DNA from: Halarchaeum grantii
GTDB lineage: Archaea; Halobacteriota; Halobacteria; Halobacteriales; Halobacteriaceae
Direction: 5' to 3'
Assembly: GCF_014647455.2 (NCBI RefSeq)
Contig: NZ_BMPF01000001.1
Coordinates: forward strand, 744,001 to 808,000
DNA: 64,000 bases
Position numbers and translations under genes: made by a program. Under the pieces are notes generated by a model. That model did no database searches. It was not told where the DNA came from and saw only the letters and a list, made by a program, of their open reading frames with translations. Positions 1 to 64,000 of this stretch are shown here, in pieces; within the stretch, counting starts at the first letter, position 1; each line of letters starts with the position of its first letter.

Positions 1-42
1 GGCGAGCGGGGCGTCGTACTCGCGCAAGACGGCGGCCTTCAT
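1..42 (-). CDS. zinc-type alcohol dehydrogenase, N-terminal fragment
   Basis: Only the first 14 codons are inside the window; the gene runs off the left edge. They read M-K-A-A-V-L-R-E-Y-D-A-P-L-A, the typical opening of MDR-family zinc-dependent alcohol dehydrogenases. An AT-rich element (bases 67-72, cttttc on this strand) lies about 27 bp upstream of the ATG, the usual spacing for a leaderless haloarchaeal start. The divergent neighbour is idi. The family call rests on the N-terminus alone. Confidence 0.6.
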   Translation of the reverse strand, partial: MKAAVLREYDAPLA

Positions 43-112
43 GCGTGGTGGTGCGCGCGCGGACGGGAAAAGCGTCGCCTTCGTCCCCGCCGAGAGGACG
101 GAAGTCCGAAGC

Positions 113-120
113 CATTTGTA
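113..120 (+). promoter_or_regulatory. putative TATA element of idi
   Basis: The AT-rich octamer catttgta stands out in GC-rich surroundings and is centred about 27 bp before the idi ATG, consistent with leaderless transcription. Confidence 0.4.
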
Positions 121-142
121 GCGCCTCGCCCTCCCATGGCCC

Positions 143-766
143 ATGAGCGACGCAGACGCCGGGAGCGAGGGCGAGTACGTCCGAACGGCGGAGGAAGTCG
201 AGAACGCGCGCCAAGACGTCATCGCGGTGAACAACGCGGACGAGCCCGAGGGGCTGGTCAATCGCCTCGACGCCCACACGGGCGACGGCGTCCGCCACCG
301 GGCGTTCACCTGCGTGCTCTTCGACGAGGACGGGCGCGTCCTCCTCGCGCAGCGCGCCGCGCGCAAGCGCCTCTGGGACACCCACTGGGACGGCACCGTC
401 GCCTCCCACCCCGTCGAGGGCCAGTCGCAGGTCGAGGCGACGGAGGAGCGCCTCGAGGAGGAGCTCGGCGTGACGCCCGACCAGTACGACGACCTCGAGG
501 TCACCGACCGCTTCGAGTACAAGCGCCACTACCTCGACGAGGGCGTCGAGTGGGAGGTCTGCGCGGTCCTGCAGGCGACGCTCCACGACACGACGCTCGA
601 CCCGGACGAGGCCGAGGTCGGCGGCGTGCTCTGGGCGGACTACGAGGACCTCTGGGAGAACCCGCGCCACTACCGCCAGCTGCGCTTCTGCCCGTGGTTC
701 GACATCGCGCTTCGCCGCGACCTCACGGGCGACGCGGACCCGGACGCCGGCGGCCCTCGGGAGTGA
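143..766 (+). CDS. idi: isopentenyl-diphosphate delta-isomerase, type 1 (Nudix fold)
   Basis: Cytosolic enzyme that interconverts IPP and DMAPP, the building blocks of archaeal isoprenoid lipids and carotenoids. The 207-residue protein has a Nudix-like helix (residues 99-110), the conserved His89 in SHP (85-90 reads TVASHP), and the glutamate pair E136/E138 in EWEVC, which match metal and active-site positions of bacterial type 1 enzymes. The catalytic cysteine of the E. coli enzyme (in SVCGHP) is alanine here (Ala87). Start chosen at the ATG preceded by a TATA-like element; the overlapping frame at 136 is a shadow. A 10-bp stem hairpin follows the stop directly. HMG-CoA reductase, an earlier enzyme of the same pathway, is at 41.4 kb. 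Confidence 0.88.
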   Translation: MSDADAGSEGEYVRTAEEVENARQDVIAVNNADEPEGLVNRLDAHTGDGVRHRAFTCVLFDEDGRVLLAQRAARKRLWDTHWDGTVASHPVEGQSQVEATEERLEEELGVTPDQYDDLEVTDRFEYKRHYLDEGVEWEVCAVLQATLHDTTLDPDEAEVGGVLWADYEDLWENPRHYRQLRFCPWFDIALRRDLTGDADPDAGGPRE

Positions 767-789
767 CCGTGGTTCCGTAGGAACCACGG
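767..789 (+). terminator. hairpin abutting the idi stop codon
   Basis: Perfect inverted repeat: arms 767-776 and 780-789 (10 bp, ccgtggttcc and its complement) with loop gta. It starts at the base after the idi TGA. There is no T-run after it, so a terminator or 3' mRNA-stability role is inferred. One arm core (ggaaccacg) recurs near 846, ahead of the next gene. Confidence 0.45.
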
Positions 790-981
790 AGAAACGAGCG
801 GGGAGGGACGACCCGCGAGTAACCGTCGCGCCGAGCGCGAGCGAGGAACCACGAAAAGGCGAGCGCTGACCGGCGGGAAGCGCGAATGACGCGGTTCCTG
901 CGGAGCCGCGACGAACGCGAGCGCGATAGCTCGACGCCGCGCGTCCGCGAGTCTCTTGGGTGCGCGGCACGTCGTCGGCGT

Positions 982-1641
982 ATGACCGAGACGCAGGACG
1001 CCCTCACGGGACAGGTCGCGCTCGTCACCGGCGCCACGACCGACGTGGGGCGCGCGGTGGCGGCGGGGTTGGCGGCGCGCGAGGCGACCGTGTACGCGGC
1101 GACGGAGTCGATGAGCGACGACGTCCCCGAGGGCTGTGAGCACGTCCTCCTCGACGTCACACAGGAGGGCGACGTCGAGGCGGTTGTGGACGGCATCTAC
1201 GCCGAGACGGAGCGCCTCGACGTGCTCGTGAACGCGGCGGAGTTCGGCCGCCCCGACGAGGGGCGGGACACCGTCGTGACGGAGGACGCGACCCGACTCG
1301 ACCGGGCGCTCGCGACGAACGTTCGCGGACCGATGGTGCTCGCGAAGCACGCCCTCCCGCTGTTGCTCCAGCAGCGCGCGCCCCGCGTCGTGAACGTCGG
1401 GAGCGCGCTCGGCCCCGCCGTCGGGTCGGGAGCGCCGGGCTATCAGGTGTCGAAGGCGGGCCTCGAGGCGTTCACGGCGTACCTCGACGCCGAATACGGC
1501 TCCCGGGGGTTGTTGGCGAACACGGCGTACGGCCCCGAGGGCGACGACGAGCGGGTGGCGGAGACGGCGCTGTGGCTCGCGCGACTCGCGGGCGGCGGCC
1601 CGATGGGCGAGGCGTTCGTCGGCCCGGACGAGCGCGTCTAA
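982..1641 (+). CDS. SDR family NAD(P)-dependent oxidoreductase
   Basis: Short-chain dehydrogenase of 219 residues with unknown substrate. Visible motifs: a Rossmann dinucleotide-binding loop TGATTDVG (16-23), slightly off the TGxxxGxG consensus; NAAEFG at 84-89 in place of NNAG; catalytic Ser141; and the YxxxK pair Tyr154/Lys158 in YQVSK. The protein is shorter than the usual 240-260 residues, mainly after the active site. The ATG at 982 is preferred because the in-frame extension from 886 is arginine-rich and not SDR-like. The stop overlaps the stop of the convergent membrane gene (TAA at 1639-1641 against TAG at 1640-1638). Confidence 0.75.
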   Translation: MTETQDALTGQVALVTGATTDVGRAVAAGLAAREATVYAATESMSDDVPEGCEHVLLDVTQEGDVEAVVDGIYAETERLDVLVNAAEFGRPDEGRDTVVTEDATRLDRALATNVRGPMVLAKHALPLLLQQRAPRVVNVGSALGPAVGSGAPGYQVSKAGLEAFTAYLDAEYGSRGLLANTAYGPEGDDERVAETALWLARLAGGGPMGEAFVGPDERV

Positions 1642-1892
1642 GTGCGCGAGGCCTGCACGGACCAGAGCGCGGCGACGGCGAGAATCAGCGCGGGCACCAT
1701 CGCGGCGGCCATGTAGGCGTTCTCGAAGCCGAGGAAGGCGGGCGGCCACGCGTAGACGACGGCCGGCGCGACGATGCCGGCGAACGCGACGACGCCGACG
1801 AGTATCCACGACTGGCGTTCCGAGAGGCCGTCGGCGTCGCTGTCGGGGTTCGCCGGTTCGTGGACGTACGTGTCCGCGGCGTCTGACGCCAT
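1638..1892 (-). CDS. small two-helix membrane protein, haloarchaeal hypothetical
   Basis: 84-residue protein with an acidic N-terminal tail (about 28 residues) followed by two hydrophobic segments (near residues 30-48 and 60-78). A GTG three bases further upstream is possible, but ATG is preferred. It is convergent with the SDR and shares stop bases with it, and is divergent from moaB. I recognise no functional motif; small proteins of this layout are common in haloarchaea. Confidence 0.55.
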   Translation of the reverse strand: MASDAADTYVHEPANPDSDADGLSERQSWILVGVVAFAGIVAPAVVYAWPPAFLGFENAYMAAAMVPALILAVAALWSVQASRT

Positions 1893-1981
1893 CACCGGTG
1901 CGTATCGGCGGCGCCCCCATAGCCTTGCCGGTCGTCGGGCGCGGTGACAACGGCTTTGCGGGTGGCGACGCCACCACGGAT

Positions 1982-2803
1982 ATGGTCGACTTCCAGTCCC
2001 GCGACAGCCGACTCGCCGGCGACGACGAGGCGGACGCCGACGAGGGAGACGCCGACACGGCGGGCGGCGCGGACGAGCACGCCGGTGAGGGGGGACAGGG
2101 CGAATCCGGTCGCGACGGGTCGGGCCACGGCGAATCGGGAGCCGACGCGGACGACGCGAGCCACGAGCACGGGGCGGACGGGCACGACCACCACGCGCAC
2201 GACGTCGAGACGGTGGCGTTCGGCGTCGTGACCGTCTCCTCCTCCCGGAGCGAGGACGACGACCCGAGCGGGGACGCGATACTCTCCCTGCTCGACGAGG
2301 GCGGCCACGAGGTGGTGTCGCGCGACGTCGTCCCGGACGACTACGACCGCGTGCAGGGCGTCGTCGACCGCGTCGCCCGACAGGACGACGTCGACGCGAT
2401 CGTGACGACCGGCGGGACGGGCGTGACGCCGGACGACGTCACCGTCGAGGCGGTGCGGCCGCTCTGCGACAAGCGCCTCCCCGGGTTCGGCGAGCTCTTC
2501 CGCCGGCTCTCCTACGAGGAGATCGGGACGCGTATCGTCGGGACGCGCGCGGAGGCGGGCGTCGCGAGCGGCGTGCCGATCTTCTGCCTCCCGGGGAGCG
2601 AGAGCGCCGTCCGCCTCGGCGTCTCGGAGGTGATTCTGCCCGAGATCGCCCACCTCGTCGGGCTCGCGACACGTCCCGAGCACGAGCGCGCCGACGGCCC
2701 GGCGGATGCGGACGCGGCGACCGGCGAGGACGGCGCGGGAGACGAGACGGCCGATGACGAGGGTGCGAGCGACGAGGGGAGCGAGGGGGAGGACGCGCCG
2801 TGA
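1982..2803 (+). CDS. moaB: MoaB/Mog-type molybdenum cofactor protein with His-rich N-terminal extension
   Basis: Molybdopterin adenylyltransferase-type protein that acts in activating molybdopterin for molybdenum insertion. The core (about 76-245) carries the family signature TTGGTGVTPDD (142-152). It is unusual in having about 75 extra N-terminal residues, rich in Asp/Glu/Gly and ending in a histidine cluster (six His between 61 and 73), and an acidic tail of about 40 residues; plain MoaB is about 170 residues against 273 here. ATG at 1982 is chosen; upstream in-frame codons look non-coding. The stop TGA overlaps the GTG of the next gene (GTGA), so translation is probably coupled. Confidence 0.85.
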   Translation: MVDFQSRDSRLAGDDEADADEGDADTAGGADEHAGEGGQGESGRDGSGHGESGADADDASHEHGADGHDHHAHDVETVAFGVVTVSSSRSEDDDPSGDAILSLLDEGGHEVVSRDVVPDDYDRVQGVVDRVARQDDVDAIVTTGGTGVTPDDVTVEAVRPLCDKRLPGFGELFRRLSYEEIGTRIVGTRAEAGVASGVPIFCLPGSESAVRLGVSEVILPEIAHLVGLATRPEHERADGPADADAATGEDGAGDETADDEGASDEGSEGEDAP

Positions 2804-3579
2804 CGTCGAAGGACGACGTCCGCGAGGGCGTCTGGGACGCGCTCGATGAGGAAGGCCTCGCGCGCTTCCCGTTCCCGCCCCACGGCCGCATCCCGAACTT
2901 CGACGGGGCGCGCGAGGCCGCCGAGCGCCTCGCGGAGACGGCGGCGTGGCGCGACGCGGACGCCGTGAAGGCGAACCCGGACGCGCCACAGTTGCCGGCG
3001 CGTCGGCGCGCGCTCCACGACGGGAAGACGCTCTACATGGCGGTGCCGCGCCTGCGCGACCCGGAGTGCTTCCTCGAACTCGACCCCGCGCGCATCGACT
3101 CCGAGGAGTACGACCGCGCGCCCGCGCTCTCGAACGTCGAGGAGTACGCGGAGGCCGTCCGCCCGGAGGCGCTCGGGCACGTCGACCTCGTGCTCTCCGG
3201 GAGCGTCGCGGTGAGCGAGGACGGCGCGCGCGTCGGGAAGGGCGAGGGGTTCAGCGACTTCGAGTTCGCGATACTCACCGACCTCGGGCTGGTGGGGCCG
3301 ACTCCCGGGAGCGCCCACCGAGCGGCGAGCGGTGGCGGGGAACCCGCGAGCGACGCGGCGACGACCGTCGCGACGACCGTCCACGAGGTGCAGGTGTTCG
3401 AGGCGGCGACGTGGCCGGTCGCCGACCACGACGTCCCCATGGACCTCGTCGTGACGCCCGAGCGCGTGGTCGAAACGGAGACGCCGTACGACCGGCCCGA
3501 CGGCGTGGACTGGGACGCCGTGAGCGAGGCCGAGCGCGAGGAGATACCGGTCTTGGGCGAACTCGATTCGGGGAGATAG
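2800..3579 (+). CDS. 5-formyltetrahydrofolate cyclo-ligase family protein (5-FCL-like paralogue)
   Basis: Member of the MTHFS/5-FCL fold family (COG0212), 259 residues. The N-terminal part (VWDALDEEGLARFPFPP) and the MAVPRL and FSDFEFA segments resemble the archaeal and MTHFSD-type paralogues rather than the canonical bacterial enzyme. Comparative work has tied that paralogue group to thiamine metabolism, so true cyclo-ligase activity is uncertain. It starts with GTG overlapping the moaB stop by four bases (GTGA). A 20-odd residue Ala/Gly/Ser-rich loop near residue 170-190 looks like a lineage insertion. An AT-rich TATA candidate for the following gene overlaps its stop. Confidence 0.75.
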   Translation: MTSKDDVREGVWDALDEEGLARFPFPPHGRIPNFDGAREAAERLAETAAWRDADAVKANPDAPQLPARRRALHDGKTLYMAVPRLRDPECFLELDPARIDSEEYDRAPALSNVEEYAEAVRPEALGHVDLVLSGSVAVSEDGARVGKGEGFSDFEFAILTDLGLVGPTPGSAHRAASGGGEPASDAATTVATTVHEVQVFEAATWPVADHDVPMDLVVTPERVVETETPYDRPDGVDWDAVSEAEREEIPVLGELDSGR

Positions 3580-3609
3580 TTTATCCGGGCGGGCGACGAA
3601 TCGCGTGGT

Positions 3610-3879
3610 ATGCCCCCGGGTGACGGGACGGGCGGTGACGGCGCCGAGGGACCGGACGCCGCCGCGCGCGCCGTCCGCGACCGGGCGCTGGACGCCTGCG
3701 AGGGCGAACCGACCTGTTCGGTCTGTCCCGCGAGCGCCGACTTCTACCTCTACGAGGCGGGGCGCGTGTCGACGTTCGCGTGCTGGGAGCACGTCAGCCC
3801 GTACGCGGCGGACGTGAACGGCTCGCCCGAGGAGGCCGCGCGCCCCATCGCGGTGCCGCTCGACTCCTTCAGGGAGTGA
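3610..3879 (+). CDS. small cysteine-rich protein, probable zinc binder
   Basis: 89 residues. After a Gly/Asp-rich start come Cys30, Cys36, Cys39, Cys58 and His61 (CxxC, then CWEH), a spacing consistent with one bound zinc. A TATA-like agtttatcc (around 3577-3585) is about 29 bp ahead of the ATG and overlaps the stop of the upstream gene, so it is probably transcribed on its own. Function unknown; similar small zinc proteins are widespread in haloarchaea. Confidence 0.6.
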   Translation: MPPGDGTGGDGAEGPDAAARAVRDRALDACEGEPTCSVCPASADFYLYEAGRVSTFACWEHVSPYAADVNGSPEEAARPIAVPLDSFRE

Positions 3880-4102
3880 GCGATTCGCGGACGCCGTCGA
3901 GCGCGCCCGAGAGCAACGCGAGCGGCAGGACGGCGTCCGCGGCGGCGTACGAGCCCGCGAGCACGACGCCGACCCCCGTCCCGAGCGCGCCACAGGCGAG
4001 CGCGAGGTCCACGCTCCCGCGGGACGGCCGGAGGCGCGCGAGGAGCGCTCGCGGACCGGACGGCGTCGGGAGAGGGACGGGTGGGCGCGGGAGCGACGGC
4101 AT
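3869..4102 (-). CDS. small hydrophobic hypothetical protein
   Basis: 77 residues: a basic Pro/Arg-rich N-terminus, then one long or two short hydrophobic stretches (about 33-70). Its ATG shares a base with the TGA of the upstream gene (TGATG), so it is probably translated by reinitiation with the DUF7126-like gene. A GTG one codon earlier is an alternative start. Its 3' end overlaps the convergent zinc gene by 11 bp. No family recognised. Confidence 0.5.
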   Translation of the reverse strand: MPSLPRPPVPLPTPSGPRALLARLRPSRGSVDLALACGALGTGVGVVLAGSYAAADAVLPLALLSGALDGVRESLTP

Positions 4103-4428
4103 CACTCGGCGGTCGGGGCGAGTTCTTCGGCGACGGCCTCGACGGGGAGGACGTCCGGGTGGACGGCGAAGTCGAGGTTCCCGCGCACGAACTCGGGCAC
4201 GGAGTCCTCGGCGTAGACGACGGTCTTGAGGTCGTCGTTCAGTTCGAGCGAGACGGGAATCGCGGTGGCTTCGCTGACGTCGGTGACGACGAGGAGGTCG
4301 GCCGTCTCGATGCCGACCTCGCGGAGGCGCTCGCCGGACGCGACGCCCTCGAGACGGGTGACGGTCGCGCCGCGCGCTTCGAGCGCGGCGCCGAGGCCGC
4401 GGTCCGGGCCGACGATGATGACGTTCAT
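4102..4428 (-). CDS. DUF7126-like Rossmann-type small protein
   Basis: 108 residues, opening with a beta-strand and glycine loop (MNVIIVGPDRGLG) and containing ADLLVVTDVSE, the look of a single nucleotide-binding Rossmann half. Haloarchaeal relatives have often been mislabelled CTP synthetase; the real pyrG is at 5988-7634 and this protein has none of its domains. A TATA-like element near 4452-4458 is 27 bp upstream. It is followed by the coupled small hydrophobic gene. Function unknown. Confidence 0.65.
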   Translation of the reverse strand: MNVIIVGPDRGLGAALEARGATVTRLEGVASGERLREVGIETADLLVVTDVSEATAIPVSLELNDDLKTVVYAEDSVPEFVRGNLDFAVHPDVLPVEAVAEELAPTAE

Positions 4429-4530
4429 ACGTGGCGGTGGGTGCGAGCGCCTAAGAAGGTGGCGAGTACGCGGTGCGGGCGTTCACTCGCGGCGGCCGCG
4501 GACGACGTAGCCGTCCGTGAGGGGCCCGCC

Positions 4531-4845
4531 TCACTCCATCGGCCCCATCGTCGCGGTGAACACCGCGGTCTCGTCGCTCTCGTTGCGCGCGCCGTGCGGG
4601 ACGCCGCGCTCGAAGGGGACGACGGCGGGCGCACCGACGCGCTCCGGCTCGCCGTCCGCGACGACGACGAGGTCTCCCTCGAGGACGTGGAAGACGTTCG
4701 TCTGCTCGGGGTGCTCGTGGGGCTCGACCGCCGCGCCGGGTCCGAGCGCGAACGCCTTCACGAGCACGTCGGGCGAGTAGTGGAGTTCGGTCGTGACGAC
4801 TTCGCCGTCGGCGGCGTCGGTGTCGACGTCGTCGTAGCAGTCCAT
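4531..4845 (-). CDS. cupin domain protein
   Basis: Single-domain cupin of 104 residues. Motif 1 reads PHEHPEQTNVFHVLEG (two metal-type His, a Glu/Gln and the Gly turn) and motif 2 ends in PFERGVPHGARN with a further His, so a divalent metal site is likely. Small cupins like this act as sugar isomerases, dioxygenases or ligand sensors; the substrate cannot be told. An AT-rich element (about 4867-4876) sits 26 bp before the ATG. About 100 bp without recognisable content separate it from the DUF7126-like gene. Confidence 0.75.
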   Translation of the reverse strand: MDCYDDVDTDAADGEVVTTELHYSPDVLVKAFALGPGAAVEPHEHPEQTNVFHVLEGDLVVVADGEPERVGAPAVVPFERGVPHGARNESDETAVFTATMGPME

Positions 4846-4988
4846 ACGGTCGTCGTCGCGGGGCGAAAAGAAAGACGTGGCGGCGGATGCGATAGCGGAC
4901 GTGGTGGCGGAACCCGAACCGTGCCGACCGCGAGCGCGGAGCGTGTTTGTGCGAGGAGTGAGTCCCGCAGTCGTTCGAAACGGCTTTT

Positions 4989-5010
4989 CCGTCTCGTGAT
5001 GACGAGACGG
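4989..5010. repeat. perfect inverted repeat in the cupin-guaA gap
   Basis: Arms of 9 bp (4989-4997 ccgtctcgt and 5002-5010 acgagacgg) with loop gatg. It lies 60 bp past the guaA(b) stop, on the transcript side, so it could end that operon. On that strand it is followed by A rather than T, so it is not a classical terminator. The rest of the 225-bp gap (4846-5070) shows no gene. Confidence 0.35.
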
Positions 5011-5070
5011 CCTCGGCGTCCCGGACCAGGCCGGAGGTCCGTGGAAGCCCGACGAGCGAAAAGACGGTGC

Positions 5071-5987
<917 letters not shown>

Positions 5988-5988
<1 letters not shown>

Positions 5989-7634
5989 CAGTTCGTCACC
6001 TCCTGTTCGACGGCGACGTCGGCACGCTCGATGACGGCGTCGAGGAGGCCGACGAACGGCGGACTCGCTCGGCTGGGCCGCGAGCGGAACTCGGGGTGGA
6101 ACTGCGTCCCGAGGAAGTAGGGGTGGTCCTCGCGCTCGACGATCTCCATGCGGTTGCCGGCGTGCCCGCTGAAGGTGAGGCCGTCCTCGGTGAGGCGCTC
6201 GATGTACTCGGGGTTGACCTCGTAGCGGTGGCGGTGGCGCTCCGTGCACTCGGTGCCGCCGTAGACGTCCTCGGCGAGCGTTCCCTCGTCGATCTCGGTG
6301 ACGTGCGCGCCGAGGCGCATCGTCCCGCCGAGGTCCTCGAGGTCGTACTGCTCGGGCAGGAGGTCGATGACGGGGTGGGGGGTGTCCTGGTCGATTTCGG
6401 CGGAGTGCGCGCCCTCGAGACCGACGACGTTGCGGGCGTGCTCGACGACGGCGAGCTGGAAGCCGAGACAGAGACCGAGGAAGGGGACGCCGTTCTCGCG
6501 GGCGTAGCGGACCGCCTCGAGCTTCCCGGCGGTGCCGCGCGCGCCGAAGCCGCCGGGGACGACGACGCCGTCGGCCTCACGCAGGCGCTCCTCGTGGGTG
6601 TCCGTCATCTCGTCGGCGTCCACCCAGTGGACGTTCACGTCGACCTGTCGCTGGAGGCCGGCGTGCTTGAGCGCCTCGTGGATGCTGATGTAGGCGTCCT
6701 CGAGGGCGTACTTCCCCACGAGGGCGATGTCGACTTCGACCTGCGTGTCGCGGGTGACGATGTCGCGCCACTCCGTCGAGCGCTCGGCGGGCGCGATGGC
6801 GTCCTCGGCGATGCCGAGGCGCTCCATGACGTGCTCGTCGAGCCCCTCGTCCTCGAGGACGAGCGGGACGTGGTAGATGTCCTCGACGTCGGGGTTGGAG
6901 AAGACGGCCTCGGTGGGGACGTCACAGAAGAGCGCGATCTTCTCGCGGACGTCGTCCGCGAGCTTCTCGGGGTTGCGCCCGACGAGGATGTCCGGCTGGA
7001 GGCCGATACTCCGGAGTTCCTTCACGGAGTGCTGGGTGGGCTTCGTCTTCTGCTCGCCGTTCTTCGAGTCGGGGACGAGCGTGACGTGCGTGAAGAGGAG
7101 GTCCTCCTCGTCCTGCTCGTGGCTGAACTGCCGGAGAGCCTCGAGGTAGGGCATCCCCTCGATGTCGCCGACGGTCCCGCCGATCTCGACGATGCAGACG
7201 TCGGTGCCGCGAGCGGCCTCGCGGATGCGGCGCTTGATGTCGTCGGTGACGTGCGGGATGACCTGTACGGTCTTCCCGAGGTAGTCGCCGGCGCGCTCGC
7301 GCTCGATGACCTCCTGATAGACCTTCCCGGTCGTGACGTTGTGGTCGGAGGTCATGTCGACGTCGAGGAAGCGCTCGTAGTTCCCGAGGTCGAGGTCGAC
7401 CTCGCCACCGTCCTTCAACACGTACACCTCGCCGTGCTGGTAGGGGTTCATGGTGCCCGCGTCCACGTTGAGGTACGGGTCGACTTTGACGGCGGTGACG
7501 TCGAAGCCCGCGTTCGTGAGGAGGCGACCGAGGCTCGCGGCGGTGATGCCCTTCCCGAGGCCGGACATCACGCCGCCGGTGACGAAGACGAACTTGTTCC
7601 CCAGATCGGGGTCGTATCCGGTCTCCTGCGGCAT
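5988..7634 (-). CDS. pyrG: CTP synthase
   Basis: Converts UTP to CTP using ATP and glutamine; cytosolic, and able to form filaments in many organisms. 548 residues, the family's normal size. The N-terminal synthetase domain has the P-loop-like SGLGKG (24-29) and DPYLNVDAG. The C-terminal class I glutaminase has the nucleophile in GLCLGFQ and the His/Glu pair in FHPEF. The start at 7634 is supported by an AT-rich element 26 bp upstream (7658-7664); the frame extension to 7700 is not conserved-looking. It heads a two-gene operon with guaA(b). Confidence 0.95.
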
Positions 7635-7657
7635 ACTGCGTCTCCGGACGAAACGAT

Positions 7658-7664
7658 GAAAACG
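7658..7664 (-). promoter_or_regulatory. putative TATA element of pyrG-guaA(b)
   Basis: The sequence cgttttc on the minus strand is centred about 26 bp upstream of the pyrG ATG, the expected place for a leaderless promoter. Confidence 0.4.
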
Positions 7665-7798
7665 GTTTCGGAGCGCCACGCGCGTGCGGGACGCTGGCAC
7701 GACACGTCGAGGCGCGACGGCCGGACGTTCGTCCAGCGAAGCCGGCCCGGAGTGCCCGTAGCCCCAACACTAACAGCGGCCCGCCCGACCCCTCACGT

Positions 7799-8815
7799 AT
7801 GTCCGACACGATGCGCGCGGTCGAGGTCCCGGAGGCGGGCGCCGAGTTCGAGACCGTCGAGAAACCGATCCCCGAACCCGGCCCCGAAGAGGTCCGAATC
7901 GACGTGGAGGCCTGCGGGGTCTGTCACAGCGACGAGATGACGAAGGAGGGGGTCTACCCCCGCATCGAGTACCCCCGGGTTCCCGGCCACGAGGTCGTCG
8001 GGCGCGTCGACGCCGTCGGCGACGACGTCACCGAGTGGGAGGCGGGCGACCGCGTCGGCGTCGGCTGGCACGGCGGCCACTGCTTCACCTGCGACGCCTG
8101 CCGTCGCGGCGACTTCATCAACTGCGAGAACGCCGAGGTCACCGGCATCGACTTCGACGGGGGCTACGCCGAGTACACGGTCGCGCCCCACGAGGCGCTC
8201 GCGGCCGTCCCGGACGCGCTCGACGCGGCGGACGCCGCGCCGCTCCTCTGCGCGGGCATCACGACGTTCAACGCGCTGCGCAACAGCGACGCCCGACCCG
8301 GCGACCTCGTCGCGGTGCAGGGCGTCGGCGGCCTCGGCCATCTGGGTATCCAGTACGCCGCCGCAGCGGGCTTCGAGGTCGTCGCGCTCTCGCGCGGCAC
8401 GGCGAAGGAGACGCAGGCCCGCGAGTTCGGCGCCGACCACTACGTCGACACGGAGGCCGAGGAGCCGGCGGAGGCGCTCCAGCGACTCGGCGGCGCGAAG
8501 GTCGTGCTCGCCACCGCGCCCTCGAGCGCGGCCATCGAGTCGGTGGTCGGCGGCCTCGGGACGGACGGCGAGGTGCTCGCCGTCGGCATCCCGGCCGAGC
8601 CGGTCGACGTGAACGTCGGCGCGCTCGTCGGCGTACGCGGGTCGGTCTCCGGGTGGGCGTCGGGGACGGCGCGCGACTCGCAGGACACCCTCGAGTTCAG
8701 CGCGCTCCGCGACGTGACGCCGGAGATCGAGACGTTCGACCTCGCGGACGCGGGCGAGGCTTACGAGCGCATGCTGGAGAGCGACGTGCGGTTCCGCGCG
8801 GTCCTCACGCCCTGA
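7799..8815 (+). CDS. zinc-dependent alcohol dehydrogenase (MDR, cinnamyl-ADH-like)
   Basis: NAD(P)-dependent oxidation of alcohols or reduction of aldehydes; substrate unknown. 338 residues. Catalytic zinc ligands: Cys42 (GVCHSD), His64-Glu65 (GHE) and Cys151. Structural zinc lobe: Cys95, Cys98, Cys101 and Cys109. Cofactor loop GVGGLGHLG at 175-183. The GVCHSD and GGLGHLG spelling is typical of the CAD/YjgB-AdhA group. A candidate TATA (acactaac near 7766) lies about 28 bp upstream. Its 3' end overlaps the convergent hydrolase gene by 11 bp. Confidence 0.88.
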   Translation: MSDTMRAVEVPEAGAEFETVEKPIPEPGPEEVRIDVEACGVCHSDEMTKEGVYPRIEYPRVPGHEVVGRVDAVGDDVTEWEAGDRVGVGWHGGHCFTCDACRRGDFINCENAEVTGIDFDGGYAEYTVAPHEALAAVPDALDAADAAPLLCAGITTFNALRNSDARPGDLVAVQGVGGLGHLGIQYAAAAGFEVVALSRGTAKETQAREFGADHYVDTEAEEPAEALQRLGGAKVVLATAPSSAAIESVVGGLGTDGEVLAVGIPAEPVDVNVGALVGVRGSVSGWASGTARDSQDTLEFSALRDVTPEIETFDLADAGEAYERMLESDVRFRAVLTP

Positions 8816-9446
8816 GTTCGCGGTCGAAGAACGCCGCGATGGCGTCGGCCGCCGTCGTCGCCCGCCGCCCGAGGAGGGCGTGGGCGGCATCGAGCGCCTC
8901 GACGGCACCCCCGCGTTCGCGGACGGCGTCGACGACCGGCCGCCAGTCCGCGCGCTCGTCGCGCTCGCCGTAGGCCGCGTGAACCGGAAGCGACGCGTCG
9001 AGGTCGCGGACGGCGCGCGCCGCGTACAGGCCGTCACCGACCGCGTCGTCGGGCGCGAGGAGCGCGAGCGCGCCCACCGCGACCTCGACGTCGGCGGCGG
9101 CGAGCGCGGCGATACCGGCGCCGAAGCTGTAGCCGAAGAGCCCCACGGACGCGTCGCGCTCGCTCGCCCACCGGAGGGCGTTGCGGACGTCCTCGCGCTC
9201 GCCGTGACCCCCGTCCCACGCGCCGTAGTCGAGGCGGAGGCAGGCGACGCCGCGCTCGGTCAGGGCGTCGCTCACCGCGGTGAGGCGCCGGTCGCTACGG
9301 CTGCCGCCTGCCTCGGGGTGTGGCGGGCACGCGACGACGCAGGCGCGGACGCGGTCGCCCGCGTCCCCCTCGTCGGCGTCGTCGGGTGCGTCGAGCGTCG
9401 CCTCGACGCGCCGCGCACCCGGAACCAGCACCGTCTCCCGTCGCAT
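8805..9446 (-). CDS. alpha/beta hydrolase (dienelactone hydrolase-like)
   Basis: 213-residue alpha/beta hydrolase. The nucleophile elbow is GYSFGAG (GxSxG) in the middle, with a preceding LRLDYGAWDGG loop, an Asp-bearing strand after GERDERADW, and a C-terminal His in DAAHALLG. The size and short-chain form fit the KANL3/dienelactone hydrolase-like group; substrate unknown. The ATG at 9446 is chosen over an upstream start because a TATA-like element (9470-9478) sits 28 bp before it. That same element also faces the divergent pspA gene. Confidence 0.75.
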   Translation of the reverse strand: MRRETVLVPGARRVEATLDAPDDADEGDAGDRVRACVVACPPHPEAGGSRSDRRLTAVSDALTERGVACLRLDYGAWDGGHGEREDVRNALRWASERDASVGLFGYSFGAGIAALAAADVEVAVGALALLAPDDAVGDGLYAARAVRDLDASLPVHAAYGERDERADWRPVVDAVRERGGAVEALDAAHALLGRRATTAADAIAAFFDRELRA

Positions 9447-9469
9447 ACGCACCACTCGGTCGGGGGAGA

Positions 9470-9478
9470 ACTTTAACC
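9470..9478. promoter_or_regulatory. shared TATA-like element between divergent hydrolase and pspA
   Basis: The only AT-rich stretch in the 54-bp gap reads actttaacc on the plus strand. Its TTTAA core is centred about 27 bp before the pspA ATG and 28 bp before the hydrolase ATG on the other strand, so one element could drive both leaderless transcripts. Confidence 0.5.
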
Positions 9479-9500
9479 CTCGAACCACTTGGGTCGAGAT

Positions 9501-10346
9501 ATGGGACTACTCTCGCGGGCCTCCTACGTCCTCCGGTCGAAGTTCAACGCCCTCCTGAACCGGGCGGAGGACCCGACGGAGACGCTCGACTACTCCTACG
9601 AGCAGATGCGTGACGAGCTGAAGGACGTCGAGCGCGGCCTCGCCGACCTCGTCGCGCAGAAGAAACGCCTCGAAGTCCAGCGCGAGCGCCTCGAGAAGAA
9701 CGTCGAGAAGCACAACGAGCAGGCGCGCGAGGCGATGCGGCAGGACCGCGAGGACTTGGCGCGACGCGCCCTCGAGAAGAAACAGCAGAAGCTCGACCAG
9801 ATCGAGGAGATGGAGGAGCAGATCGCCTCCCTCGAGTCCACCCAGCACGACCTGGAGGAGAAGAAGGGCCAGCTCCAGGACCGCATCGAGCGCTTCCGCA
9901 CGAAGAAGGAGACGATGAAGGCGCGCTACGAGGCGGCCGAAGCGCAGACGCGCGTCTCCGAGGCGATGACCGGCGTCGGCGACGAGATGGCGGACGTCGG
10001 GCGCGCCATCGAGCGCGCGGAGGAGCGCACGGACGACATGGAGGCGCGCGCGGCGGCGATGGACGAGCTCACCGACCGGGGCGTCCTCGAGGACCAGCTC
10101 AGCGACGAGGACGCGATCGACCGCGAGCTCTCGCAGGGGCGGTCGAACCGCGAGGTCGAAGCCGAACTGGAGACGCTGCGCTCGGAGTCCGGGCAGTCGT
10201 CGAAGCGCTCGGAGACGGCGAGCGAGGCGAGCGCGGACGAGGCGGAGGCCGAGGAGGCCGTCGAGGCGGACGTCGACGAGGCGGCGGTGGAGGCGGAGCT
10301 CGAGGAGCTGCGCGAGGAGGAGGCGGACGCGGACGAGACGTCGTAG
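9501..10346 (+). CDS. pspA: PspA/IM30 family membrane-associated protein
   Basis: ESCRT-III-like protein that coats and stabilises damaged membranes. 281 residues. The N-terminus (MGLLSRASYVLRSKFNALL) is the amphipathic membrane-binding helix, followed by a long charged coiled coil (about 25-180). The last 75 residues are a very acidic Glu/Ala/Asp-rich tail, a haloarchaeal trait. ATG at 9501 is chosen; the four-residue extension breaks the usual N-terminus. The next gene downstream is a multi-helix membrane protein that may be co-expressed. Confidence 0.85.
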   Translation: MGLLSRASYVLRSKFNALLNRAEDPTETLDYSYEQMRDELKDVERGLADLVAQKKRLEVQRERLEKNVEKHNEQAREAMRQDREDLARRALEKKQQKLDQIEEMEEQIASLESTQHDLEEKKGQLQDRIERFRTKKETMKARYEAAEAQTRVSEAMTGVGDEMADVGRAIERAEERTDDMEARAAAMDELTDRGVLEDQLSDEDAIDRELSQGRSNREVEAELETLRSESGQSSKRSETASEASADEAEAEEAVEADVDEAAVEAELEELREEEADADETS

Positions 10347-10387
10347 AGCCGCCACGCTATTGACGCGGCGGCACGCCGTTCGACACC

Positions 10388-11467
10388 ATGTCTGGGGGAG
10401 ACGGGGGCGCCGAGCCGGACGACACGATGCGCGAGCGGGTGCCGGAGAACAGCCGGAAGTTCTGGCTGCTGTTGGACGCGGACCGCCGGCTGGTCGCGGG
10501 CCTGCTCCTCGGGTCGGTGTTCGTCGCGGTCGTCGCGGCGGGCCTCCTGCATCCGACACCCGTGAAGACGCTGCTGACACGGGGCGACCCGCTGGAGACG
10601 CTCTATCAGGCGCTCGTCGGCTCCACGATAACGGGCGTGACGCTCGTGTTGACGCTGAGCCAACTCGTCCTCTCCCAAGAGCAGGGGCCGGTGGGCGACC
10701 AGCGCGAGCGCATGGAGGGCGCGATGGCGTTCCGCGAGGACGTCGAGGAGGTGATCCGCGAGCCGGTGAGCCCGGCCCAGCCCTCGGCGTTCCTCCGCTC
10801 GCTCGTGAAGCTGACGAAGCGGCGCGCGCAGGCGGTCGAGGACGCGGTCGCGGGCATCGACGACGACGAGTTGAGCGAGCAGGTCGAGACGTACGTCGAG
10901 AACCTCGCGGGGAACGCGGAGTCGGTGACGGAGAACCTCGAGGGCTCGCAGTTCGGCGAGTTCGACGTGGTGTTCTCGGCGCTGAACTACAACTACTCGT
11001 GGAAGATCTACGCGGCGCGACGCATCCGCGCGGAGAACGACGCGGCGCTCACCGACGACGCGCGCGCGGCGTTCGACGAGCTCATCGACGCCCTCGAACT
11101 GTTCGGGCCGGCGCGCGAGCACTTCAAGACGCTCTACTTCCAGTGGGAGCTCGCGGACCTCTCGCGGACGGTGCTCTACGCGTCCGTCCCGGCGCTCGCG
11201 GTCGCCGTGGGGTCGGTGTTGTTCTTCGACCCGAGCGACGTCGCACAGGGGTGGCTCGCGCTCCTCGTGGCGGCGCTCACGGTGGTGGTCATCCTCCTCC
11301 CGTTCGCGGTCCTGCTCTCCTACATCCTCCGCATCGTGACGGTGACGAAGCGGACGCTCTCCATCGGTCCGTTCATCCTCCGCGAGACGGACCGCTCGCG
11401 GAGCCTCGACTGGGGGGAGACGGAGGCGACGAGCGGGGAGCACGCGGGCGTCGACGACGAGGAGTGA
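10388..11467 (+). CDS. conserved haloarchaeal membrane protein, four predicted helices
   Basis: 359 residues with helices near 35-54, 73-96, about 263-283 and 290-315, and a large soluble middle part (100-260) that is helical and acidic. The C-terminal helix pair plus the ILRIVTVTKRTLS segment suggest a membrane-anchored regulator or a channel-like protein, but I recognise no named domain. It starts 41 bp after pspA on the same strand, so a role in membrane stress alongside PspA is possible by context only. Confidence 0.6.
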   Translation: MSGGDGGAEPDDTMRERVPENSRKFWLLLDADRRLVAGLLLGSVFVAVVAAGLLHPTPVKTLLTRGDPLETLYQALVGSTITGVTLVLTLSQLVLSQEQGPVGDQRERMEGAMAFREDVEEVIREPVSPAQPSAFLRSLVKLTKRRAQAVEDAVAGIDDDELSEQVETYVENLAGNAESVTENLEGSQFGEFDVVFSALNYNYSWKIYAARRIRAENDAALTDDARAAFDELIDALELFGPAREHFKTLYFQWELADLSRTVLYASVPALAVAVGSVLFFDPSDVAQGWLALLVAALTVVVILLPFAVLLSYILRIVTVTKRTLSIGPFILRETDRSRSLDWGETEATSGEHAGVDDEE

Positions 11468-11489
11468 CGCGCCGGCGCCGCGCGCGCCC

Positions 11490-11987
11490 TCACCGGCCGC
11501 GCGCGGCGAATGTGGCGCCGCGAATCCGGAGCGCGTCGAGCGCGATGAGGACCGCCACGCCGCCGAGGAAGACGAGGACGTCGAGCGCCCGCGCGGGGAT
11601 GCCGAGCGCGAAGATGAGCACCGTCGCGTAGGCCGGCGCGTGGCGCGCGTCCAGGGCGCTCATCGCGAGCGTCGCCGCGACGACCGCGAGGACGACCGCC
11701 GCGACCTGCCGGAGGCCCGCGACCGTGTGCGGGAGGAGCGCCACCCCGGTGAGCGGCCCGACGAGCGCGCGCACCGCGAGGTAGGCGACGACCACGCCGA
11801 CCGTCTGCCCGAGCGCGACCTCGCGGGAGACGTCGCGCCACGGCCGGACGCGCGTGGCGAGCACGTACGCGGACGGCCCGAGACTCGGCAACAGGAACGG
11901 CAGACCGGTGGCCCACGCGAGCAGCGCGAGCGGGCCGAGGAGCCACGCGAGCGAGACGGAGAGCGCGACGCCGCGGCTCTCGTCCAT
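11490..11987 (-). CDS. HPP family membrane protein
   Basis: 165-residue integral membrane protein with about four to five helices. PFLLPSLGPSAYVLA and HAPAYATVLIFALG match the two conserved blocks of the HPP family (the second carries H-A-P in place of H-P-P). Plant and cyanobacterial relatives have been implicated in nitrite transport; function here is not established. It starts only six bases after the thrS stop on the same strand, so it is probably co-transcribed with thrS. Confidence 0.75.
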   Translation of the reverse strand: MDESRGVALSVSLAWLLGPLALLAWATGLPFLLPSLGPSAYVLATRVRPWRDVSREVALGQTVGVVVAYLAVRALVGPLTGVALLPHTVAGLRQVAAVVLAVVAATLAMSALDARHAPAYATVLIFALGIPARALDVLVFLGGVAVLIALDALRIRGATFAARGR

Positions 11988-11993
11988 TCTCCC

Positions 11994-13925
11994 TTACTGG
12001 CCGGCGAGGAAGGTCGGCTCGAGGTGTTTCTGCTCGACCTCGCGTTCGAGGTGCTCGCGGAACTCGCTCCGGGAGACGTCGTTCGCCTCGCGCTCCTTCC
12101 GGTCGCGCACCGAGATCGTCCCCGCGTCCTCCTCGTCGCCCCCGACGATGACCATATAGGGGACGCGGTCCTCGTGGGTCTGCTGAATCTTCTTCCCGAT
12201 GGTCCACGAGCGGTCCTCGACCTCGACGCGGTAGTCGCCGAGCTCGTTCGCGACCTCGCGGGCGTAGTCGAGGTTGTCGTCGCTGATCGGCAGGACGCGG
12301 ACCTGCTCGGGCGCGATCCACGTCGGGAACTTCCCGTTGAAGTGCTCGATGATGACGCCCATGAAGCGCTCGAAGGAGCCGAGGAGCGCGCGGTGAATCA
12401 TCACCGGATGGTGCTCCTCGTTGTCCTCGCCGACGTACGTCAAATCGAGATTGCGCGGGATGTTGAAGTCCACCTGTACGGTGCCGATGGTCCACTCGCG
12501 CCCGAGGGCGTCGCGGGCGTCGATGCCGATCTTCGGGCCGTAGAAGGCGGCTTCTCCCTCCTCGACGTCGTAGTCGAGGTCTTCCTCGCGGAGCGCGTCG
12601 ACGAGCGCGTCCGTCGCCTGCTCCCAGATGGCTTCGGAGCCCATCGCGTCCTCGCCGCGCGTCTCGAGCTTGTAGAGGACGTCGAGGCCGAAGTGGCCGT
12701 AGATCTCCTCGATGCTCTGGAGGATGTCGAGGATCTCGCCCTGTATCTGGTCGGGGCGGACGAAGGCGTGGCCGTCGTCCTGCGTCAGCCCGCGCACCCG
12801 GAGGAGCCCGGAGAGCTCGCCGGACTGCTCGTTGCGGTAGACGTTCCCGAACTCGCTGAAGCGCAGGGGGAGGTCCCGGTAGGAGTGGGTGTTCGAGTCG
12901 TAGATGTGCGCGTGGTTCGCGCAGTTCATCGGCTTCAGGCCGTACTCGGTGTCGTCCTGCTCCCACGCGAACATCTCGCCGTTCTCCGTGAACGTGTCGT
13001 AGTGGCCGGTGGGCTTCCAGAGCTCGGCCTTGTTCAGTTCGGGCGTGCGGACCTCCTCGAAGCCGAGTTCGTCGTTCTGCTCGCGGACGTACTCCTCGAG
13101 TTCGCGGCGGATCGCCATCCCGTTCGGGTGGTAGTGCGCACAGCCCGGGGAGTGCTCGGGGATGCTGAAGAGGTCGAGCTCTCGGGCAATCTTGCGGTGG
13201 TCGCGCTCTTCGGCCTCGGCGCGCATCTCGAGGTACTCCTCGAGTTCGTCCTCGGTGGCGAACGCGGTGCCGTAGACGCGGGTGAGCGTCTCCTCGTCCT
13301 CGTCGCCGCGCCAGTAGGACGCCGAGATGTCGAGGAGCTCGAAGCCGCCGATCTCGCCCGTGGACTCGACGTGCGGGCCCTTACAGAGGTCCTGGAACTC
13401 CCCCTGCCGGTAGAAGGAGATGGGGTCCTCGCCGGCGGCCTCCTCGTCGAGAATCTCGCGCTTGAACCGGTTGTCCGCGTAGAACTCGCGGGCGTCCTCG
13501 CGGTCCATCGTGACGCGCTCGACGTCGAGGTCCTCCTCGATGATGGCCTCGGCCTCGTCTTGGATCTCCGCGAGGTCGTCCTCGTCGAGATCGACGCCGT
13601 AGACGTCGTAGTAGAAGCCCTCGTCCGTGTACGGGCCGATGGTGAGCTGGACCTCCGGGTGGAGGCGCTGGAGGGCCTGTGCGAAGACGTGCGCGGCGGT
13701 GTGCCGGAGGACGTCGACGTACTCCTCTGAGGAGTCCGTCACGATCTCGATGCGGCAGTCCTCCGTGAGGGGGTCCTCCTTCGAGACGAGGTCGCCGTCG
13801 ACGACGCCGGCGACGGTGTCGCGGCCGAGGCCTTCGCCGATTCGGTACGCGATGTCCTCGACCGTCTCCCCGGACTCGGCGTCGAGTTCCGAGCCGTCGG
13901 GGAGGGTGACCGTGATGTCGCTCAT
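11994..13925 (-). CDS. thrS: threonyl-tRNA synthetase, bacterial-type architecture
   Basis: Charges tRNA-Thr. 643 residues in order: TGS domain (1-62), editing domain N2/SAD with the HxxxH pair His75/His79 and the distant CxxxH in LCKGPH, the class II catalytic core with the zinc Cys in MNCANH, and the anticodon-binding domain at the end (QVRVLPIS onward). Most archaea instead carry a D-aminoacyl-tRNA deacylase-like editing domain; the bacterial form seen here is the type known from haloarchaea. Start set at the ATG 28 bp after the TATA-like element at 13951-13957. Confidence 0.95.
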
Positions 13926-13950
13926 GGGGCGTGATACGGCCAACGGCCCA

Positions 13951-13957
13951 CATAAGC
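13951..13957 (-). promoter_or_regulatory. putative TATA element of thrS
   Basis: The minus strand reads gcttatg, centred about 28 bp before the thrS ATG in a 66-bp spacer. Confidence 0.4.
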
Positions 13958-13991
13958 GTGTCCGTCCGCCGATAGCGCGCGACGGCGGCGC

Positions 13992-15059
13992 CTACGCGTC
14001 GTTCGCCGAATCGCCGGCGTCGGCGCGTCGTGCGCCCGTTCCCGCGCGGTCGACGGCCGCGAGGTCGATGTCTCCCCCGGGCATCGGCACGCCGTCGTAG
14101 GGGTCGTCGGCGAGGAGGAGCGAGCCGTCGAGGTCCGCGTAGTCGACGAGCGGAACGAGGTGGTGGGCGGCGGCGATGGCGGCGTTCGACTCCACCATAC
14201 AGCCGAGCATCACCTCGAGGCCGTGCGCGCGGGCGGCGGCGAAGAGCCGCCGGGCCTCGCGGGGGCCGCCGCACTTCATCAGCTTCACGTTCGCGATGTC
14301 CGCGATGTCGGCGACCTCGGGGACGTCGGCGAGCGTCACGCAGGACTCGTCGGCGGCCACGGGGAGCGCGCCGTGCTCGCGGACGAAGCGCATCCCGTCG
14401 GGGTTCTCCGCGGGGACGGGCTGTTCGAGGAACTCGACGTCGAGGGCGGCGAGCCACTCGGTGTTCGCGACGGCCTCGCGGGGCGTCCACGCCTCGTTCG
14501 CGTCCACGCGGACGGTGGCGTCCGGCGCGGCGTCGCGGACGGCCTCGACGATCTCGCGGTCGCGCTCGGTGCCGAGCTTCACCTTCAGGACGTCGTAGCC
14601 CGCCGCGACGGCGTCGCGGGTCTTCGCGCGCATCCGCTCGGTCGTGTCGAGGCCGATGGTGAAGGAGGACGCGACGGTGCGCGCGGGGTCGAGCCCCCAG
14701 TAGCGATAGAGGGGCATCCCGGCGCGTTTGGCGGCGTAGTCGTGGCACGCGATGCTGACGGCGGCGCGGGCGGCCGGGTTCGCGCGGACGACGCGCTCCA
14801 TCTCGGCCTCGATACGCTGGAGGTTCGTCGGGTCGCCGACGGCCTCAACGACGCCGAGGAGGTCGGGGAGGACGGCCTCGACGGTGGCGACGGTCTCGCC
14901 GTAGTGCGCGGACGGCGCGGCCGCGCCGACACCCGTGACGCCCGCCTCGTCCTCGATGCGGACGACGACGGTCTCCGCGACCGCGGCGGACTCGCGCGCG
15001 ATGGCGAACTCGTGTTCGAGCGGGAGGTCGCGGCGCTCGAACGCGGTGGTGAGGCTCAC
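13992..15059 (-). CDS. dgcA: enolase-superfamily epimerase, DgcA-like (N-acetyl-D-glutamate racemase candidate)
   Basis: 355-residue mandelate racemase/muconate-lactonising enzyme family member of the dipeptide-epimerase group. Visible: the KxK catalytic motif (VLKVKLG), metal ligands in VDANEAW, EQPV and AADES, and the second-side lysine in NVKLMKCGG. It starts with GTG overlapping the TGA of the upstream DUF1611 gene (GTGA). That pairing is the DgcN/DgcA arrangement described for D-glutamate catabolism in marine bacteria and halophilic archaea, in which DgcN acetylates D-glutamate and DgcA epimerises the product. A generic L-Ala-D/L-Glu epimerase role is the alternative. Confidence 0.8.
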   Translation of the reverse strand: MSLTTAFERRDLPLEHEFAIARESAAVAETVVVRIEDEAGVTGVGAAAPSAHYGETVATVEAVLPDLLGVVEAVGDPTNLQRIEAEMERVVRANPAARAAVSIACHDYAAKRAGMPLYRYWGLDPARTVASSFTIGLDTTERMRAKTRDAVAAGYDVLKVKLGTERDREIVEAVRDAAPDATVRVDANEAWTPREAVANTEWLAALDVEFLEQPVPAENPDGMRFVREHGALPVAADESCVTLADVPEVADIADIANVKLMKCGGPREARRLFAAARAHGLEVMLGCMVESNAAIAAAHHLVPLVDYADLDGSLLLADDPYDGVPMPGGDIDLAAVDRAGTGARRADAGDSANDA

Positions 15060-16069
15060 AGGATCGCGTCGAGGATGGCGTCCGGGCCCTCGCGAACCGG
15101 GTCGGCGGCCGGCCGGCCGAGCGCGTCCGCGTACGCCTCGACGGCGGCAGCGGCCTCGTCGTCGTCCGCGACGGTGCTCGTGTTCAGCGCGCCCGCGACG
15201 ACCTCGCCGCCGCCGACGGGCGCGGCCATCGACTCGTAGAGGTCCACGAACTCGGGAACCGGCGGGAGGGCCTGACTGAAACCGTGGAAGTTCTCGCGAC
15301 CCGCCGCGTGACAGAGGACGAGGTCGTCGGCCTGCGAGCCGTGGAGGATGCCCGCGGTGACGCCCGAGTACGCGGGGTGGACGATGCTCGCCTGCCCCTC
15401 GACGAAGAGGTAGTCGTGGTCGTTCCCGCGTTCGAGGATCATCTCCTCGACGGCGCCGGCGGTGAAGTCGGAGATGGTACGGTCGATGGGGTAGCCCCAC
15501 CCCTCGATCATGATACCGGTCTGGCCGGTGGGGACGAAGGCGACGTCGTGGCCGCGCTCGCGGGCGCGCTCGACGAGTTCCAGCGTCGTCGTCATCTTCC
15601 CGACGCCGCAGTCCGTCCCGACGGTCGCGACGACGGTGGCCTCGACCTCGTCGGCGACGCCGTCCGCGACGCCGAGGTCGCTCGGAGGTCGGCGGACGTC
15701 CCAGAGCTCGCAGCCGTTCTCCTCGGCGAGGCTCCGGAACTCGCTGTCGTCCTCGAGGAAGTAGTGGAGCCCGGAGATGACGTCACAGCCGGCCCGGAGG
15801 GCGGCCCGGACGTCGGGGCGCCACGTCTCGTCGAAGCCGCCGCCGATGGGCGAGATGCCGATGAGGAGGGCGTCGACGGGTTCGTCGAGGTCGCTGAAGG
15901 AGGCGACTATGGGCGTCTCGGGGAGGTCGCGGCGGAGGGCGCTCGCGTTCGCACCGTCGTGCTCGCGGTCGAGGACGGCGACGACGTCGTGCTGGCCGTA
16001 GCGGAGGACGCCGGTCGCGGTCTTCGCGCCGTCCGGGAACCGTTCGTGGGCGAGAATGGCGATTCGCAT
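15056..16069 (-). CDS. dgcN: DUF1611 P-loop protein, DgcN-like (D-glutamate N-acetyltransferase candidate)
   Basis: 337 residues: an N-terminal Rossmann-like domain (MRIAILAHERF) and a C-terminal P-loop domain whose nucleotide loop is GTDCGVGKMTTT near residue 150. This is the DUF1611 family, of which DgcN is the characterised member, acetylating D-glutamate with acetyl-CoA. The gene directly downstream overlaps by four bases and encodes the matching epimerase, which supports the DgcN reading. TATA-like ttaa at 16095-16098 is 28 bp before the ATG. The call as DgcN is by family and context; the catalytic residues were not checked. Confidence 0.8.
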   Translation of the reverse strand: MRIAILAHERFPDGAKTATGVLRYGQHDVVAVLDREHDGANASALRRDLPETPIVASFSDLDEPVDALLIGISPIGGGFDETWRPDVRAALRAGCDVISGLHYFLEDDSEFRSLAEENGCELWDVRRPPSDLGVADGVADEVEATVVATVGTDCGVGKMTTTLELVERARERGHDVAFVPTGQTGIMIEGWGYPIDRTISDFTAGAVEEMILERGNDHDYLFVEGQASIVHPAYSGVTAGILHGSQADDLVLCHAAGRENFHGFSQALPPVPEFVDLYESMAAPVGGGEVVAGALNTSTVADDDEAAAAVEAYADALGRPAADPVREGPDAILDAIL

Positions 16070-16159
16070 ACCGAATCGGTCGTCGCGGGCGGTGTTAAGC
16101 CCGTCGCGTCGCGTGCTCGGACACTCGCGTCCGTGCCGTCGTGCGGTTTTCGCGCCCGC

Positions 16160-17074
16160 TCAGAGCGCGTGGAACGGCACGGACCAGAAGTCGTCGGCGG
16201 CGCTCGTGAGCGCGTCGCGGGGCGAGCCGGAGGCGTCGGACGGGGCGGTCGCGTCGGCGTCGAACTCGCCGAGGAGCGTCGTCTGGCCGGTGACGTAGAG
16301 CGCGTCGTAGCCGTGCTCGGCCTCGAGTTCGGCGAGCGCGTCGCGGGCGGCGTCGAGGTGCTCATCGATCTGGCTCTCGCGGCGGCGCTCGAAGCGCGAC
16401 TGGGAGAACCCCCCCTTCGAGTGCGCGCCCTTCACGTCGCTCTCGAAGCCGCGGTAGGCGACGCGCTCGACGGACTCCCCCGTGGCGTCGTAGACGCCGG
16501 CGGCGAACAGGTCGGCGCGGACGAGCGCGAGCGCGTAGCGGCCGGTCGGGTCGAACCAGTCGCGCTCGACGCGGAAGCCGTCGGACCAGTCCCGGAAGGC
16601 GTCGGGGGCGACGGGCGGGTCGAGCGTGCAGGCGACGACGCCGGCGTCGTCGGCGTAGACGAGGCAGGGCGCGGCGCGCTCGACGAGCGGCGTGCGGTCC
16701 CCGAGCGTCTCGGTGACGGCGTCGGGAATCGCGTGCTCGTCGGGCACCATCGCGGTGAGTGCGCCCTCCGCACCGGCCTCGAGCGTCTCGAGGCGCCGGA
16801 GGACGCGCTCGAGGCCGTCGCCGCGGAGCGTGCGCTCGCGCCGGTAGTCGAGGACCGTCTCCGTCCCGCTCTCGGCGCGCTCGACGCGGTCCTCGAGCTC
16901 CTCGATGCGGTCCTCGAGGCGGTTGACAACCTCCTCGGCCTCGTTGCGTGCGGCGACGGCGTCGCGGCGGCGCTCGCTCTCCGCCTCGAGTTGCTTCCGG
17001 AGGCTCTCGGTCTCGTCCTCCAGGTCGGCGATGCGCGCCTTCAGGCTCGCGCGGCCGAGGAGTCGGTCCAGCAT
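16160..17074 (-). CDS. Vms1/Ankzf1-family (VLRF1) peptidyl-tRNA hydrolase
   Basis: Release-factor-like enzyme that frees nascent chains from stalled 50S subunits in ribosome quality control. 304 residues: an N-terminal coiled coil (about 8-70) and a VLRF1 domain whose signature GAHSKGGFSQ (216-225) is followed by SRFERRRESQ; Gln225 corresponds to the catalytic glutamine of the family. The C-terminal half ends in a probable eRF1-like domain 2/3 fold (YDALYVTGQTTLL). ATG at 17074 is supported by a TATA-like cctaagc near 17098-17104; the large upstream frame extension is a shadow. Confidence 0.85.
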   Translation of the reverse strand: MLDRLLGRASLKARIADLEDETESLRKQLEAESERRRDAVAARNEAEEVVNRLEDRIEELEDRVERAESGTETVLDYRRERTLRGDGLERVLRRLETLEAGAEGALTAMVPDEHAIPDAVTETLGDRTPLVERAAPCLVYADDAGVVACTLDPPVAPDAFRDWSDGFRVERDWFDPTGRYALALVRADLFAAGVYDATGESVERVAYRGFESDVKGAHSKGGFSQSRFERRRESQIDEHLDAARDALAELEAEHGYDALYVTGQTTLLGEFDADATAPSDASGSPRDALTSAADDFWSVPFHAL

Positions 17075-17160
17075 GCCCGGAACCCGGCCCGCACACCGCT
17101 TAGGGGTTGTGGTCTCCGTGGGGTCGGGCGTGGCGAAACCCGTGGCGTCCAGCGCGGCGC

Positions 17161-17496
17161 TCAGACGGCGCCGGTCTCGTAGAGCCGGCGGGCGTGGCCG
17201 GAGCGCGCGAGCAGGACCTCCGAGAGGGCGGGCGGGTTGTCGATACCCGCCTCCTCGAGCGTCTCGCGCGGGACGACGAGGGTGTCGGCGGGGACGTCGG
17301 CGTCGCCCTCGACGCGATAGTGACGGGTGCCGACCTTCATGACGAGCGGGTAGTCGGTGCGCGCGACGCCGTCGTCGGCGTAGAGTTGCGCGTTGACGCG
17401 CTCGTGTTGGCGCCGCTGGAGCGCGGCGGTGTCGCCGTCGGACGGTTCGACGTAGAGCCGCCCGAGGTAGTAGCCGGACGAGAACACCTCGAACAT
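17161..17496 (-). CDS. DUF5802-like haloarchaeal protein
   Basis: 111 residues, soluble, with the opening MFEVFSSGYYLGRLYVEP that I associate with the DUF5802 family of haloarchaea. Function unknown. ATG at 17496 is placed 29 bp from a TATA-like gcttatcac (17521-17529); four residues of extension from an upstream codon would lie in the leader. It precedes the VLRF1 gene on the same strand with an 86-bp gap. Confidence 0.6.
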   Translation of the reverse strand: MFEVFSSGYYLGRLYVEPSDGDTAALQRRQHERVNAQLYADDGVARTDYPLVMKVGTRHYRVEGDADVPADTLVVPRETLEEAGIDNPPALSEVLLARSGHARRLYETGAV

Positions 17497-17520
17497 ACAT
17501 GGTAACAATACACACGGAGA

Positions 17521-17529
17521 GTGATAAGC
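17521..17529 (-). promoter_or_regulatory. putative TATA element of the DUF5802-like gene
   Basis: Minus strand gcttatcac, centred 29 bp before the ATG, in a divergent 149-bp gap that also holds a plus-strand TATA candidate (gttttta, about 17614-17620) for the secreted-protein gene. Confidence 0.4.
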
Positions 17530-17645
17530 GCACCGCCCGTTTCGCCCCCGGATGGCGCGAGAGTGGCGGGCGAAGCGTTCGAACGGGCGTGAACGGCTCG
17601 AACGGTCCTTCGGGTTTTTACGCGTGAGTGCGATAGTATCGGGCG

Positions 17646-18554
17646 ATGAGACGCGCGGTGGCCTGTCTGCTCGTCCTCCTCGTGTGCACGGCGCCGGCGG
17701 CGGCGGGCGTCGCCGACCCTGCGGGCACGGACGCGCGGGCCGAGCAGACGACTGACGGGGGCGTGAACGCCACGGACACGAACACGACGAGCGCGAACGC
17801 CACGGGCGCGAACGAGACGGCGCGGTTCGGGGCGTCGCTCTCGAGCTTCATGGCGTCGGCGTCGGCGAGCGCCGAGGGCGCCGTCGAGCAGGGCGTCTGG
17901 CGCGCCGGCGACGGGAGCGACGCGAGCGCGCCGCGCCTCGATGAGCGCGTCGACACGCTCCGTGAGCGCCTCGAATCGCTCCGCGAGCGGCGCGCGGCGC
18001 TCGCGAACGAGACGGCCGGCTCCGCCGTCGCGCGACAGGCCCGACTCGCGGCGGTGAACAGCCGCATCGCCGCGCTCGCCGCGTCCGTAAACGACACCGC
18101 GGCGGTGGCCGAGTCGGCGAACGCCACGCCGAGCGGGCTGGCCGCCCTCCAGCGGTCGACCGCCGCCGCAGTGCGCGACGCGGGCGAGAACGCCCCGCCG
18201 TGGGCGGGTCCGCCCGCGAACCGGAGCGCCGGTAGCGACGTCGGCTGGAGCGTACCGCCCGGGCTCGCGGATGCGCCCGGTCGGAACGCGTCGGGCGGTG
18301 CGGGTGGCGACGGTATCGACGCGCCCGGCCGGAGTGAGAACGCGAGCGGCGACGCGCCCGGTCGAAGCGGCGACGCGGGTGCGGGTGCGCCCGCGTCGGG
18401 CGCCGGGTCGCCCGGCAACGGCTCCGGGAGTGGCGACGACGCGTCACGGGGCGGCGGGCAGTCCGGTGGCGAAGCGAACGGTGGACCGAGCTCGAACGGC
18501 GGCGGGCCGCCGACGGGGACCCACGCGGCGAATACGGTCGGAACCGTCGCGTGA
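17646..18554 (+). CDS. secreted, glycosylation-rich low-complexity protein
   Basis: 302 residues with a Sec-type signal peptide (MRRAVACLLVLLVCTAPAAAG, cleavage likely after residue 20), so it is exported. The mature part is rich in Asn-X-Ser/Thr sequons (I count about eleven), has a helical Arg/Glu/Leu segment (about 98-150) and a Gly/Ser/Pro-rich tail with a repeated DAPGR unit (three copies between about 215 and 240). Probably a glycosylated cell-surface or extracellular protein. It is followed on the same strand by an HTH regulator with 89 bp between them. No named family is certain. Confidence 0.65.
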   Translation: MRRAVACLLVLLVCTAPAAAGVADPAGTDARAEQTTDGGVNATDTNTTSANATGANETARFGASLSSFMASASASAEGAVEQGVWRAGDGSDASAPRLDERVDTLRERLESLRERRAALANETAGSAVARQARLAAVNSRIAALAASVNDTAAVAESANATPSGLAALQRSTAAAVRDAGENAPPWAGPPANRSAGSDVGWSVPPGLADAPGRNASGGAGGDGIDAPGRSENASGDAPGRSGDAGAGAPASGAGSPGNGSGSGDDASRGGGQSGGEANGGPSSNGGGPPTGTHAANTVGTVA

Positions 18555-18643
18555 GGTGTCAGCGAGGGGTTTCGGCACCCTGCGCGGGCGACGGGGACTG
18601 CGCTACCCTTTTGAGCGCGCGACGACAACTACCGCGTAGTGGC

Positions 18644-19309
18644 ATGGATTCCGGGGCACTCCTCGACATTCTCGGGAACGAGAACCGACGACGCATCCTG
18701 CGGTTGCTCGCGCGTAAACCCTGTTACGTCACCGAGATCAGTGAGTACCTCGGGGTCTCCCCGAAGGCGGTCATCGACCACCTCCGCAAACTCGAGGAGG
18801 CGGGTCTCGTCGAGAGCCGAACCGACGAGAAGCGACGGAAGTACTTCCACATCGCGCGCAACCTCCGCCTCGAAGTCACCGTCTCCCGGCACGGCTTCGG
18901 CGCGAAGTCCGCGTACCCGGCGAGCCCCGACCTCGACCTGACGCGCTGTCATTACCTCTCCATCGACGGCGTGGACCTCGACGGCGGCGACGGCGACGTG
19001 AACGCGCTCGCGGACGAGCTCGCGGAGCTCGAAGCCTTGGAGCGCGAGCTTTCGCTCGCCCAGCGGTGGGTACAGGGCCGACTCGCCGACGCACGCGAGG
19101 ACCTCGCCGAGGAGCTCGCGGCGGACGGTCGCGAGGGCCTCTACGCGGAGGTGGTCGCGGCCGTCGCGGGCGGCGCGGGCGACCCGGCGGCCATCGCCCA
19201 GCGCGTCGACGCGCCGGAGGACGTCGTGGAGGGCGCGCTCGCCGCGCTCGCGGAGCGCGACGTGCTCGAGCGCGAGGGCGGCTCGTGGTCGCTCACAGGC
19301 TCCGCGTGA
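18644..19309 (+). CDS. ArsR-like winged-helix transcriptional regulator
   Basis: 221 residues. The N-terminal winged helix (about 1-70) has the recognition region YLGVSPKAVIDHLRKLEEAGLV, followed by a wing (RRKYFHIA). The rest is a conserved haloarchaeal regulatory domain with a coiled-coil stretch (about 120-155) and a second small helical domain at the C-terminus that also looks HTH-like (QRVDAPEDVVEGALAAL). ATG at 18644 lies downstream of an AT-rich ccttttgag (18607-18613). It may control the secreted protein gene just upstream; that is inference from position. Confidence 0.75.
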   Translation: MDSGALLDILGNENRRRILRLLARKPCYVTEISEYLGVSPKAVIDHLRKLEEAGLVESRTDEKRRKYFHIARNLRLEVTVSRHGFGAKSAYPASPDLDLTRCHYLSIDGVDLDGGDGDVNALADELAELEALERELSLAQRWVQGRLADAREDLAEELAADGREGLYAEVVAAVAGGAGDPAAIAQRVDAPEDVVEGALAALAERDVLEREGGSWSLTGSA

Positions 19310-19823
19310 ACCCGGCGCGCAGGTCGCGCCCGAAGTAGTACCCCAGAGCGCCGACGGCGACGCCAAGGGCGCCCGCGCCGAGCGCGAACGCGACGCCGTG
19401 GCGCGCGAGGAAGTCGGCGGCGAGCGGGAAGAACCCGGCGGAGAGCACGCCGACGAGGAGCGCAGCGACCGTCGCGAGGCCGGACGCGAGCGCGACTTCG
19501 AGGTAGGCGCGGCGGCCGAACCCCGCACCGAGGAGGAACGTCGCGGCGGCGAGGCCGACGAAGCGCGTGACCCCGCCGACGAGCGGGACGAGGCCGCCGA
19601 CGAGGAGGCCGGCGAGCGCGGCGACGGCCGCGAGGAGGAAGTAACGCACCGAGAAGAGCCGACCGACGCGTCTTCGGACGCCGGCGAGGCGGCCGGTCGA
19701 GCGGGAGTTCGCGTCGTCGCGGTCGGCGGCCGGAGCGTCGCTCGCGGTGGCGTCGTCGTCGAGGAGCGCGTCCCAGTCTTCGCGCTCGGTTTCGCCGGAC
19801 ACGCGGCGGCCGTCGGAGGGCAT
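19293..19823 (-). CDS. four-helix membrane protein, haloarchaeal hypothetical
   Basis: 176 residues: a hydrophilic acidic N-terminus (about 1-55) and four hydrophobic helices between about 62 and 165 with Gly-rich packing motifs. No recognised domain. It is convergent with the HTH gene (17-bp overlap) and divergent from gatD. Confidence 0.55.
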   Translation of the reverse strand: MPSDGRRVSGETEREDWDALLDDDATASDAPAADRDDANSRSTGRLAGVRRRVGRLFSVRYFLLAAVAALAGLLVGGLVPLVGGVTRFVGLAAATFLLGAGFGRRAYLEVALASGLATVAALLVGVLSAGFFPLAADFLARHGVAFALGAGALGVAVGALGYYFGRDLRAGFTRSL

Positions 19824-19913
19824 ACCCGTCTAGGGGCGCGCTCGCCCCATCACTCTTGTCCCGTGGCGTGCCGAACGGATGCTTTCAAGGTCGGTGCCGC
19901 GCTTCTCCGAGAC

Positions 19914-21170
19914 ATGAACACAGGGGACCGTGTCCGCGTGGAGCGCGACGGACTGGTGAACGAGGGCGTCCTCCTGCCGTCCTCGACGTCGGAGCACCTC
20001 GTCGTGAAGCTCGACAGCGGATACAACGTCGGCATCGAACGCGAGGGCGCGAGCACCGAGGTGCTGGAGTCCGACGTCTACGCCGTCGACTCGAACGCGG
20101 GCGAGGAGGCCGGCGCGGGCTCCGAGGTCGAGTTCGACGACGACCTCCCGACCATCGCGCTCATCTCCACCGGCGGGACCATCGCCTCGACGGTCGACTA
20201 CCGGACGGGCGCCGTCACCGCGCAGTTCGACGCCGAGGACGTTCTCAGGGCCGTCCCGGACCTCGCCGGGCGCGCGAACTACCGGGGGCGCGTCGTCGCG
20301 AACATCCTCTCGGAGAACATGGACCCCTCCATCTGGCGCGAGCTCGCCGCCGCCGTCCACGAGGAGATCGAGAACGGCGCGGACGGCGTCGTCGTGATGC
20401 ACGGGACGGACACGATGCAGTACTCCGCCTCCGTGCTCTCGTTCATGCTCGACACGCCGGTTCCCGTCGTCTTCACCGGGAGCCAGCGCTCGGCGGACCG
20501 GCCGTCCTCGGACAACGTGATGAACGCCGTCTGCGCGGTCGAGGCCGCAAAGAGCGACGTCGCGGAGGTGATGGTCTGCATGCACGCGACGCAGTCCGAC
20601 GACCGCTGTGCGCTCCACCGGGGGACGCGCGTCCGGAAGGGCCACACGTCCCGTCGCGACGCCTTCGAGACCGTCGGCGGGTCGCCGATCGGGCACGTCG
20701 ACTACGAGAGCGAGCGCGTCGAGTTCGACGACGCCGCCGACCTCGCGGCGCGCAACGAGACCGACCTCGACATCGCGCCCGCGCTGGAACCGGACGTCGA
20801 GCTCGTGACGTTCACGCCGGGGATGGACCCCGCGTTCTTCGAGGTGCTCGAGGGGGCGGCGGGCGTCGTCGTCGCGGGCACCGGCCTCGGGCACGTCCAC
20901 TCCGACCTCGTGGACGTCCTCGGCGACCTCGTCGACGACGGCACGACGGTCGTGATGACCTCGCAGTGTCTCGGCGGCCGGGTCTGCGACCGCGTCTACG
21001 ACACGGGTCGGGACCTCCTCGAGGCGGGCGTCGTCGAGGGCGAGGACCTCCTCCCCGGCACCGCGAAGGCGAAGCTGATGTGGGCGCTCGCGAACACCGA
21101 CTCCCCCGAGGAGGCGATGCGGACGCCGCTCGCGGGCGAGCTCTCGGAGCGCTCCGTGCCCGAGGCCTGA
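19914..21170 (+). CDS. gatD: glutamyl-tRNA(Gln) amidotransferase subunit D
   Basis: With GatE converts Glu-tRNA(Gln) to Gln-tRNA(Gln), the archaeal route to glutaminyl-tRNA. GatD is the L-asparaginase-type glutaminase. 418 residues: an N-terminal SH3-like domain (1-60), then an asparaginase fold with the threonine motif STGGTIAST (85-93), the second motif HGTDTMQYSA and the TGSQR loop. gatE is not in the window. The start at 19914 is 29 bp after the AT-richer gctttcaagg. The GNAT gene begins on the base after its stop. Confidence 0.93.
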   Translation: MNTGDRVRVERDGLVNEGVLLPSSTSEHLVVKLDSGYNVGIEREGASTEVLESDVYAVDSNAGEEAGAGSEVEFDDDLPTIALISTGGTIASTVDYRTGAVTAQFDAEDVLRAVPDLAGRANYRGRVVANILSENMDPSIWRELAAAVHEEIENGADGVVVMHGTDTMQYSASVLSFMLDTPVPVVFTGSQRSADRPSSDNVMNAVCAVEAAKSDVAEVMVCMHATQSDDRCALHRGTRVRKGHTSRRDAFETVGGSPIGHVDYESERVEFDDAADLAARNETDLDIAPALEPDVELVTFTPGMDPAFFEVLEGAAGVVVAGTGLGHVHSDLVDVLGDLVDDGTTVVMTSQCLGGRVCDRVYDTGRDLLEAGVVEGEDLLPGTAKAKLMWALANTDSPEEAMRTPLAGELSERSVPEA

Positions 21171-22058
21171 ATGGACATCCGCCGCGCGCGCCGCTCGGAC
21201 GCGGCCGCCGTCGCCGCGTTCACCGAGGAGACGTGGGCGCACGGCGACTACGCCGCGGACGTCTTCGAGGGGTGGGTCGAGTCGGACGGCGCCGACCGCC
21301 GGACGCTCGTCGCCGCCGACGAGGCGGACGAGGCGGTCGGCGTCGTGCAGGGCGTCCTGTTGAGCGAGCACGAGGCGTGGGTGCAGGGCCTCCGCGTCGC
21401 GCCGGACGCGCGCGGGAGCGGCACCGGGAGCGCGCTGTTGGAAGCCGCACTCGACTGGGCGGCCGAGCGCGGCGCGGCGGTCGCGCGCTGCATGGTCTTC
21501 TCGTGGAACGTGCAGGGCCTCGGCGGGACGCGGGCGGTCGGCTTCGAGCCGACCTGCGAGTTCCGCTGGATACACCCCGAGCCCGACGCGGGCGCGACGC
21601 CGGTCGGCGACGTCCGCGACGACCCGGACGCCGCGTGGGCGTTCTGGTCGCGCTCGGCGGCGCGTGACCGGCTTGCGGGTCTCGCACTCGACGACGACGA
21701 GCCGTGGGCGCTCGCCGAACTCACGCGTGAGCGCCTCCACGAGGCGGCGCGCGAGGACAGGCTCCTCGTCTGCCACGAGGCGGGGGTTGGGACGCGCGGG
21801 GTCGCGCTCCGCGCGCGGACCGACGGCCTCGCGGACGGCGAACGCGCCGAGTACGCGGTCGCCGCGTGGCGCGACGGCGCGGCGTGCCGGGACGTCCTCG
21901 CCGCCGTCGCACGCGACGCCGCCGCGCAGGACGCCGAGGAGGCGCGCGTGCTCATCCCGGAGACCGCGCGGGCGGTGAGCGACGTCGCGACGGCGCGCGT
22001 CGACGTCGGCGACGAGCCCGACTTCGTGCTGACGTGCGACCTGAGCGCGCGGACGTGA
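21171..22058 (+). CDS. GNAT family N-acetyltransferase with C-terminal extension
   Basis: 295 residues. The N-terminal half is a GNAT domain with the acetyl-CoA loop DARGSGTGSALLEAA (about 83-97), preceded by VQGLRVAP. The C-terminal half (about 150-295) looks like a second, degenerate GNAT-like domain without the pyrophosphate loop. Substrate unknown. Its ATG directly follows the gatD TGA, so it is probably co-transcribed with gatD. The stop is three bases from the stop of the convergent SAMP1 gene. Confidence 0.75.
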   Translation: MDIRRARRSDAAAVAAFTEETWAHGDYAADVFEGWVESDGADRRTLVAADEADEAVGVVQGVLLSEHEAWVQGLRVAPDARGSGTGSALLEAALDWAAERGAAVARCMVFSWNVQGLGGTRAVGFEPTCEFRWIHPEPDAGATPVGDVRDDPDAAWAFWSRSAARDRLAGLALDDDEPWALAELTRERLHEAAREDRLLVCHEAGVGTRGVALRARTDGLADGERAEYAVAAWRDGAACRDVLAAVARDAAAQDAEEARVLIPETARAVSDVATARVDVGDEPDFVLTCDLSART

Positions 22059-22061
22059 CGC

Positions 22062-22325
22062 TCAGCCGCCGCTGACGGGCGGGAAGAGCGCGAGTTCGTC
22101 GCCGGCGTCGACGCGCTCGTCTAACTCGGCGCGCTGGCCGTTCCGAAGGAGGTTGACGTGCTCGTGGGGGGTGCCGTCGTCGTCGAGGACGCGCTCGGCG
22201 AGCGCGGGATGCGCGTCGATGAGCGCGTCGAGAGCGTCCCGAACGGTGGCGTCGTCGCCGACGCGCACCGATGGCTCGTCGTCGCCCGCGACCTCCGCGA
22301 GGTCCGCGAAGAGCTTCCAGTCCAT
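22062..22325 (-). CDS. samp1: ubiquitin-like small archaeal modifier protein, SAMP1/MoaD type
   Basis: 87 residues with a beta-grasp pattern and the C-terminal di-glycine (PPVSGG) needed for adenylation by UbaA and for isopeptide linkage or thiocarboxylate formation. SAMP1 of Haloferax volcanii acts both as a protein modifier and as a MoaD-like sulfur carrier for molybdopterin; a plain MoaD role is the alternative. It lies 26 bp downstream of a TrkA-C gene on the same strand. A perfect 6-bp-stem inverted repeat directly abuts its ATG. Confidence 0.85.
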   Translation of the reverse strand: MDWKLFADLAEVAGDDEPSVRVGDDATVRDALDALIDAHPALAERVLDDDGTPHEHVNLLRNGQRAELDERVDAGDELALFPPVSGG

Positions 22326-22340
22326 ACTCGGGTGTCCGAG
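22326..22340 (-). promoter_or_regulatory. inverted repeat abutting the SAMP1 start
   Basis: On the minus strand actcgg-aca-ccgagt, a perfect 6+3+6 repeat whose last base touches the ATG. In a transcript read through from the upstream gene it would form a hairpin at the ribosome landing site; as DNA it could be a small operator. Confidence 0.35.
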
Positions 22341-22351
22341 TGCGCGCCGTA

Positions 22352-23581
22352 TCAGGGTGTCGTCGGGGGCGAGCCACCGTCGGATTCGCCCTCGCGCTCG
22401 GCGGCGCGCTCGCTCGCGCGCACCTCGATGTCGCGGACGACGTCCGGCCGCGCGACGAGGTAGAGGACGTCGCCGACGCCGAGGACGCGAGTGCGGGAAG
22501 GGATCGGCTCGATCGAACCGGCTGCGGGGCGGACGGCGGCGACGGTGGCTTCGACGTCGCCGACGGTGGCGCCGGCGAGCGGACTCCCCTCGTCGACGGT
22601 GACGGTGACCATCGTCTCGTCGGCGCCCCGGAGGACGGACGCGAACTGGCGTTCGGCGTTCTGGTCGCTCGGGAGCGTGAGGAGCCGATAGTCGCCGCCG
22701 GCGATCCGCTCGGCGTCGTCCGCGTCGAGCGCGAGCGTCACGACGTCGTCGGCGACGCCACGGAGTTCGGCGGTGGCGACGCGCTCGCGCTCGGGGTCGG
22801 TCTTCCAGACCTGCACGACGTCGCCGGGGCTGGCGTTGTTCGGCGGGTCGGCTTTCACGGCGGTCGCGCCCATCCCGGGCCCGAGCGTCGGGCCGATACC
22901 GGCGAGGCGAGTGCCGACGCCGATGTACTCGACGGCGCCGTTCTCGTCGATGTCGACGTCGACGTAGCCGACGTCGTAGTCGTCGCGGAGGCGCGCGGCG
23001 ACGCGCGCTTCGAGGTCGGCGACGGTGAGCTTGCGCGGGAAGAGCAGCGTCTTGTTGCGCATCTCCGCCTTCGTCTCCTCGGGGACGGGGTCGTAGCCTT
23101 CGACGTCCTCGATGTCCTTCGGAATCTCGACGGCGACGACGCGCCCGACGGCCTTCACGAGTTGGCTCACGTCGCCGTCGAGTTCGCGCGCGCCGACGAA
23201 CGCGAACGCCTCGACGGCGAGGCGCTCGCCCGCCTTCGCGCCGGGAGTTCCGAAGGCGGCGGCGACGGAGAACACGGCGACGTTGAAGACGACGGTCCCG
23301 GGGTCGAAGATGGTGGACTGGTTCGCGACGACGGACGCGAGCGCCGTCTTCGTGTTCAGGTAGAGCGCGACGGCGGACACGCCGGCGAAGGCGCCGAGCG
23401 CGACGTGCGCGGCCTGCCGGAAGTACCACCGGTAGACCGCGCCGACGACGGCGGCGACGAGGAAACTGAAGACGCCGAGACCGGCGATGCGGAGCGCGCC
23501 GCGCATCAGGATTTCGACGTAGTCGACGGCGTCGGCTTGCAGCGGGAGGGCGACGACGGCGAGGGTCGCGGGCATCGTCAC
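22352..23581 (-). CDS. membrane protein with RCK/TrkA-C domains, potassium-related
   Basis: 409 residues. The N-terminus has hydrophobic helices (about 20-55, 55-75, 95-115), then a long cytosolic region with two TrkA-C-like ligand-binding parts; KTDPERERVATAEL and the final VLGVGDVLYLVARPD are typical RCK_C strands. The paralogue upstream has the same layout. The function is probably a K+ transport regulator or an associated membrane RCK. The GTG start overlaps the upstream stop as GTGA and has a GGAGG sequence a few bases ahead; ATG at 23575 is the alternative. Confidence 0.7.
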   Translation of the reverse strand: MTMPATLAVVALPLQADAVDYVEILMRGALRIAGLGVFSFLVAAVVGAVYRWYFRQAAHVALGAFAGVSAVALYLNTKTALASVVANQSTIFDPGTVVFNVAVFSVAAAFGTPGAKAGERLAVEAFAFVGARELDGDVSQLVKAVGRVVAVEIPKDIEDVEGYDPVPEETKAEMRNKTLLFPRKLTVADLEARVAARLRDDYDVGYVDVDIDENGAVEYIGVGTRLAGIGPTLGPGMGATAVKADPPNNASPGDVVQVWKTDPERERVATAELRGVADDVVTLALDADDAERIAGGDYRLLTLPSDQNAERQFASVLRGADETMVTVTVDEGSPLAGATVGDVEATVAAVRPAAGSIEPIPSRTRVLGVGDVLYLVARPDVVRDIEVRASERAAEREGESDGGSPPTTP

Positions 23582-24831
23582 GCCACCGCCTCCGCGAACG
23601 CGCTCAGTTTCTCGCGCGGCCCGACGACGAAGCAGTCGTCACCGCCGGCGATGGCGGTGTCGCCGCGCGGCGCGACCGTCCACGAGCCGTCGTGGCGGAC
23701 CGCGAGGACGGCGACGCCGTACACGTCGCGGACGTTCGCCTCGCCGATGGTGGTGGCGTCGAGCGGGCCGTCGGCACGGACGGTGAGCCGGCGCATCCGG
23801 TTGCCCGTGCGCCGGAGGAGTGAGAGCAACTCGAACTCGCGGCGCGTTCCGCGCGCGGTGACGACGACGGCGCCCTCCGCGGCGTCGAGCAGGGTCTCCG
23901 CCGACGCGCGGTCGGTCGCGACGGTGATGCGACCCTCGCCGCCCGTGGTCACGGGTGCCGTGGACTTCGCGGCGGGGGCCTCCGTCGCGCCGCCGTCAGT
24001 CGCGACCGGCGGCGTGTCGCCCGCCTCCTTTTTCTCCTCCTTCTTCGCGCCGGATTTGGCGGCGACGACGGTGCCGGTACAACTGCCGGCGCTCGTGGTG
24101 AGCGTGACGTCGTCGCCGCGCGCGACGCCCGTCGGAATGACAGCGGTCAGGGAGACGGCGCGCTTGCCCTGCGGGACGCGCTTGGAGACGCCGGAGAGCG
24201 GCGGCGCGACGATGACGGTGGCGCGCGCCTGCGCGTCGATCTGGACGTCGGCGTCCGCGACGTCGAACTCGGAGCGCAGGCGGTCCTCGAAGCGGCGTTC
24301 GAGTTCATCGAGCGGGAGGTCGGCGGGGAACGTCCAGTCGACGCCGGCGATCTCCTCGCGGAGGTCGGCGGGGAGCGGCGGGTAGCCCTCCATGTCCGCG
24401 ACGCCGCCGACGACGGGGACGCGCACCTGCCCGATGCCGCCGACGAAGTCGACGACGTCCTTCGAGAGCGTGCGCTCGCGGAGGCGCTTGAAGGAGAAGT
24501 GCTTCGGGAGGCTCACGCCGAGTTTGTCGCCCTGCGCGTGCGCGTAGAAGCAGAGCATCAACACGACGACGAGGCCGGTGACGACGGCGACGCTGTTCGA
24601 GGACTTGAGTATCGTCGGGTCGTTGAACGCCATCAGCCCGCCGTTGATGCCGGCGATGGCGACGCCGAGGACGACGACACCGAGGCCGGGGATGGTGAGT
24701 CCGGTGACGTACTTGAAGCTGAACCCGAACGCGAAGCAGACGAGGGCCGGGACGATGCCCGTGAGGACGCCGAGGTAGAGCCCGAGCAGCACCTGCATCG
24801 GGAACGAGTCGAGCGCGAGACCGAGCGGCAT
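23578..24831 (-). CDS. membrane protein with RCK/TrkA-C domains, potassium-related
   Basis: 417 residues, paralogous in layout to the downstream gene: three to four N-terminal helices (about 13-35, 40-62, 75-97) and a large soluble part with two TrkA-C-like domains (near 190-240 and 340-417) joined by a Lys/Glu/Ala-rich linker. The end FVVGPREKLSAFAE is a typical RCK_C ending. ATG at 24831 is supported by gatttac (24855-24861) 27 bp upstream. It faces a divergent K+ channel gene. I infer joint control of K+ flux; whether this protein conducts or only regulates is unclear. Confidence 0.7.
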   Translation of the reverse strand: MPLGLALDSFPMQVLLGLYLGVLTGIVPALVCFAFGFSFKYVTGLTIPGLGVVVLGVAIAGINGGLMAFNDPTILKSSNSVAVVTGLVVVLMLCFYAHAQGDKLGVSLPKHFSFKRLRERTLSKDVVDFVGGIGQVRVPVVGGVADMEGYPPLPADLREEIAGVDWTFPADLPLDELERRFEDRLRSEFDVADADVQIDAQARATVIVAPPLSGVSKRVPQGKRAVSLTAVIPTGVARGDDVTLTTSAGSCTGTVVAAKSGAKKEEKKEAGDTPPVATDGGATEAPAAKSTAPVTTGGEGRITVATDRASAETLLDAAEGAVVVTARGTRREFELLSLLRRTGNRMRRLTVRADGPLDATTIGEANVRDVYGVAVLAVRHDGSWTVAPRGDTAIAGGDDCFVVGPREKLSAFAEAVA

Positions 24832-24854
24832 ACCTCGGGTGTGGGGTGGACGTG

Positions 24855-24861
24855 GTAAATC
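24855..24861 (-). promoter_or_regulatory. putative TATA element of the RCK/SAMP1 gene string
   Basis: Minus strand gatttac, centred 27 bp before the ATG at 24831. The long palindrome at 24869-24910 begins eight bases further upstream. Confidence 0.45.
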
Positions 24862-24868
24862 GGTATCG

Positions 24869-24910
24869 CCGCAGACGTGCCTCGCGCTACGTCGCGAGGC
24901 ACGTCTGCGG
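24869..24910. promoter_or_regulatory. 18-bp perfect inverted repeat in the potassium locus
   Basis: Arms 24869-24886 (ccgcagacgtgcctcgcg) and 24893-24910 are exact complements; spacer ctacgt. It sits just upstream of the minus-strand TATA, where an archaeal activator would bind. Its inner part resembles the second repeat at 24953-24978. Confidence 0.6.
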
Positions 24911-24952
24911 CCAGCGGTCGCGGTGATGTCGCGGTAGTGTGGTGACGGTGAC

Positions 24953-24978
24953 GCGCCTCGCGCTGCGTCGCGGGGCGC
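24953..24978. promoter_or_regulatory. second, related inverted repeat near the K+ channel promoter
   Basis: Arms gcgcctcgcg (24953-24962) and cgcggggcgc (24969-24978) with spacer ctgcgt; one mismatched pair. The inner sequence cctcgcgctRcgtcgcgRgg is shared with the repeat at 24869-24910. It ends 19 bp before the channel gene's TATA. Confidence 0.5.
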
Positions 24979-24997
24979 CGTCGTCGTTCCCGTGCGG

Positions 24998-25004
24998 TTT
25001 ATAG
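24998..25004 (+). promoter_or_regulatory. TATA box of the K+ channel gene
   Basis: tttatag, one of the clearest TATA matches in the window, centred 27 bp before the ATG at 25028. Confidence 0.6.
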
Positions 25005-25027
25005 TCGCGGGCGCCGCCTCACCGGGT

Positions 25028-26167
25028 ATGGCCTTCACGAGCCGGCGGGTGCTCTCGACGCGCGCTGCGGTGCTGTTGACGACGCTCGTCGCGGTGCTCT
25101 CCGTCGTCACCGGCGTCGTGAACATCCTCAACCCCCAGTTCGGGCCGTTGGTCCCGGACGCGGTCCAGCAGATAGCGGGGTTCACGGGCACGCTCACGGG
25201 CTTCCTGATGGTGGCGTCCGCGCTCGGGATGCGTCGGGGCCTCCGCGCGGCGTGGTGGTCGACGGTCGTCCTCCTGCCCGTGACGGCGCTTCAGGGCCTC
25301 GTGCAGTCCTCGATCTACTCGGTGCCGCTCGTCGCGCTCTCCGTCGTCTCCCTCCCCGTCGTCGCGCTCACGCGCTCGCGCTTCGACCGGGAGCTCTCCC
25401 TCTCGACGAGTCAGCTCACTGCGGCGCTGATCCTCTCGGGCGTCCTCGCGTACGGCACGGTCGGGACGTACGCGCTCCGCGAGGGGTTCCCGGGCGTGAA
25501 CTCCCTGCTTGACGCCTTCTACTACACGCTCGTCACCGCGAGCACGGTCGGCTACGGCGATATAACCCCCAAAACGCCGGCGGCGACGCTCTTCTCGCTC
25601 ACCGTCCTCGTCCTCGGCGTCGCCGGGTTCGGTCTCGCGCTCAGCGCCCTGCTCGGTCCCGCCATCGAAGCCCGCTTCGCCTCCGCACTCGGACGCATGA
25701 CCCAGTCACAACTCGAATCCCTCGAACACCACGTGATCGTCGCCGGCTACGGCGAGCTCACCGAATCGATCCTCGAAGAACTCGCGGCGAGCCGGCCGTT
25801 CGTCGTGCTCGTGAAGGAGCCGGCGGTCGCCGAATCGCTCCGCGAGCGCGGCCTGAACGTCCTCACGGAGGACCCCTCGGACGCGTCCTCGCTCGAGCAC
25901 GCGGGAATCGACCGCGCGGACGCGGTGGTCGCGGCGACGAACGACGACGGGCAGGACGCGCTCGCGATTCTGACGGCGCGCCAGCTCCAGCCGAACATCC
26001 GCATCGTCGCGGCGGCGAGCGAGCGCGAGAACGAGGAGAAGCTCCGCGCGGCGGGCGCGAACACCGTCATCAGCCCTGCGGTCATCGGCGGGCGCCTCCT
26101 CGTCCAGTCCGCGCTCGGCGACGAGAACGCCGAGGAGACGGCGAAACAGGTCTCGGAGGGCGAGTAG
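25028..26167 (+). CDS. voltage-type potassium channel with cytosolic RCK domain
   Basis: 379 residues. Hydrophobic segments at about 15-33, 52-68, 76-92, 98-115, 128-148 and 186-210 give a six-helix membrane part; the selectivity filter TVGYGDITP (173-181) lies between the last two. A TrkA-N/RCK domain follows (from about 234), with nucleotide loop VAGYGELTES and DRADAVVAATNDD, and a short C-terminal tail. No clear arginine ladder is seen in the fourth helix, so voltage sensing is doubtful. ATG at 25028 is 27 bp after a strong TATA. Haloarchaea accumulate molar K+, so gated K+ flux is central to salt adaptation. Confidence 0.88.
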   Translation: MAFTSRRVLSTRAAVLLTTLVAVLSVVTGVVNILNPQFGPLVPDAVQQIAGFTGTLTGFLMVASALGMRRGLRAAWWSTVVLLPVTALQGLVQSSIYSVPLVALSVVSLPVVALTRSRFDRELSLSTSQLTAALILSGVLAYGTVGTYALREGFPGVNSLLDAFYYTLVTASTVGYGDITPKTPAATLFSLTVLVLGVAGFGLALSALLGPAIEARFASALGRMTQSQLESLEHHVIVAGYGELTESILEELAASRPFVVLVKEPAVAESLRERGLNVLTEDPSDASSLEHAGIDRADAVVAATNDDGQDALAILTARQLQPNIRIVAAASERENEEKLRAAGANTVISPAVIGGRLLVQSALGDENAEETAKQVSEGE

Positions 26168-26250
26168 CACGGAGCGGACCGAGTCGGGTCGGACGAGGCG
26201 TCCGAGCGGACGAACCGGGACGCGCGCTCGCGGGCGTGGCCGACGCGGCG

Positions 26251-27774
26251 TCAGCGCGTGTGGACGACGGCGGCGTCCGTCTCGGTCTCGTCGGCCCACT
26301 CGAAGGCCTGCGAGACGGCGAAGCGCGAGCCGTAGTCGTGCGCGCCGAAGACGACGAGGTCGTAGTGCGATTCGTTGCGCTCGATGAACTCGTCGAGGGA
26401 GGCCCGCGAGACGCGCGTCTCACAGCGCGCGTCGCTCGTCTCCGTGAGGTTCGCGAGCATCGACTCGGCGGTGCGGCGGGAGCGCTCGTCGCCGATGCAG
26501 GTGCAGACGCTGACGGTACCGACCTTCCCGGCGAGGCGCTGGCCGTAGTCCACCATCGCGTGGGCGAGTTGGCCGGCGGCCCGAACGGGCACCATGACGC
26601 GCTTCCAGTCGGTGCGCTCGGTCTTCGAGTCGAAGGCGATGGCGTCGATGTCGCTCCGGAAGAGGTCGCGGAGGAAGCGCGTCGGCGTGCCGTCCGGGTC
26701 GCGCTCGAGCGGCGTCACGACGAGGTCGCAGTTCGTGTCGCGCGCGGCGTCGAGGAGGGAGGTGACGGTGATGTCGGACTCGACGGCGACGACGACCTCG
26801 CAGGGGACGCCGACGCGGGTCTCGATGCGGGCGGCGCAACGCTCCAACTCGGCGGCGGCCTCGTCGGCGGCGCTCCGTTCGGCGCGCTCCCGAACGTCCT
26901 CGGCGGTTTCGGCCACGCTATCGGCGTCCTCGACGGCCGCCGTCTCGCCTTCCTCGAGGAGGCGGCGTTCGGCGGCGGCGATGGCGTCGTCGTCCACGAC
27001 GTCGAGGAGGACGACCTTTCCGGCGTCGTGGGCGGCGGCGACGCGCGCGCCGAACATCGCGGTGGCGTCGCCGGTCTCGCCGCGCATCGGCACGAGGACG
27101 TGGTCGTCGGCCTGCGTCGTCGAGTAGAGGTAGCGCGCGCGCCGCTCGTAGAACTCGTGGCGCCAGACGGCGAAGACGCCGGCGACGACGCTCGCGGAGA
27201 GCGCGACGGTGGCGACGTAGACGACGCTCGTGGAGACGGTGATGCCCGCAACGCTGACGAAGCGCCCGGGGTCGGTGAGGAGGACGAGGAGCGCGGTGGA
27301 GAACGCGGAGGGGAGTTCGAGGTCGAGCACCCACGTGAGCGCGCCGGCGAGGAAGATGGCGAGCGCGGCCGCCCACGCGTGCACCTCCCAGAGGCCGCCC
27401 GGGGTCGCGACGCCGGCGCTCGCGGACGGGCCGGTGAGGAGCGCGGTGAGCTCGATGGCCACCCACCCGCAGAAGGCGCCGAGGCTCATCCCGCCGACGA
27501 ACGTCCACGGGTTCGCGTAGCGCCCCTCGGGGTCCGCGAAGAGCGTGTACGTCCCGGAGGCGAGCGGCGGGAAGAGGAGGAAGGAGAGGACCTGCAGTTC
27601 GTTCGAGAGCAGGGTGACGAAGCCGATGAGCAGCGGGACGAAGAGGAGGACGGAGACGTGCGTGAGGTTGCTCGTCTCCGCGAGCCAGTGGCGCGCGTCC
27701 CGCGAGCGGCGGCGTTCGAGCGCGCGCGCTCGTCTGCGAAGCCGCCGCAGCCGTCGTCGCGCGCCGTCGAGCAT
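26251..27774 (-). CDS. HPP-family membrane domain fused to universal-stress-type domains
   Basis: 507 residues. A very basic N-terminus (Arg-rich, about 1-28) precedes an HPP-like membrane region of four to five helices (about 38-200; LSFLLFPPLASGTYTLFADPEG is a conserved block). Two tandem Usp-like domains follow (about 210-370 and 375-507), with VLVPMRG and VMVPVRA strands starting each. Likely a membrane sensor or transporter with cytosolic nucleotide-binding modules. ATG at 27774 is preferred over 27816 because an AT-rich aaagagcaaaa lies about 30 bp before it. Convergent with the K+ channel gene. Confidence 0.75.
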   Translation of the reverse strand: MLDGARRRLRRLRRRARALERRRSRDARHWLAETSNLTHVSVLLFVPLLIGFVTLLSNELQVLSFLLFPPLASGTYTLFADPEGRYANPWTFVGGMSLGAFCGWVAIELTALLTGPSASAGVATPGGLWEVHAWAAALAIFLAGALTWVLDLELPSAFSTALLVLLTDPGRFVSVAGITVSTSVVYVATVALSASVVAGVFAVWRHEFYERRARYLYSTTQADDHVLVPMRGETGDATAMFGARVAAAHDAGKVVLLDVVDDDAIAAAERRLLEEGETAAVEDADSVAETAEDVRERAERSAADEAAAELERCAARIETRVGVPCEVVVAVESDITVTSLLDAARDTNCDLVVTPLERDPDGTPTRFLRDLFRSDIDAIAFDSKTERTDWKRVMVPVRAAGQLAHAMVDYGQRLAGKVGTVSVCTCIGDERSRRTAESMLANLTETSDARCETRVSRASLDEFIERNESHYDLVVFGAHDYGSRFAVSQAFEWADETETDAAVVHTR

Positions 27775-27939
27775 GTTCCGTCCCGAAGGACGCGGGGGGT
27801 TTTGCTCTTTCGTCATGCAGGCGACGGCGTCGCCGAACGAGCGAGCGGCACCGCCGCGAGCATCGCGGTTCCGAGCAGTGCGAGGAACCGCGGAAGAACG
27901 AGCGGCACCGCCGTACGCGCGGATGCCGTCGCGCTCGCG

Positions 27940-28668
27940 TCAGGCGAGCGCGACGACCGCGTCGAGCGTGATGCCGATTGCGCGTTCGACGTTGTTCTTC
28001 GCCTTCTCGGGGAGCTCCTCGTCGCTGTCGGCGCCCTTCTGGGTGCCCTCGACGAGGTTGCCGTCGGCGGTGCAGATGGCGCCGGCGCGCAGGCCCTTCC
28101 GGCGCGCGAGCGCGAAGAGGGTCGCGGCCTCCATCTCGACGGCGAGCAGGCCGGCCTCGTTCCACGCCGCGACGTAGTCGTCGTTCTCGTTGTAGAAGGC
28201 GTCGTCGCTGACGATGGGGCCGACGTGGACGTCCTCGTCGCGGGCTTCGGCGGCGTCGACGAGCCCGGAGAGCACGTCGTAGTCGGGGACGGCGGGGATG
28301 AGCTCGGGTTCGTAGCGCTTCGAGGTGCCCTCCTCCTTGGCGGCGCCGGTGGCGACGATCATGTCGCCGATCTCGATGTCGGACTGGAGCGCGCCCGTGG
28401 TGCCGACGCGGATGAAGGTCTCGACGCCGACGTTCGCGAGCTCCTCGAGCGCGATGGCGGCGCTCGGGCCGCCGATGCCGGTCGAGCAGATGGTGAGAGG
28501 GACGCCCTCGTAGGTGGCGTTGACGACGGTGTACTCGCGGTTCGAGGCCACTTCCTCGACGTCCTCGCAGTGGCCGGCGATGCGCTCGACGCGGCCGGGG
28601 TCGCCGGGGACGAGCGCGATGTCGTTCACGTCACCCTCTTCGACGAGCAGGTGGGGCTGTTTGGCCAT
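27940..28668 (-). CDS. udp: uridine phosphorylase family nucleoside phosphorylase
   Basis: Phosphorolysis of nucleosides to base and pentose-1-phosphate. 242 residues with the phosphate-binding GDPGR (22-26), STGIGGPSAAIALEEL, the RVGTTGAL block, and the ribose-binding EMEAATLF. Uridine phosphorylase fits best; a purine nucleoside substrate cannot be excluded. TATA-like gcttttctc (about 28690-28698) is 27 bp before the ATG. With deoC at 31.3 kb it could feed pentose phosphates into central metabolism. Confidence 0.85.
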   Translation of the reverse strand: MAKQPHLLVEEGDVNDIALVPGDPGRVERIAGHCEDVEEVASNREYTVVNATYEGVPLTICSTGIGGPSAAIALEELANVGVETFIRVGTTGALQSDIEIGDMIVATGAAKEEGTSKRYEPELIPAVPDYDVLSGLVDAAEARDEDVHVGPIVSDDAFYNENDDYVAAWNEAGLLAVEMEAATLFALARRKGLRAGAICTADGNLVEGTQKGADSDEELPEKAKNNVERAIGITLDAVVALA

Positions 28669-28712
28669 ACCGACACCTCGCGTGAGAGCGAGAAAAGCGT
28701 CCGGGTATCGCG

Positions 28713-29654
28713 TCAGGGCGCGAGCGCGAGGCCGGTCGCGCGCTCCTCGGGGGCGTAGCCGAGGGCGACGCGGCGCCACGTCCGCCCGCCGTCGGTCGAG
28801 CGATGGAGGCCGTGGTTGGAGAGCGCGTAGACGGTGCGGCCTGCGCCGGCCGCGAGGACGGGCGCGAGCAGGTCGTCGCCGCTGATGGCCGGGACGCGCG
28901 TCCAGTCGGTGCCGGCTTCGCGTCGATAGACGGCGGCGCCGCCCTCCGAGTGCGCGGCGCGCGGCCCCGAGGCGGCGGAGAGCACGCGGGTGTCCGGGTC
29001 GCGCTCGGTCGCGGCGACGCTCCAGCAGTAGGTGTGCTCGAGGCCGGACTCCGGTGTCTCCCACGTCTCCCCCCAGTCCGGCGACTCGTGGTAGCCGTCG
29101 CCGGCGGCGGCGTAGAGGCGGTCCGGGGTCCCGGGGTGCGTGGCGATGGTGTGCGCGTCGAGGGGGCCGCCGGGGACGCGCTCGCGCCACGTGTCGCCGC
29201 CGTCGGTGGTGCGGACGAGCGCGCCCGCCTCGATGGCGACGGCGAGCGCGTCCCCGTCGTCGGGCCGGGGCCGGACCCAGCGGACGTGGTGGGTGTCGGG
29301 GCGCGGCGGGAAGCTCCACTCGTCGCTCGAGTCGAGGTTGGTGAGCGGCGCCGTCTCGCGCCACGCGCGGCCGCCGTCGTCGGAGCGGTAGAGCGCGCTC
29401 GGCTCCGTGCCCGCCCACCACGTCCCGTCGGGGCCGACGGCGAGCGCGGTGACGTGCGCGCGCTCGAAGTCGGCGACCCGGTGGAAGGACTCGCCGCCGT
29501 CGACGGAGCGCCGGATGCCGGCGTCGCTCGTGCCACAGCAGACGGTGTCGCCGCTGACCGCGACGCAGGTCGGCGTGACGTCGCCGAGGCGCTCTCGCAC
29601 TTCACCGTCCTCGACGACGAACAGCCCGCTCGGGAACGCGCAGAACGCCTTCAT
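28713..29654 (-). CDS. BNR/sialidase-like beta-propeller protein
   Basis: 313 residues without signal peptide or membrane helix. Repeated Asp-box units (S-x-D-x-G-x-x-W type) such as RSDDGGRAW, RTTDGGDTW, ESPDWGETW and RSTDGGRTW, spaced along the chain, show a beta-propeller of the BNR/YCF48-like class. No sialidase catalytic set is evident. ATG at 29654 is 29 bp after cgtttcaag. The function is unknown; haloarchaeal relatives are usually annotated only as BNR or glycosyl hydrolase-like. Confidence 0.75.
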   Translation of the reverse strand: MKAFCAFPSGLFVVEDGEVRERLGDVTPTCVAVSGDTVCCGTSDAGIRRSVDGGESFHRVADFERAHVTALAVGPDGTWWAGTEPSALYRSDDGGRAWRETAPLTNLDSSDEWSFPPRPDTHHVRWVRPRPDDGDALAVAIEAGALVRTTDGGDTWRERVPGGPLDAHTIATHPGTPDRLYAAAGDGYHESPDWGETWETPESGLEHTYCWSVAATERDPDTRVLSAASGPRAAHSEGGAAVYRREAGTDWTRVPAISGDDLLAPVLAAGAGRTVYALSNHGLHRSTDGGRTWRRVALGYAPEERATGLALAP

Positions 29655-29694
29655 GGGCGTGCGGAGACACCACGGCGACTTGAAACGCCCGCCC

Positions 29695-30504
29695 TCACGC
29701 GGACGCGACGGTGAAGAGGAGGAGGTTGTGCGCGCCGGGACCGAGGCCGACGGCGGCGACGAACGCGAGGAGGAGGTAGCCCTGAGCGGGCGCATCGCGC
29801 ACGTAGTCGGCGAGCAGGAGGACGACGCCGACGGCGACGGCGAGTTTCACGAGGACGAAGAGCCAGCCGACGCCCAGCACCGAGGCGGTGGGGAGCGTGC
29901 CCGCGAACTCCATGACGAGCCGGGAGAGCGGCGTCTGCTCGCCGAACCCCAGAAGGTCGACGCCGACGGCGGTCGTGACGCCGTCGAGGGCGTGCCCGAG
30001 GACGGCGAGCGCGCCCGCGCCCTCGACGACGCGGGCGTCCTCGACGCGCAGGCGTCGCAGGCCCGCCCAGCAGACGCCCGTGAGGAGGAGGGCGACGAGG
30101 AGGCCGGCGAGCGGCCACGCGGGCGTGAGCGTCCCGTGCGTCGTCCCGTAGCGCACGGCGACGGCGACGGGGAGGGAGATGCCGAGGAGGCCGACGCCCG
30201 CGAGGACGCGCCGGGGTGCGGCCGTTCGTCGCGCGGCGAGCCAGACCGCGCCCATGCAGGCGAACGTCGTGAGGTAGACGGCGGGCGCGGAGACGAGCGG
30301 CGCGACGATCGCGGGGACGACGCCGAGCTGATAGCAGACGTAGAGCGTGGAGCCGAGCGCCATCCACGGCGCGAACGCGAGCACCGTCCGGGAGGTCACG
30401 GCGGGCCGCTCGCGGACGAGCGCGCCGCCGACGAGGAGCGTCGCCGCGAGCAGGCCGAGGAGGTAGAGGAGCGGCGGCACCGTGAACCCGGACGGCAGTA
30501 CCAT
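29695..30504 (-). CDS. DUF63 family membrane protein
   Basis: 269 residues with about seven to eight hydrophobic helices. GHALDGVTTAVGVDLLGFGEQTPLSR is the archaeal DUF63 hallmark. No function has been assigned to this archaeal family to my knowledge. It lies 40 bp upstream of the BNR gene on the same strand, and is divergent from the next gene across 123 bp that show nothing else. Confidence 0.8.
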   Translation of the reverse strand: MVLPSGFTVPPLLYLLGLLAATLLVGGALVRERPAVTSRTVLAFAPWMALGSTLYVCYQLGVVPAIVAPLVSAPAVYLTTFACMGAVWLAARRTAAPRRVLAGVGLLGISLPVAVAVRYGTTHGTLTPAWPLAGLLVALLLTGVCWAGLRRLRVEDARVVEGAGALAVLGHALDGVTTAVGVDLLGFGEQTPLSRLVMEFAGTLPTASVLGVGWLFVLVKLAVAVGVVLLLADYVRDAPAQGYLLLAFVAAVGLGPGAHNLLLFTVASA

Positions 30505-30627
30505 ACTCGTAGCACGCGTGACGCGGCGGGGAAAGCGTTACCATCCCGGGAGGCATCGCTCGGGGCGCGCGCGGCGGTGGCGGCGCGCGGGCACCACGTT
30601 CTTCTCCTCGGCCGCCGACGCGGGAGT

Positions 30628-31227
30628 GTGAACGAGCACCAGCGCCGCCTCGCGCTCGGGGTCGCCGTCGCGCTCGCGTGCGCCGTCGTCCTCGCCGGGG
30701 TCGCCTTCGGCTACGCGTCGTTCCACGCGGGGAGCGCACAGCAGTCCGCGTCGGCCGCCGTGGGGACGTCGTCGGTCGGGAACGCGACGAGCGGGCTGAA
30801 CGGGACGGTGTACCTCCACGCGGACGGACCGTACGCCGACCGGGTGGCGGCGGGCGTCGCGGCCGGCCTCCGAGGACACGGCGTCACCGTCGAGCGCGTC
30901 GCGACGCTCGAAGCCGACCACGACCGCCCCGTCCTCGCCGTCGAAACGACCGAGGCCGACCTCCGGTACGACCCGGTGACGCCGTCCGGGCGCGTGACAG
31001 TCGCGTTCGGCTACGCGAAGACGGGGAACGGCACGGTCGCGGCCGCGATACGCCGCGAGAGCGCGGCGAACCTGAGCGCGCGCGAGCCCTATCTGGCGTC
31101 CGGGACGGTGACGGTCGAGCACGAGGCGACGGGCGTCTACTCGTGGCCGGCCTACCGCGACGCGGTGACGCGCGCGGCGGGCGAGACGCTCGCCGACCGC
31201 CTCTGGTCGGCGACCCGGCCGTCCTGA
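30628..31227 (+). CDS. membrane-anchored or secreted haloarchaeal protein
   Basis: 199 residues starting at GTG. One N-terminal helix (about 8-30) acts as signal or anchor, followed by an Ala/Ser linker with sequons (NAT, NGT) and a compact alpha/beta-looking domain (about 60-199). No motif recognised. No nearby ATG fits the frame, so GTG is the only good start. It is followed by deoC after 36 bp on the same strand. Confidence 0.55.
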   Translation: MNEHQRRLALGVAVALACAVVLAGVAFGYASFHAGSAQQSASAAVGTSSVGNATSGLNGTVYLHADGPYADRVAAGVAAGLRGHGVTVERVATLEADHDRPVLAVETTEADLRYDPVTPSGRVTVAFGYAKTGNGTVAAAIRRESAANLSAREPYLASGTVTVEHEATGVYSWPAYRDAVTRAAGETLADRLWSATRPS

Positions 31228-31233
31228 CGCTGG

Positions 31234-31240
31234 CTTTTTG
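31234..31240 (+). promoter_or_regulatory. putative TATA element of deoC
   Basis: ctttttg, centred 27 bp before the deoC ATG in a 36-bp spacer. Confidence 0.4.
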
Positions 31241-31263
31241 CCGGCCGGACGCGCCTTCCCGGT

Positions 31264-31899
31264 ATGAACCGAGAGGAGTTCGCCGCCCGCATCGACCACA
31301 CCGTCCTCGGCCCCGAGACCACCGTCGCCGACGTCGAGGGCGTCCTCGACGACTGTCAGGAGTACGGGATGAACGCCTGCGTGCCGCCGTGCTACCTCTC
31401 GGAGGCGAGCGCGTACGCGCCCGAGGTGACGCTCGCCACCGTCGTCGGCTTCCCGCACGGCCAGCACGCCACCGAGGCGAAGCGCGAGGAGGCGCGAATC
31501 GCGGCCGCGGACGGCGCGGACGAACTCGACATGGTGGTGAACGTCGGCCGCCTGCAGGCCGGCGAGCACGAGGCGGTGCGGGCGGACGTCGAGGCCGTCG
31601 TCGCGGCGAGCACGCGCCCGGTGAAGGTCATCGTGGAGACGGCGCTCCTCACGGACGACGAGAAGCGCGCCGCCGGCAAGCTCGCGCGCGAGGCGGGCGC
31701 GGACTACCTGAAGACCTCGACGGGGTTCGCCGACGGGGGCGCGACGGTCGCGGACGTCGAGCTCCTCGCGGCCTACCTCCCGGTGAAGGCCTCCGGCGGG
31801 ATCGGCGACTACGAGACGGCGAGGGCGATGCTGGACGCGGGAGCCGAGCGCATCGGCGCGAGCTCGGGCGTCGCACTCGTCGAGGGCTTCGAGGGCTAG
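31264..31899 (+). CDS. deoC: deoxyribose-phosphate aldolase
   Basis: Class I aldolase splitting 2-deoxyribose-5-phosphate to acetaldehyde and glyceraldehyde-3-phosphate, for deoxynucleoside salvage. 211 residues, normal size. Schiff-base Lys150 in DYLKTSTGF; the second lysine is Lys175 in [17 protein letters not shown] carries the general acid/base region; Asp89 lies in DELDM. Its stop TAG overlaps the stop of the convergent PQQ gene by four bases. Confidence 0.93.
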
Positions 31900-33026
31900 C
31901 GGACGAGGAACGTCACCATGCGCCCGTCGTCGGTGGTGCCCGCCGCGACGAGCGCGTCGCCGACGGCGGCGACGGTCGGTCCGACCGAGGAGCCGAGCGC
32001 GAGCGTCCAGCGCTCCCCCCCGGACGCGGCGTCGAGCGCCGCGAGCGCGCCGTCGTCGCGGCCGACGTAGACGGTGTCGTCGACGACGGCGGGCGCACAG
32101 GACGCCGTCGCGTCGTACGTCCAGTTCGTCTCCCCGGTCGCCGCGTCGAACGCGACGAGGTCGCCGGCGGCGTGATAGAGCCGGGTGCCATCGAAGGCGA
32201 GCGGCGCGTCCACGAAGGCGCGCTCGCGCGTCCAGACGCGTTCGCCGTCCGTCCGCGAGAGCGCGGCTATCGTCCCGTCCCAGCCGCCGACGTAGACCCG
32301 CTCGTCGCCGACGACGGGCGCGACGAGGTCGACCGCACCGAGGTTCGTCCGCCACCGGGGCGTCCCTCGCGCGCCGTACGCGTACACCTCGCCGGTGGCC
32401 GTCGCGGCGACGACGGTGTTCATGTTGTGCGCGAGGTGGGCCTCGACGCCGCCCCACGGGTCGGCCGTCCACGTCTCGCCCGAGTCGACGGTGACGCCGG
32501 CGAGTCGGCCGCCCGCGAGCGCGACGGCGAACGAATCGCGGCCGTTGCTCCACGCGGGCGGCGTCACCGCGCGCGCCGGTAGGTCGTGCGTCTCGACGAC
32601 GTCGCCGCTCTCGGCGTCGAAGCCCCGGACCACGGGCGCCTCGGGATGGGGCGCGTAGACGACCTCACCGAGCACGCTCGGCGGGTGCGTGCCGTCGGCC
32701 GACGCCGTCCACAGCGCGTCGCCGGACGCGGCGTCGAACGCGCGGAGCGTCGAGCGCCGAGCGAGGAAGAGCCGCCCCTCAGCGCCCGTCACGCCGCCGC
32801 GTGCCGGCGGGAGCGTCGCCGTGACCTCGGGGTCGGTGAGCGTCGGGCCGTCGCGGACGGCGCGCGTGTTCGCGTCGTCGTGGTTCGGCGAACGCCAGCC
32901 GTCGTCGAAGACGACGCCTTCGGGATAGTCGCTTCGCGTCGAGCCGTCCGATGGCGTCTGACAGCCGGCGAGCGCCGCGGCGGCGAACGCACCGGCGGTC
33001 GCGAGGACGTCGCGTCTGGAGGGCAT
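31896..33026 (-). CDS. PQQ-type beta-propeller lipoprotein, Tat-exported
   Basis: 376 residues. The N-terminus has a twin-arginine motif (SRRDVL, Arg4-Arg5) and a lipobox LAGC (Cys22), so it is predicted to be exported folded and lipid-anchored. The mature part has repeated PQQ/WD-like blades ([47 protein letters not shown]). Similar to outer-membrane assembly BamB-like propellers in fold only; the role may be protein interaction or redox cofactor binding. TATA-like acatttgg (about 33050-33057) is 28 bp upstream. Confidence 0.82.
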
Positions 33027-33116
33027 ACGTTCGCGTCACTCGCTCCGGGCCAAATGTCTTCGGGTGCGTGGAGCCGCCGCGTTTTTCTCGGCGCACACCG
33101 AGGGTACGCACACGCG

Positions 33117-34220
33117 ATGAGCCTCGCCGACTGGGTGCCCGAGCGGCGAGAGCGCGTCCTCCTCTGGGCGGTCGTCCTCACGCTCGCCGGCTTCGTCGCC
33201 CACGTGTTCGCCACGGTCGCGGGGACGATCACCTTCGGGCTCTTCATCTACTACGGCGTCCGCCCCATCCACCGGCGCCTCGAGCGCGCCGTCAGCCCCG
33301 GGGTCGCCGCGCTCCTCACCCTCCTGCTCGTCGCGCTCCCCTTCTTCGCCGTCACCGGCTACCTCGGCCTGATGGGGTTTCAGGAGCTCCGCCCGCGAAT
33401 CCGCGTCTACAGCGAAGTGCTCCGACCGTACGTGAACGTGGACGCGCTCCTCCAGCAGCCCGTCACGGAGCTCGTCGCCGCCCTCCGCGACCCAGAGCGG
33501 TACTCGCTCGGCCTCTTCCTCGAGCGCGCGCGTCACTACCTCGGGCTGCTGTCGAGCGCGGCGATGCACCTCGTGTTCGCGACGCTCATCGCCTTCTACC
33601 TCCTGCGCGACGGCGCGCGCGTCCGGGAGTGGTTCGCGGGCGTCGCGGGCGCGGACTCCGCGACGTTCGCGTACGTCACGGCGGTCGACCGCGACCTCGA
33701 ACCGCTCTACTTCGGGTCGGTGCTGATCGTCTTCGTCATCGCGCTCGGCGCGGTCGTCGTCTATCACGCCTACAACCTCCTCGCGCCGCCCGCGCTCGCC
33801 ATCCCCTTCCCGACCGCGCTCGCGCTCGCGACCGGGCTCGCGTCCGTCGTCCCGCTCGTCGTCGGGAAGCTCGTCTACGGCCCGCTCGTCGGCTACCTGA
33901 CGTACAGCGCGCTCCAGGCGCCGGACGCCTCGCTCGCGTACCCGCTCGCCCTGCTCGCCGTCTGCTTCGTCTTCCTCGACTTCGTCCCGATGACGTTCGT
34001 CCTCCCGGAAATCGCGGGCCGGGACACGCACGTCGGCCTCGTGATGTTCGGCTTCATCGTCGGCTCGATGGTGTTCGGGTGGTACGGTCTCTTCGCCGGC
34101 CCGCTGCTCGTCGTCCTCTGCGTGCAGGCCGTCCGCCTCCTCGTCGTCCCGCTCGCGCGCGGCGAGCGCGTCACCGGCGACGTCGACACCGCCGAGGACC
34201 TCGGCTCGGACCCGCCGTGA
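33117..34220 (+). CDS. AI-2E/UPF0118 family transporter
   Basis: 367-residue polytopic membrane protein with about seven to eight helices. GLFIYYGVRPIHRRLERAV and the C-terminal GLFAGPLLVVLCVQAVRLL are typical of the AI-2E transporter (PerM) family, several members of which are Na+/H+ antiporters rather than signal exporters. ATG at 33117 follows an AT-rich gtttttctc (33081-33089). Substrate cannot be told. Confidence 0.85.
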   Translation: MSLADWVPERRERVLLWAVVLTLAGFVAHVFATVAGTITFGLFIYYGVRPIHRRLERAVSPGVAALLTLLLVALPFFAVTGYLGLMGFQELRPRIRVYSEVLRPYVNVDALLQQPVTELVAALRDPERYSLGLFLERARHYLGLLSSAAMHLVFATLIAFYLLRDGARVREWFAGVAGADSATFAYVTAVDRDLEPLYFGSVLIVFVIALGAVVVYHAYNLLAPPALAIPFPTALALATGLASVVPLVVGKLVYGPLVGYLTYSALQAPDASLAYPLALLAVCFVFLDFVPMTFVLPEIAGRDTHVGLVMFGFIVGSMVFGWYGLFAGPLLVVLCVQAVRLLVVPLARGERVTGDVDTAEDLGSDPP

Positions 34221-34271
34221 ACCACCGAAAGCGCGGGGCTTTTGCCGCCGGCCGGAGAACGAGTGGACGAG

Positions 34272-35525
34272 ATGGCCCGGTACCACATCGAGACGTACGG
34301 ATGCACGTCGAATCGCGGTGAGAGCCGCGAGATCGAGCGACGGCTCCGTGACGCCGGCCACCACCGCGTCGAGGGCGTCGAGGAGGCGGACGTGGCGATC
34401 CTGAACACGTGTACCGTGGTCGAGAAGACGGAGCGCAACATGCTCCGCCGGGCACAGGAGCTCACCGACGAGATCGCGGACCTCTACGTCACCGGCTGTA
34501 TGGCGCTCGCCCAAGGCGAGGAGTTCCGCGAGGCCGACGTCGACGCCGAGGTCCTCCACTGGGACGAGGTGCCCGAGGCGGTCACGAACGGCGAGTGCCC
34601 GACGCCGACGCCGGACGCCGAGCCGATCCTCGACGGCGTCGTCGGCATCCTCCCGATCGCGCGCGGCTGCATGTCGAACTGCTCGTACTGCATCACGAAG
34701 CAGGCGACGGGCCGCGTCGAATCGCCCCCCGTCGAGGAGAACGTCGAGAAGGCGCGCGCGCTCGTTCACGCCGGTGCGACGGAGATCCGCATCACCGGAC
34801 AGGACACCGGCGTGTACGGCTGGGACACGGGCGAGCGGAAGCTCCCGGAGCTCCTGGAGCGCATCTGCACCGAGATCGAGGGCGACTTCCGCGTCAGGGT
34901 GGGGATGGCGAACCCCGGGGGCATCCACGGCATCCGCGAGGAGCTCGCGGAGGTGTTCGCCGCCCACGACGAGCTCTACAACTTCCTGCACGCGCCCGTC
35001 CAGTCCGGGAGCGACGACGTCCTCGAGGAGATGCGCCGCCAGCACCGCGTCGAGCAGTACGTCGAGATCGTCGAGACGTTCGACGACCACCTGGAGGAGT
35101 GGACGCTCTCGACGGACTTCATCGTCGGCTTCCCGACGGAGGACGATGAGGACCACGAGATGTCGATGGCGCTCCTGCGGGAGACGCGCCCGGAGAAGGT
35201 GAACGTCACGCGCTTCTCGAAGCGCCCCGGCACCGACGCCGCCGACATGAAGGGCCTCGGCGGGACGCTGAAGAAGGAGCGTTCGAAGGAGATGAGCGCG
35301 GCGAAGCGCGAGATCGTCGGGGAGGCCTACGAGTCGATGGTCGGCGACGAACGCGACGTCCTCGTCACCGAGTACGGCACCGGTGACTCCGTGAAGTGCT
35401 ACGACTCCGCGTACAGGCAGGTCATCGTGCAGAACGCGGACGAGTACGGTCTCGAACCCGGGGACTTCGCGACCGTCGAAGTCACCGGCCACCAGACGAT
35501 GTACGCGTTCGGCGAACCCCTGTAG
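34272..35525 (+). CDS. tRNA t6A37 methylthiotransferase (e-MtaB/CDKAL1 type)
   Basis: Radical SAM enzyme that converts t6A37 to ms2t6A37 in tRNAs decoding ANN codons. 417 residues: UPF0004 domain with three cluster cysteines (Cys11, Cys47, Cys76), radical SAM core with CxxxCxxC (Cys133, Cys137, Cys140) and a C-terminal TRAM domain (about 355-417). The archaeal sequence fits the e-MtaB clade, not bacterial MiaB or RimO. A TATA-like cttttg near 34238 precedes the ATG by about 31 bp. Convergent with the CDF gene. Confidence 0.9.
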   Translation: MARYHIETYGCTSNRGESREIERRLRDAGHHRVEGVEEADVAILNTCTVVEKTERNMLRRAQELTDEIADLYVTGCMALAQGEEFREADVDAEVLHWDEVPEAVTNGECPTPTPDAEPILDGVVGILPIARGCMSNCSYCITKQATGRVESPPVEENVEKARALVHAGATEIRITGQDTGVYGWDTGERKLPELLERICTEIEGDFRVRVGMANPGGIHGIREELAEVFAAHDELYNFLHAPVQSGSDDVLEEMRRQHRVEQYVEIVETFDDHLEEWTLSTDFIVGFPTEDDEDHEMSMALLRETRPEKVNVTRFSKRPGTDAADMKGLGGTLKKERSKEMSAAKREIVGEAYESMVGDERDVLVTEYGTGDSVKCYDSAYRQVIVQNADEYGLEPGDFATVEVTGHQTMYAFGEPL

Positions 35526-35553
35526 GAGTCGCGGCGCATCGGCGACCCGCGAC

Positions 35554-36471
35554 TCAGCGGTCGTGACCGAGCAACCCCGCCGCCTCCCGGTCGGCCTTCC
35601 ACTCGCCGAGTTCCTTCGGGTCGACGTGGACGAAGACGTCGTCGACCTCCGGCATCGAGCGGATGTCCTGGACGACCGCCGACTCGATGTCGTGGGCCTC
35701 GAAGAGCGTCAGGTCGCCCTCCACCTCGATGTGGAGGCTGACGTCCACCTCGGGGCCGACGTAGTGCGCGACGACGTCGTGCGCGCCGCGCACGCGGTCG
35801 TGGCTGAGCGCGCGCTCGAGGATCTCGCGGCGCAGGTCCTCCGGCGGCGCCGCCCCCACGAGGTAGTTCACGTTGTCCCGGACGATCTCGTAGCCCGTGT
35901 AGAGGATGCCGAGCGAGACGACGCCCGCCGCGATCGGGTCGAGCACCGGGACGCCCACCATCGCGCCGAGCACGCCGACGAGCGCCGCGCTCGACGTCAG
36001 GATGTCGTTGCGGTTGTCGAGCGCCGTCGCCACCAGCGCCGGCGAGTTGGTGCGCTCGCCCGTGCGTCGGCAGTAGCGGTAGAGGCCGTACTTCGCGAGC
36101 GCCGTGAGGACGAGCACCGCGACGCCCGCGGGCCCGGCCGTGCCGCCGTACGAGCCGGTGAGAACCGCCGTCGACGCGTTGTAGAGGACGCCAACGCCCG
36201 CCGCGAAGACGCCGAGCGCGACGAACAGCGCGACGAACGGCTCGATGCGCTCGTGGCCGTGGGGATGCTCGAAGTCCGCCGGTCGCGTCGTGAGGTAGAG
36301 GCCGCCGAGGATGACGACGCTGTAGACGGCGTCCGCACCGCTGTTGACCGCCTCGGAGCCGACCGCGATGCTCCCGGTGTACCACCAGACGGCGCCCTTC
36401 GCGAGGAGGAGGACGAGGTTCGCCGCGAGGACGACGACCCCGGCGCGGCGCATCGCGGTCTTCCGGTCCAT
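35554..36471 (-). CDS. cation diffusion facilitator transporter, Mn-type metal site
   Basis: 305 residues: six membrane helices and a cytosolic domain (about 210-305) with the ferredoxin-like CDF fold. The transport site reads Asn43-x-x-x-Asp47 and Asp152-x-x-x-Asp156 (NDDD), aligned with D/D/H/D of E. coli FieF. An NDDD set was described for Mn2+-exporting MntE-type CDFs, so Mn2+ efflux is the best guess; Zn/Fe specificity would normally have His or Asp at the first or third place. A His-rich loop (FEHPHGHER) sits between helices two and three. Confidence 0.85.
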   Translation of the reverse strand: MDRKTAMRRAGVVVLAANLVLLLAKGAVWWYTGSIAVGSEAVNSGADAVYSVVILGGLYLTTRPADFEHPHGHERIEPFVALFVALGVFAAGVGVLYNASTAVLTGSYGGTAGPAGVAVLVLTALAKYGLYRYCRRTGERTNSPALVATALDNRNDILTSSAALVGVLGAMVGVPVLDPIAAGVVSLGILYTGYEIVRDNVNYLVGAAPPEDLRREILERALSHDRVRGAHDVVAHYVGPEVDVSLHIEVEGDLTLFEAHDIESAVVQDIRSMPEVDDVFVHVDPKELGEWKADREAAGLLGHDR

Positions 36472-36520
36472 CGACCAGCGATAGCGGCCCCCGAAGCAAG
36501 TGCGTTGCGGAGTTTTCGAG

Positions 36521-37069
36521 TCAGTCGAAAGCGAGTTCGACCGCCGCGTCCTCGCCGGGGACCGTCGCGCCGGGTTGGTCGGCGAACGCGTCGTGCAGGC
36601 GGTCGTACGTCTCCTCGAGCGCCTCGACGACGACCTTCGTGTCCGAGATCACGGGCATGAAGTTCGTGTCGCCGTCGAAGCGCGGGACGACGTGCGTGTG
36701 CAGGTGGTCGTCGATGCTCCCGCCGGCCGGCCCGCCGCCGAGGTTCAGACCGGCGTTGTAGGCGTCCGGGCCCACGGCCTCGTCGAGCGCGTCGAACGCG
36801 CGCTGTTTGAGGCGCGCGTGATCGAGGAGGGCGTCGTCGTCGAGCGCCGCGTACTCCCCGCCGTGCGCGAGGGGGACGACCATCAGGTGTCCGGGGTTGT
36901 ACGGCGCGTTGTTCAGGAGGACGTAGGCGCGCTCGCTGCGCGCGACGACGAGGTTCTCGCGGGCGTCCGCGCGCTCCGGGAGTTCGCAGAGGACGCACTC
37001 ATCAATGTCCGGGTTCTTCTCCTCACGTCGCACCCACTCGATGCGCCACGGGGCGAACACCTGCTCCAT
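36521..37069 (-). CDS. HIT family protein
   Basis: 182-residue histidine-triad nucleotide hydrolase or transferase. The triad is HLHTHVVPR (H-x-H-x-H), with an upstream zinc-type ECVLCEL pair of cysteines and the nucleotide-binding NAPYNPGHLMVVP. The N-terminal MEQVFAPWRIEWV is typical of Ap4A phosphorylase/HIT-like proteins of this length. It probably removes AMP/ADP-linked side products or dinucleoside polyphosphates. A TATA-like taagctac is about 30 bp before the ATG. Confidence 0.85.
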   Translation of the reverse strand: MEQVFAPWRIEWVRREEKNPDIDECVLCELPERADARENLVVARSERAYVLLNNAPYNPGHLMVVPLAHGGEYAALDDDALLDHARLKQRAFDALDEAVGPDAYNAGLNLGGGPAGGSIDDHLHTHVVPRFDGDTNFMPVISDTKVVVEALEETYDRLHDAFADQPGATVPGEDAAVELAFD

Positions 37070-37260
37070 ACCCGCCGACTCGCGCGGGCGCGACAGGTAG
37101 CTTACGGAACGCGACGGCGACAGGTCGGTATCGTATACCCGTTTGACGAACGAATCGGTAGTCATCTGCCGCGTTATCGAACGGGGAAGGATTCGCGATG
37201 GCGAGAAGGGCCGATGTTTTTGTGTCCGGACGCCGTTTGTCGGAGCCGAGGGTGGTTCCG

Positions 37261-37461
37261 ATGGCGAGCAAAACACCTCGTTCCGACGGTATGGCGGAAT
37301 CGTGCGAAAGCTGTGGGAAAGAGACACCCCACGCGGTCTCCGTCGAGCTGAAGACGGAGTCCGACAAGGACGAGAACGCCGAGTTCTCGCGCGAGCCGTA
37401 CCGCGTCGCGAAGTGTCGCGTCTGCGGTGAGACGTCGTCAACCCGGATGAACAACGCGTAA
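37261..37461 (+). CDS. DUF7835-like zinc beta-ribbon protein
   Basis: 66 residues. Two CxxC knuckles (CESC and CRVC) frame a basic-acidic strand region (SVELKTES), the look of a small zinc ribbon conserved in haloarchaea; the ending RMNNA is characteristic. ATG at 37261 gives the family's usual length; ATG at 37291 is an alternative that still contains both knuckles. An AT-rich gtttttgtg (about 37215-37223) is a promoter candidate. The 190-bp gap before it has no gene. Function unknown; nucleic-acid binding is possible. Confidence 0.65.
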   Translation: MASKTPRSDGMAESCESCGKETPHAVSVELKTESDKDENAEFSREPYRVAKCRVCGETSSTRMNNA

Positions 37462-37548
37462 ACCACGACGCGCGGTCAATCGTCGCCACCTCCCCCCTCG
37501 TATTTCTTCGGCGTCGAGCGCACGCCCCGGGTAGCGCCGCGTCCGTCG

Positions 37549-38445
37549 TTACGGCTCCGTCGTCGCCTCGTAGCCGTCCTCGGTGACGATGATCGTGTGC
37601 TCGGCCTGCCCGACGAGTTCGCCCTCCGACTCCTGGAGGACGGGGTACGAGCGGAGGACGCCCTCCATCTCGAGGCGCCGGACCGCCATGTCCGCGCGCG
37701 GCGAGTCCAGCCAGCGCTTCGCGAACGGGAGCTCGCGGTACTCCTCGCGCACCGTCTCGAGCACCTGTCGGGCCTGCCGGTTGCGCACCGAGCGGTCGTC
37801 GACGAGGGAGTAGATCTCCGTCTTCGAGCCCTCCGTCACCTTCCCGGAGCCCGTCGTGGCGAACGGCTCGACGGCGAGGACGTCGCCCGCTTCGAGGACG
37901 GTTCCCTGCTGGGTGCCACGGTTGGGAACGCTCGGGTCCGTGTGCGCGTCCCACTGCTCGAGGCCGTGCCCGGAGAGGTTCACGATCGGTTGGTAGCCGT
38001 ACGCCTCGATGACATCCGCGACCTCCGCGCCGATCTCGCCGGTGTGTGCGCCCGCCTCCACGACGTCGAGGCCGGCGTCGAGCGCCTCCTCGGCAGCCTC
38101 CTTCAGCTCGGGGTTCCCGGAGAGGTCGACGGTGCGCGCGGCGTCCGCGATGTAGCCCTCGACGTGGACGCCGACGTCGAGACAGACCATCTCCTCGCCG
38201 AACTCCGTCTCCTCGTCGCCGTGCGGGGAGGCGTGGCTCGCCTCGTTGTCGACGCTGATGTTCACGGGGAACGCCGGCTTCCCGCCGAGCTCTCGGATGC
38301 GGTCCTCAGCGAACTCGGCGACCTCGAGGTGGGTCGCGCCGACCTCGACGCGTTCCTCGGCCTCGTCGAGCACCTGCGCGAGGATGTCGCCCGCCTCGTG
38401 GTACGTGTCGTACGCCTCGCTTCCGGGTTCCACGGTGTCCGTCAT
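37549..38445 (-). CDS. map: methionine aminopeptidase, type II
   Basis: Removes the N-terminal methionine from nascent proteins. 298 residues, archaeal type II. Metal ligands are visible in order: Asp in CLDVGVH, Asp in ADAARTVD, His in LSGHGLE, Glu in VEPFA and Glu in QAEHTI. ATG at 38445 is well supported by ggtaaaaag (38468-38476) 27 bp upstream; the 44 residues of upstream frame are Arg/Ser shadow sequence. Divergent from icd across 220 bp containing both promoters. Confidence 0.93.
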   Translation of the reverse strand: MTDTVEPGSEAYDTYHEAGDILAQVLDEAEERVEVGATHLEVAEFAEDRIRELGGKPAFPVNISVDNEASHASPHGDEETEFGEEMVCLDVGVHVEGYIADAARTVDLSGNPELKEAAEEALDAGLDVVEAGAHTGEIGAEVADVIEAYGYQPIVNLSGHGLEQWDAHTDPSVPNRGTQQGTVLEAGDVLAVEPFATTGSGKVTEGSKTEIYSLVDDRSVRNRQARQVLETVREEYRELPFAKRWLDSPRADMAVRRLEMEGVLRSYPVLQESEGELVGQAEHTIIVTEDGYEATTEP

Positions 38446-38467
38446 GGCCCGAAGTTGGCGCGCTCGT

Positions 38468-38476
38468 CTTTTTACC
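38468..38476 (-). promoter_or_regulatory. TATA element of map
   Basis: Minus strand ggtaaaaag, centred 27 bp before the map ATG. Confidence 0.5.
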
Positions 38477-38630
38477 GTTCGGGTCCGCTCGCGCGACGCA
38501 CGAGCCGAAAGCGGCGTGCGAACACGCGCCAACCGTTCGCCTCGCGAGTCGGCCGGGCTCTCGCGGATCGTACGCACGACGACGACCCGGAATATCGACG
38601 ATTGACGTATTGATTCGCGGAAACAGCAGT

Positions 38631-38638
38631 CCTTTTAG
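38631..38638 (+). promoter_or_regulatory. putative TATA element of icd
   Basis: ccttttag, centred about 31 bp before the icd ATG; the preceding 40 bp are unusually AT-rich for this window (gtattgattcg, aatatcg). Confidence 0.45.
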
Positions 38639-38665
38639 GCGCGCACCGGGAGGGTTCGAAACGAG

Positions 38666-39931
<1,266 letters not shown>

Positions 39932-40128
39932 GCGAGTCTTCGGTCAGTCGGAACTCCGTTCCGACGCGATCGAGGACCTCGGCCAGACGTCTCGGTCCTC
40001 TCCGCGAGAACGCACACCGATTCTCCCCGTTTTTCGCGCGCCGCCAGCGACGGCGTCGGCCGCCCGTCTCGCGCTTCGCCCGGCGTCGGCCACGTGGCTT
40101 CTTTGTCCGTGACGCACAACGTCCGGGT

Positions 40129-40410
40129 ATGGTAGACGATCCGTTCGCGGACATCCCCGGAATCGAGGAGGACCTCGCGCGCGCCGAAGAGCACCTGACG
40201 GTGCGCGTCGAGCGCCGCACGTACAACAAGCCCGTCACCATCGTCGAGGGGTTCGACGAGGAGGCGACCGACCTGCAGGACGTCGCGACGAAGCTGAAGA
40301 AGAAACTCGGCGCCGGCGGCACGGTGAACGACGGCACGGTCGAGATTCAGGGCGACCACGTCGACCGCGTCCCCGACATCCTCGAGGAGATGGGGTTCAA
40401 CGTCGAATAA
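40129..40410 (+). CDS. translation initiation factor aIF1 (SUI1 family)
   Basis: 93-residue SUI1/eIF1 protein that binds the 30S P site and helps start-codon selection. The RVERRTYNKPVTIVEGFD and KLKKKLGAGGTV segments are SUI1 hallmarks, ending with the usual strand VDRVPDILEEMGF. The TATA-like cttctttgt is 27 bp before the ATG, so it is itself leaderless, fitting a genome in which leaderless start selection dominates. Confidence 0.88.
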   Translation: MVDDPFADIPGIEEDLARAEEHLTVRVERRTYNKPVTIVEGFDEEATDLQDVATKLKKKLGAGGTVNDGTVEIQGDHVDRVPDILEEMGFNVE

Positions 40411-40435
40411 GGGCGCCCCGGAGAACGGTGGGGAC

Positions 40436-40444
40436 GAGTTTATG
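40436..40444 (+). promoter_or_regulatory. TATA element that fixes the start of the DUF5817-like gene
   Basis: gagtttatg, centred 29 bp before the ATG at 40469. An in-frame ATG at 40442 lies inside it and cannot be the start of a transcript it drives. Confidence 0.5.
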
Positions 40445-40468
40445 TCCACGAGGGCGCGAACGGGAGGT

Positions 40469-40981
40469 ATGTACGCCGTCGTCGGGTGTAGCGACTGCTC
40501 GATGCTCTGGGTGGTCGAGGGACGCCCGGAGCGCACCGAGTGCCCGCGTTGCGGGACGAGCAAGGCGCACGCGAAGCGCAAGCAGTTCGTGACGACCGAA
40601 GACCGCGAGCACGCGGCAGAGGTGCGCGCGTCGATGCTCGCGAACCGCTCGGGCTACGGGGAGGCGTTCGCGGACCTCGACTCCTACACGGAGATGGCCG
40701 AACGGGCCGACGAGGCCGTCGTGGACGACGAGGAGTACCTCGACGCGGCGGGCGTGGACGCGGCGGAGACGCGCGCGGCGGACGAGCGCGGGGGCGGCTC
40801 CGTCTCCCGGACGGAGCGCGTGAAGGAGGCGCTCCGCGAACTCGATTCGCCCACGGCGGACGACGTCGCCGCCTACTGCGAGGAGCACGGCGTCTCCGAG
40901 TCGTTCGCCCGCGAGGCCGTGGAGCGCCTCGCGCGACGCGGTGAGGCCTCGGAGTCGCGGGGCGTCTACCGACTGCTCTGA
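40469..40981 (+). CDS. DUF5817-like zinc ribbon protein with C-terminal HTH
   Basis: 170 residues. The N-terminal zinc ribbon has Cys7, Cys10, Cys25 and Cys28. The middle is acidic and helical; the last 60 residues form a winged-helix-like domain (RVKEALRELDSPTADDVAAY and SESFAREAVERLARRGE). The combination suggests a nucleic-acid or transcription-associated protein. Known in haloarchaea as a conserved family (I associate it with DUF5817); role unknown. Confidence 0.65.
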   Translation: MYAVVGCSDCSMLWVVEGRPERTECPRCGTSKAHAKRKQFVTTEDREHAAEVRASMLANRSGYGEAFADLDSYTEMAERADEAVVDDEEYLDAAGVDAAETRAADERGGGSVSRTERVKEALRELDSPTADDVAAYCEEHGVSESFAREAVERLARRGEASESRGVYRLL

Positions 40982-41017
40982 GCCACGTTTTTCTCGGTGG
41001 GGCGCGGACGCGCCCAC

Positions 41018-41362
41018 ATGGATTCGGTGTCACCGGGTGACGCGCTACAGGTGACGGGCGCGGCGGTGGTCGTCGCGGGTGCGGTGCTCGCCGTAGCGGG
41101 CGTGGCGCCGTCGTGGCCGGTCGCGAGCGCGTCGTTCCTCGTGATGTGCGTCTGCTTCGTCGTCGGGAACCTGCTGAACGGCGCGCGGCGGCGCGCGGCC
41201 GTCATGGCGGTCGTGGCGGTCGGCTGGGCGGGCATCACTGGCGGCGTCAGGTGGGCGCGCCCGCTCCTCACGTGGGCGGGGTTCGCGCTCGTCCTCGTCG
41301 CTGGCGGGTACGCGCTCGCGCTCGGGTTCGGCCGGGACCCGCTCGCGGCCCTCCGGTCGTGA
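41018..41362 (+). CDS. small multi-helix membrane protein
   Basis: 114 residues with four hydrophobic segments (about 10-28, 31-50, 60-77, 82-102). The TATA-like gtttttctc (about 40987-40995) is about 27 bp upstream of the ATG at 41018. No family recognised. Convergent with hmgA across 18 bp. Confidence 0.55.
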   Translation: MDSVSPGDALQVTGAAVVVAGAVLAVAGVAPSWPVASASFLVMCVCFVVGNLLNGARRRAAVMAVVAVGWAGITGGVRWARPLLTWAGFALVLVAGGYALALGFGRDPLAALRS

Positions 41363-41380
41363 GGGCTCGCGGACGCCGCC

Positions 41381-42601
41381 TCAGCGCCCGAGGTCCTCGT
41401 GCGCGGAGGAGAGGTGTCGGGAGGCGAGCGCGGCGAGCAGGGAGAGTTCGCCGGCGAGCGCGCCGGCGGCGATGACCTCGGCGAGTTCGTCGGCGTTCGA
41501 GCCGGCGGGGTCGCCGCCGCCGCGAACACCGAGGACGTCGAGGGCCTCGGCCTGCGTCGGGAGCTTCGTGCCGCCCCCGACGGTGCCCACCTCGAGGGAC
41601 GCGAGGTTGACGGAGGCGTAGAGTTCGTCGTCCCTCGCTTCGACGGTCGTGATGCAGTTCGAGCCCTCGACGACCTGCGCGGCGTCCTGCCCGGTGGCGA
41701 GGAAGACGGCGGCGACGACGTTCGCGGCGTGCGCGTTGAAGCCGAGGCTCCCGGCTTTCGCGGACCCGACGAGGTTCTTGCGCGTGTTCACCTCGGCGAT
41801 GGCTTCGGGCGTCGTCTTGAAGCGCTCCTCGACGACGTCGCGCGGGATGTGGACGTCCGCCGTGACGGTGCGTCCGCGCCCCTCGACGGCGTTGATGGCG
41901 GCGGGCTTCTTGTCCGCGCAGAGGTTCCCGGAGAGCGCGACGAGTTCGGCGGGCGTGTTCGCCTCGACGACGTCGCAGGCCTCGCCGGTGGCGATGGTCG
42001 CCATGTTCATCCCCATCGCGTCGGCGGTGTCGTAGGAGAAGCGCAGGTAGACGTTGTCGCCGACGACGTAGTGCGTGACCTCCTGAAGCGTCCCGTGGTC
42101 CGTCGTGGACTCGGCGGCCGCCTTGAGGTCCGCGAAGTGCTCGTCCACCCAGCGCGCGACCTCCGCGCCCTCGGTGACGTCCGCGACGCGGAAGACCGGC
42201 GCGCGCGTCATCCCGCGCTTCGTGACGCGGGCGTTCGCGCCGCCGGCGGCGGTGATGGCCGAGCAGCCACGGTTGACGGAGGCGAGGAGCGCGCCCTCGG
42301 TGGTAGCCATCGGGAGGTAGTACGCCTCGCTCGCGGCGTCGCCGTCGACGGCGACGGGGCCGGCGACGCCGAAGGGGATCTGGGTGCCGCCGACGAGGTT
42401 CTCGATGGCCGAGTCCGCGGCGGCCTCGGGGTCGAAGGCGTAGTCGCCGGTGACGTCGAGGGCGGCGCCGGTCTCGCGTTCGAGGAGGCGACGGCGCGCG
42501 GCGGCCGCCGTCTCGGCGTCCGCGTGTTCTTCGAGTTCGTAGAGGCGCAGGTCGCCGTCCCGCACTCGCTCCGCGAGGGCGTCGGCGTCGTGGTCGCTCA
42601 T
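41381..42601 (-). CDS. hmgA: HMG-CoA reductase, class I
   Basis: NADPH-dependent reduction of HMG-CoA to mevalonate, the committed step of archaeal lipid synthesis and the target of statins such as mevinolin in haloarchaea. 406 residues, archaeal soluble class I. Signature blocks: ENLVGGTQIPFG, TTEGALLASVNRG (catalytic Glu), DAMGMNM, SGNLCADKK (Lys), and GSLGFNAHAANVVAA (His). ATG at 42601 lies 29 bp from the TATA-like ccgtttagg (42626-42634). Confidence 0.95.
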   Translation of the reverse strand: MSDHDADALAERVRDGDLRLYELEEHADAETAAAARRRLLERETGAALDVTGDYAFDPEAAADSAIENLVGGTQIPFGVAGPVAVDGDAASEAYYLPMATTEGALLASVNRGCSAITAAGGANARVTKRGMTRAPVFRVADVTEGAEVARWVDEHFADLKAAAESTTDHGTLQEVTHYVVGDNVYLRFSYDTADAMGMNMATIATGEACDVVEANTPAELVALSGNLCADKKPAAINAVEGRGRTVTADVHIPRDVVEERFKTTPEAIAEVNTRKNLVGSAKAGSLGFNAHAANVVAAVFLATGQDAAQVVEGSNCITTVEARDDELYASVNLASLEVGTVGGGTKLPTQAEALDVLGVRGGGDPAGSNADELAEVIAAGALAGELSLLAALASRHLSSAHEDLGR

Positions 42602-42625
42602 ACCGCCCTCTGGGCGAGCCACGCC

Positions 42626-42634
42626 CCTAAACGG
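42626..42634 (-). promoter_or_regulatory. putative TATA element of hmgA
   Basis: Minus strand ccgtttagg, centred 29 bp before the hmgA ATG. Confidence 0.4.
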
Positions 42635-42678
42635 TTCGTATCGGTGCGTACTTCCCCACGGCGTCGATACTCGGGCGT

Positions 42679-43038
42679 ATGAGCCGCCTCGACACCGCGT
42701 TCCGGGCGATACTGGGCTGGTTCCTCGCGGCACCGCTCGCGTTCGCGCTCGTCGCGCTGGTCACGCCGCCCGACCCGTTCACGCAGCTCGTCTACGGCGT
42801 GCCGCTCGCGTTCGGGTGCGGCCTCCTCGGCGCGTACGCCGCCGTCCGCGCGGAAGTCGCACCGCGACGGCTCGCGTCCGCGCTCGTCGCGTTCTACCTC
42901 GCGTCGTTCGCCGCGCTCGTCGCCATCCAAACGGTCGCGAACGCCACCGTCGGCTGGGTCGAGGGGCCGTTCGACGACGTCGCCTCGCTCGCCGTCGGCC
43001 TGCTCGTCGCGTACTGGGTCGGGTTCCGCCGGCGCTGA
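42679..43038 (+). CDS. three/four-helix membrane protein, haloarchaeal hypothetical
   Basis: 119 residues with hydrophobic stretches at about 8-30, 36-58, 65-88 and 100-116. No conserved motif I can name. It is divergent from hmgA (77 bp) and 54 bp upstream of the amidohydrolase gene on the same strand, possibly co-transcribed. Confidence 0.55.
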   Translation: MSRLDTAFRAILGWFLAAPLAFALVALVTPPDPFTQLVYGVPLAFGCGLLGAYAAVRAEVAPRRLASALVAFYLASFAALVAIQTVANATVGWVEGPFDDVASLAVGLLVAYWVGFRRR

Positions 43039-43092
43039 GCGGCCGAGTCGGGTTCCCGAACGTTCTTGCCGCCGCCGGACCCGCTTGCAGGC

Positions 43093-44604
43093 ATGAGCGC
43101 GGACGCGGACGTCGTCTTCGTGAACGGCGAGGTCCACACGCTTGGGGAACCGGACGAGACGTACGAGGCGCTCGCGGTGCGCGACGGCCGCGTGTCGCGT
43201 CTCGACTCCGACTACGAGGTCGACTTCTCCGTGGGCGTCGAGACGGACGTCGTCGACCTCGGGGGACGCGTCCTCCTCCCGGGGTTCGTGGACGCGCACG
43301 TCCACTTCGCGACGACCGGCCGCTACCGCGTCGAAGCCGACCTCCGGGACGCGGCCGACCGCGCGGAGTGCGTCGACGCGCTCCGCGAGCAGGCCCCCAA
43401 CTCGGAGGGGTGGGTGCTCGGCTGGGGGTTCGACGAGTCGACGTGGCCGGACGGTGCGCCGACGCGCGCGGACCTCGACGCGGTGAGCGAGACGCGCCCC
43501 GTCGCGGCCGTCCGCGTGGACATGCACACCGCCGTCCTGAACGGCATCGCGCTCGAACGCCTCGACGCGGCGATGCCGGCGGGCGACGTCCGCGAGAACG
43601 GCCGAATCGTCGAGGGCGCAGTGGACGCCCTCTACGAGGCCATCGACCCGTCGGCGACGGAGATGCGCGAGCTGCTCGCGGCCGCCCAGCGCCACGCGAA
43701 CGCGCGCGGCGTGACGGCCGTCCACGACATGGTGCGGCGCTCGAACGCCCCGGCGATCTACCGCGAGATGGCGGCCGAGGGCGACCTCTCGGTGCGCGTG
43801 CGCCTGAACTACTGGGCCGACCACCTCGACGCGCTCGAGGAGCTCGGCGCGCGCACGAATCACGGGAGCGAGTGGGTGGAGACTGGGGCCGTCAAGACGT
43901 TCACGGACGGGAGTCTCGGCGCGGGCACCGCGAAGCTCTCGGAGCCGTACGCCGATTCGGGGGGGACGGGTCAGTGGGTGGTCGAGCCGGACGAACTCCG
44001 CGAGATCGTGCGGCGCGCGGACGCCGCCGGCCTGCAGGTCGCGGCGCACGCGATCGGCGACGAGGCCATCGAGGCCGTCCTCGACGCCTACGAGACGGAG
44101 ACGCCGAATCCGGGGGAGATGCGCCACCGGATCGAGCACGCGGAGCTCGCGACGGACGCGCAGATCGAGCGGCTCGCCGAGCTCGGCGTCGTCGCGTCGA
44201 TGCAGCCGAACTTCCACCGGTGGACGGGCGCGGACGGCCTCTACGCGGCGCGCCTCGGTGCGGAGCGCCGTCGGGGGACGAACCGCTTCCGGGAGTTCGC
44301 GGACGCGGGCGCGCACCTCGCGTTCTCCAGCGACTCGATGCCGCTCGACCCGCTCTACGGCGTCGCGTTCGCGGTCGACCCGCCGACGGGCGAGGCGCTC
44401 TCGGTGACGGAGGCGCTGCGCGCGTACACGGCGGGCGGCGCGTACGCTGGCTTCAGCGAGGACCGCCGGGGCGCGCTCGCGGTCGGGTCGGACGCCGACC
44501 TCGTCGCCCTCGACGGGTCGCCGTGGGAGGCCGACGAACTCACCGACATAGACGTCGCGATGACGGTGGTGGACGGCGACGTCGTCTACGACGCGCGCCC
44601 GTAG
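43093..44604 (+). CDS. amidohydrolase, YtcJ/AepA-like (amidohydrolase family 3)
   Basis: 503-residue metal-dependent hydrolase. Composite N/C-terminal beta-sandwich (1-65 and about 450-503), then a TIM barrel with the first metal motif DAHVHF (His69, His71), a Lys in AVKTFTDGSLG at the expected place, HAIGDEA, RIEHAE and the Asp in AFSSDSMP. Substrate unknown; the family includes N-substituted formamide and aryl-phosphatidyl type hydrolases. ATG at 43093 gives a normal N-terminus. Followed after 30 bp by a tiny membrane gene. Confidence 0.82.
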   Translation: MSADADVVFVNGEVHTLGEPDETYEALAVRDGRVSRLDSDYEVDFSVGVETDVVDLGGRVLLPGFVDAHVHFATTGRYRVEADLRDAADRAECVDALREQAPNSEGWVLGWGFDESTWPDGAPTRADLDAVSETRPVAAVRVDMHTAVLNGIALERLDAAMPAGDVRENGRIVEGAVDALYEAIDPSATEMRELLAAAQRHANARGVTAVHDMVRRSNAPAIYREMAAEGDLSVRVRLNYWADHLDALEELGARTNHGSEWVETGAVKTFTDGSLGAGTAKLSEPYADSGGTGQWVVEPDELREIVRRADAAGLQVAAHAIGDEAIEAVLDAYETETPNPGEMRHRIEHAELATDAQIERLAELGVVASMQPNFHRWTGADGLYAARLGAERRRGTNRFREFADAGAHLAFSSDSMPLDPLYGVAFAVDPPTGEALSVTEALRAYTAGGAYAGFSEDRRGALAVGSDADLVALDGSPWEADELTDIDVAMTVVDGDVVYDARP

Positions 44605-44634
44605 TTCTTTCCCGCTGGCGGCTGTAGCCGGCGT

Positions 44635-44817
44635 GTGAGCGCCGCCCCCGCACTCCTGATCGTGCTCGCGTTCGCGCTCGCCGTCGCGGGCGCCCTCCTC
44701 CTCTACGTCCTCGTCGAGGCCGAGAGCGACGAAGGCCCGAGGAGGGACCGCGAGGTCGCGGCGTCGGAGACGCGCGAGCGCGTCGAGCGCCGCCGGAACG
44801 ACCGAAAGGAGGACTGA
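44635..44817 (+). CDS. small single-helix membrane protein
   Basis: 60 residues starting at GTG: a hydrophobic helix (about 5-28) then a highly charged tail (SDEGPRRDREVAA...). Same strand as the amidohydrolase and 30 bp after it. No family known to me; the composition is typical of small haloarchaeal membrane proteins. Confidence 0.45.
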   Translation: MSAAPALLIVLAFALAVAGALLLYVLVEAESDEGPRRDREVAASETRERVERRRNDRKED

Positions 44818-44890
44818 GCGACACACCCTCGTTCTTCGGGATGCCGCCGACGTAGAGAGACGTCTCCTGCAATACAGTCTTGAAGACGAA

Positions 44891-44899
44891 TCTTTTTCA
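44891..44899 (+). promoter_or_regulatory. putative TATA element of the nadABC operon
   Basis: tctttttca in an AT-rich 45-bp stretch. Transcription would start near 44922, which rules out the in-frame ATGs at 44880 and 44913 as starts of nadA. Confidence 0.5.
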
Positions 44900-44948
44900 C
44901 AGAGGTTTCTCTATGGCGCTAGCAAGACAGCATCCGATCATGGTCCAG

Positions 44949-46058
44949 ATGGAGACGACAGAAGTCGACAGCGAACTGAGCTTGTTCAAATACGGGAACC
45001 TCGAAGCGCTCCCGTCCGACTACCGCGACCTCTCGGAGACGGAACGCGGACAGCGGATCGCGGCGGCGCGCGAGGCGCTGGGCGACGACGTCCTCGTGCT
45101 CGGACACAACTACCAGCGCCGCGAGATCGTCGAGCACGCCGACCACGTCGGTGACTCCTATCAGTTGAGCGAGTACGCCGCCGAGTCCGACGCCGAGCAC
45201 GTCGTCTTCTGCGGGGTGACGTTCATGGCGGAGAGCGCGGACCTCCTCACGGGCGCCGAGCAGACCGTCCACCTCCCCTCGATGGAGGCCTCGTGTCCGA
45301 TGGCGGGGATGGCCGAAGCCCTCCAGGTCGACGCCGCGTGGGAGCGCATCGAGCGCGCGACCGAGGGCGACGTCGTCCCGGTCACCTACATGAACTCCTA
45401 CGCCGACCTGAAGGCGTTCTGCGCCGAGCACGGCGGCCTCGTCTGCACGTCCTCGAACGCGGACGCCGCCTTCGAGTGGGCGCTCTCCCGGGGCGACACC
45501 GTGGTGTTCCTCCCGGACAAGCACCTCGGGCGGAACACCGCGAACGCGATGGGCCTCGACTCCGTCGTCGAGTTCGACCCGTGGGCCGACGAATCGAGCG
45601 GCGCCCTCGACGACGCCGACGTCGTCCTCTGGGACGGCTACTGCCAGGTCCACGAGCGCTTCACCGCCGACCACGTCGCGGCCGCCCGCGACGCCCACCC
45701 GGAGGCGACGGTGGTCGTCCATCCCGAGTGTCGCCCCGAGGTCGTCGCGGCCGCCGACGAGACGGGGAGCACGGCGACCATCACCGAAGCCGTCGCCGAC
45801 GCCGGCCCCGAGGAGACGGTGGTAGTCGGCACCGAGATCCACCTCGTCGAGCACCTCGACCGCTGGCACGAGACGGACGTCGTCGCGCTCTGCGGTGACG
45901 CCTGCATGGACTGCAACGCGATGCGACAGGTCGACCCGAACTACCTCACGTGGATCCTCGAGGGCCTCGCGGACGGCGTCGAGCGAAACGTCGTCAGCGT
46001 CGACCCCGACGTCGCGCGCAGCGCCGAAGTCGCCCTCGACCGCATGCTCGAACTATGA
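44949..46058 (+). CDS. nadA: quinolinate synthase
   Basis: [4Fe-4S] enzyme that condenses iminoaspartate with dihydroxyacetone phosphate to quinolinate for NAD synthesis. 369 residues from the ATG at 44949 (ATG 44940 is the alternative); the start follows the position of the TATA at 44891-44899. Cluster cysteines: Cys116 (MEASCPMAGMA), Cys166 (LVCTSSNA) and a late one in CMDCNAMRQ. Also GHNYQRREI and HPECRPEV substrate blocks. Its TGA overlaps the nadB ATG (ATGA). First gene of a nadA-nadB-nadC operon. Confidence 0.93.
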   Translation: METTEVDSELSLFKYGNLEALPSDYRDLSETERGQRIAAAREALGDDVLVLGHNYQRREIVEHADHVGDSYQLSEYAAESDAEHVVFCGVTFMAESADLLTGAEQTVHLPSMEASCPMAGMAEALQVDAAWERIERATEGDVVPVTYMNSYADLKAFCAEHGGLVCTSSNADAAFEWALSRGDTVVFLPDKHLGRNTANAMGLDSVVEFDPWADESSGALDDADVVLWDGYCQVHERFTADHVAAARDAHPEATVVVHPECRPEVVAAADETGSTATITEAVADAGPEETVVVGTEIHLVEHLDRWHETDVVALCGDACMDCNAMRQVDPNYLTWILEGLADGVERNVVSVDPDVARSAEVALDRMLEL

Positions 46059-47509
46059 CGCAGGTGCTCGTCCTTGGGAGCGGAATCGCGGGGTGTAGCA
46101 CCGCGCTCGCCGCCGCCGAGAGCGGCGCGGAGGTCGTGCTCGCGACGAAAGCGACGCGACCGGCGGAGACGACGACGCACTGGGCGCAGGGCGGAATCGC
46201 CGTCTCGCGGGGCGACCCGGACGCGTTCGCCGCCGACGTCCTCGAAGCGGGCGACGGCCGCTGTGACCCGCACGCCGTCGAGACGCTCGTCGAGAACGCG
46301 GACGACGCCGTCGAATCGGTGCTCGTCGAGCGCCTCGGCGTCCCCTTCGCGGACGACTACGGGCGCGAGGCCGCCCACTCCGCGGACCGCATCCGACACG
46401 TCGGCGCGGAGACGGGCAGACACGTCCTCGCGCCGTTCCTCGCGCACCTCGACGACCACCCGCGCGTGACGGTCCACGAGGACACGGCGGCGCTCGAGTT
46501 GCTCACCGAGGAGGGCCGCGTTCGCGGCGCGCTCCTCGACCGGCCGGACGGGTCGAAGGCGGCCGAGCTCGCGGACGCCACCGTGCTCGCGACGGGCGGC
46601 GTCGGCGCGTGCTTCCCGCGCTCGACGAACCCGGACACCGCGACGGGCGACGGCCTCGCGATGGCCGCGCGCGCCGGCGCCGACCTCGAGGACCTCGCGT
46701 ACGTCCAGTTCCACCCGACCGCGACGGTCGGCGACGACCCCGTGCTCGTCAGCGAAGCGGTGCGCGGCGCGGGCGCGGTGTTGCGGAACGCCGACGGCGA
46801 GCGCTTCATGCCCGCCGTCCACGAGGACGCCGAACTCGCGCCGCGGGACGTGGTCGCGCGCGCCGTCGCGGACGAGCGCGAGCGCACCGGCGGCGTCGTC
46901 CTCGACACGACGCCCGTCGACTTCGCGGGCGCGTTCCCGGCGCTCCGCGAGCGCATCAGCGACGCCGGCCACGACCCCGCCTCGATCCCGGTCGCGCCCG
47001 CCGAGCACTTCCTCTGCGGCGGCGTCGCCGTCGACGACCGGGGCCGCACGAGCCTCGACCGCCTCTACGCCGTCGGCGAGGTGTCGCGAACCGGCGTCCA
47101 CGGCGCGAACCGTCTCGCCTCCACGAGCCTCCTCGAAGGCCTCGTCTGGGGCCGACGCGCGGGACGCGACGCCGCGGCCCGCGAGCGCGTCACCGGCGAC
47201 CCCGAAATACCGAGCCGCCCCGAGCGCGACCCCGCGCTCCCCGATGGCTTCGTCGACGGGAAGCTCGAGCGCCTGCACCGCGTGCTCGGCGCGCACGTCG
47301 GCCTCCGGCGCGACCCGGACGGCCTCGAGCGGGCGTGCGCGGCGCTCCGCCGCCTGAAGGGCGAGACGGACGCCTACGCGCGGACGCGGCCCTCCCGCGA
47401 GGTCGCCGAACTCCGGAACGCCGCGACGGCCGGCCTCCTGCTCGCGCGCGCCGCCCGCGAGGCCGAGCCGGCGGGCTGTCACGCGCTGGAGGGGGTCCCG
47501 TGCCGGTGA
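46055..47509 (+). CDS. nadB: L-aspartate oxidase
   Basis: FAD enzyme that oxidises L-aspartate to iminoaspartate for NadA. 484 residues of the succinate dehydrogenase flavoprotein family: FAD loop GSGIAGCS (8-15), THWAQGGIAVS, HSADRIRHVGAETG, the C-terminal FAD site GEVSRTGVHGANRLASTSLLEGLVWG, and a helical C-terminal domain. ATGA overlap with nadA and GTGA overlap with nadC give one coupled operon. Confidence 0.93.
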   Translation: MTQVLVLGSGIAGCSTALAAAESGAEVVLATKATRPAETTTHWAQGGIAVSRGDPDAFAADVLEAGDGRCDPHAVETLVENADDAVESVLVERLGVPFADDYGREAAHSADRIRHVGAETGRHVLAPFLAHLDDHPRVTVHEDTAALELLTEEGRVRGALLDRPDGSKAAELADATVLATGGVGACFPRSTNPDTATGDGLAMAARAGADLEDLAYVQFHPTATVGDDPVLVSEAVRGAGAVLRNADGERFMPAVHEDAELAPRDVVARAVADERERTGGVVLDTTPVDFAGAFPALRERISDAGHDPASIPVAPAEHFLCGGVAVDDRGRTSLDRLYAVGEVSRTGVHGANRLASTSLLEGLVWGRRAGRDAAARERVTGDPEIPSRPERDPALPDGFVDGKLERLHRVLGAHVGLRRDPDGLERACAALRRLKGETDAYARTRPSREVAELRNAATAGLLLARAAREAEPAGCHALEGVPCR

Positions 47510-48312
47510 CGCGCGCGGACGCCGAGCGCTGGCTCCGCGAGGACCTCGGCCACGACGACGTGACGAACGACCTCCCCGGGGAGTCGGCCGCGCGCCTCGT
47601 CGCGAAGGAGCGCGGCGTCGTCGCGGGCGTGGACGCCGCCGAAGTCGTGTTCGACGTGCTCGGCGTCGGCGTCGAGGCGCACGTCGAGGCGGGCGAGTCC
47701 GTCGACGCGGGTGCAGTACTACTCGCCGTCGAGGGAGCGACCCGTGACGTCCTCCGCGGCGAGCGCGTCGCGACGAACCTCGTCGGACACGCGTCGGGCA
47801 TCGCGACGCGGACGCGCGACGCCGTCGAGCGCGCACGCGAGGCGGGCGGCGACACCGCCATCGCGGCGACGCGCAAGACGACGCCCGGACTCAGGGGCGT
47901 CGAGAAGCGCGCGGTGCGTGCGGGCGGCGGGGACACCCACCGCCTCGACGCGAGCCACATGGCGATGGTGAAGGACAACCACGTGGCCGCGTTCGGCCTC
48001 GAAGACGCCGTCGAGCGCGTCCGCGAGCGCGCGTCGTTCGCGACGCGAATCGACGTCGAGGTAGAAACCGTATCGGAAGCCGAACGCGCCGCCGACGCGG
48101 GCGCCGACGTCGTCCTCGTGGACAACGCGACGCCCGAGGCGGTGCGCGCGACGCGCGAGCGTCTCGAGTCGTCCGTGCTCGTGGAGGCGAGCGGCGGCAT
48201 CGGCGTCGCGGACGTGCCGGCGTACGCGGCGGCGGGCGCGGACGTGGTTTCGATGGGCGCGCTCACGCACTCCGCGCCGCCGCTCGACTGCTCGTTTCGC
48301 CTACTCGAGTAG
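47506..48312 (+). CDS. nadC: nicotinate-nucleotide pyrophosphorylase (quinolinate phosphoribosyltransferase)
   Basis: Converts quinolinate and PRPP to nicotinate mononucleotide. 268 residues. Type II PRTase marks: WLREDLGHDDVTND at the N-terminus, ATRKTTPGLR (substrate arginine/lysine), HRLDASHMAMVKDNH, and VEASGGIGVADVPAYAAAGADVVSMG. GTG at 47506 overlaps the nadB TGA (GTGA); GTG at 47500 is an alternative. The last twelve bases are a palindrome shared with the end of the convergent gpmI gene. Confidence 0.92.
   Translation: MTRADAERWLREDLGHDDVTNDLPGESAARLVAKERGVVAGVDAAEVVFDVLGVGVEAHVEAGESVDAGAVLLAVEGATRDVLRGERVATNLVGHASGIATRTRDAVERAREAGGDTAIAATRKTTPGLRGVEKRAVRAGGGDTHRLDASHMAMVKDNHVAAFGLEDAVERVRERASFATRIDVEVETVSEAERAADAGADVVLVDNATPEAVRATRERLESSVLVEASGGIGVADVPAYAAAGADVVSMGALTHSAPPLDCSFRLLE
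48301..48312. repeat. palindrome forming both convergent gene ends
   Basis: ctactcgagtag is its own reverse complement. Read on the plus strand it encodes the last codons and stop of nadC (L-L-E-stop), and on the minus strand those of gpmI (also L-L-E-stop), so the two genes overlap by exactly this palindrome. Confidence 0.8.
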
Positions 48313-49818
48313 GTCCGCGCCCGTCATCTCGGCCGGCGTTTCGACGCCGCAGTGCGCGAGGAGCGTCGGCGCGACGTCGCGCAGCGTCCCGCCGCCCCGA
48401 ACCGTCCGGCCGCCGTCGCCGCCGTCCGGGGAGAGATAGACGAACGGCACGGGGTTGAACGTGTGCGCGGTGTGGGGGTCCTCGCGGGTGCCCATGTCGT
48501 CTGCGTTCCCGTGGTCGGCGGTGAGGTGGACGTGCGCGCCCGCCTCCCGGAGCGCGGGGACGAGGCGGCCGACCTGCTCGTCGACGGCCTCGACGGCCTC
48601 GACGGCGGCGTCGAAGTCACCGGTGTGCCCGACCATGTCCGCGTTCGCGTAGTTGAGGACGAGGAGGTCCGGGTCCTCGGCCTCGACCGTCTCGATGGCG
48701 GTGTCCGTCACCTCGGGCGCGCTCATCTCGGGTTGCTCGTCGTACGTCGGGACGTCCGGGCTCTCGACGATTTTGCGAACTTCGCCGTCGAACTCCACTT
48801 CGCGCCCGCCGTTCAGGAAGTAGGTGACGTGGGCGTACTTCTCGGACTCCGCGATGCGGAGTTGGGTCTGGCCGGCCGCCGAGACGACCTCGCCGAGCGT
48901 GTGCTGTGGCTCGTGGGGCTCGAACGCCACCGGGAGGTCGAACGTCTGGTCGTACTCCGTCATCGTCGAGACGCGGACCGCGGGCGGTTCGGTCTCGAAC
49001 GCCCAGTCGTCGGGCCGAACGTCCGCGAGGAGGCGGGTGAGTTGGCGCGCGCGGTCCGAGCGGAAGTTGAAGAACACCACCGAATCGCCGTCGCTGAGGC
49101 GGTCGCCGCCCCGGACGACGGTCGGGTCGACGAACTCGTCGGTGTCGCCGCGCTCGTAGGAGTCGGTGACGGCCTCGACGGCGGAGTCCGCGCGGTGCTG
49201 GCCGTCGCGCTCCACGATGGCGTCGTAGACCTGCTTCGTGCGCTCCCAGTTCTGGTCGCGGTCCATCGCGTAGTACCGCCCGGAGACGGTGGCGACGTCG
49301 CCCGTCCCGTAGCTCTCGACGACCTCCTCCAAGGTGCGGAGGTAGCCCTCGCCGCCCTTCGGCGAGGTGTCACGGCCGTCCGTGAAGGCGTGCGTCGTCG
49401 CCTCGACGCCGTAGTCGGCGGCGGCCTCGATGAGCGCGTGCAGGTGCTCGTGGTCGGCGTGGACGCCGCCGTCCGAGACGAGACCCATGAAGTGGACGCG
49501 CCCGCCGTTCTCGTCCGCGTAGTCGAAGGCCCCGCGAATGGCGTCGTTCTCGCGGAGCTCGCCCGCCGCGATGGCGTCGTTGATGCGGGTGTACTCCTGC
49601 ATGACGACGCGGCCGGAGCCGATGGTGAGGTGGCCGACCTCGGAGTTCCCCATCTGGCCCTCCGGGAGGCCGACGTCGCGGCCGTGCGTCGTCAGCGTCC
49701 CCGACGCGCCGGCCCGGGTGTAGCGGTCGACGTTCGGCGTCTCCGCCGCCTTCACCGCGTCCAGTCGGTCGTGGTCGCCGAGTCCCCAGCCGTCCAGAAT
49801 GACGAGTGCCGCTCGCAT
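48301..49818 (-). CDS. gpmI: 2,3-bisphosphoglycerate-independent phosphoglycerate mutase
   Basis: Mn2+-dependent glycolytic/gluconeogenic interconversion of 3- and 2-phosphoglycerate. 505 residues, the bacterial-type iPGM of the alkaline phosphatase superfamily. First metal Asp9 in VILDGWG; catalytic Ser59 in QMGNSEVGH; VSDGGVHAD and HAFTDGRDTSPK in the transferase domain; then DLLVLNYANADMVGHTGDF and TADHGNADDM with the remaining ligands. TATA-like tagttagga (about 49843-49851) is 29 bp upstream. Confidence 0.95.
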   Translation of the reverse strand: MRAALVILDGWGLGDHDRLDAVKAAETPNVDRYTRAGASGTLTTHGRDVGLPEGQMGNSEVGHLTIGSGRVVMQEYTRINDAIAAGELRENDAIRGAFDYADENGGRVHFMGLVSDGGVHADHEHLHALIEAAADYGVEATTHAFTDGRDTSPKGGEGYLRTLEEVVESYGTGDVATVSGRYYAMDRDQNWERTKQVYDAIVERDGQHRADSAVEAVTDSYERGDTDEFVDPTVVRGGDRLSDGDSVVFFNFRSDRARQLTRLLADVRPDDWAFETEPPAVRVSTMTEYDQTFDLPVAFEPHEPQHTLGEVVSAAGQTQLRIAESEKYAHVTYFLNGGREVEFDGEVRKIVESPDVPTYDEQPEMSAPEVTDTAIETVEAEDPDLLVLNYANADMVGHTGDFDAAVEAVEAVDEQVGRLVPALREAGAHVHLTADHGNADDMGTREDPHTAHTFNPVPFVYLSPDGGDGGRTVRGGGTLRDVAPTLLAHCGVETPAEMTGADLLE

Positions 49819-49942
49819 ACTGCACCCCTCGCGGGCGCGTCCTAACTACTCTTCGGCATCGTCGTTCACGGACGACCCGGCAGGACGCGCGGGCGACGCG
49901 CGACACCGCCGATTTGAAGCGCGTCCGCCGGCATCCACGAGT

Positions 49943-51193
49943 ATGACTCTCGACCCCGTCCACTTCGCTGGCATCCCCGACCTCGTGCGCGACGTGGGTG
50001 GCGACGTCGACGAGGCCGAGCACCGCGCGGACGCCGAGGCCGTGTGGGAGACCTACTTCGACCCGCTCTACGACGACGGCGCGGTCCTCCGCCCCATCGA
50101 CGAGCAGGCGCGCTACCTCGCCGACCTCACCGAGGCGGGCGCGAGCGACCCCGCCTTCGACGCCGTCCACGGCCTCGATTCGGGCACCATCAACCCGCGC
50201 GCGTTCAAGAACGGCATCGTCCTCGACGTCGCGCAGGCCGCGATGGGCGTCGCGCCCGGCGACACCGACACCCACCGCCACCGCACCGTCATCGCGACGA
50301 TGCTCCGACGGGACCGCACCGCGAAACCGCGCGCGTTCGACCCCGAGGCGTGGACGCGACAGGACGAGGGCTACTGGCGCGGGCAGGCGATCGACGCGCC
50401 CCACGTCGAGCGCAACGAGCGCGCCGTCGTCCACGCGCTCTCGCTCTACCTCGCGGAGAGCGAGCACGCCCACGCGCACTTCGACGCGGTGGGGGAGTTC
50501 CTCCTCCTCGACGGCCCGCTCTACCCGAAGCTCGTGACGAACTGGCTCGACCAGAACGAGGAACTCGCCGCCCTCCCCGCCGAGGACGGCCTGACGCGCC
50601 GCGTCATCGAGAACTACCTCGGCCTCGTCGAGCGCGCCGTCGAGACCGACACCGTCGTCGGGGGGTTCGTGAAGAACGTCTCCGCGCGCGGCATCGTCCG
50701 CGCGCTCGACGCGAAGACGCACGCGCCGTGGCTCGACGACGCGGAGCTCTTCGGCCAGCTCTTAGAGCGCCGCGGCGACCGGGGCGAGCGCCTGACCTCG
50801 GACCTCGCGTACACGAACTGGTTCCTCTCCAGAGTGGGGTACGACCGGGAGTTCTCGACGCTCGGCGGCCGCCTCGACCTCGACCTCGCGCTCGACGCCG
50901 AGGCCTACGAGGTAGCGTTCTGCGTGCTCTACGACCCGCGAACGGACACCGTCTACAAAGCCGAGCTCCCGCGCGTCTTCGCGGAAGACGACGACGTCCG
51001 GGAGCGCGTCACCGACCAGCTCGTGCGCGACGTCGCCGCCGCGGGCGGCCCGCCGGACGCCGTCGGGCGCGCGGACGAGCTCGCACGCATCAGCGTCAGC
51101 GAGAAACGCCAGCTCGTCGACGCGATGGCCGACGCGATGGAGACCGAACCCCGGGAGGGCTACGACGTCGACCGGTGGGGGCTCGGCGGCTAG
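49943..51193 (+). CDS. nurA: NurA-type DNA repair nuclease
   Basis: 5'-3' nuclease that resects DNA ends together with the HerA translocase, working with Mre11-Rad50 in archaeal double-strand-break repair. 416 residues; GLDSGTINPRAFKNG (about 78-91, Asp79 likely a metal ligand) and LLLDGPLYPK are family blocks, and the C-terminus has RADELARISVSEK. The haloarchaeal form is longer than the crenarchaeal one (about 340). The TATA-like gatttgaag is 28 bp before the ATG. herA follows on the same strand, separated by a small opposite-strand gene. Confidence 0.82.
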   Translation: MTLDPVHFAGIPDLVRDVGGDVDEAEHRADAEAVWETYFDPLYDDGAVLRPIDEQARYLADLTEAGASDPAFDAVHGLDSGTINPRAFKNGIVLDVAQAAMGVAPGDTDTHRHRTVIATMLRRDRTAKPRAFDPEAWTRQDEGYWRGQAIDAPHVERNERAVVHALSLYLAESEHAHAHFDAVGEFLLLDGPLYPKLVTNWLDQNEELAALPAEDGLTRRVIENYLGLVERAVETDTVVGGFVKNVSARGIVRALDAKTHAPWLDDAELFGQLLERRGDRGERLTSDLAYTNWFLSRVGYDREFSTLGGRLDLDLALDAEAYEVAFCVLYDPRTDTVYKAELPRVFAEDDDVRERVTDQLVRDVAAAGGPPDAVGRADELARISVSEKRQLVDAMADAMETEPREGYDVDRWGLGG

Positions 51194-51196
51194 CGA

Positions 51197-51526
51197 TTAG
51201 TACTCGCGCTCGACGTCGATCTCGACGTCCTCGGGGTCGACGCCGATGCGCGCGAACTGCGTGCGGACGTGCTCGCGCGCCGCCGCGACGGCCTGATCGC
51301 GCGTGTCGAAGCCGCGCGGCATCGGCGACTCGAAGGCCACGTGGACGTCCGTCCCGTCGACCTTCTGGACGAGGCCACCGCTCTCGACCTCGTAGAACTC
51401 GTCGCAGACCCAGACGTAGGGCGCCTGCTCGTCGGGCGCACCCTTGAACGATGGGGCGTCCTCGCCGCGCTCGTACACCGTGCCGGTGAGTGTGGTGCCC
51501 GCCGCCGAGCCCCGAACGAGTAGCAT
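51197..51526 (-). CDS. DUF7113-like haloarchaeal protein between nurA and herA
   Basis: 109 residues, small soluble protein: MLLVRGSAAGTTLTGTVYERGE, then YVWVCDEFYEVESGG and an acidic end. I associate this with the DUF7113 family. It is encoded on the opposite strand between nurA and herA; stops of it and nurA are three bases apart. ATG at 51526 has an AT-rich ccttttg (about 51551-51557) 28 bp upstream. Function unknown; the conserved position would hint at a DNA-end repair link if it holds in other genomes. Confidence 0.65.
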   Translation of the reverse strand: MLLVRGSAAGTTLTGTVYERGEDAPSFKGAPDEQAPYVWVCDEFYEVESGGLVQKVDGTDVHVAFESPMPRGFDTRDQAVAAAREHVRTQFARIGVDPEDVEIDVEREY

Positions 51527-51615
51527 GACACCCCGTACGCCGCGCGCGGGCAAAAGGCGTGCGGCGACCCCGGGAGACGAAAAGACGTTTAGGGACACGC
51601 GGTGTTTCGCGTCAC

Positions 51616-53457
51616 ATGACCGACAGCGACCTCGGCGACTTCTCCGAGTTCGGCGGCGACGGGGAGGGCGACGCCGAGGGGGACCGAGCCGGCGGCGCCC
51701 GCGACGCCGACACGGATGCGGACACTGACACCGGGACGGCGAGCGAGTCCTTCGAGCGCGTCGCCTACGAGGGCGGCGGCGGCGACGGCCTCGGCGTGCT
51801 CGCCGTCTCCGAGGGCCTGCGAATCGGCGAGCGCGAGGACGAGACGCGCCTGCGCGCCTACGTCACGAGCGCGAACCGCTCGAACGTCCGGTTGGGGCGC
51901 TATCTCGTCGCCCCCTACCCGGACGGCGAGTCGCTCTTCTGTCGCATCGTCGGCCTCGAGTACGGCCGGCGCTTCCACGGCGACGACGCGAACGAGATCC
52001 ACGCGCGGCGCGCGATGCAGAGCGGCGACATCGACGAGGACGATTACCGGTTCGTCGCCGACCTCGAACCCGTCAGCGTCCTCTATCGGGACGACGGCGA
52101 GCTGAAGCGCCGGATGCCCGACCGCGTGCCGAAGCCCGAGACCGTCGTCCGCGAGGCCGACGACGACGCGGAGATAAAGACCGCGCTCAAGATACCCGAC
52201 GCCGGCGTCTTCGTCGGCCATCTCGCCGTCGGCGGCGAGAAGGTTCGAACGGGCGCGACCCCGCCCACCATCGACTACCGCGTGAAGGACGACTACGCGA
52301 CGGGCGACCCGCTCGCGTTCCGCCACACGCTCGTCGCCGGCGGCACCGGGTCGGGGAAGACCCACACCGCGAAGAACGTCCTCCGCCAGTACCTCAGCGA
52401 GGAGCGCACCTATCCCGTGGAGGCGGGGAGCGACCGGGAGGTGCAGGCCGCCGTCGTCCAGTTCGACCCGCAGGACGAGTACGCACAGATGCACGACGAC
52501 AACCCCGACGCTACCCGCGAGGACGAGCACCGCTGGGAGCGCGAGGGCATCGCGCACGGCGGCCACGACGACACCGTCGCGTTCGTCCCGAAGGTCGGGA
52601 ACGCGACCTACACCGCCGCCCACCACGGCGCCGACCAGGTGCCGTTCACCATCCCGTTCAGCATGGCTCGCAGTCGCCCGTGGCTCGCCGCGTCCGCCGG
52701 CCTCAACGACAACCAGTATCCCGCCCTGCAGGACCTCCTCCAGCGCTTCTTCCGCCAGCGCGGCGCGGACGGGACCTACGAGGAGTTCTGCGCCTTCCTC
52801 GACGACCCCGCGCTCAAGGAGGAACTCGACGAGTCCGGGAAGGTCCACGAAGCCACCTACGAGGCCGTCTTCCGCCGCGTACGCGGCGTCCCGGACGGCG
52901 TCTTCGACCAGGACGCCCGCCCCATCACCGACCTCGTCGAGCAGTTCGTCAAGCCGGGTCGCCTCTCCGTGGTGCCGACCTACCACATCAGCGACTCGCG
53001 CGCCACCGAGACGGTCGTGCTCGCGCTCGCGAGCCTCCTCGTCGACGAGAAGCTTTCGAGCGACCCCCGTCACCCCCGCATCGCCGAGACGCCGCTCGTC
53101 GTCGGGATGGACGAGGCGCACAACTTCCTCGCAGACGCCGACACCGTCCAAGCCCGCCACGTCGTCGCGAAGTTCACCGACGCCGCCAAACAGGGGCGCA
53201 AGGAGCGCCTCGGGCTCTTCCTCATCACGCAGGACCCACAGGACGTCGCGGAGAGCGTGTTCAAGCAGATCAACACGAAGGTCGTCCTCAACCTCGGCGA
53301 CGAGGACGCCATCAAGAGCGTCAACATCCCCGCGAGCCTCGCGGAGAAGGTCCCTTACATGGAGACCGGCCAGATGGTCGTCTACTCGCCCGACAACTCC
53401 GAACCCGTCGAACTCGTCGGCCTCCCCACCTGCCTCACCCGCCACGGGCGCGACTGA
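51616..53457 (+). CDS. herA: HerA-type DNA translocase/helicase ATPase
   Basis: Hexameric FtsK/HerA-superfamily ATPase that moves DNA for NurA nuclease. 613 residues: an acidic low-complexity N-terminal tail (about 1-45), a HAS-barrel-like domain (about 45-190), then the ATPase core with Walker A GGTGSGKT (about 241-248), Walker B DEAHN (about 499-503) and an arginine-finger type region QDPQDVAESVFKQINTKVVLNLGD. TATA-like acgtttagg (51586-51594) is 27 bp before the ATG, so it is transcribed separately from nurA. Confidence 0.88.
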   Translation: MTDSDLGDFSEFGGDGEGDAEGDRAGGARDADTDADTDTGTASESFERVAYEGGGGDGLGVLAVSEGLRIGEREDETRLRAYVTSANRSNVRLGRYLVAPYPDGESLFCRIVGLEYGRRFHGDDANEIHARRAMQSGDIDEDDYRFVADLEPVSVLYRDDGELKRRMPDRVPKPETVVREADDDAEIKTALKIPDAGVFVGHLAVGGEKVRTGATPPTIDYRVKDDYATGDPLAFRHTLVAGGTGSGKTHTAKNVLRQYLSEERTYPVEAGSDREVQAAVVQFDPQDEYAQMHDDNPDATREDEHRWEREGIAHGGHDDTVAFVPKVGNATYTAAHHGADQVPFTIPFSMARSRPWLAASAGLNDNQYPALQDLLQRFFRQRGADGTYEEFCAFLDDPALKEELDESGKVHEATYEAVFRRVRGVPDGVFDQDARPITDLVEQFVKPGRLSVVPTYHISDSRATETVVLALASLLVDEKLSSDPRHPRIAETPLVVGMDEAHNFLADADTVQARHVVAKFTDAAKQGRKERLGLFLITQDPQDVAESVFKQINTKVVLNLGDEDAIKSVNIPASLAEKVPYMETGQMVVYSPDNSEPVELVGLPTCLTRHGRD

Positions 53458-53476
53458 GCGCGACGGCGGCCCCCAC

Positions 53477-53484
53477 GTTTTTGC
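53477..53484 (+). promoter_or_regulatory. TATA element of the universal stress gene
   Basis: gtttttgc, centred about 28 bp before the ATG at 53508. Confidence 0.45.
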
Positions 53485-53507
53485 TGTCCCCGACAGAATC
53501 CCGGACC

Positions 53508-53933
53508 ATGACGCGAATCCTCGTACCCATCGACAGCTCGCAGCAGTCCACGGACGCCCTCGAGTACGCCCTCGAGGAGTTCACCAGCGACGACATCACG
53601 CTCATCCACATCATCGACCCCATCGAGGCCGGCTACACCGCCCAAGCCACCGTCCCCGGCTACTCCGAGGAGTGGTACGAGCAGGCCGAATCCGAGGCCG
53701 AAACCCTCTTCGAGAGCGCCCAGGAGACCGCCGACGAGTACGGCGTCACCCTCGATACCGTCACCGAAGTCGGCCGCCCCTCGCGCACCATCGTCAACTA
53801 CGCCGAGGAGAACGACTTCGAGCACATCGTCATGGGGAGCCACGGCCGCAGCGGCGTCACCCGCATCCTCCTCGGCAGCGTCGCCGAGAACGTCGTCCGG
53901 CGCTCCCCCATCCCCGTCACCATCGTGCGCTAG
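53508..53933 (+). CDS. universal stress protein, UspA family, ATP-binding type
   Basis: 141 residues, single Usp domain. Opening strand MTRILVPIDSSQQS with the Asp of the ATP site, and the G-2x-G-9x-G-S nucleotide motif (MGSHGRSGVTRILLGS) near the C-terminus, so ATP binding is expected. Coding sequence is strongly C-ending, suggesting high expression. Role in stress survival is by family only. Confidence 0.9.
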   Translation: MTRILVPIDSSQQSTDALEYALEEFTSDDITLIHIIDPIEAGYTAQATVPGYSEEWYEQAESEAETLFESAQETADEYGVTLDTVTEVGRPSRTIVNYAEENDFEHIVMGSHGRSGVTRILLGSVAENVVRRSPIPVTIVR

Positions 53934-54075
53934 TCCTTTTTGCTGCGCTCGCGGCCTCCAGCCGCTCGCTCGCGGATACTCGGCGGAACGGGTTGGAGAT
54001 ACCCGGAATAGAGAGTGGCGTGGCCGACCGCCCGGTAGGGGCAGAGAGCGTATGCAGCACGCGGCAGTGCCGCTC

Positions 54076-54417
54076 TCAGGTGAGAGCAGCGAGCACGACG
54101 CCACCGACGAGAAGCGCAACACCAGCACGTCGTGGCGTTATCGTGCCGTCCGCGTCGACCCCGAGGACGTTCACTGGCTTTACCAGCAAGAGAACACCGA
54201 CGAGAGAGACCGTCGCTGGCACGCTGTAGTCCAGGGTGAGGACTGGAACGTCCATCGCGAGGAGGAGGATACCGAAGAACATGGCGGCTATCGCAAACGC
54301 CCTCGCACCCGGGGTAACGTCGTCGTTATCGAAGGCTACGAAGACCGCGGCGGGCCACCACCACATCAGTACACCGAGCCCGAGCCAGAACCCTCCGAGC
54401 AGCAATCCGACCGCCAT
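54076..54417 (-). CDS. small four-helix membrane protein with atypical codon use
   Basis: 113 residues with four hydrophobic segments (about 1-30, 43-58, 62-84 and 98-113). The start at 54417 is chosen because an AT-rich gttttac (54443-54449) lies 28 bp upstream; the longer frame upstream runs through hairpin sequence. Third codon positions contain many more A and T than in neighbouring genes (GGA, GTA, GGT, CCA, ATA are frequent), a sign of transfer or relaxed selection. An opposite-strand frame over the same bases (54052-54534) is hydrophilic and less convincing. Function unknown. Confidence 0.55.
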   Translation of the reverse strand: MAVGLLLGGFWLGLGVLMWWWPAAVFVAFDNDDVTPGARAFAIAAMFFGILLLAMDVPVLTLDYSVPATVSLVGVLLLVKPVNVLGVDADGTITPRRAGVALLVGGVVLAALT

Positions 54418-54831
54418 ACCGAGGGCAGTCACCGGCGCCAAGTAAAACGTTCCGGCTCTGCCGCTGGTTTCCGTACCGGAGTACGCCCCCTCTCGAGTGA
54501 CTTCGCCGGGGTAGCGTATTCCGTCCCGACGTGACCGAATGGTCCCGAGCCGACGACTCCACGCGCGAACGGAACGGCCCCCGACGACGAGGGGCGACGG
54601 ACACGACGAGAGCGTTCGCGGACCGAGCGGTTCGAAGAACCCGGTAGGTCCGCGATTCACTCGCGGCGAAGCCGCGAGGTCCGAAGACCCTCGTAGGAGG
54701 TCTGACAGACGTTTTGCGTGCGAGACGGCGAAGCCGTCTCGCTGCATAGGAAGAAGCGTCGCTTCTTCCGATGGTCGAGCTTTTGCCAGCGCAGAGCGCG
54801 CGAAGCGCGCTCAAGCGCGGCAAACGGTCGT
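54418..54831. other. 414-bp intergenic region with promoter and hairpin array
   Basis: The only gap over 300 bp. From the left: TATA candidate of the small membrane gene (54443-54449), about 170 bp of plain sequence, then a run of short perfect hairpins from 54629 to 54812. Frames through it are Arg/Ser-rich on both strands and I accept none as a gene. Confidence 0.6.
54629..54812. repeat. tandem array of five GAA/GTC-loop hairpins
   Basis: Five perfect stem-loops within 184 bp: 54629-54641 (5-bp stem, loop gaa), 54660-54678 (8 bp, gaa), 54720-54742 (10 bp, gaa), 54749-54769 (9 bp, loop gtc) and 54794-54812 (8 bp, gaa). The loops read C-GAA-G, an exceptionally stable mini-hairpin form in DNA. 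The array lies 3' of the KaiC-like gene. Confidence 0.65.
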
Positions 54832-55773
54832 CTAGAAGATGTTCGCCTGCCGGTAGACCGAAATCCCGCTGTTCGTGATCTCGTAGGGCTTGGTCTCGCG
54901 GGAGTGGTTGGCGTCGCGTATCTTCTGTATCTCGACGGCGAGGCGGGTCTCGCGGAAGTCCTCGGGGCGGACGTAGCGGAGGACGACGACGCCGTCGGTG
55001 AGGTACTCGATGATGCCGTGGCGGGAGGCGAAGGCGTTCTCGTCGGAGGCTTCGCTGGTGAGGAGAGTGGTGACGCCGGCGCGCTTGAGGGCCTTGGTGA
55101 AGTCGTAGATCTCGGTGCGCCGGGTGGCTTGGTCGTCGTACATCATCTCGAGGAGGGAGACGGAGTCGAGGACGAGGCGGTCGGCGCCGAACTCCTCGAT
55201 GAGGTGGGGGAGTTCGCTGCGGATGCTGGAGAGGGAGTTCGCCATCTCGATGGGGTCGAGGTCGATGACGGCGAGCTGGTCGTTCTGGACGTACTCCTCG
55301 AACGGCCAGCCCTTCTCGGCGGCGCTCTGGATGATGCGGTCGTAGGACTCCTCGAGGGTGATGAAGACGCCCTTCTCGCCGTTCTGGACGGCCTGTTCGA
55401 GGAACTGGAGGCCAAACGTGGTCTTCCCGGTCCCGGCGCCGCCGATGGTGACGAGGAGGCTCCGCTCGGGGATGCCGCCCTGCACCATGTTGTCGAGGCC
55501 TTCGACGCCGAATTCGATGCGGGGGATGTCGGACTCGAACTCCTCCTCGAACTCGTCGCCGCCGCCACCGCCGCCGAAGCCGAACTCGGAGGGGTCGGGG
55601 TCGCCGCCGGCGTCGAAGCCGAAGTCGTCGCCGCCACCGCCACCGCCGCCGAAGCCGAAGTCGTCACCGCCGGAGTCGTCGGGCTCGTCGCCGCTGAACG
55701 CGTCCGCGAACGCGTCCTCGCCGTCGGGTTCGTCCTCGTCGTCGGGCCAGTCGTCGTCCCCGTTACCGGACAC
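54832..55773 (-). CDS. KaiC-like RecA-fold ATPase with Gly/Asp-rich N-terminus
   Basis: 313 residues with GTG start. Residues 1-82 are low complexity: an acidic run, then Phe-Gly-Phe repeats with poly-Gly (DDFGFGGGGGGG at 37-48, DDFGFDAGGD at 49-58, SEFGFGGGGGG at 62-72). One KaiC/RAD55 domain follows, with Walker A GGAGTGKTT (111-119), a catalytic Glu pair in TLEES and Walker B-type DRLVLDSVSLLEMM. Single-domain haloarchaeal KaiC homologues (cir genes in Haloferax) respond to light-dark cycles; a signalling ATPase is likely, clock function unproven. The flexible N-terminus could drive assembly. Confidence 0.8.
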   Translation of the reverse strand: MSGNGDDDWPDDEDEPDGEDAFADAFSGDEPDDSGGDDFGFGGGGGGGDDFGFDAGGDPDPSEFGFGGGGGGDEFEEEFESDIPRIEFGVEGLDNMVQGGIPERSLLVTIGGAGTGKTTFGLQFLEQAVQNGEKGVFITLEESYDRIIQSAAEKGWPFEEYVQNDQLAVIDLDPIEMANSLSSIRSELPHLIEEFGADRLVLDSVSLLEMMYDDQATRRTEIYDFTKALKRAGVTTLLTSEASDENAFASRHGIIEYLTDGVVVLRYVRPEDFRETRLAVEIQKIRDANHSRETKPYEITNSGISVYRQANIF

Positions 55774-55893
55774 GGTGTGACCCCCCTGCCGTCGCGCGTC
55801 CCTGCGTCATAGTGCGTACTGACAGTTTCCGGCGGCAAGAAGGTTCCCCCGTCGATCTGTGCCTTTTTGGGGGAGGGCGCCGTCGTCGGCGGT

Positions 55894-56721
55894 ATGCGCG
55901 TCGGCATCGTCGCTCAGCGAGGGAACGCCCGTGCGGCCTACCTCGGGGCGGACGTCGGGGAGATGCTCACCGAGGCGGACGCCGAGGTGTGGTACGACAC
56001 GGAGACCGCCGACACGATCGACGTGCCGGGGACGCCGGTCGAGGAGTTCGACCGCTGCGACCTCGTGGTGAGTATCGGCGGGGACGGAACGTTCCTCTTC
56101 GCGGCGCGCGGCGCGGAGTCGACGCCGGTGCTCGGCGTGAACCTCGGCGAGGTGGGGTTCCTGAACGCGGTCGCGCCCGACGACGCGGTGGACGCGGTGC
56201 GCGAGGAGCTCGAGCGCTTCCGGGAGACCGGGTCGGTTCGCGCGCGCGAGGTGCCGCGCGTGCAGGCGACGGGCGCCCAAGAGTGGTCGCTGACGCCGGC
56301 GTTGAACGAGGTGGTGGTGCAGGGGCCGACGCGCGGTCACGGGCAGGGCGTCGAGATGGAGGTGCGCGTCGACGGGTCGCTCTACACGGCGGGGCACGCG
56401 GACGGCGTGCTCGTCGCGACGCCGACGGGGTCGACGGCGTACAACATGAGCGAGCGCGGCCCGCTCGTCCAACCGGGCGTCGAGGGGTTCGTCCTGAACG
56501 ACATGTGCGCGACGGACACGATGCCGCCGCTGCTGGTGCCGCTGGACGCCGAGATCACGGTACGGGTCGACGGCGCGGACGAGGTCGTCGTCTCCTCGGA
56601 CGGCGCGAGCCGGTATCACGTCGAGATTCCGGAGGTCATCACGCTGACGCAGGCCGAGGAGCCCGCGCGCGTCGCCGGCCCGGAGAGCGACTTCTTCCGC
56701 GCGCTGAACAAGCTCGAGTAG
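55894..56721 (+). CDS. nadK: NAD kinase
   Basis: Phosphorylates NAD(H) to NADP(H). 275 residues with the family GGDGT motif (62-66), [16 protein letters not shown] and the [12 protein letters not shown] block. The gene's plus-strand TATA candidate (cctttttgg, about 55861-55869) is about 29 bp upstream. It lies 54 bp before mptA on the same strand. Confidence 0.93.
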
Positions 56722-56775
56722 GTGGCGCGGGCCGGGAGGACAAACGCTAACCGGCCGCTCTCCGAAGGGCGCTCA

Positions 56776-57711
56776 ATGGCGAAGGACCGACAGCTGCCGG
56801 ACGTGCAGGCCTCCGCGCCGGACGTCTCGGTCGGGTTGAGTCACGTCGGAGTCACGGGCGTCGAGAAACTCGTCACCTTGGAGCGCGAGGGGAAGCGCCC
56901 CGTCGTGCTGACGGCGGAGTTCGAGGTGTACGTCGACCTCCCGCGCGAGCGCAAGGGCATCGACATGAGTCGGAACATGGAGGTCATCGACGAGACGCTC
57001 CAGTCCGCCGTCGACGAGCCCATCTATCAGGTCGAGGACGTCTGCGGGGAGGCCGCCGACCGCCTGCTCGCGAAACACGACTACACATCCCGAGCGGTGG
57101 TGTCGATGGAGGCGACGTACATGACGCGCGAGGAGACGCCGGAGTCCGAGCGCGCGACGCAGGGTACCATCGACATCGTGGCGTCCGCGACGGCGCGCGA
57201 GGGCGAGGAGACGCGCGAGGAAGTCGGCGCGCGCGTCACCGGGATGACGGTCTGCCCGTGCAGTCAGCAGATGATGTCCGCGCGCGCCGCCGAGAAGCTC
57301 GCGGACCTCGGCGTCGACGAGGAGGACGTGAAGGCGTTCCTCCAAGAGGTGCCCCAGGCCGGCCACTCCCAGCGCGGGCACGCGACGCTGACCGTCGAGA
57401 CGGCGGGCACGCCCGGCGTGAACCTGATGGACCTCGCGGAGATCGCGAAGGAGTCGATGAGCGCGCGCATCTACAACCTCGCGAAGCGCCCGGACGAGGA
57501 CCACATGACGTACGAGGCGCACGCGAACGCCCGCTTCGTCGAGGACTGCGTGCGCTCGATGGCCGAGCAGGTCGTCGAGAGCTACGACGACCTGCCGGAG
57601 GAGACGGTGGTGACGATGCGCCAATCGAACGACGAGTCCATCCACCAGCACAACGCACACGCCGAGCGCGTCGCGGAACTCCACGAACTCCGCGAGGAGG
57701 TCGGGGACTGA
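56776..57711 (+). CDS. mptA: GTP cyclohydrolase MptA (GTP cyclohydrolase IV)
   Basis: Fe2+-dependent first step of archaeal pterin synthesis: GTP to 7,8-dihydroneopterin 2',3'-cyclic phosphate. 311 residues, COG1469 family: [12 protein letters not shown] near the start, [19 protein letters not shown], the conserved MTVCPCSQ (substrate/metal Cys) and [12 protein letters not shown]. It serves folate-type cofactors; with moaB and the 5-FCL-like gene it shows pterin/folate functions in the window. ATG at 56776 follows a TATA-like cgctaacc by 28 bp. Confidence 0.93.
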
Positions 57712-57712
57712 G

Positions 57713-58540
57713 CTACGGACAGCCGCCGTCGGCGCGCGCGTCACCGACCGCGTCCGCCGCCTCCCAGCCGCGCTCGAACTCGGCGACGATCTGCGCGGCG
57801 AACGCGGGGTCGGTGAGGTCGATGAGCGCGAATGGCTCCTCGGGTTCGACGGGGTTCGGGAAGCCGACGCAGACCTCGGTGCCGTCGATGACGATGACGT
57901 CCCCGTAGACGGCGTCGCCGACGCGGACCTCGAAGCCGTCGGTCGCCCCGAAATCGGCCATCGAGGCGTCGTCGACGTGGGACGGGTAGGCCTCGATGGC
58001 CGCCGGCGAGAGGAGGATGCGGACGTCGGCGCCGCGGTCCAGCGTCGCCGAGATGGCGTCCGCGATGTCGTCGGAGGCGGTTCGGACGTCGAAGCTCGAG
58101 GAGGTGGCGCCGGAGACGACGTCGACGCTCTCCTCGGCGGCGGCGATGCGTTCGAGGAGGAGGTCGAGCGCACCGTCCGCGCCGACCTCCGCCGTCCAAA
58201 AGCCCTCCTCGGGTTTCGGCGGCCCTTCGAGGTCGCGCACGAGCGAGTCGACGACCGACTCGTACTGCTCGGCCTCCTCTCGGAGTTCGCGCTTGCGGTC
58301 CTCGAGCAGGCGGTCGAGCGCGGTCTCCGGTTCGACCGCGACGTACTTCTTCGGGCGACTCGCCGCCTGCGAGCGCACGAGGTGCTGGGACTCGATGCTG
58401 CCCAGCACGTCGTAGATGCGGCCCATCGGCACGCCGCTCGTATCTGACAACTCGTTCGCGGTTGCCGGACCGACGTCGAGGATCCCGCGATACGCCCGCG
58501 ACTCGTACTCTGAGAGGCCGAGGTCCGTGAGGTCAGCCAT
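57713..58540 (-). CDS. TrmB family transcriptional regulator
   Basis: 275 residues. N-terminal winged HTH (about 1-72; SDTSGVPMGRIYDVLGSIESQHLV), a coiled-coil (about 75-105), and the C-terminal TrmB effector domain (about 110-275) of a PLD-like fold. Sugar-responsive TrmB proteins regulate sugar metabolism and gluconeogenesis in archaea; the ligand here is unknown. ATG at 58540 is 26 bp from the TATA gtttatcac (58562-58570). A 15-bp palindrome lies between TATA and ATG, suggesting self-repression. Confidence 0.85.
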   Translation of the reverse strand: MADLTDLGLSEYESRAYRGILDVGPATANELSDTSGVPMGRIYDVLGSIESQHLVRSQAASRPKKYVAVEPETALDRLLEDRKRELREEAEQYESVVDSLVRDLEGPPKPEEGFWTAEVGADGALDLLLERIAAAEESVDVVSGATSSSFDVRTASDDIADAISATLDRGADVRILLSPAAIEAYPSHVDDASMADFGATDGFEVRVGDAVYGDVIVIDGTEVCVGFPNPVEPEEPFALIDLTDPAFAAQIVAEFERGWEAADAVGDARADGGCP

Positions 58541-58544
58541 ACCG

Positions 58545-58559
58545 CTCGTTGTCAACGAG
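58545..58559 (-). promoter_or_regulatory. palindromic operator candidate at the TrmB-family gene start
   Basis: ctcgttg-t-caacgag, a perfect 7+1+7 repeat. It covers the predicted transcription start and ends five bases before the ATG at 58540, where a bound repressor would block initiation. Confidence 0.55.
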
Positions 58560-58561
58560 GA

Positions 58562-58570
58562 GTGATAAAC
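58562..58570 (-). promoter_or_regulatory. TATA element of the TrmB-family gene
   Basis: Minus strand gtttatcac, centred 26 bp before the ATG. Confidence 0.55.
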
Positions 58571-58603
58571 CCTCCGCGAGTTTAATTTCCGCGTCGGTCG
58601 CCG

Positions 58604-60226
58604 TCAGGCGTGCTCGGCGACGAGCGACGCGAGCACCTCGGGGTCGCGCGCCGGCCCGTGGAGGTCGCCGTTCACGATGACGAACGCTGCGTCGTCCTCG
58701 ACGCCGGCCGCGCGCGGGACGACGACCTTCTCGTGGTCGGCGACGCGGAGCGCCGCGCGATGCAGGTCCGAGTCGACCTCGTCGCCGACGCGGACCGTCA
58801 GCGGGCGCTCGACGACGCGCGAGGCCGCCGCCGCGTAGTCCGCGACTTGCACACCCATCCGGTCGGCCGCGCCCGCGAACGCGCCGACGGCGTCCCGCGC
58901 CGCCTCCCGATAGGCGTCTTCTTCGGTGAGTTCCGCGAGGTCGACGAGCGCGTGCGCCATCGTCGCGTTGTCGTCGATGGGGTGGAGCGGCCTGTCGAGC
59001 AGGCCGACGTCCTCGACGGGTCCGTCGAAGAAGGCCCCCTCTTGGAGGTGCTCGACGGCGTAGTCCGCCACCGCGACGGCCGACTCGACGTAGTCGGGGT
59101 CGGCGACCTGCGCGCCGCGCGCGAACGCCCGCGCGACCGCCGCGTGGTCGGTGAGGAGGCCGGTCGGTGCGTCCGCGTCGTCGTAGCGCGCGACCGCGCC
59201 GTCCTCGTCGACGAGCGTCTCCGCGAGGTAGTCGAGGGTGCGCTCGGCGTACCGGCGCGCCGTCCCGTCGTCCGTGTAGGCCGAGTGGACGAGGAGGGCG
59301 TCGGCGGCGCGCGCGTTCTTCTCCGCGTACGCCGTCTCGTCGATCCCGGGTTCGTCCGCCTCGTCGCGCTCGGAGGGCGAGCGCTCGAAGTACTCCCCGG
59401 GATGCTGGCTCCCGCCGAACGCCTCGCCCGTCCAGAGCGTCGCCGTCAGGAAGTCGACGGCGTTCGACGCCGGCCCCTCGTAGGTCTCGCGGCCCGTGTA
59501 GAGGTAGGCGTTCGCGAACGCCCGGAGGAGGCCGGCGTTCGTCTCGAGGAGCTTCTCGCGCTGGGGGTCGCTCCAGTCGCGAGCGTGCGCGAAGCGGTAG
59601 AAGCCCCCGTCGTAGTCGTCCGCGAGGTTCCGACTCACGGCCTCCAGAGTTCGGAGGGCCTGCTGGCGCTCGCGCTTCAGCGCGAACTCGACGGTGCGGG
59701 GCAGGGGGAACTTCTCGTTCGTCGCCCACCCGCCGAAGCGCTCGTCGTACTGCTCGCCGAGCTGGCCGGCGACGAGCGCCTCGATGTCGTCGGTGACGGC
59801 GCCCGCCGGCGGCTCCTGCCCGCGCAGGGCGCGCGGGACCCGCCCCGCGTCCGCGCCCTTCTCCTCCCACGTCTCGCGCACCCGGTCGAGGACGCCGCGA
59901 AAGCTCTCCGCCTCGAGGTAGGTCGCGCCCGCGATGAGCTCCCCGGACGGCGTGAGGAACACCGTCGACGGGAAGCCGCCCATGTTGTAGCGCTCGCGCA
60001 CGCGCGGGTGGCGGTCCGCGTCCGCGCGCACCGCCACGAACTCCTCGTTGACGTTCGCGGCGTTGCGCGGTTCGCTGAACGCCTCCCGATCCATCTCGCG
60101 ACAGCGCGCCGACCACGACGCGACCAGTGAGAGCAGGACGGGTTTCCCCGCCTCGGCGGCCGCCTCGAACGCCGCGCCGCCCCACGGTCGCCACTCGACC
60201 TTCGTCCGTTCCGCGGACTCGTCCAT
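58604..60226 (-). CDS. DUF255 thioredoxin-like protein with glycosidase-like C-terminus
   Basis: 540 residues of the YyaL/SPATA20 family: an N-terminal thioredoxin-like DUF255 domain (about 1-130) and an (alpha/alpha) barrel resembling six-hairpin glycosidases (about 150-540; FGGWATNEKFP, LLRAFANAYLYTG). The family's usual CxxC (CHWC) is replaced by Ser39-Ala-Arg-Cys42, so classical dithiol redox chemistry is not possible. It is also shorter than most family members (600-750). TATA-like gctttcac (about 60249-60256) supports ATG at 60226. Function unknown. Confidence 0.78.
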   Translation of the reverse strand: MDESAERTKVEWRPWGGAAFEAAAEAGKPVLLSLVASWSARCREMDREAFSEPRNAANVNEEFVAVRADADRHPRVRERYNMGGFPSTVFLTPSGELIAGATYLEAESFRGVLDRVRETWEEKGADAGRVPRALRGQEPPAGAVTDDIEALVAGQLGEQYDERFGGWATNEKFPLPRTVEFALKRERQQALRTLEAVSRNLADDYDGGFYRFAHARDWSDPQREKLLETNAGLLRAFANAYLYTGRETYEGPASNAVDFLTATLWTGEAFGGSQHPGEYFERSPSERDEADEPGIDETAYAEKNARAADALLVHSAYTDDGTARRYAERTLDYLAETLVDEDGAVARYDDADAPTGLLTDHAAVARAFARGAQVADPDYVESAVAVADYAVEHLQEGAFFDGPVEDVGLLDRPLHPIDDNATMAHALVDLAELTEEDAYREAARDAVGAFAGAADRMGVQVADYAAAASRVVERPLTVRVGDEVDSDLHRAALRVADHEKVVVPRAAGVEDDAAFVIVNGDLHGPARDPEVLASLVAEHA

Positions 60227-60368
60227 ACACCGTCTCGACGCGGCGGGCGTGAAAGCGCTTCGAAGGCGGCGGCGTGCGACCCGTGGAGGCGAGGCGTCGC
60301 GGCACGCAGGTCGGCGCGCGACGCCTCGAAAAGCCCATAACGCACGCCCGGCCTAGTTCGACGCAGAG

Positions 60369-60941
60369 ATGGCCAAGCGCCTCATCGCGGGACTGCTGCT
60401 CATCCCGCTCCTCGACGCGCTGTTGCTCGTCGCATCCAGCGCGTTCCTCGACTGGCGGCTCATCGTCGCACTCGTCGTGCTCACCGGCCTCCTCGGGATG
60501 CTCGCCGTACGCGCCGAGGGCCGACACACCCTACGCCGCATCCAGCGCTCGCTCGCGCGCGGCGACCCACCCACGGACGAACTCGTCGACGGCGGCCTCC
60601 TCATCGCCGCCGGCGCGTTCCTCCTCACGCCCGGGTTCGTCACCGACTTCGTGGGGTTCCTGCTCGTCTTCCCGCCGACCAGACACGTGATCCGCCGCGT
60701 CGTCAAGAAGTACTACGTCGTCCCGCGGATGGACGAGTGGACGGGCGGCTTCGCCACCGGAAACGTCTACACGTTCGGCTTCCCGAGCGACGACGGGCGC
60801 GACCGCGGCATGGGGTCGATGACCGGCGACCGCGGCCCCGGCCCGAGCGGGTCGGGCGGCGCCGGCGACACCGTCGACCTCGGCGAGGACGCCTACGACG
60901 TGGACTTCGACGACGAGGACGACGGGCCCTCGAAGGCGTGA
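60369..60941 (+). CDS. FxsA family membrane protein
   Basis: 190 residues with three helices (about 5-25, 28-46, 75-100) and the family segment GGLLIAAGAFLLTPGFVTDFVGFLLVFPPTR. The C-terminal 75 residues are a Gly/Asp-rich soluble tail. In E. coli FxsA relieves exclusion of phage T7 when overproduced; the normal role is not known. The tRNA-Ile gene follows after 69 bp. Confidence 0.85.
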   Translation: MAKRLIAGLLLIPLLDALLLVASSAFLDWRLIVALVVLTGLLGMLAVRAEGRHTLRRIQRSLARGDPPTDELVDGGLLIAAGAFLLTPGFVTDFVGFLLVFPPTRHVIRRVVKKYYVVPRMDEWTGGFATGNVYTFGFPSDDGRDRGMGSMTGDRGPGPSGSGGAGDTVDLGEDAYDVDFDDEDDGPSKA

Positions 60942-60973
60942 GAGACGGTGGCGTAGTTCGGTCGAAAAGAAAC

Positions 60974-60982
60974 CCTTAATTG
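60974..60982 (+). promoter_or_regulatory. putative promoter element of tRNA-Ile
   Basis: ccttaattg, AT-rich and centred about 33 bp upstream of the tRNA 5' end. Confidence 0.45.
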
Positions 60983-61010
60983 TCCCACCCGGCAACGAAT
61001 GAGTGCAGGC

Positions 61011-61084
61011 GGGCTAGTAGCTCAACTAGGTAGAGCGCCACTCTGATAAGGTGGAGGCTTGCGGTTCAAATCCGCACTGGCCCA
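61011..61084 (+). tRNA. tRNA-Ile (anticodon GAU)
   Basis: Full cloverleaf of 74 nt: acceptor gggctag/ctggccc (one G-T pair), D arm gctc/gagc, anticodon stem ccact/ggtgg with loop ctGATaa (anticodon 61045-61047), T arm tgcgg/ccgca with loop ttcaaat, discriminator A. No intron, and the CCA end is not encoded. A short variable loop fits tRNA-Ile. Confidence 0.95.
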
Positions 61085-61256
61085 CTCTCGTTCCTGACGA
61101 CGTCCACGCCCTCGGCGTGTATTCGCTCCGTCCATCACACGTCCCAGCGAGGTGATCGTTCGTTCACTCCCCCGTACCCCGGCGTGGACGGCGCGCTTCT
61201 CGACGGTAGCCCGGCCAATGGTTTGAATAGATTTCAAGTCCGAAAGAAAAGCTATT

Positions 61257-61619
61257 GTGGAGGACGCCACCAACGTGACCGCCGCGGTTCGCGATGCGGC
61301 AGGCGGGTCGGTTCGCATCATCGCGACGTACGACCGGGAGGGCTACGACGTCGTCTACCTCCGCGACGACGTCGAGTCGAAGGTGGCGTCGCTCGCGGAG
61401 GGCGTCCACGAGGAGTTAGTCATCCGGGAGGTCGGGCGCGACTACCTCGAGGAGTTGTTCGAGGCGGGCGCGCTCCACTGCTCGATGCATCGCTTCGAGG
61501 AGCTGACGGCGTTCCACTTCATCGAGGACGGGTTCACGGGCCTGTTCGTGAGCATCGACTCGGACGCGGACGTGCCGCTCGCGTCGTTCGCGGAGACGTG
61601 TCGGGCGCAACTCGAATAG
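61257..61619 (+). CDS. DUF7522-like haloarchaeal protein
   Basis: 120 residues, GTG start. Soluble alpha/beta pattern with RIIATYDREGYDVVYLRDDV, EAGALHCSMHRFEELTAFHF and FVSIDSDADV; I associate this with the haloarchaeal DUF7522 family. The upstream 60 bp are AT-rich (gaatagatttcaag, gaaagaaaagc) and hold the likely promoter. No function known. The 172 bp between the tRNA and this gene contain nothing else recognisable. Confidence 0.6.
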   Translation: MEDATNVTAAVRDAAGGSVRIIATYDREGYDVVYLRDDVESKVASLAEGVHEELVIREVGRDYLEELFEAGALHCSMHRFEELTAFHFIEDGFTGLFVSIDSDADVPLASFAETCRAQLE

Positions 61620-61671
61620 GTAGCGACCCCGAACCGAACGACACACCACACCCGCCACCCAAGAGCCACGC

Positions 61672-61866
61672 ATGAGCGAATCGTTCTCGCGGCGGACGCT
61701 CGCCGTACTGCTCGTCGTCGGCATCCTCGGGCCGGGGATGGCGCACTACTACCTGAACCGCGCCGGGTTCTCGCTCGTCGCCGACCTGCTCTACGTGGGC
61801 GGGTACGCGACGGCGGTGTTCCTCCTCTGGTACGGCTGGCTCCGACACGTCGACCTCACCGGGTGA
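61672..61866 (+). CDS. small two-helix membrane protein
   Basis: 64 residues: hydrophobic segments at about 8-26 and 33-55 with a GPGMAHYYLNRAGF loop between them, then a short tail. Its end overlaps the end of the convergent ahbAB gene by 11 bp. Conserved-looking small haloarchaeal membrane protein of unknown role. Confidence 0.5.
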   Translation: MSESFSRRTLAVLLVVGILGPGMAHYYLNRAGFSLVADLLYVGGYATAVFLLWYGWLRHVDLTG

Positions 61867-62893
61867 GGAGGTCGTCGTAGCGCGCGCCGGTCTGCTTGAG
61901 CGTCGCGGTCGAGGGGAGGCGCTCGTGGTCGTAGGGGAGCGTCTCGACGGCGAGTTCGTCGACCTTCGCGTCGACGGCGTCGGGGTCGCGCCCGTGCACC
62001 ATCGTGAAGAGGTTGTACGGCCACTCCTGGTCGGACCGGCGCGGGCGGTGGTAGCAGAGGGTGACGTAGGGGAGTTCGCCGGCGGCGATTCCCCGCTCGT
62101 CGAGGGCGTCGTCGGGGACGTCCCAGACGACCATGCAGTTCGCGTCGAAGCCGGTCGCGAGGTGGTTGACGACGCAGCCGATGCGTTTGATGCAGTTCCC
62201 GGCGAGCAGGTCCCGAAGCGCGTCGAGGACGGCATCGACGTCGGCGCCGACGGCGTCCGCGACGTCCCGATAGGGCGTGCGGGTGAGCGGGAAGCCGTCC
62301 TGGACGGCGAGGAGGACGTCGCCCTCGAGTTCGGTGAGGTCGCGGCGGGCGTCCTCGGTGACGCGCGTCGCGGAGACGTCGGTCTCCATGGCGCTCTCGC
62401 GCGCGAAGCGGTCGGAGTTGACGACGGGGAACTCGAGGTCGATGTAGTAGTCGGTGCGCATCGGGAGGTTGAGGACGTCGAGGCCGGTTCGGGCCTCGAT
62501 GTCGGCGAGGATGCGGTCGCGGACCTCGCGGCTCCCGGCGGTGACGACGAACCACATGTTCCACGGGTTGTCGCGCCGGTAGTTGTGGTTCACCTGCCGG
62601 TAGGAGTTCACGACGTCGGCCACCTCCTCGAAGCGCGCGTCGGGCACGCGGAGGGCGGCGAGCGTCGAGGAGCCGATGACGGGCGGGTTGAGGACGGCGC
62701 CGAAGCGCCGGAAGACGCCGACGTCCCGGAGGCGCGCGACGCGGTCGTGGGCGTCGCGTTCGGTCGTGCCGAAGTCGTCGGCGACGGCGCGGAACGGGCG
62801 TTCGACGAGCGGGAAGCCGCTCTGGTAGCCGTCGACGAGCCGCGCGTCGACGTCGTCGAGCGCGTCGCGCCAGTCCCCCTCGAGCGCGGACAT
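61856..62893 (-). CDS. ahbAB: fused AhbA-AhbB siroheme decarboxylase (Lrp/AsnC-like)
   Basis: Decarboxylates siroheme to 12,18-didecarboxysiroheme in the alternative, siroheme-dependent haem pathway of archaea. 345 residues containing two complete NirD/L-AhbA/B units: residues 1-170 with VNHNYRRDNPWNMWFV (His103) and 185-345 with CYHRPRRSDQEWPYNLFTMVHG (about 278-299). Each unit has an AsnC-like HTH and an RAM-like fold, which is why such proteins are often annotated Lrp/AsnC regulators. Both halves keep the His/Arg-rich substrate motif. In other organisms AhbA and AhbB are usually separate subunits. Confidence 0.85.
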   Translation of the reverse strand: MSALEGDWRDALDDVDARLVDGYQSGFPLVERPFRAVADDFGTTERDAHDRVARLRDVGVFRRFGAVLNPPVIGSSTLAALRVPDARFEEVADVVNSYRQVNHNYRRDNPWNMWFVVTAGSREVRDRILADIEARTGLDVLNLPMRTDYYIDLEFPVVNSDRFARESAMETDVSATRVTEDARRDLTELEGDVLLAVQDGFPLTRTPYRDVADAVGADVDAVLDALRDLLAGNCIKRIGCVVNHLATGFDANCMVVWDVPDDALDERGIAAGELPYVTLCYHRPRRSDQEWPYNLFTMVHGRDPDAVDAKVDELAVETLPYDHERLPSTATLKQTGARYDDLLTR

Positions 62894-62983
62894 ACCCGTC
62901 CGTAGGCGGGCGCCCCACTACCGTGTATCGGTTCCGCGCGCGCCGGTCGCGCTCGACGACGAAAGCGCGGAGCCGCGATGGGA

Positions 62984-62990
62984 GATTTTA
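62984..62990 (+). promoter_or_regulatory. TATA element of the TrpD-like gene
   Basis: gatttta, centred 29 bp before the ATG at 63017. Confidence 0.5.
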
Positions 62991-63016
62991 CGGCCGCCGC
63001 GTCCGTAGGTCCACGT

Positions 63017-64000
63017 ATGTCGACGATATCCGAGTCCGAGGGCGAGGAGTACGGCGAGTGGCCGCTGAAGCGCCTGATGAGTGAGGTCGTCGGGTCCGGC
63101 CCGAAGTCCGCCGAGGACATGACGGCCGCACAGGCGACGGAGGCCTTCGAGCGCATCCTCGGCGGCGCACCCGAGGACACCACGCTCGGCGCGTTCTGGC
63201 TGGCGAACCGATGGAAGAAGAACGTCCCCGAGGAGCTCGGGGCGTTCCTCGACGTGATGGACCGCGAGTCCGTGGTGCGCGCCGCGCCCGACTGCGACCC
63301 GGTGGACTGCGGCGCGAACTACGACGGGAAGGGCCGCTCGGCGCTCCTCGGTGTGGCGGCGGGCGTCGTCGCGGCGAGCGCGGGCACGCCCGTCGTCGTC
63401 CACTCCGGCGACCGCGTCCCCTCTGGAAACGGCGTCGCGTACAAGCACGTCCTCGACGAGCTCGGCGTCGAGACGGACCTCGACCCCGAGGCGTCCGCGC
63501 GCATGACGGACGACGTCGGCTTCGGCTTCTACTACCAGCCGAGCTTCAACCCGGGCGTCCACGCGCTCCTCGAGCGCCGCAACGAGATGGGCGTGCGGAC
63601 GTTCGTGAACACGGTGGAGACGCTCGCGAACCCCGCTGACGCCGACGTCCACCTCGGGAGCTTCTACCACCTCGCGTTCGCGAAGAAGATCGTGGAGACG
63701 GTCCGCGAGAGCGAGGAAGCGACCGTCTCGCGCGTCCTCATGTTCCAAGGGATGGAGGGGTACGACGACGTCCGCCCCGGGTCGACGACGGTCGCGGAGT
63801 GGAACGAGGGCGACGACCTCGCGGACTTCACGGTCGAGACGGCCGAGTACGGCATGGACGTCGAGAACGAGGACCTACAGGTCGAGGACGTCGCCGCCGA
63901 CTCCGCCGCCATCACCGAGGCCGTGCTCGCCGGTGAGCGCGACGACGCGTTCGCGGACGCGGTCGCGCTGAACGCCGCGCTGCGCCTCTACGCCGCCGAG
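63017..64000 (+). CDS. TrpD-like (anthranilate phosphoribosyltransferase family) protein, 3' truncated by window
   Basis: 328 codons are open and the frame continues past the right edge. Family order: an all-alpha N-terminal domain (1-75; PLKRLMSEVVGSGPKSAEDM and ATEAFERILGG), then an alpha/beta domain. The Gly-rich PRPP loop normally GTGGD reads VDCGANYDGKGRSALL, the HGNRA-like block reads HSGDRVPSG, and RTFVNTVETLANPADADVHLG matches the NPA block. The altered PRPP loop suggests a paralogue with other activity (YbiB-like) rather than tryptophan synthesis itself. Divergent from ahbAB. Confidence 0.72.
   Translation, partial: MSTISESEGEEYGEWPLKRLMSEVVGSGPKSAEDMTAAQATEAFERILGGAPEDTTLGAFWLANRWKKNVPEELGAFLDVMDRESVVRAAPDCDPVDCGANYDGKGRSALLGVAAGVVAASAGTPVVVHSGDRVPSGNGVAYKHVLDELGVETDLDPEASARMTDDVGFGFYYQPSFNPGVHALLERRNEMGVRTFVNTVETLANPADADVHLGSFYHLAFAKKIVETVRESEEATVSRVLMFQGMEGYDDVRPGSTTVAEWNEGDDLADFTVETAEYGMDVENEDLQVEDVAADSAAITEAVLAGERDDAFADAVALNAALRLYAAE

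Follow-up and report, generated by a model that had tools for sequence, protein, structure and literature searches.

What is the array of small perfect hairpins that lies behind a KaiC-like ATPase gene of Halarchaeum grantii? The gene (PF06745; positions 54832 to 55773, minus strand) is found in the 64,000-nucleotide stretch of DNA analysed here (the window), and its TAG stop codon (54832-54834) abuts the array. The initial annotation, made from the sequence alone, placed five perfect stem-loops at 54629-54812, and all five were present. Hairpins 1 (54629-54641, 5-bp stem), 2 (54660-54678, 8-bp stem), 3 (54720-54742, 10-bp stem) and 5 (54794-54812, 8-bp stem) carry a GAA loop closed by C-G, and hairpin 4 (54749-54769, 9-bp stem) a GTC loop. 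Dinucleotide shuffling of the 64-kb window (10 rounds) yielded only 0-1 GAA/TTC-triloop hairpins with a stem of at least 7 bp per shuffle. A scan of 856 kb of the same genome for three or more perfect hairpins (stem of at least 8 bp, loop of 3-5 nt) inside 250 bp gave only 4 places, of which three are copies of the family described below and one is the tail of a tRNA-Gly gene. The shuffles and the 856-kb scan rule out chance hairpins arising from base composition.

GAA is the most frequent triloop in the 856 kb (17 seen, 3.5 expected), and the loop had been taken to be kept along with the structure. This view was abandoned, since loops vary and invert between copies: the stem GCGAGACG..CGTCTCGC, which encloses GAA in the window, encloses TTC at C1:892.6 kb, so that the loop is incidental. 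Similarly, the stem core reported as shared with a hairpin at 4989-5010 is a real match, but a coincidental one, and this site was rejected as a second family copy because no covariance-model match is listed there. Three proposals were borne out: the array is a 3′-end feature of the KaiC-like gene, it is no simple repeat of one sequence, and structure is kept rather than sequence.

The five hairpins form part of a larger unit, 54611-54831 on the minus strand (model match 54612-54831; RNA fold z-score -8.55), which starts at the KaiC-like stop codon. The array is its closing stem region P1, an optional unit and hairpins D and E viewed from the opposite strand; the closing stem itself, the outer stem of E and the weaker middle hairpins had been missed. 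In the KaiC sense, the unit opens with the 5′ arm of P1 (ACGACCGTTTGCCGCGC, 54815-54831), which includes a T-tract (TTT in this copy, TTTT in most copies) and pairs with the 3′ arm (GCGCTGGCAAAAGCTCG, 54776-54792) around hairpin 5, the P1 apical hairpin. An optional two-hairpin unit (54717-54772, with the hairpins at 54749-54769 and 54720-54742) lies between P1 and the AAAA linker, which together with the variable middle hairpin C occupies 54679-54716. Hairpin D (CTCGCGGC-TTC-GCCGCGAG, 54660-54678; hairpin 2 above) and a conserved unpaired TGAA (54656-54659) follow. The terminal hairpin E (TCGCGGACC / GGTCCGCGA, 54616-54655) has an outer stem (54616-54624 with 54647-54655), a conserved internal loop (TACCG / GCTC) and an inner stem (GGTTC-TTC-GAACC), and the element ends with ACGCT (54611-54615).

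The cassette, as we call this unit, has a core of ∼150 bp in the order P1, C, D and E, and whole cassettes measure roughly 150-230 bp. The P1 consensus is CGA-c-CTTTTGC / GCAAAAG-c-TCG, closing an apical hairpin, and the sense reading runs from ACGACC-TTTTGC at the stop codon through the AAAAGC linker, C, D, the unpaired (T)GAA and E to GGACGCT. Additional two-hairpin units, placed between P1 and the linker, are found in the window copy and at two other places in the same genome (L052, and twice at L039); at the KaiC-like site, one congener (G001) has the unit and another (G003) lacks it. Palindromes, P1 and E, lie near both cassette ends, and no long ORF is attributed to the cassette. Three loci (L067, L074 and L226) have ∼30 further nt behind E in common (TTGCACCATGGATTGTTCAGCACAGCCACT), so that the stretch that moves or is converted may extend beyond the core.

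When 54540-54830 was used as a blastn query against the genome itself, 11 places were obtained, whose alignment revealed the modular unit and from which a first covariance model (R1) was built. The single array implied by the initial annotation is one member of a multi-copy family: R1 gave 24 matches in this genome, some overlapping or partial, and matches in 29 of 40 relatives, with up to 40 per genome. With a second model (R2, E ≤ 1e-6) the family was detected in 151 of 242 sampled haloarchaeal genomes and in 54 of 74 genera; the R2 survey scored at most 12 candidates per genome, and its copy numbers are lower bounds. Named hosts of the family include Halarchaeum, Halolamina, Halegenticoccus, Halorubrum, Haloprofundus, Haloplanus and Halobellus. 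A partial copy (L122:6645-6713) was found on a contig filed as an Actinomycetota MAG, which is probably a mis-binned haloarchaeal contig. A plasmid or phage element was rejected, as one copy had no blastn match in PLSDB or INPHARED, and so was a known RNA, as no Rfam family matched at the curated threshold. The initial annotation knew of no described haloarchaeal element of this form, and none was found in open-licence papers; the family is apparently undescribed, and an account in a subscription journal may have been missed.

The position of the cassette was surveyed with 119 copies in 12 genomes, 86 of which have a clear same-strand gene. The cassette is oriented relative to that gene (sense orientation), and in 73 of the 86 it starts between -4 and +12 nt from the stop codon, mostly within 3 nt. 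In 67 of 74 copies a T4 run lies within the first 25 nt; for comparison, 10 of 540 other genes, crudely predicted in the H. grantii genome, have T4 within 12 nt of the stop. Behind the T4, the sense strand carries two A4 tracts, i.e., two T4 tracts on the antisense strand. Between convergent genes, facing pairs of cassettes were observed, one copy per gene. The hosts are mostly housekeeping genes (TBP, TFS, aRF1, the PolD small subunit, RfcL, RadA, SRP54, thermosome, FtsZ, aCPSF1, CDC48, DnaJ, ArgRS, ValRS, methionine adenosyltransferase, IlvE, HisG and SdhA), whose functions are mixed, and a common regulon is not supported. Over half of the haloarchaeal genomes sampled contain this family, which follows genes such as TBP, aRF1, RadA, SRP54, FtsZ and that of the termination factor aCPSF1, and which is absent from Rfam.

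TGA is under-represented among host stop codons (8 of 67, against 220 of 447 in a background drawn from the H. grantii genome only; p = 2e-9), although there may be other reasons why highly expressed genes avoid TGA. An internal triplet pairs with the bases beside the stop codon and changes together with them, and in four copies the TGA itself is inside the helix (TGAA/TTCA). A readthrough signal is unlikely, because each of the three stops occurs and the distance of the cassette from the stop ranges from -3 to +3. At the KaiC-like gene the cassette lies flush behind the stop in at least 7 genomes of several genera and is absent in others with an unchanged C-terminus; hence the cassette does not truncate the gene or supply its stop. 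Among the copies that do not follow a protein gene, several lie behind a likely conserved, unannotated ncRNA (TTAGTCCCCGCCCGAG..GCGATGA..GAACCCGGG..CACGAGGGTTTCCC..GGGATGAGGCCGGCCGTTAGTGTTCCGGGCGTACA). This probable ncRNA had no Rfam match; it ends just before the cassette, and its last 20 nt recur behind it. It was seen at L274 (upstream of 1651, minus strand), L273 (upstream of 1501), L137 (upstream of 4990), L241 and L111.

To learn on which nucleic acid the pairing is kept, we analyzed its covariation. In an alignment of 106 distinct copies fitted to the covariance model, 95.2% of cells were paired, against 34-48% in slid controls, and double changes occurred in 31 of 33 pairs. Double-change cells numbered 590, against 177 in shuffles, and none of 500 shuffles reached the observed covariation. 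A MAFFT alignment of 11 copies, made independently of the model, showed compensatory changes in 13 of 33 pairs. The cassette thus has the compensatory helix changes looked for in a structured RNA. RNA helices tolerate G.U pairs, not A.C. In a MAFFT alignment separate from the model-fitted one both amounted to 1.0%, whereas the SRP RNA of 30 of the same genomes gave 11.7% G.U and 1.1% A.C, and tRNA stems, a small sample, gave 5 G.U and 0 A.C. The preference for G.U over A.C that marks the functional strand of an RNA was not seen, and the antisense consensus was as good as that of the sense strand. In the model-fitted alignment 140 G.U and 37 A.C were counted among 3291 cells; most of these G.U come from two columns of a conserved TG/CT internal loop, which in an RNA could represent a genuine tandem wobble, and when these columns were excluded 39 G.U and 35 A.C were left. 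Dropping these two columns was our own choice and is the weakest step of the test: equality on the model-fitted alignment requires it, whereas the separate MAFFT alignment gives equality directly.

Since G.U is about as frequent as A.C, unlike in SRP RNA, we conclude that the palindromes are maintained at the DNA level or on both strands. Strong covariation, usually taken as proof of an RNA, can therefore arise from maintenance of DNA. The initial annotation had offered a 3′ mRNA element, a structured RNA or a protein-binding DNA array; the 3′ location fits the first, and the strand-symmetric pairing argues against an ordinary structured RNA and would fit a DNA-structure element better. The C.C and TG/CT mismatches and the internal loop of E are conserved amid otherwise perfect stems, with the mismatches and unpaired motifs kept at ∼90% or more; this pattern is suggestive of recognition more than of a simple propensity for palindromes.

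Orthologous copies share 77% identity in the first 150 nt and random copies 74%, against 88% for the final 240 nt of host genes; at TBP in two species of the Halarchaeum group, the gene end is 98% identical and the cassette 78%. At orthologous sites single stems have been swapped wholesale and the linkers retained. Position and folded shape are kept, with a sequence that changes quickly and is near-random in its divergence at conserved positions. Sites at which position is kept and sequence lost represent an unusual evolutionary mode. Cassettes have been retained across several genera behind the KaiC-like and aRF1 genes. A 183-bp copy shared by G009 and Halorubrum is 97.8% identical between them and has different flanks in the two, so that copies may be able to move. 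No transposase, integrase or target duplication could be tied to the cassette, and no mobilising enzyme was identified: the IS605-type ends of the genome differ, and the integron integrase score is below cut-off.

For a dispersed, oriented family at stop codons, with a T4-5 tract and strand-symmetric Watson-Crick covariation amid conserved mismatches, our preferred reading, with a probability of about 0.4, is a non-coding DNA cassette, built of hairpins, that occupies the 3′ border of transcription units and is at once a mobile or converting element and a 3′-end module of the transcript. From these features we infer termination, protein recognition and movement as follows. The hairpins would act as folded DNA (single-stranded or cruciform) recognised by a protein, or would be re-made by recombination or template switching, and cassettes or single hairpin modules would be swapped between copies. 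They would settle behind stop codons since insertion at that point leaves the gene intact, and the T-tract would end the transcript, substituting for the displaced terminator. The undecayed helices of old orthologous copies speak against this reading, as a merely selfish insertion does not explain them. It is rather doubtful that this is a new kind of element, a DNA-hairpin cassette homing to stop codons as an exchangeable transcript 3′ end, its sequence continually rewritten and its position and shape inherited; such a cassette might choose its site by pairing the internal triplet with bases of the stop-codon region. The 3′ ends of archaeal transcripts are poorly understood, and the family offers a concrete, testable handle on termination.

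Two other readings are serious rivals of the mobile cassette. A structured mRNA 3′ element, co-transcribed and folding behind the stop, would set or protect the mRNA 3′ end (by termination or as an exonuclease block) or tune translation. Sense orientation, the stop-codon position, the copies behind a likely ncRNA, the one copy per gene in convergent pairs and the very stable predicted fold all agree with it. Moreover, in a Haloferax reporter a hairpin terminated 59% of transcripts (PMC7237163), and 3′ UTRs matter for translation in haloarchaea (PMC2636863). We consider it somewhat unlikely, given that G.U is no commoner than A.C, unlike in SRP RNA and tRNA, and that the T-tract precedes the structure, so that a transcript ended there would exclude it. 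The alternative that the cassette is a two-way transcription boundary, where sense transcripts stop at the T-tract and antisense or convergent ones at the hairpins followed by two T4 tracts, would account for the strand symmetry, because hairpins would be needed on both strands, as well as for the A4 tracts behind the sense T4 and for the facing pairs. A single copy should then suffice for two convergent genes, but often each of them carries one, and conserved mismatches, mobility and sequence turnover are left unexplained; we regard this boundary as unlikely. That the cassettes have no function, being gene-end quasi-palindromes repeatedly perfected by template switching in replication, is compatible with the perfect Watson-Crick arms, the inverted loops, the wholesale replacement of single stems at orthologous sites and the lack of a G.U preference. 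The ∼90% or higher conservation of mismatches and unpaired motifs within perfect stems, the exact stop-codon position and the retention over genera at KaiC and aRF1 make it quite improbable.

Among known systems, the closest described kind is that of the PATEs (palindrome-associated transposable elements) and SMRs of Haloquadratum (Dyall-Smith et al. 2011; PMC3119063). Like them, the cassette is short, non-coding and haloarchaeal, with divergent copies, palindromes near both ends and no terminal inverted repeats seen, and is too short to encode a transposase. PATEs have ends in common with IS605-type transposons and have not been described at stop codons, whereas cassettes sit there as a rule and their ends differ from those of the tnpA-tnpB element at C9:44.2-46.1 kb. 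That element (L170, L062) is an apparently complete IS605-type element of the H. grantii genome (G000), with end hairpins CTCCGTCTTCAGGCGGAGGTCAAG; the genome also has about ten TnpB genes or remnants. IS605/TnpB ends or an omegaRNA were rejected, since an unfiltered model search over the TnpB and TnpA loci gave a single diverged cassette copy beside a TnpB remnant and nothing else.

Bacterial REP/BIME sequences carry a GTAG or CGTC tag and are mobilised by a RAYT enzyme, and we know of no flush placement of them at stop codons. They are extragenic palindromes, often at gene 3′ ends as the cassettes are, with proposed roles in termination and mRNA stability and with GTAG/CGTC families (PMC3733652). 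Unlike the cassettes (150-230 bp), they measure 20-40 bp, and cassette stems differ from copy to copy. Integron attC sites lie directly behind a stop codon, keep their shape with a variable sequence, have conserved unpaired bases and are read as folded DNA. The cassette resembles them in its position, conserved shape and unpaired bases, but no cassette array is apparent and its hosts are chromosomal housekeeping genes. An attC site was rejected because the best TIGR02249 score in the genome was 30.4 bits against a cut-off of 265, and no R′/R″ core boxes (RYYYAAC/GTTRRRY) were visible by eye in the cassette consensus. Archaeal intrinsic terminators, as mapped by Haloferax Term-seq (PMC7237163), have in common with the cassette a T4-5 tract behind the gene, seen in the 67 copies counted above, but the T-tract of the cassette is one stem arm, ahead of ∼150 bp of conserved structure.

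Other hairpins were also noted. The longest perfect stem in the window, 19 bp with a 6-nt loop, belongs to a hairpin outside the family (GCCGCAGACGTGCCTCGCG, 24868-24911). Behind a tRNA-Gly gene (L040:7000-7220; C1:907.0-907.2 kb), several small perfect hairpins occur together with repeats of the tRNA end CACCGGTGC.
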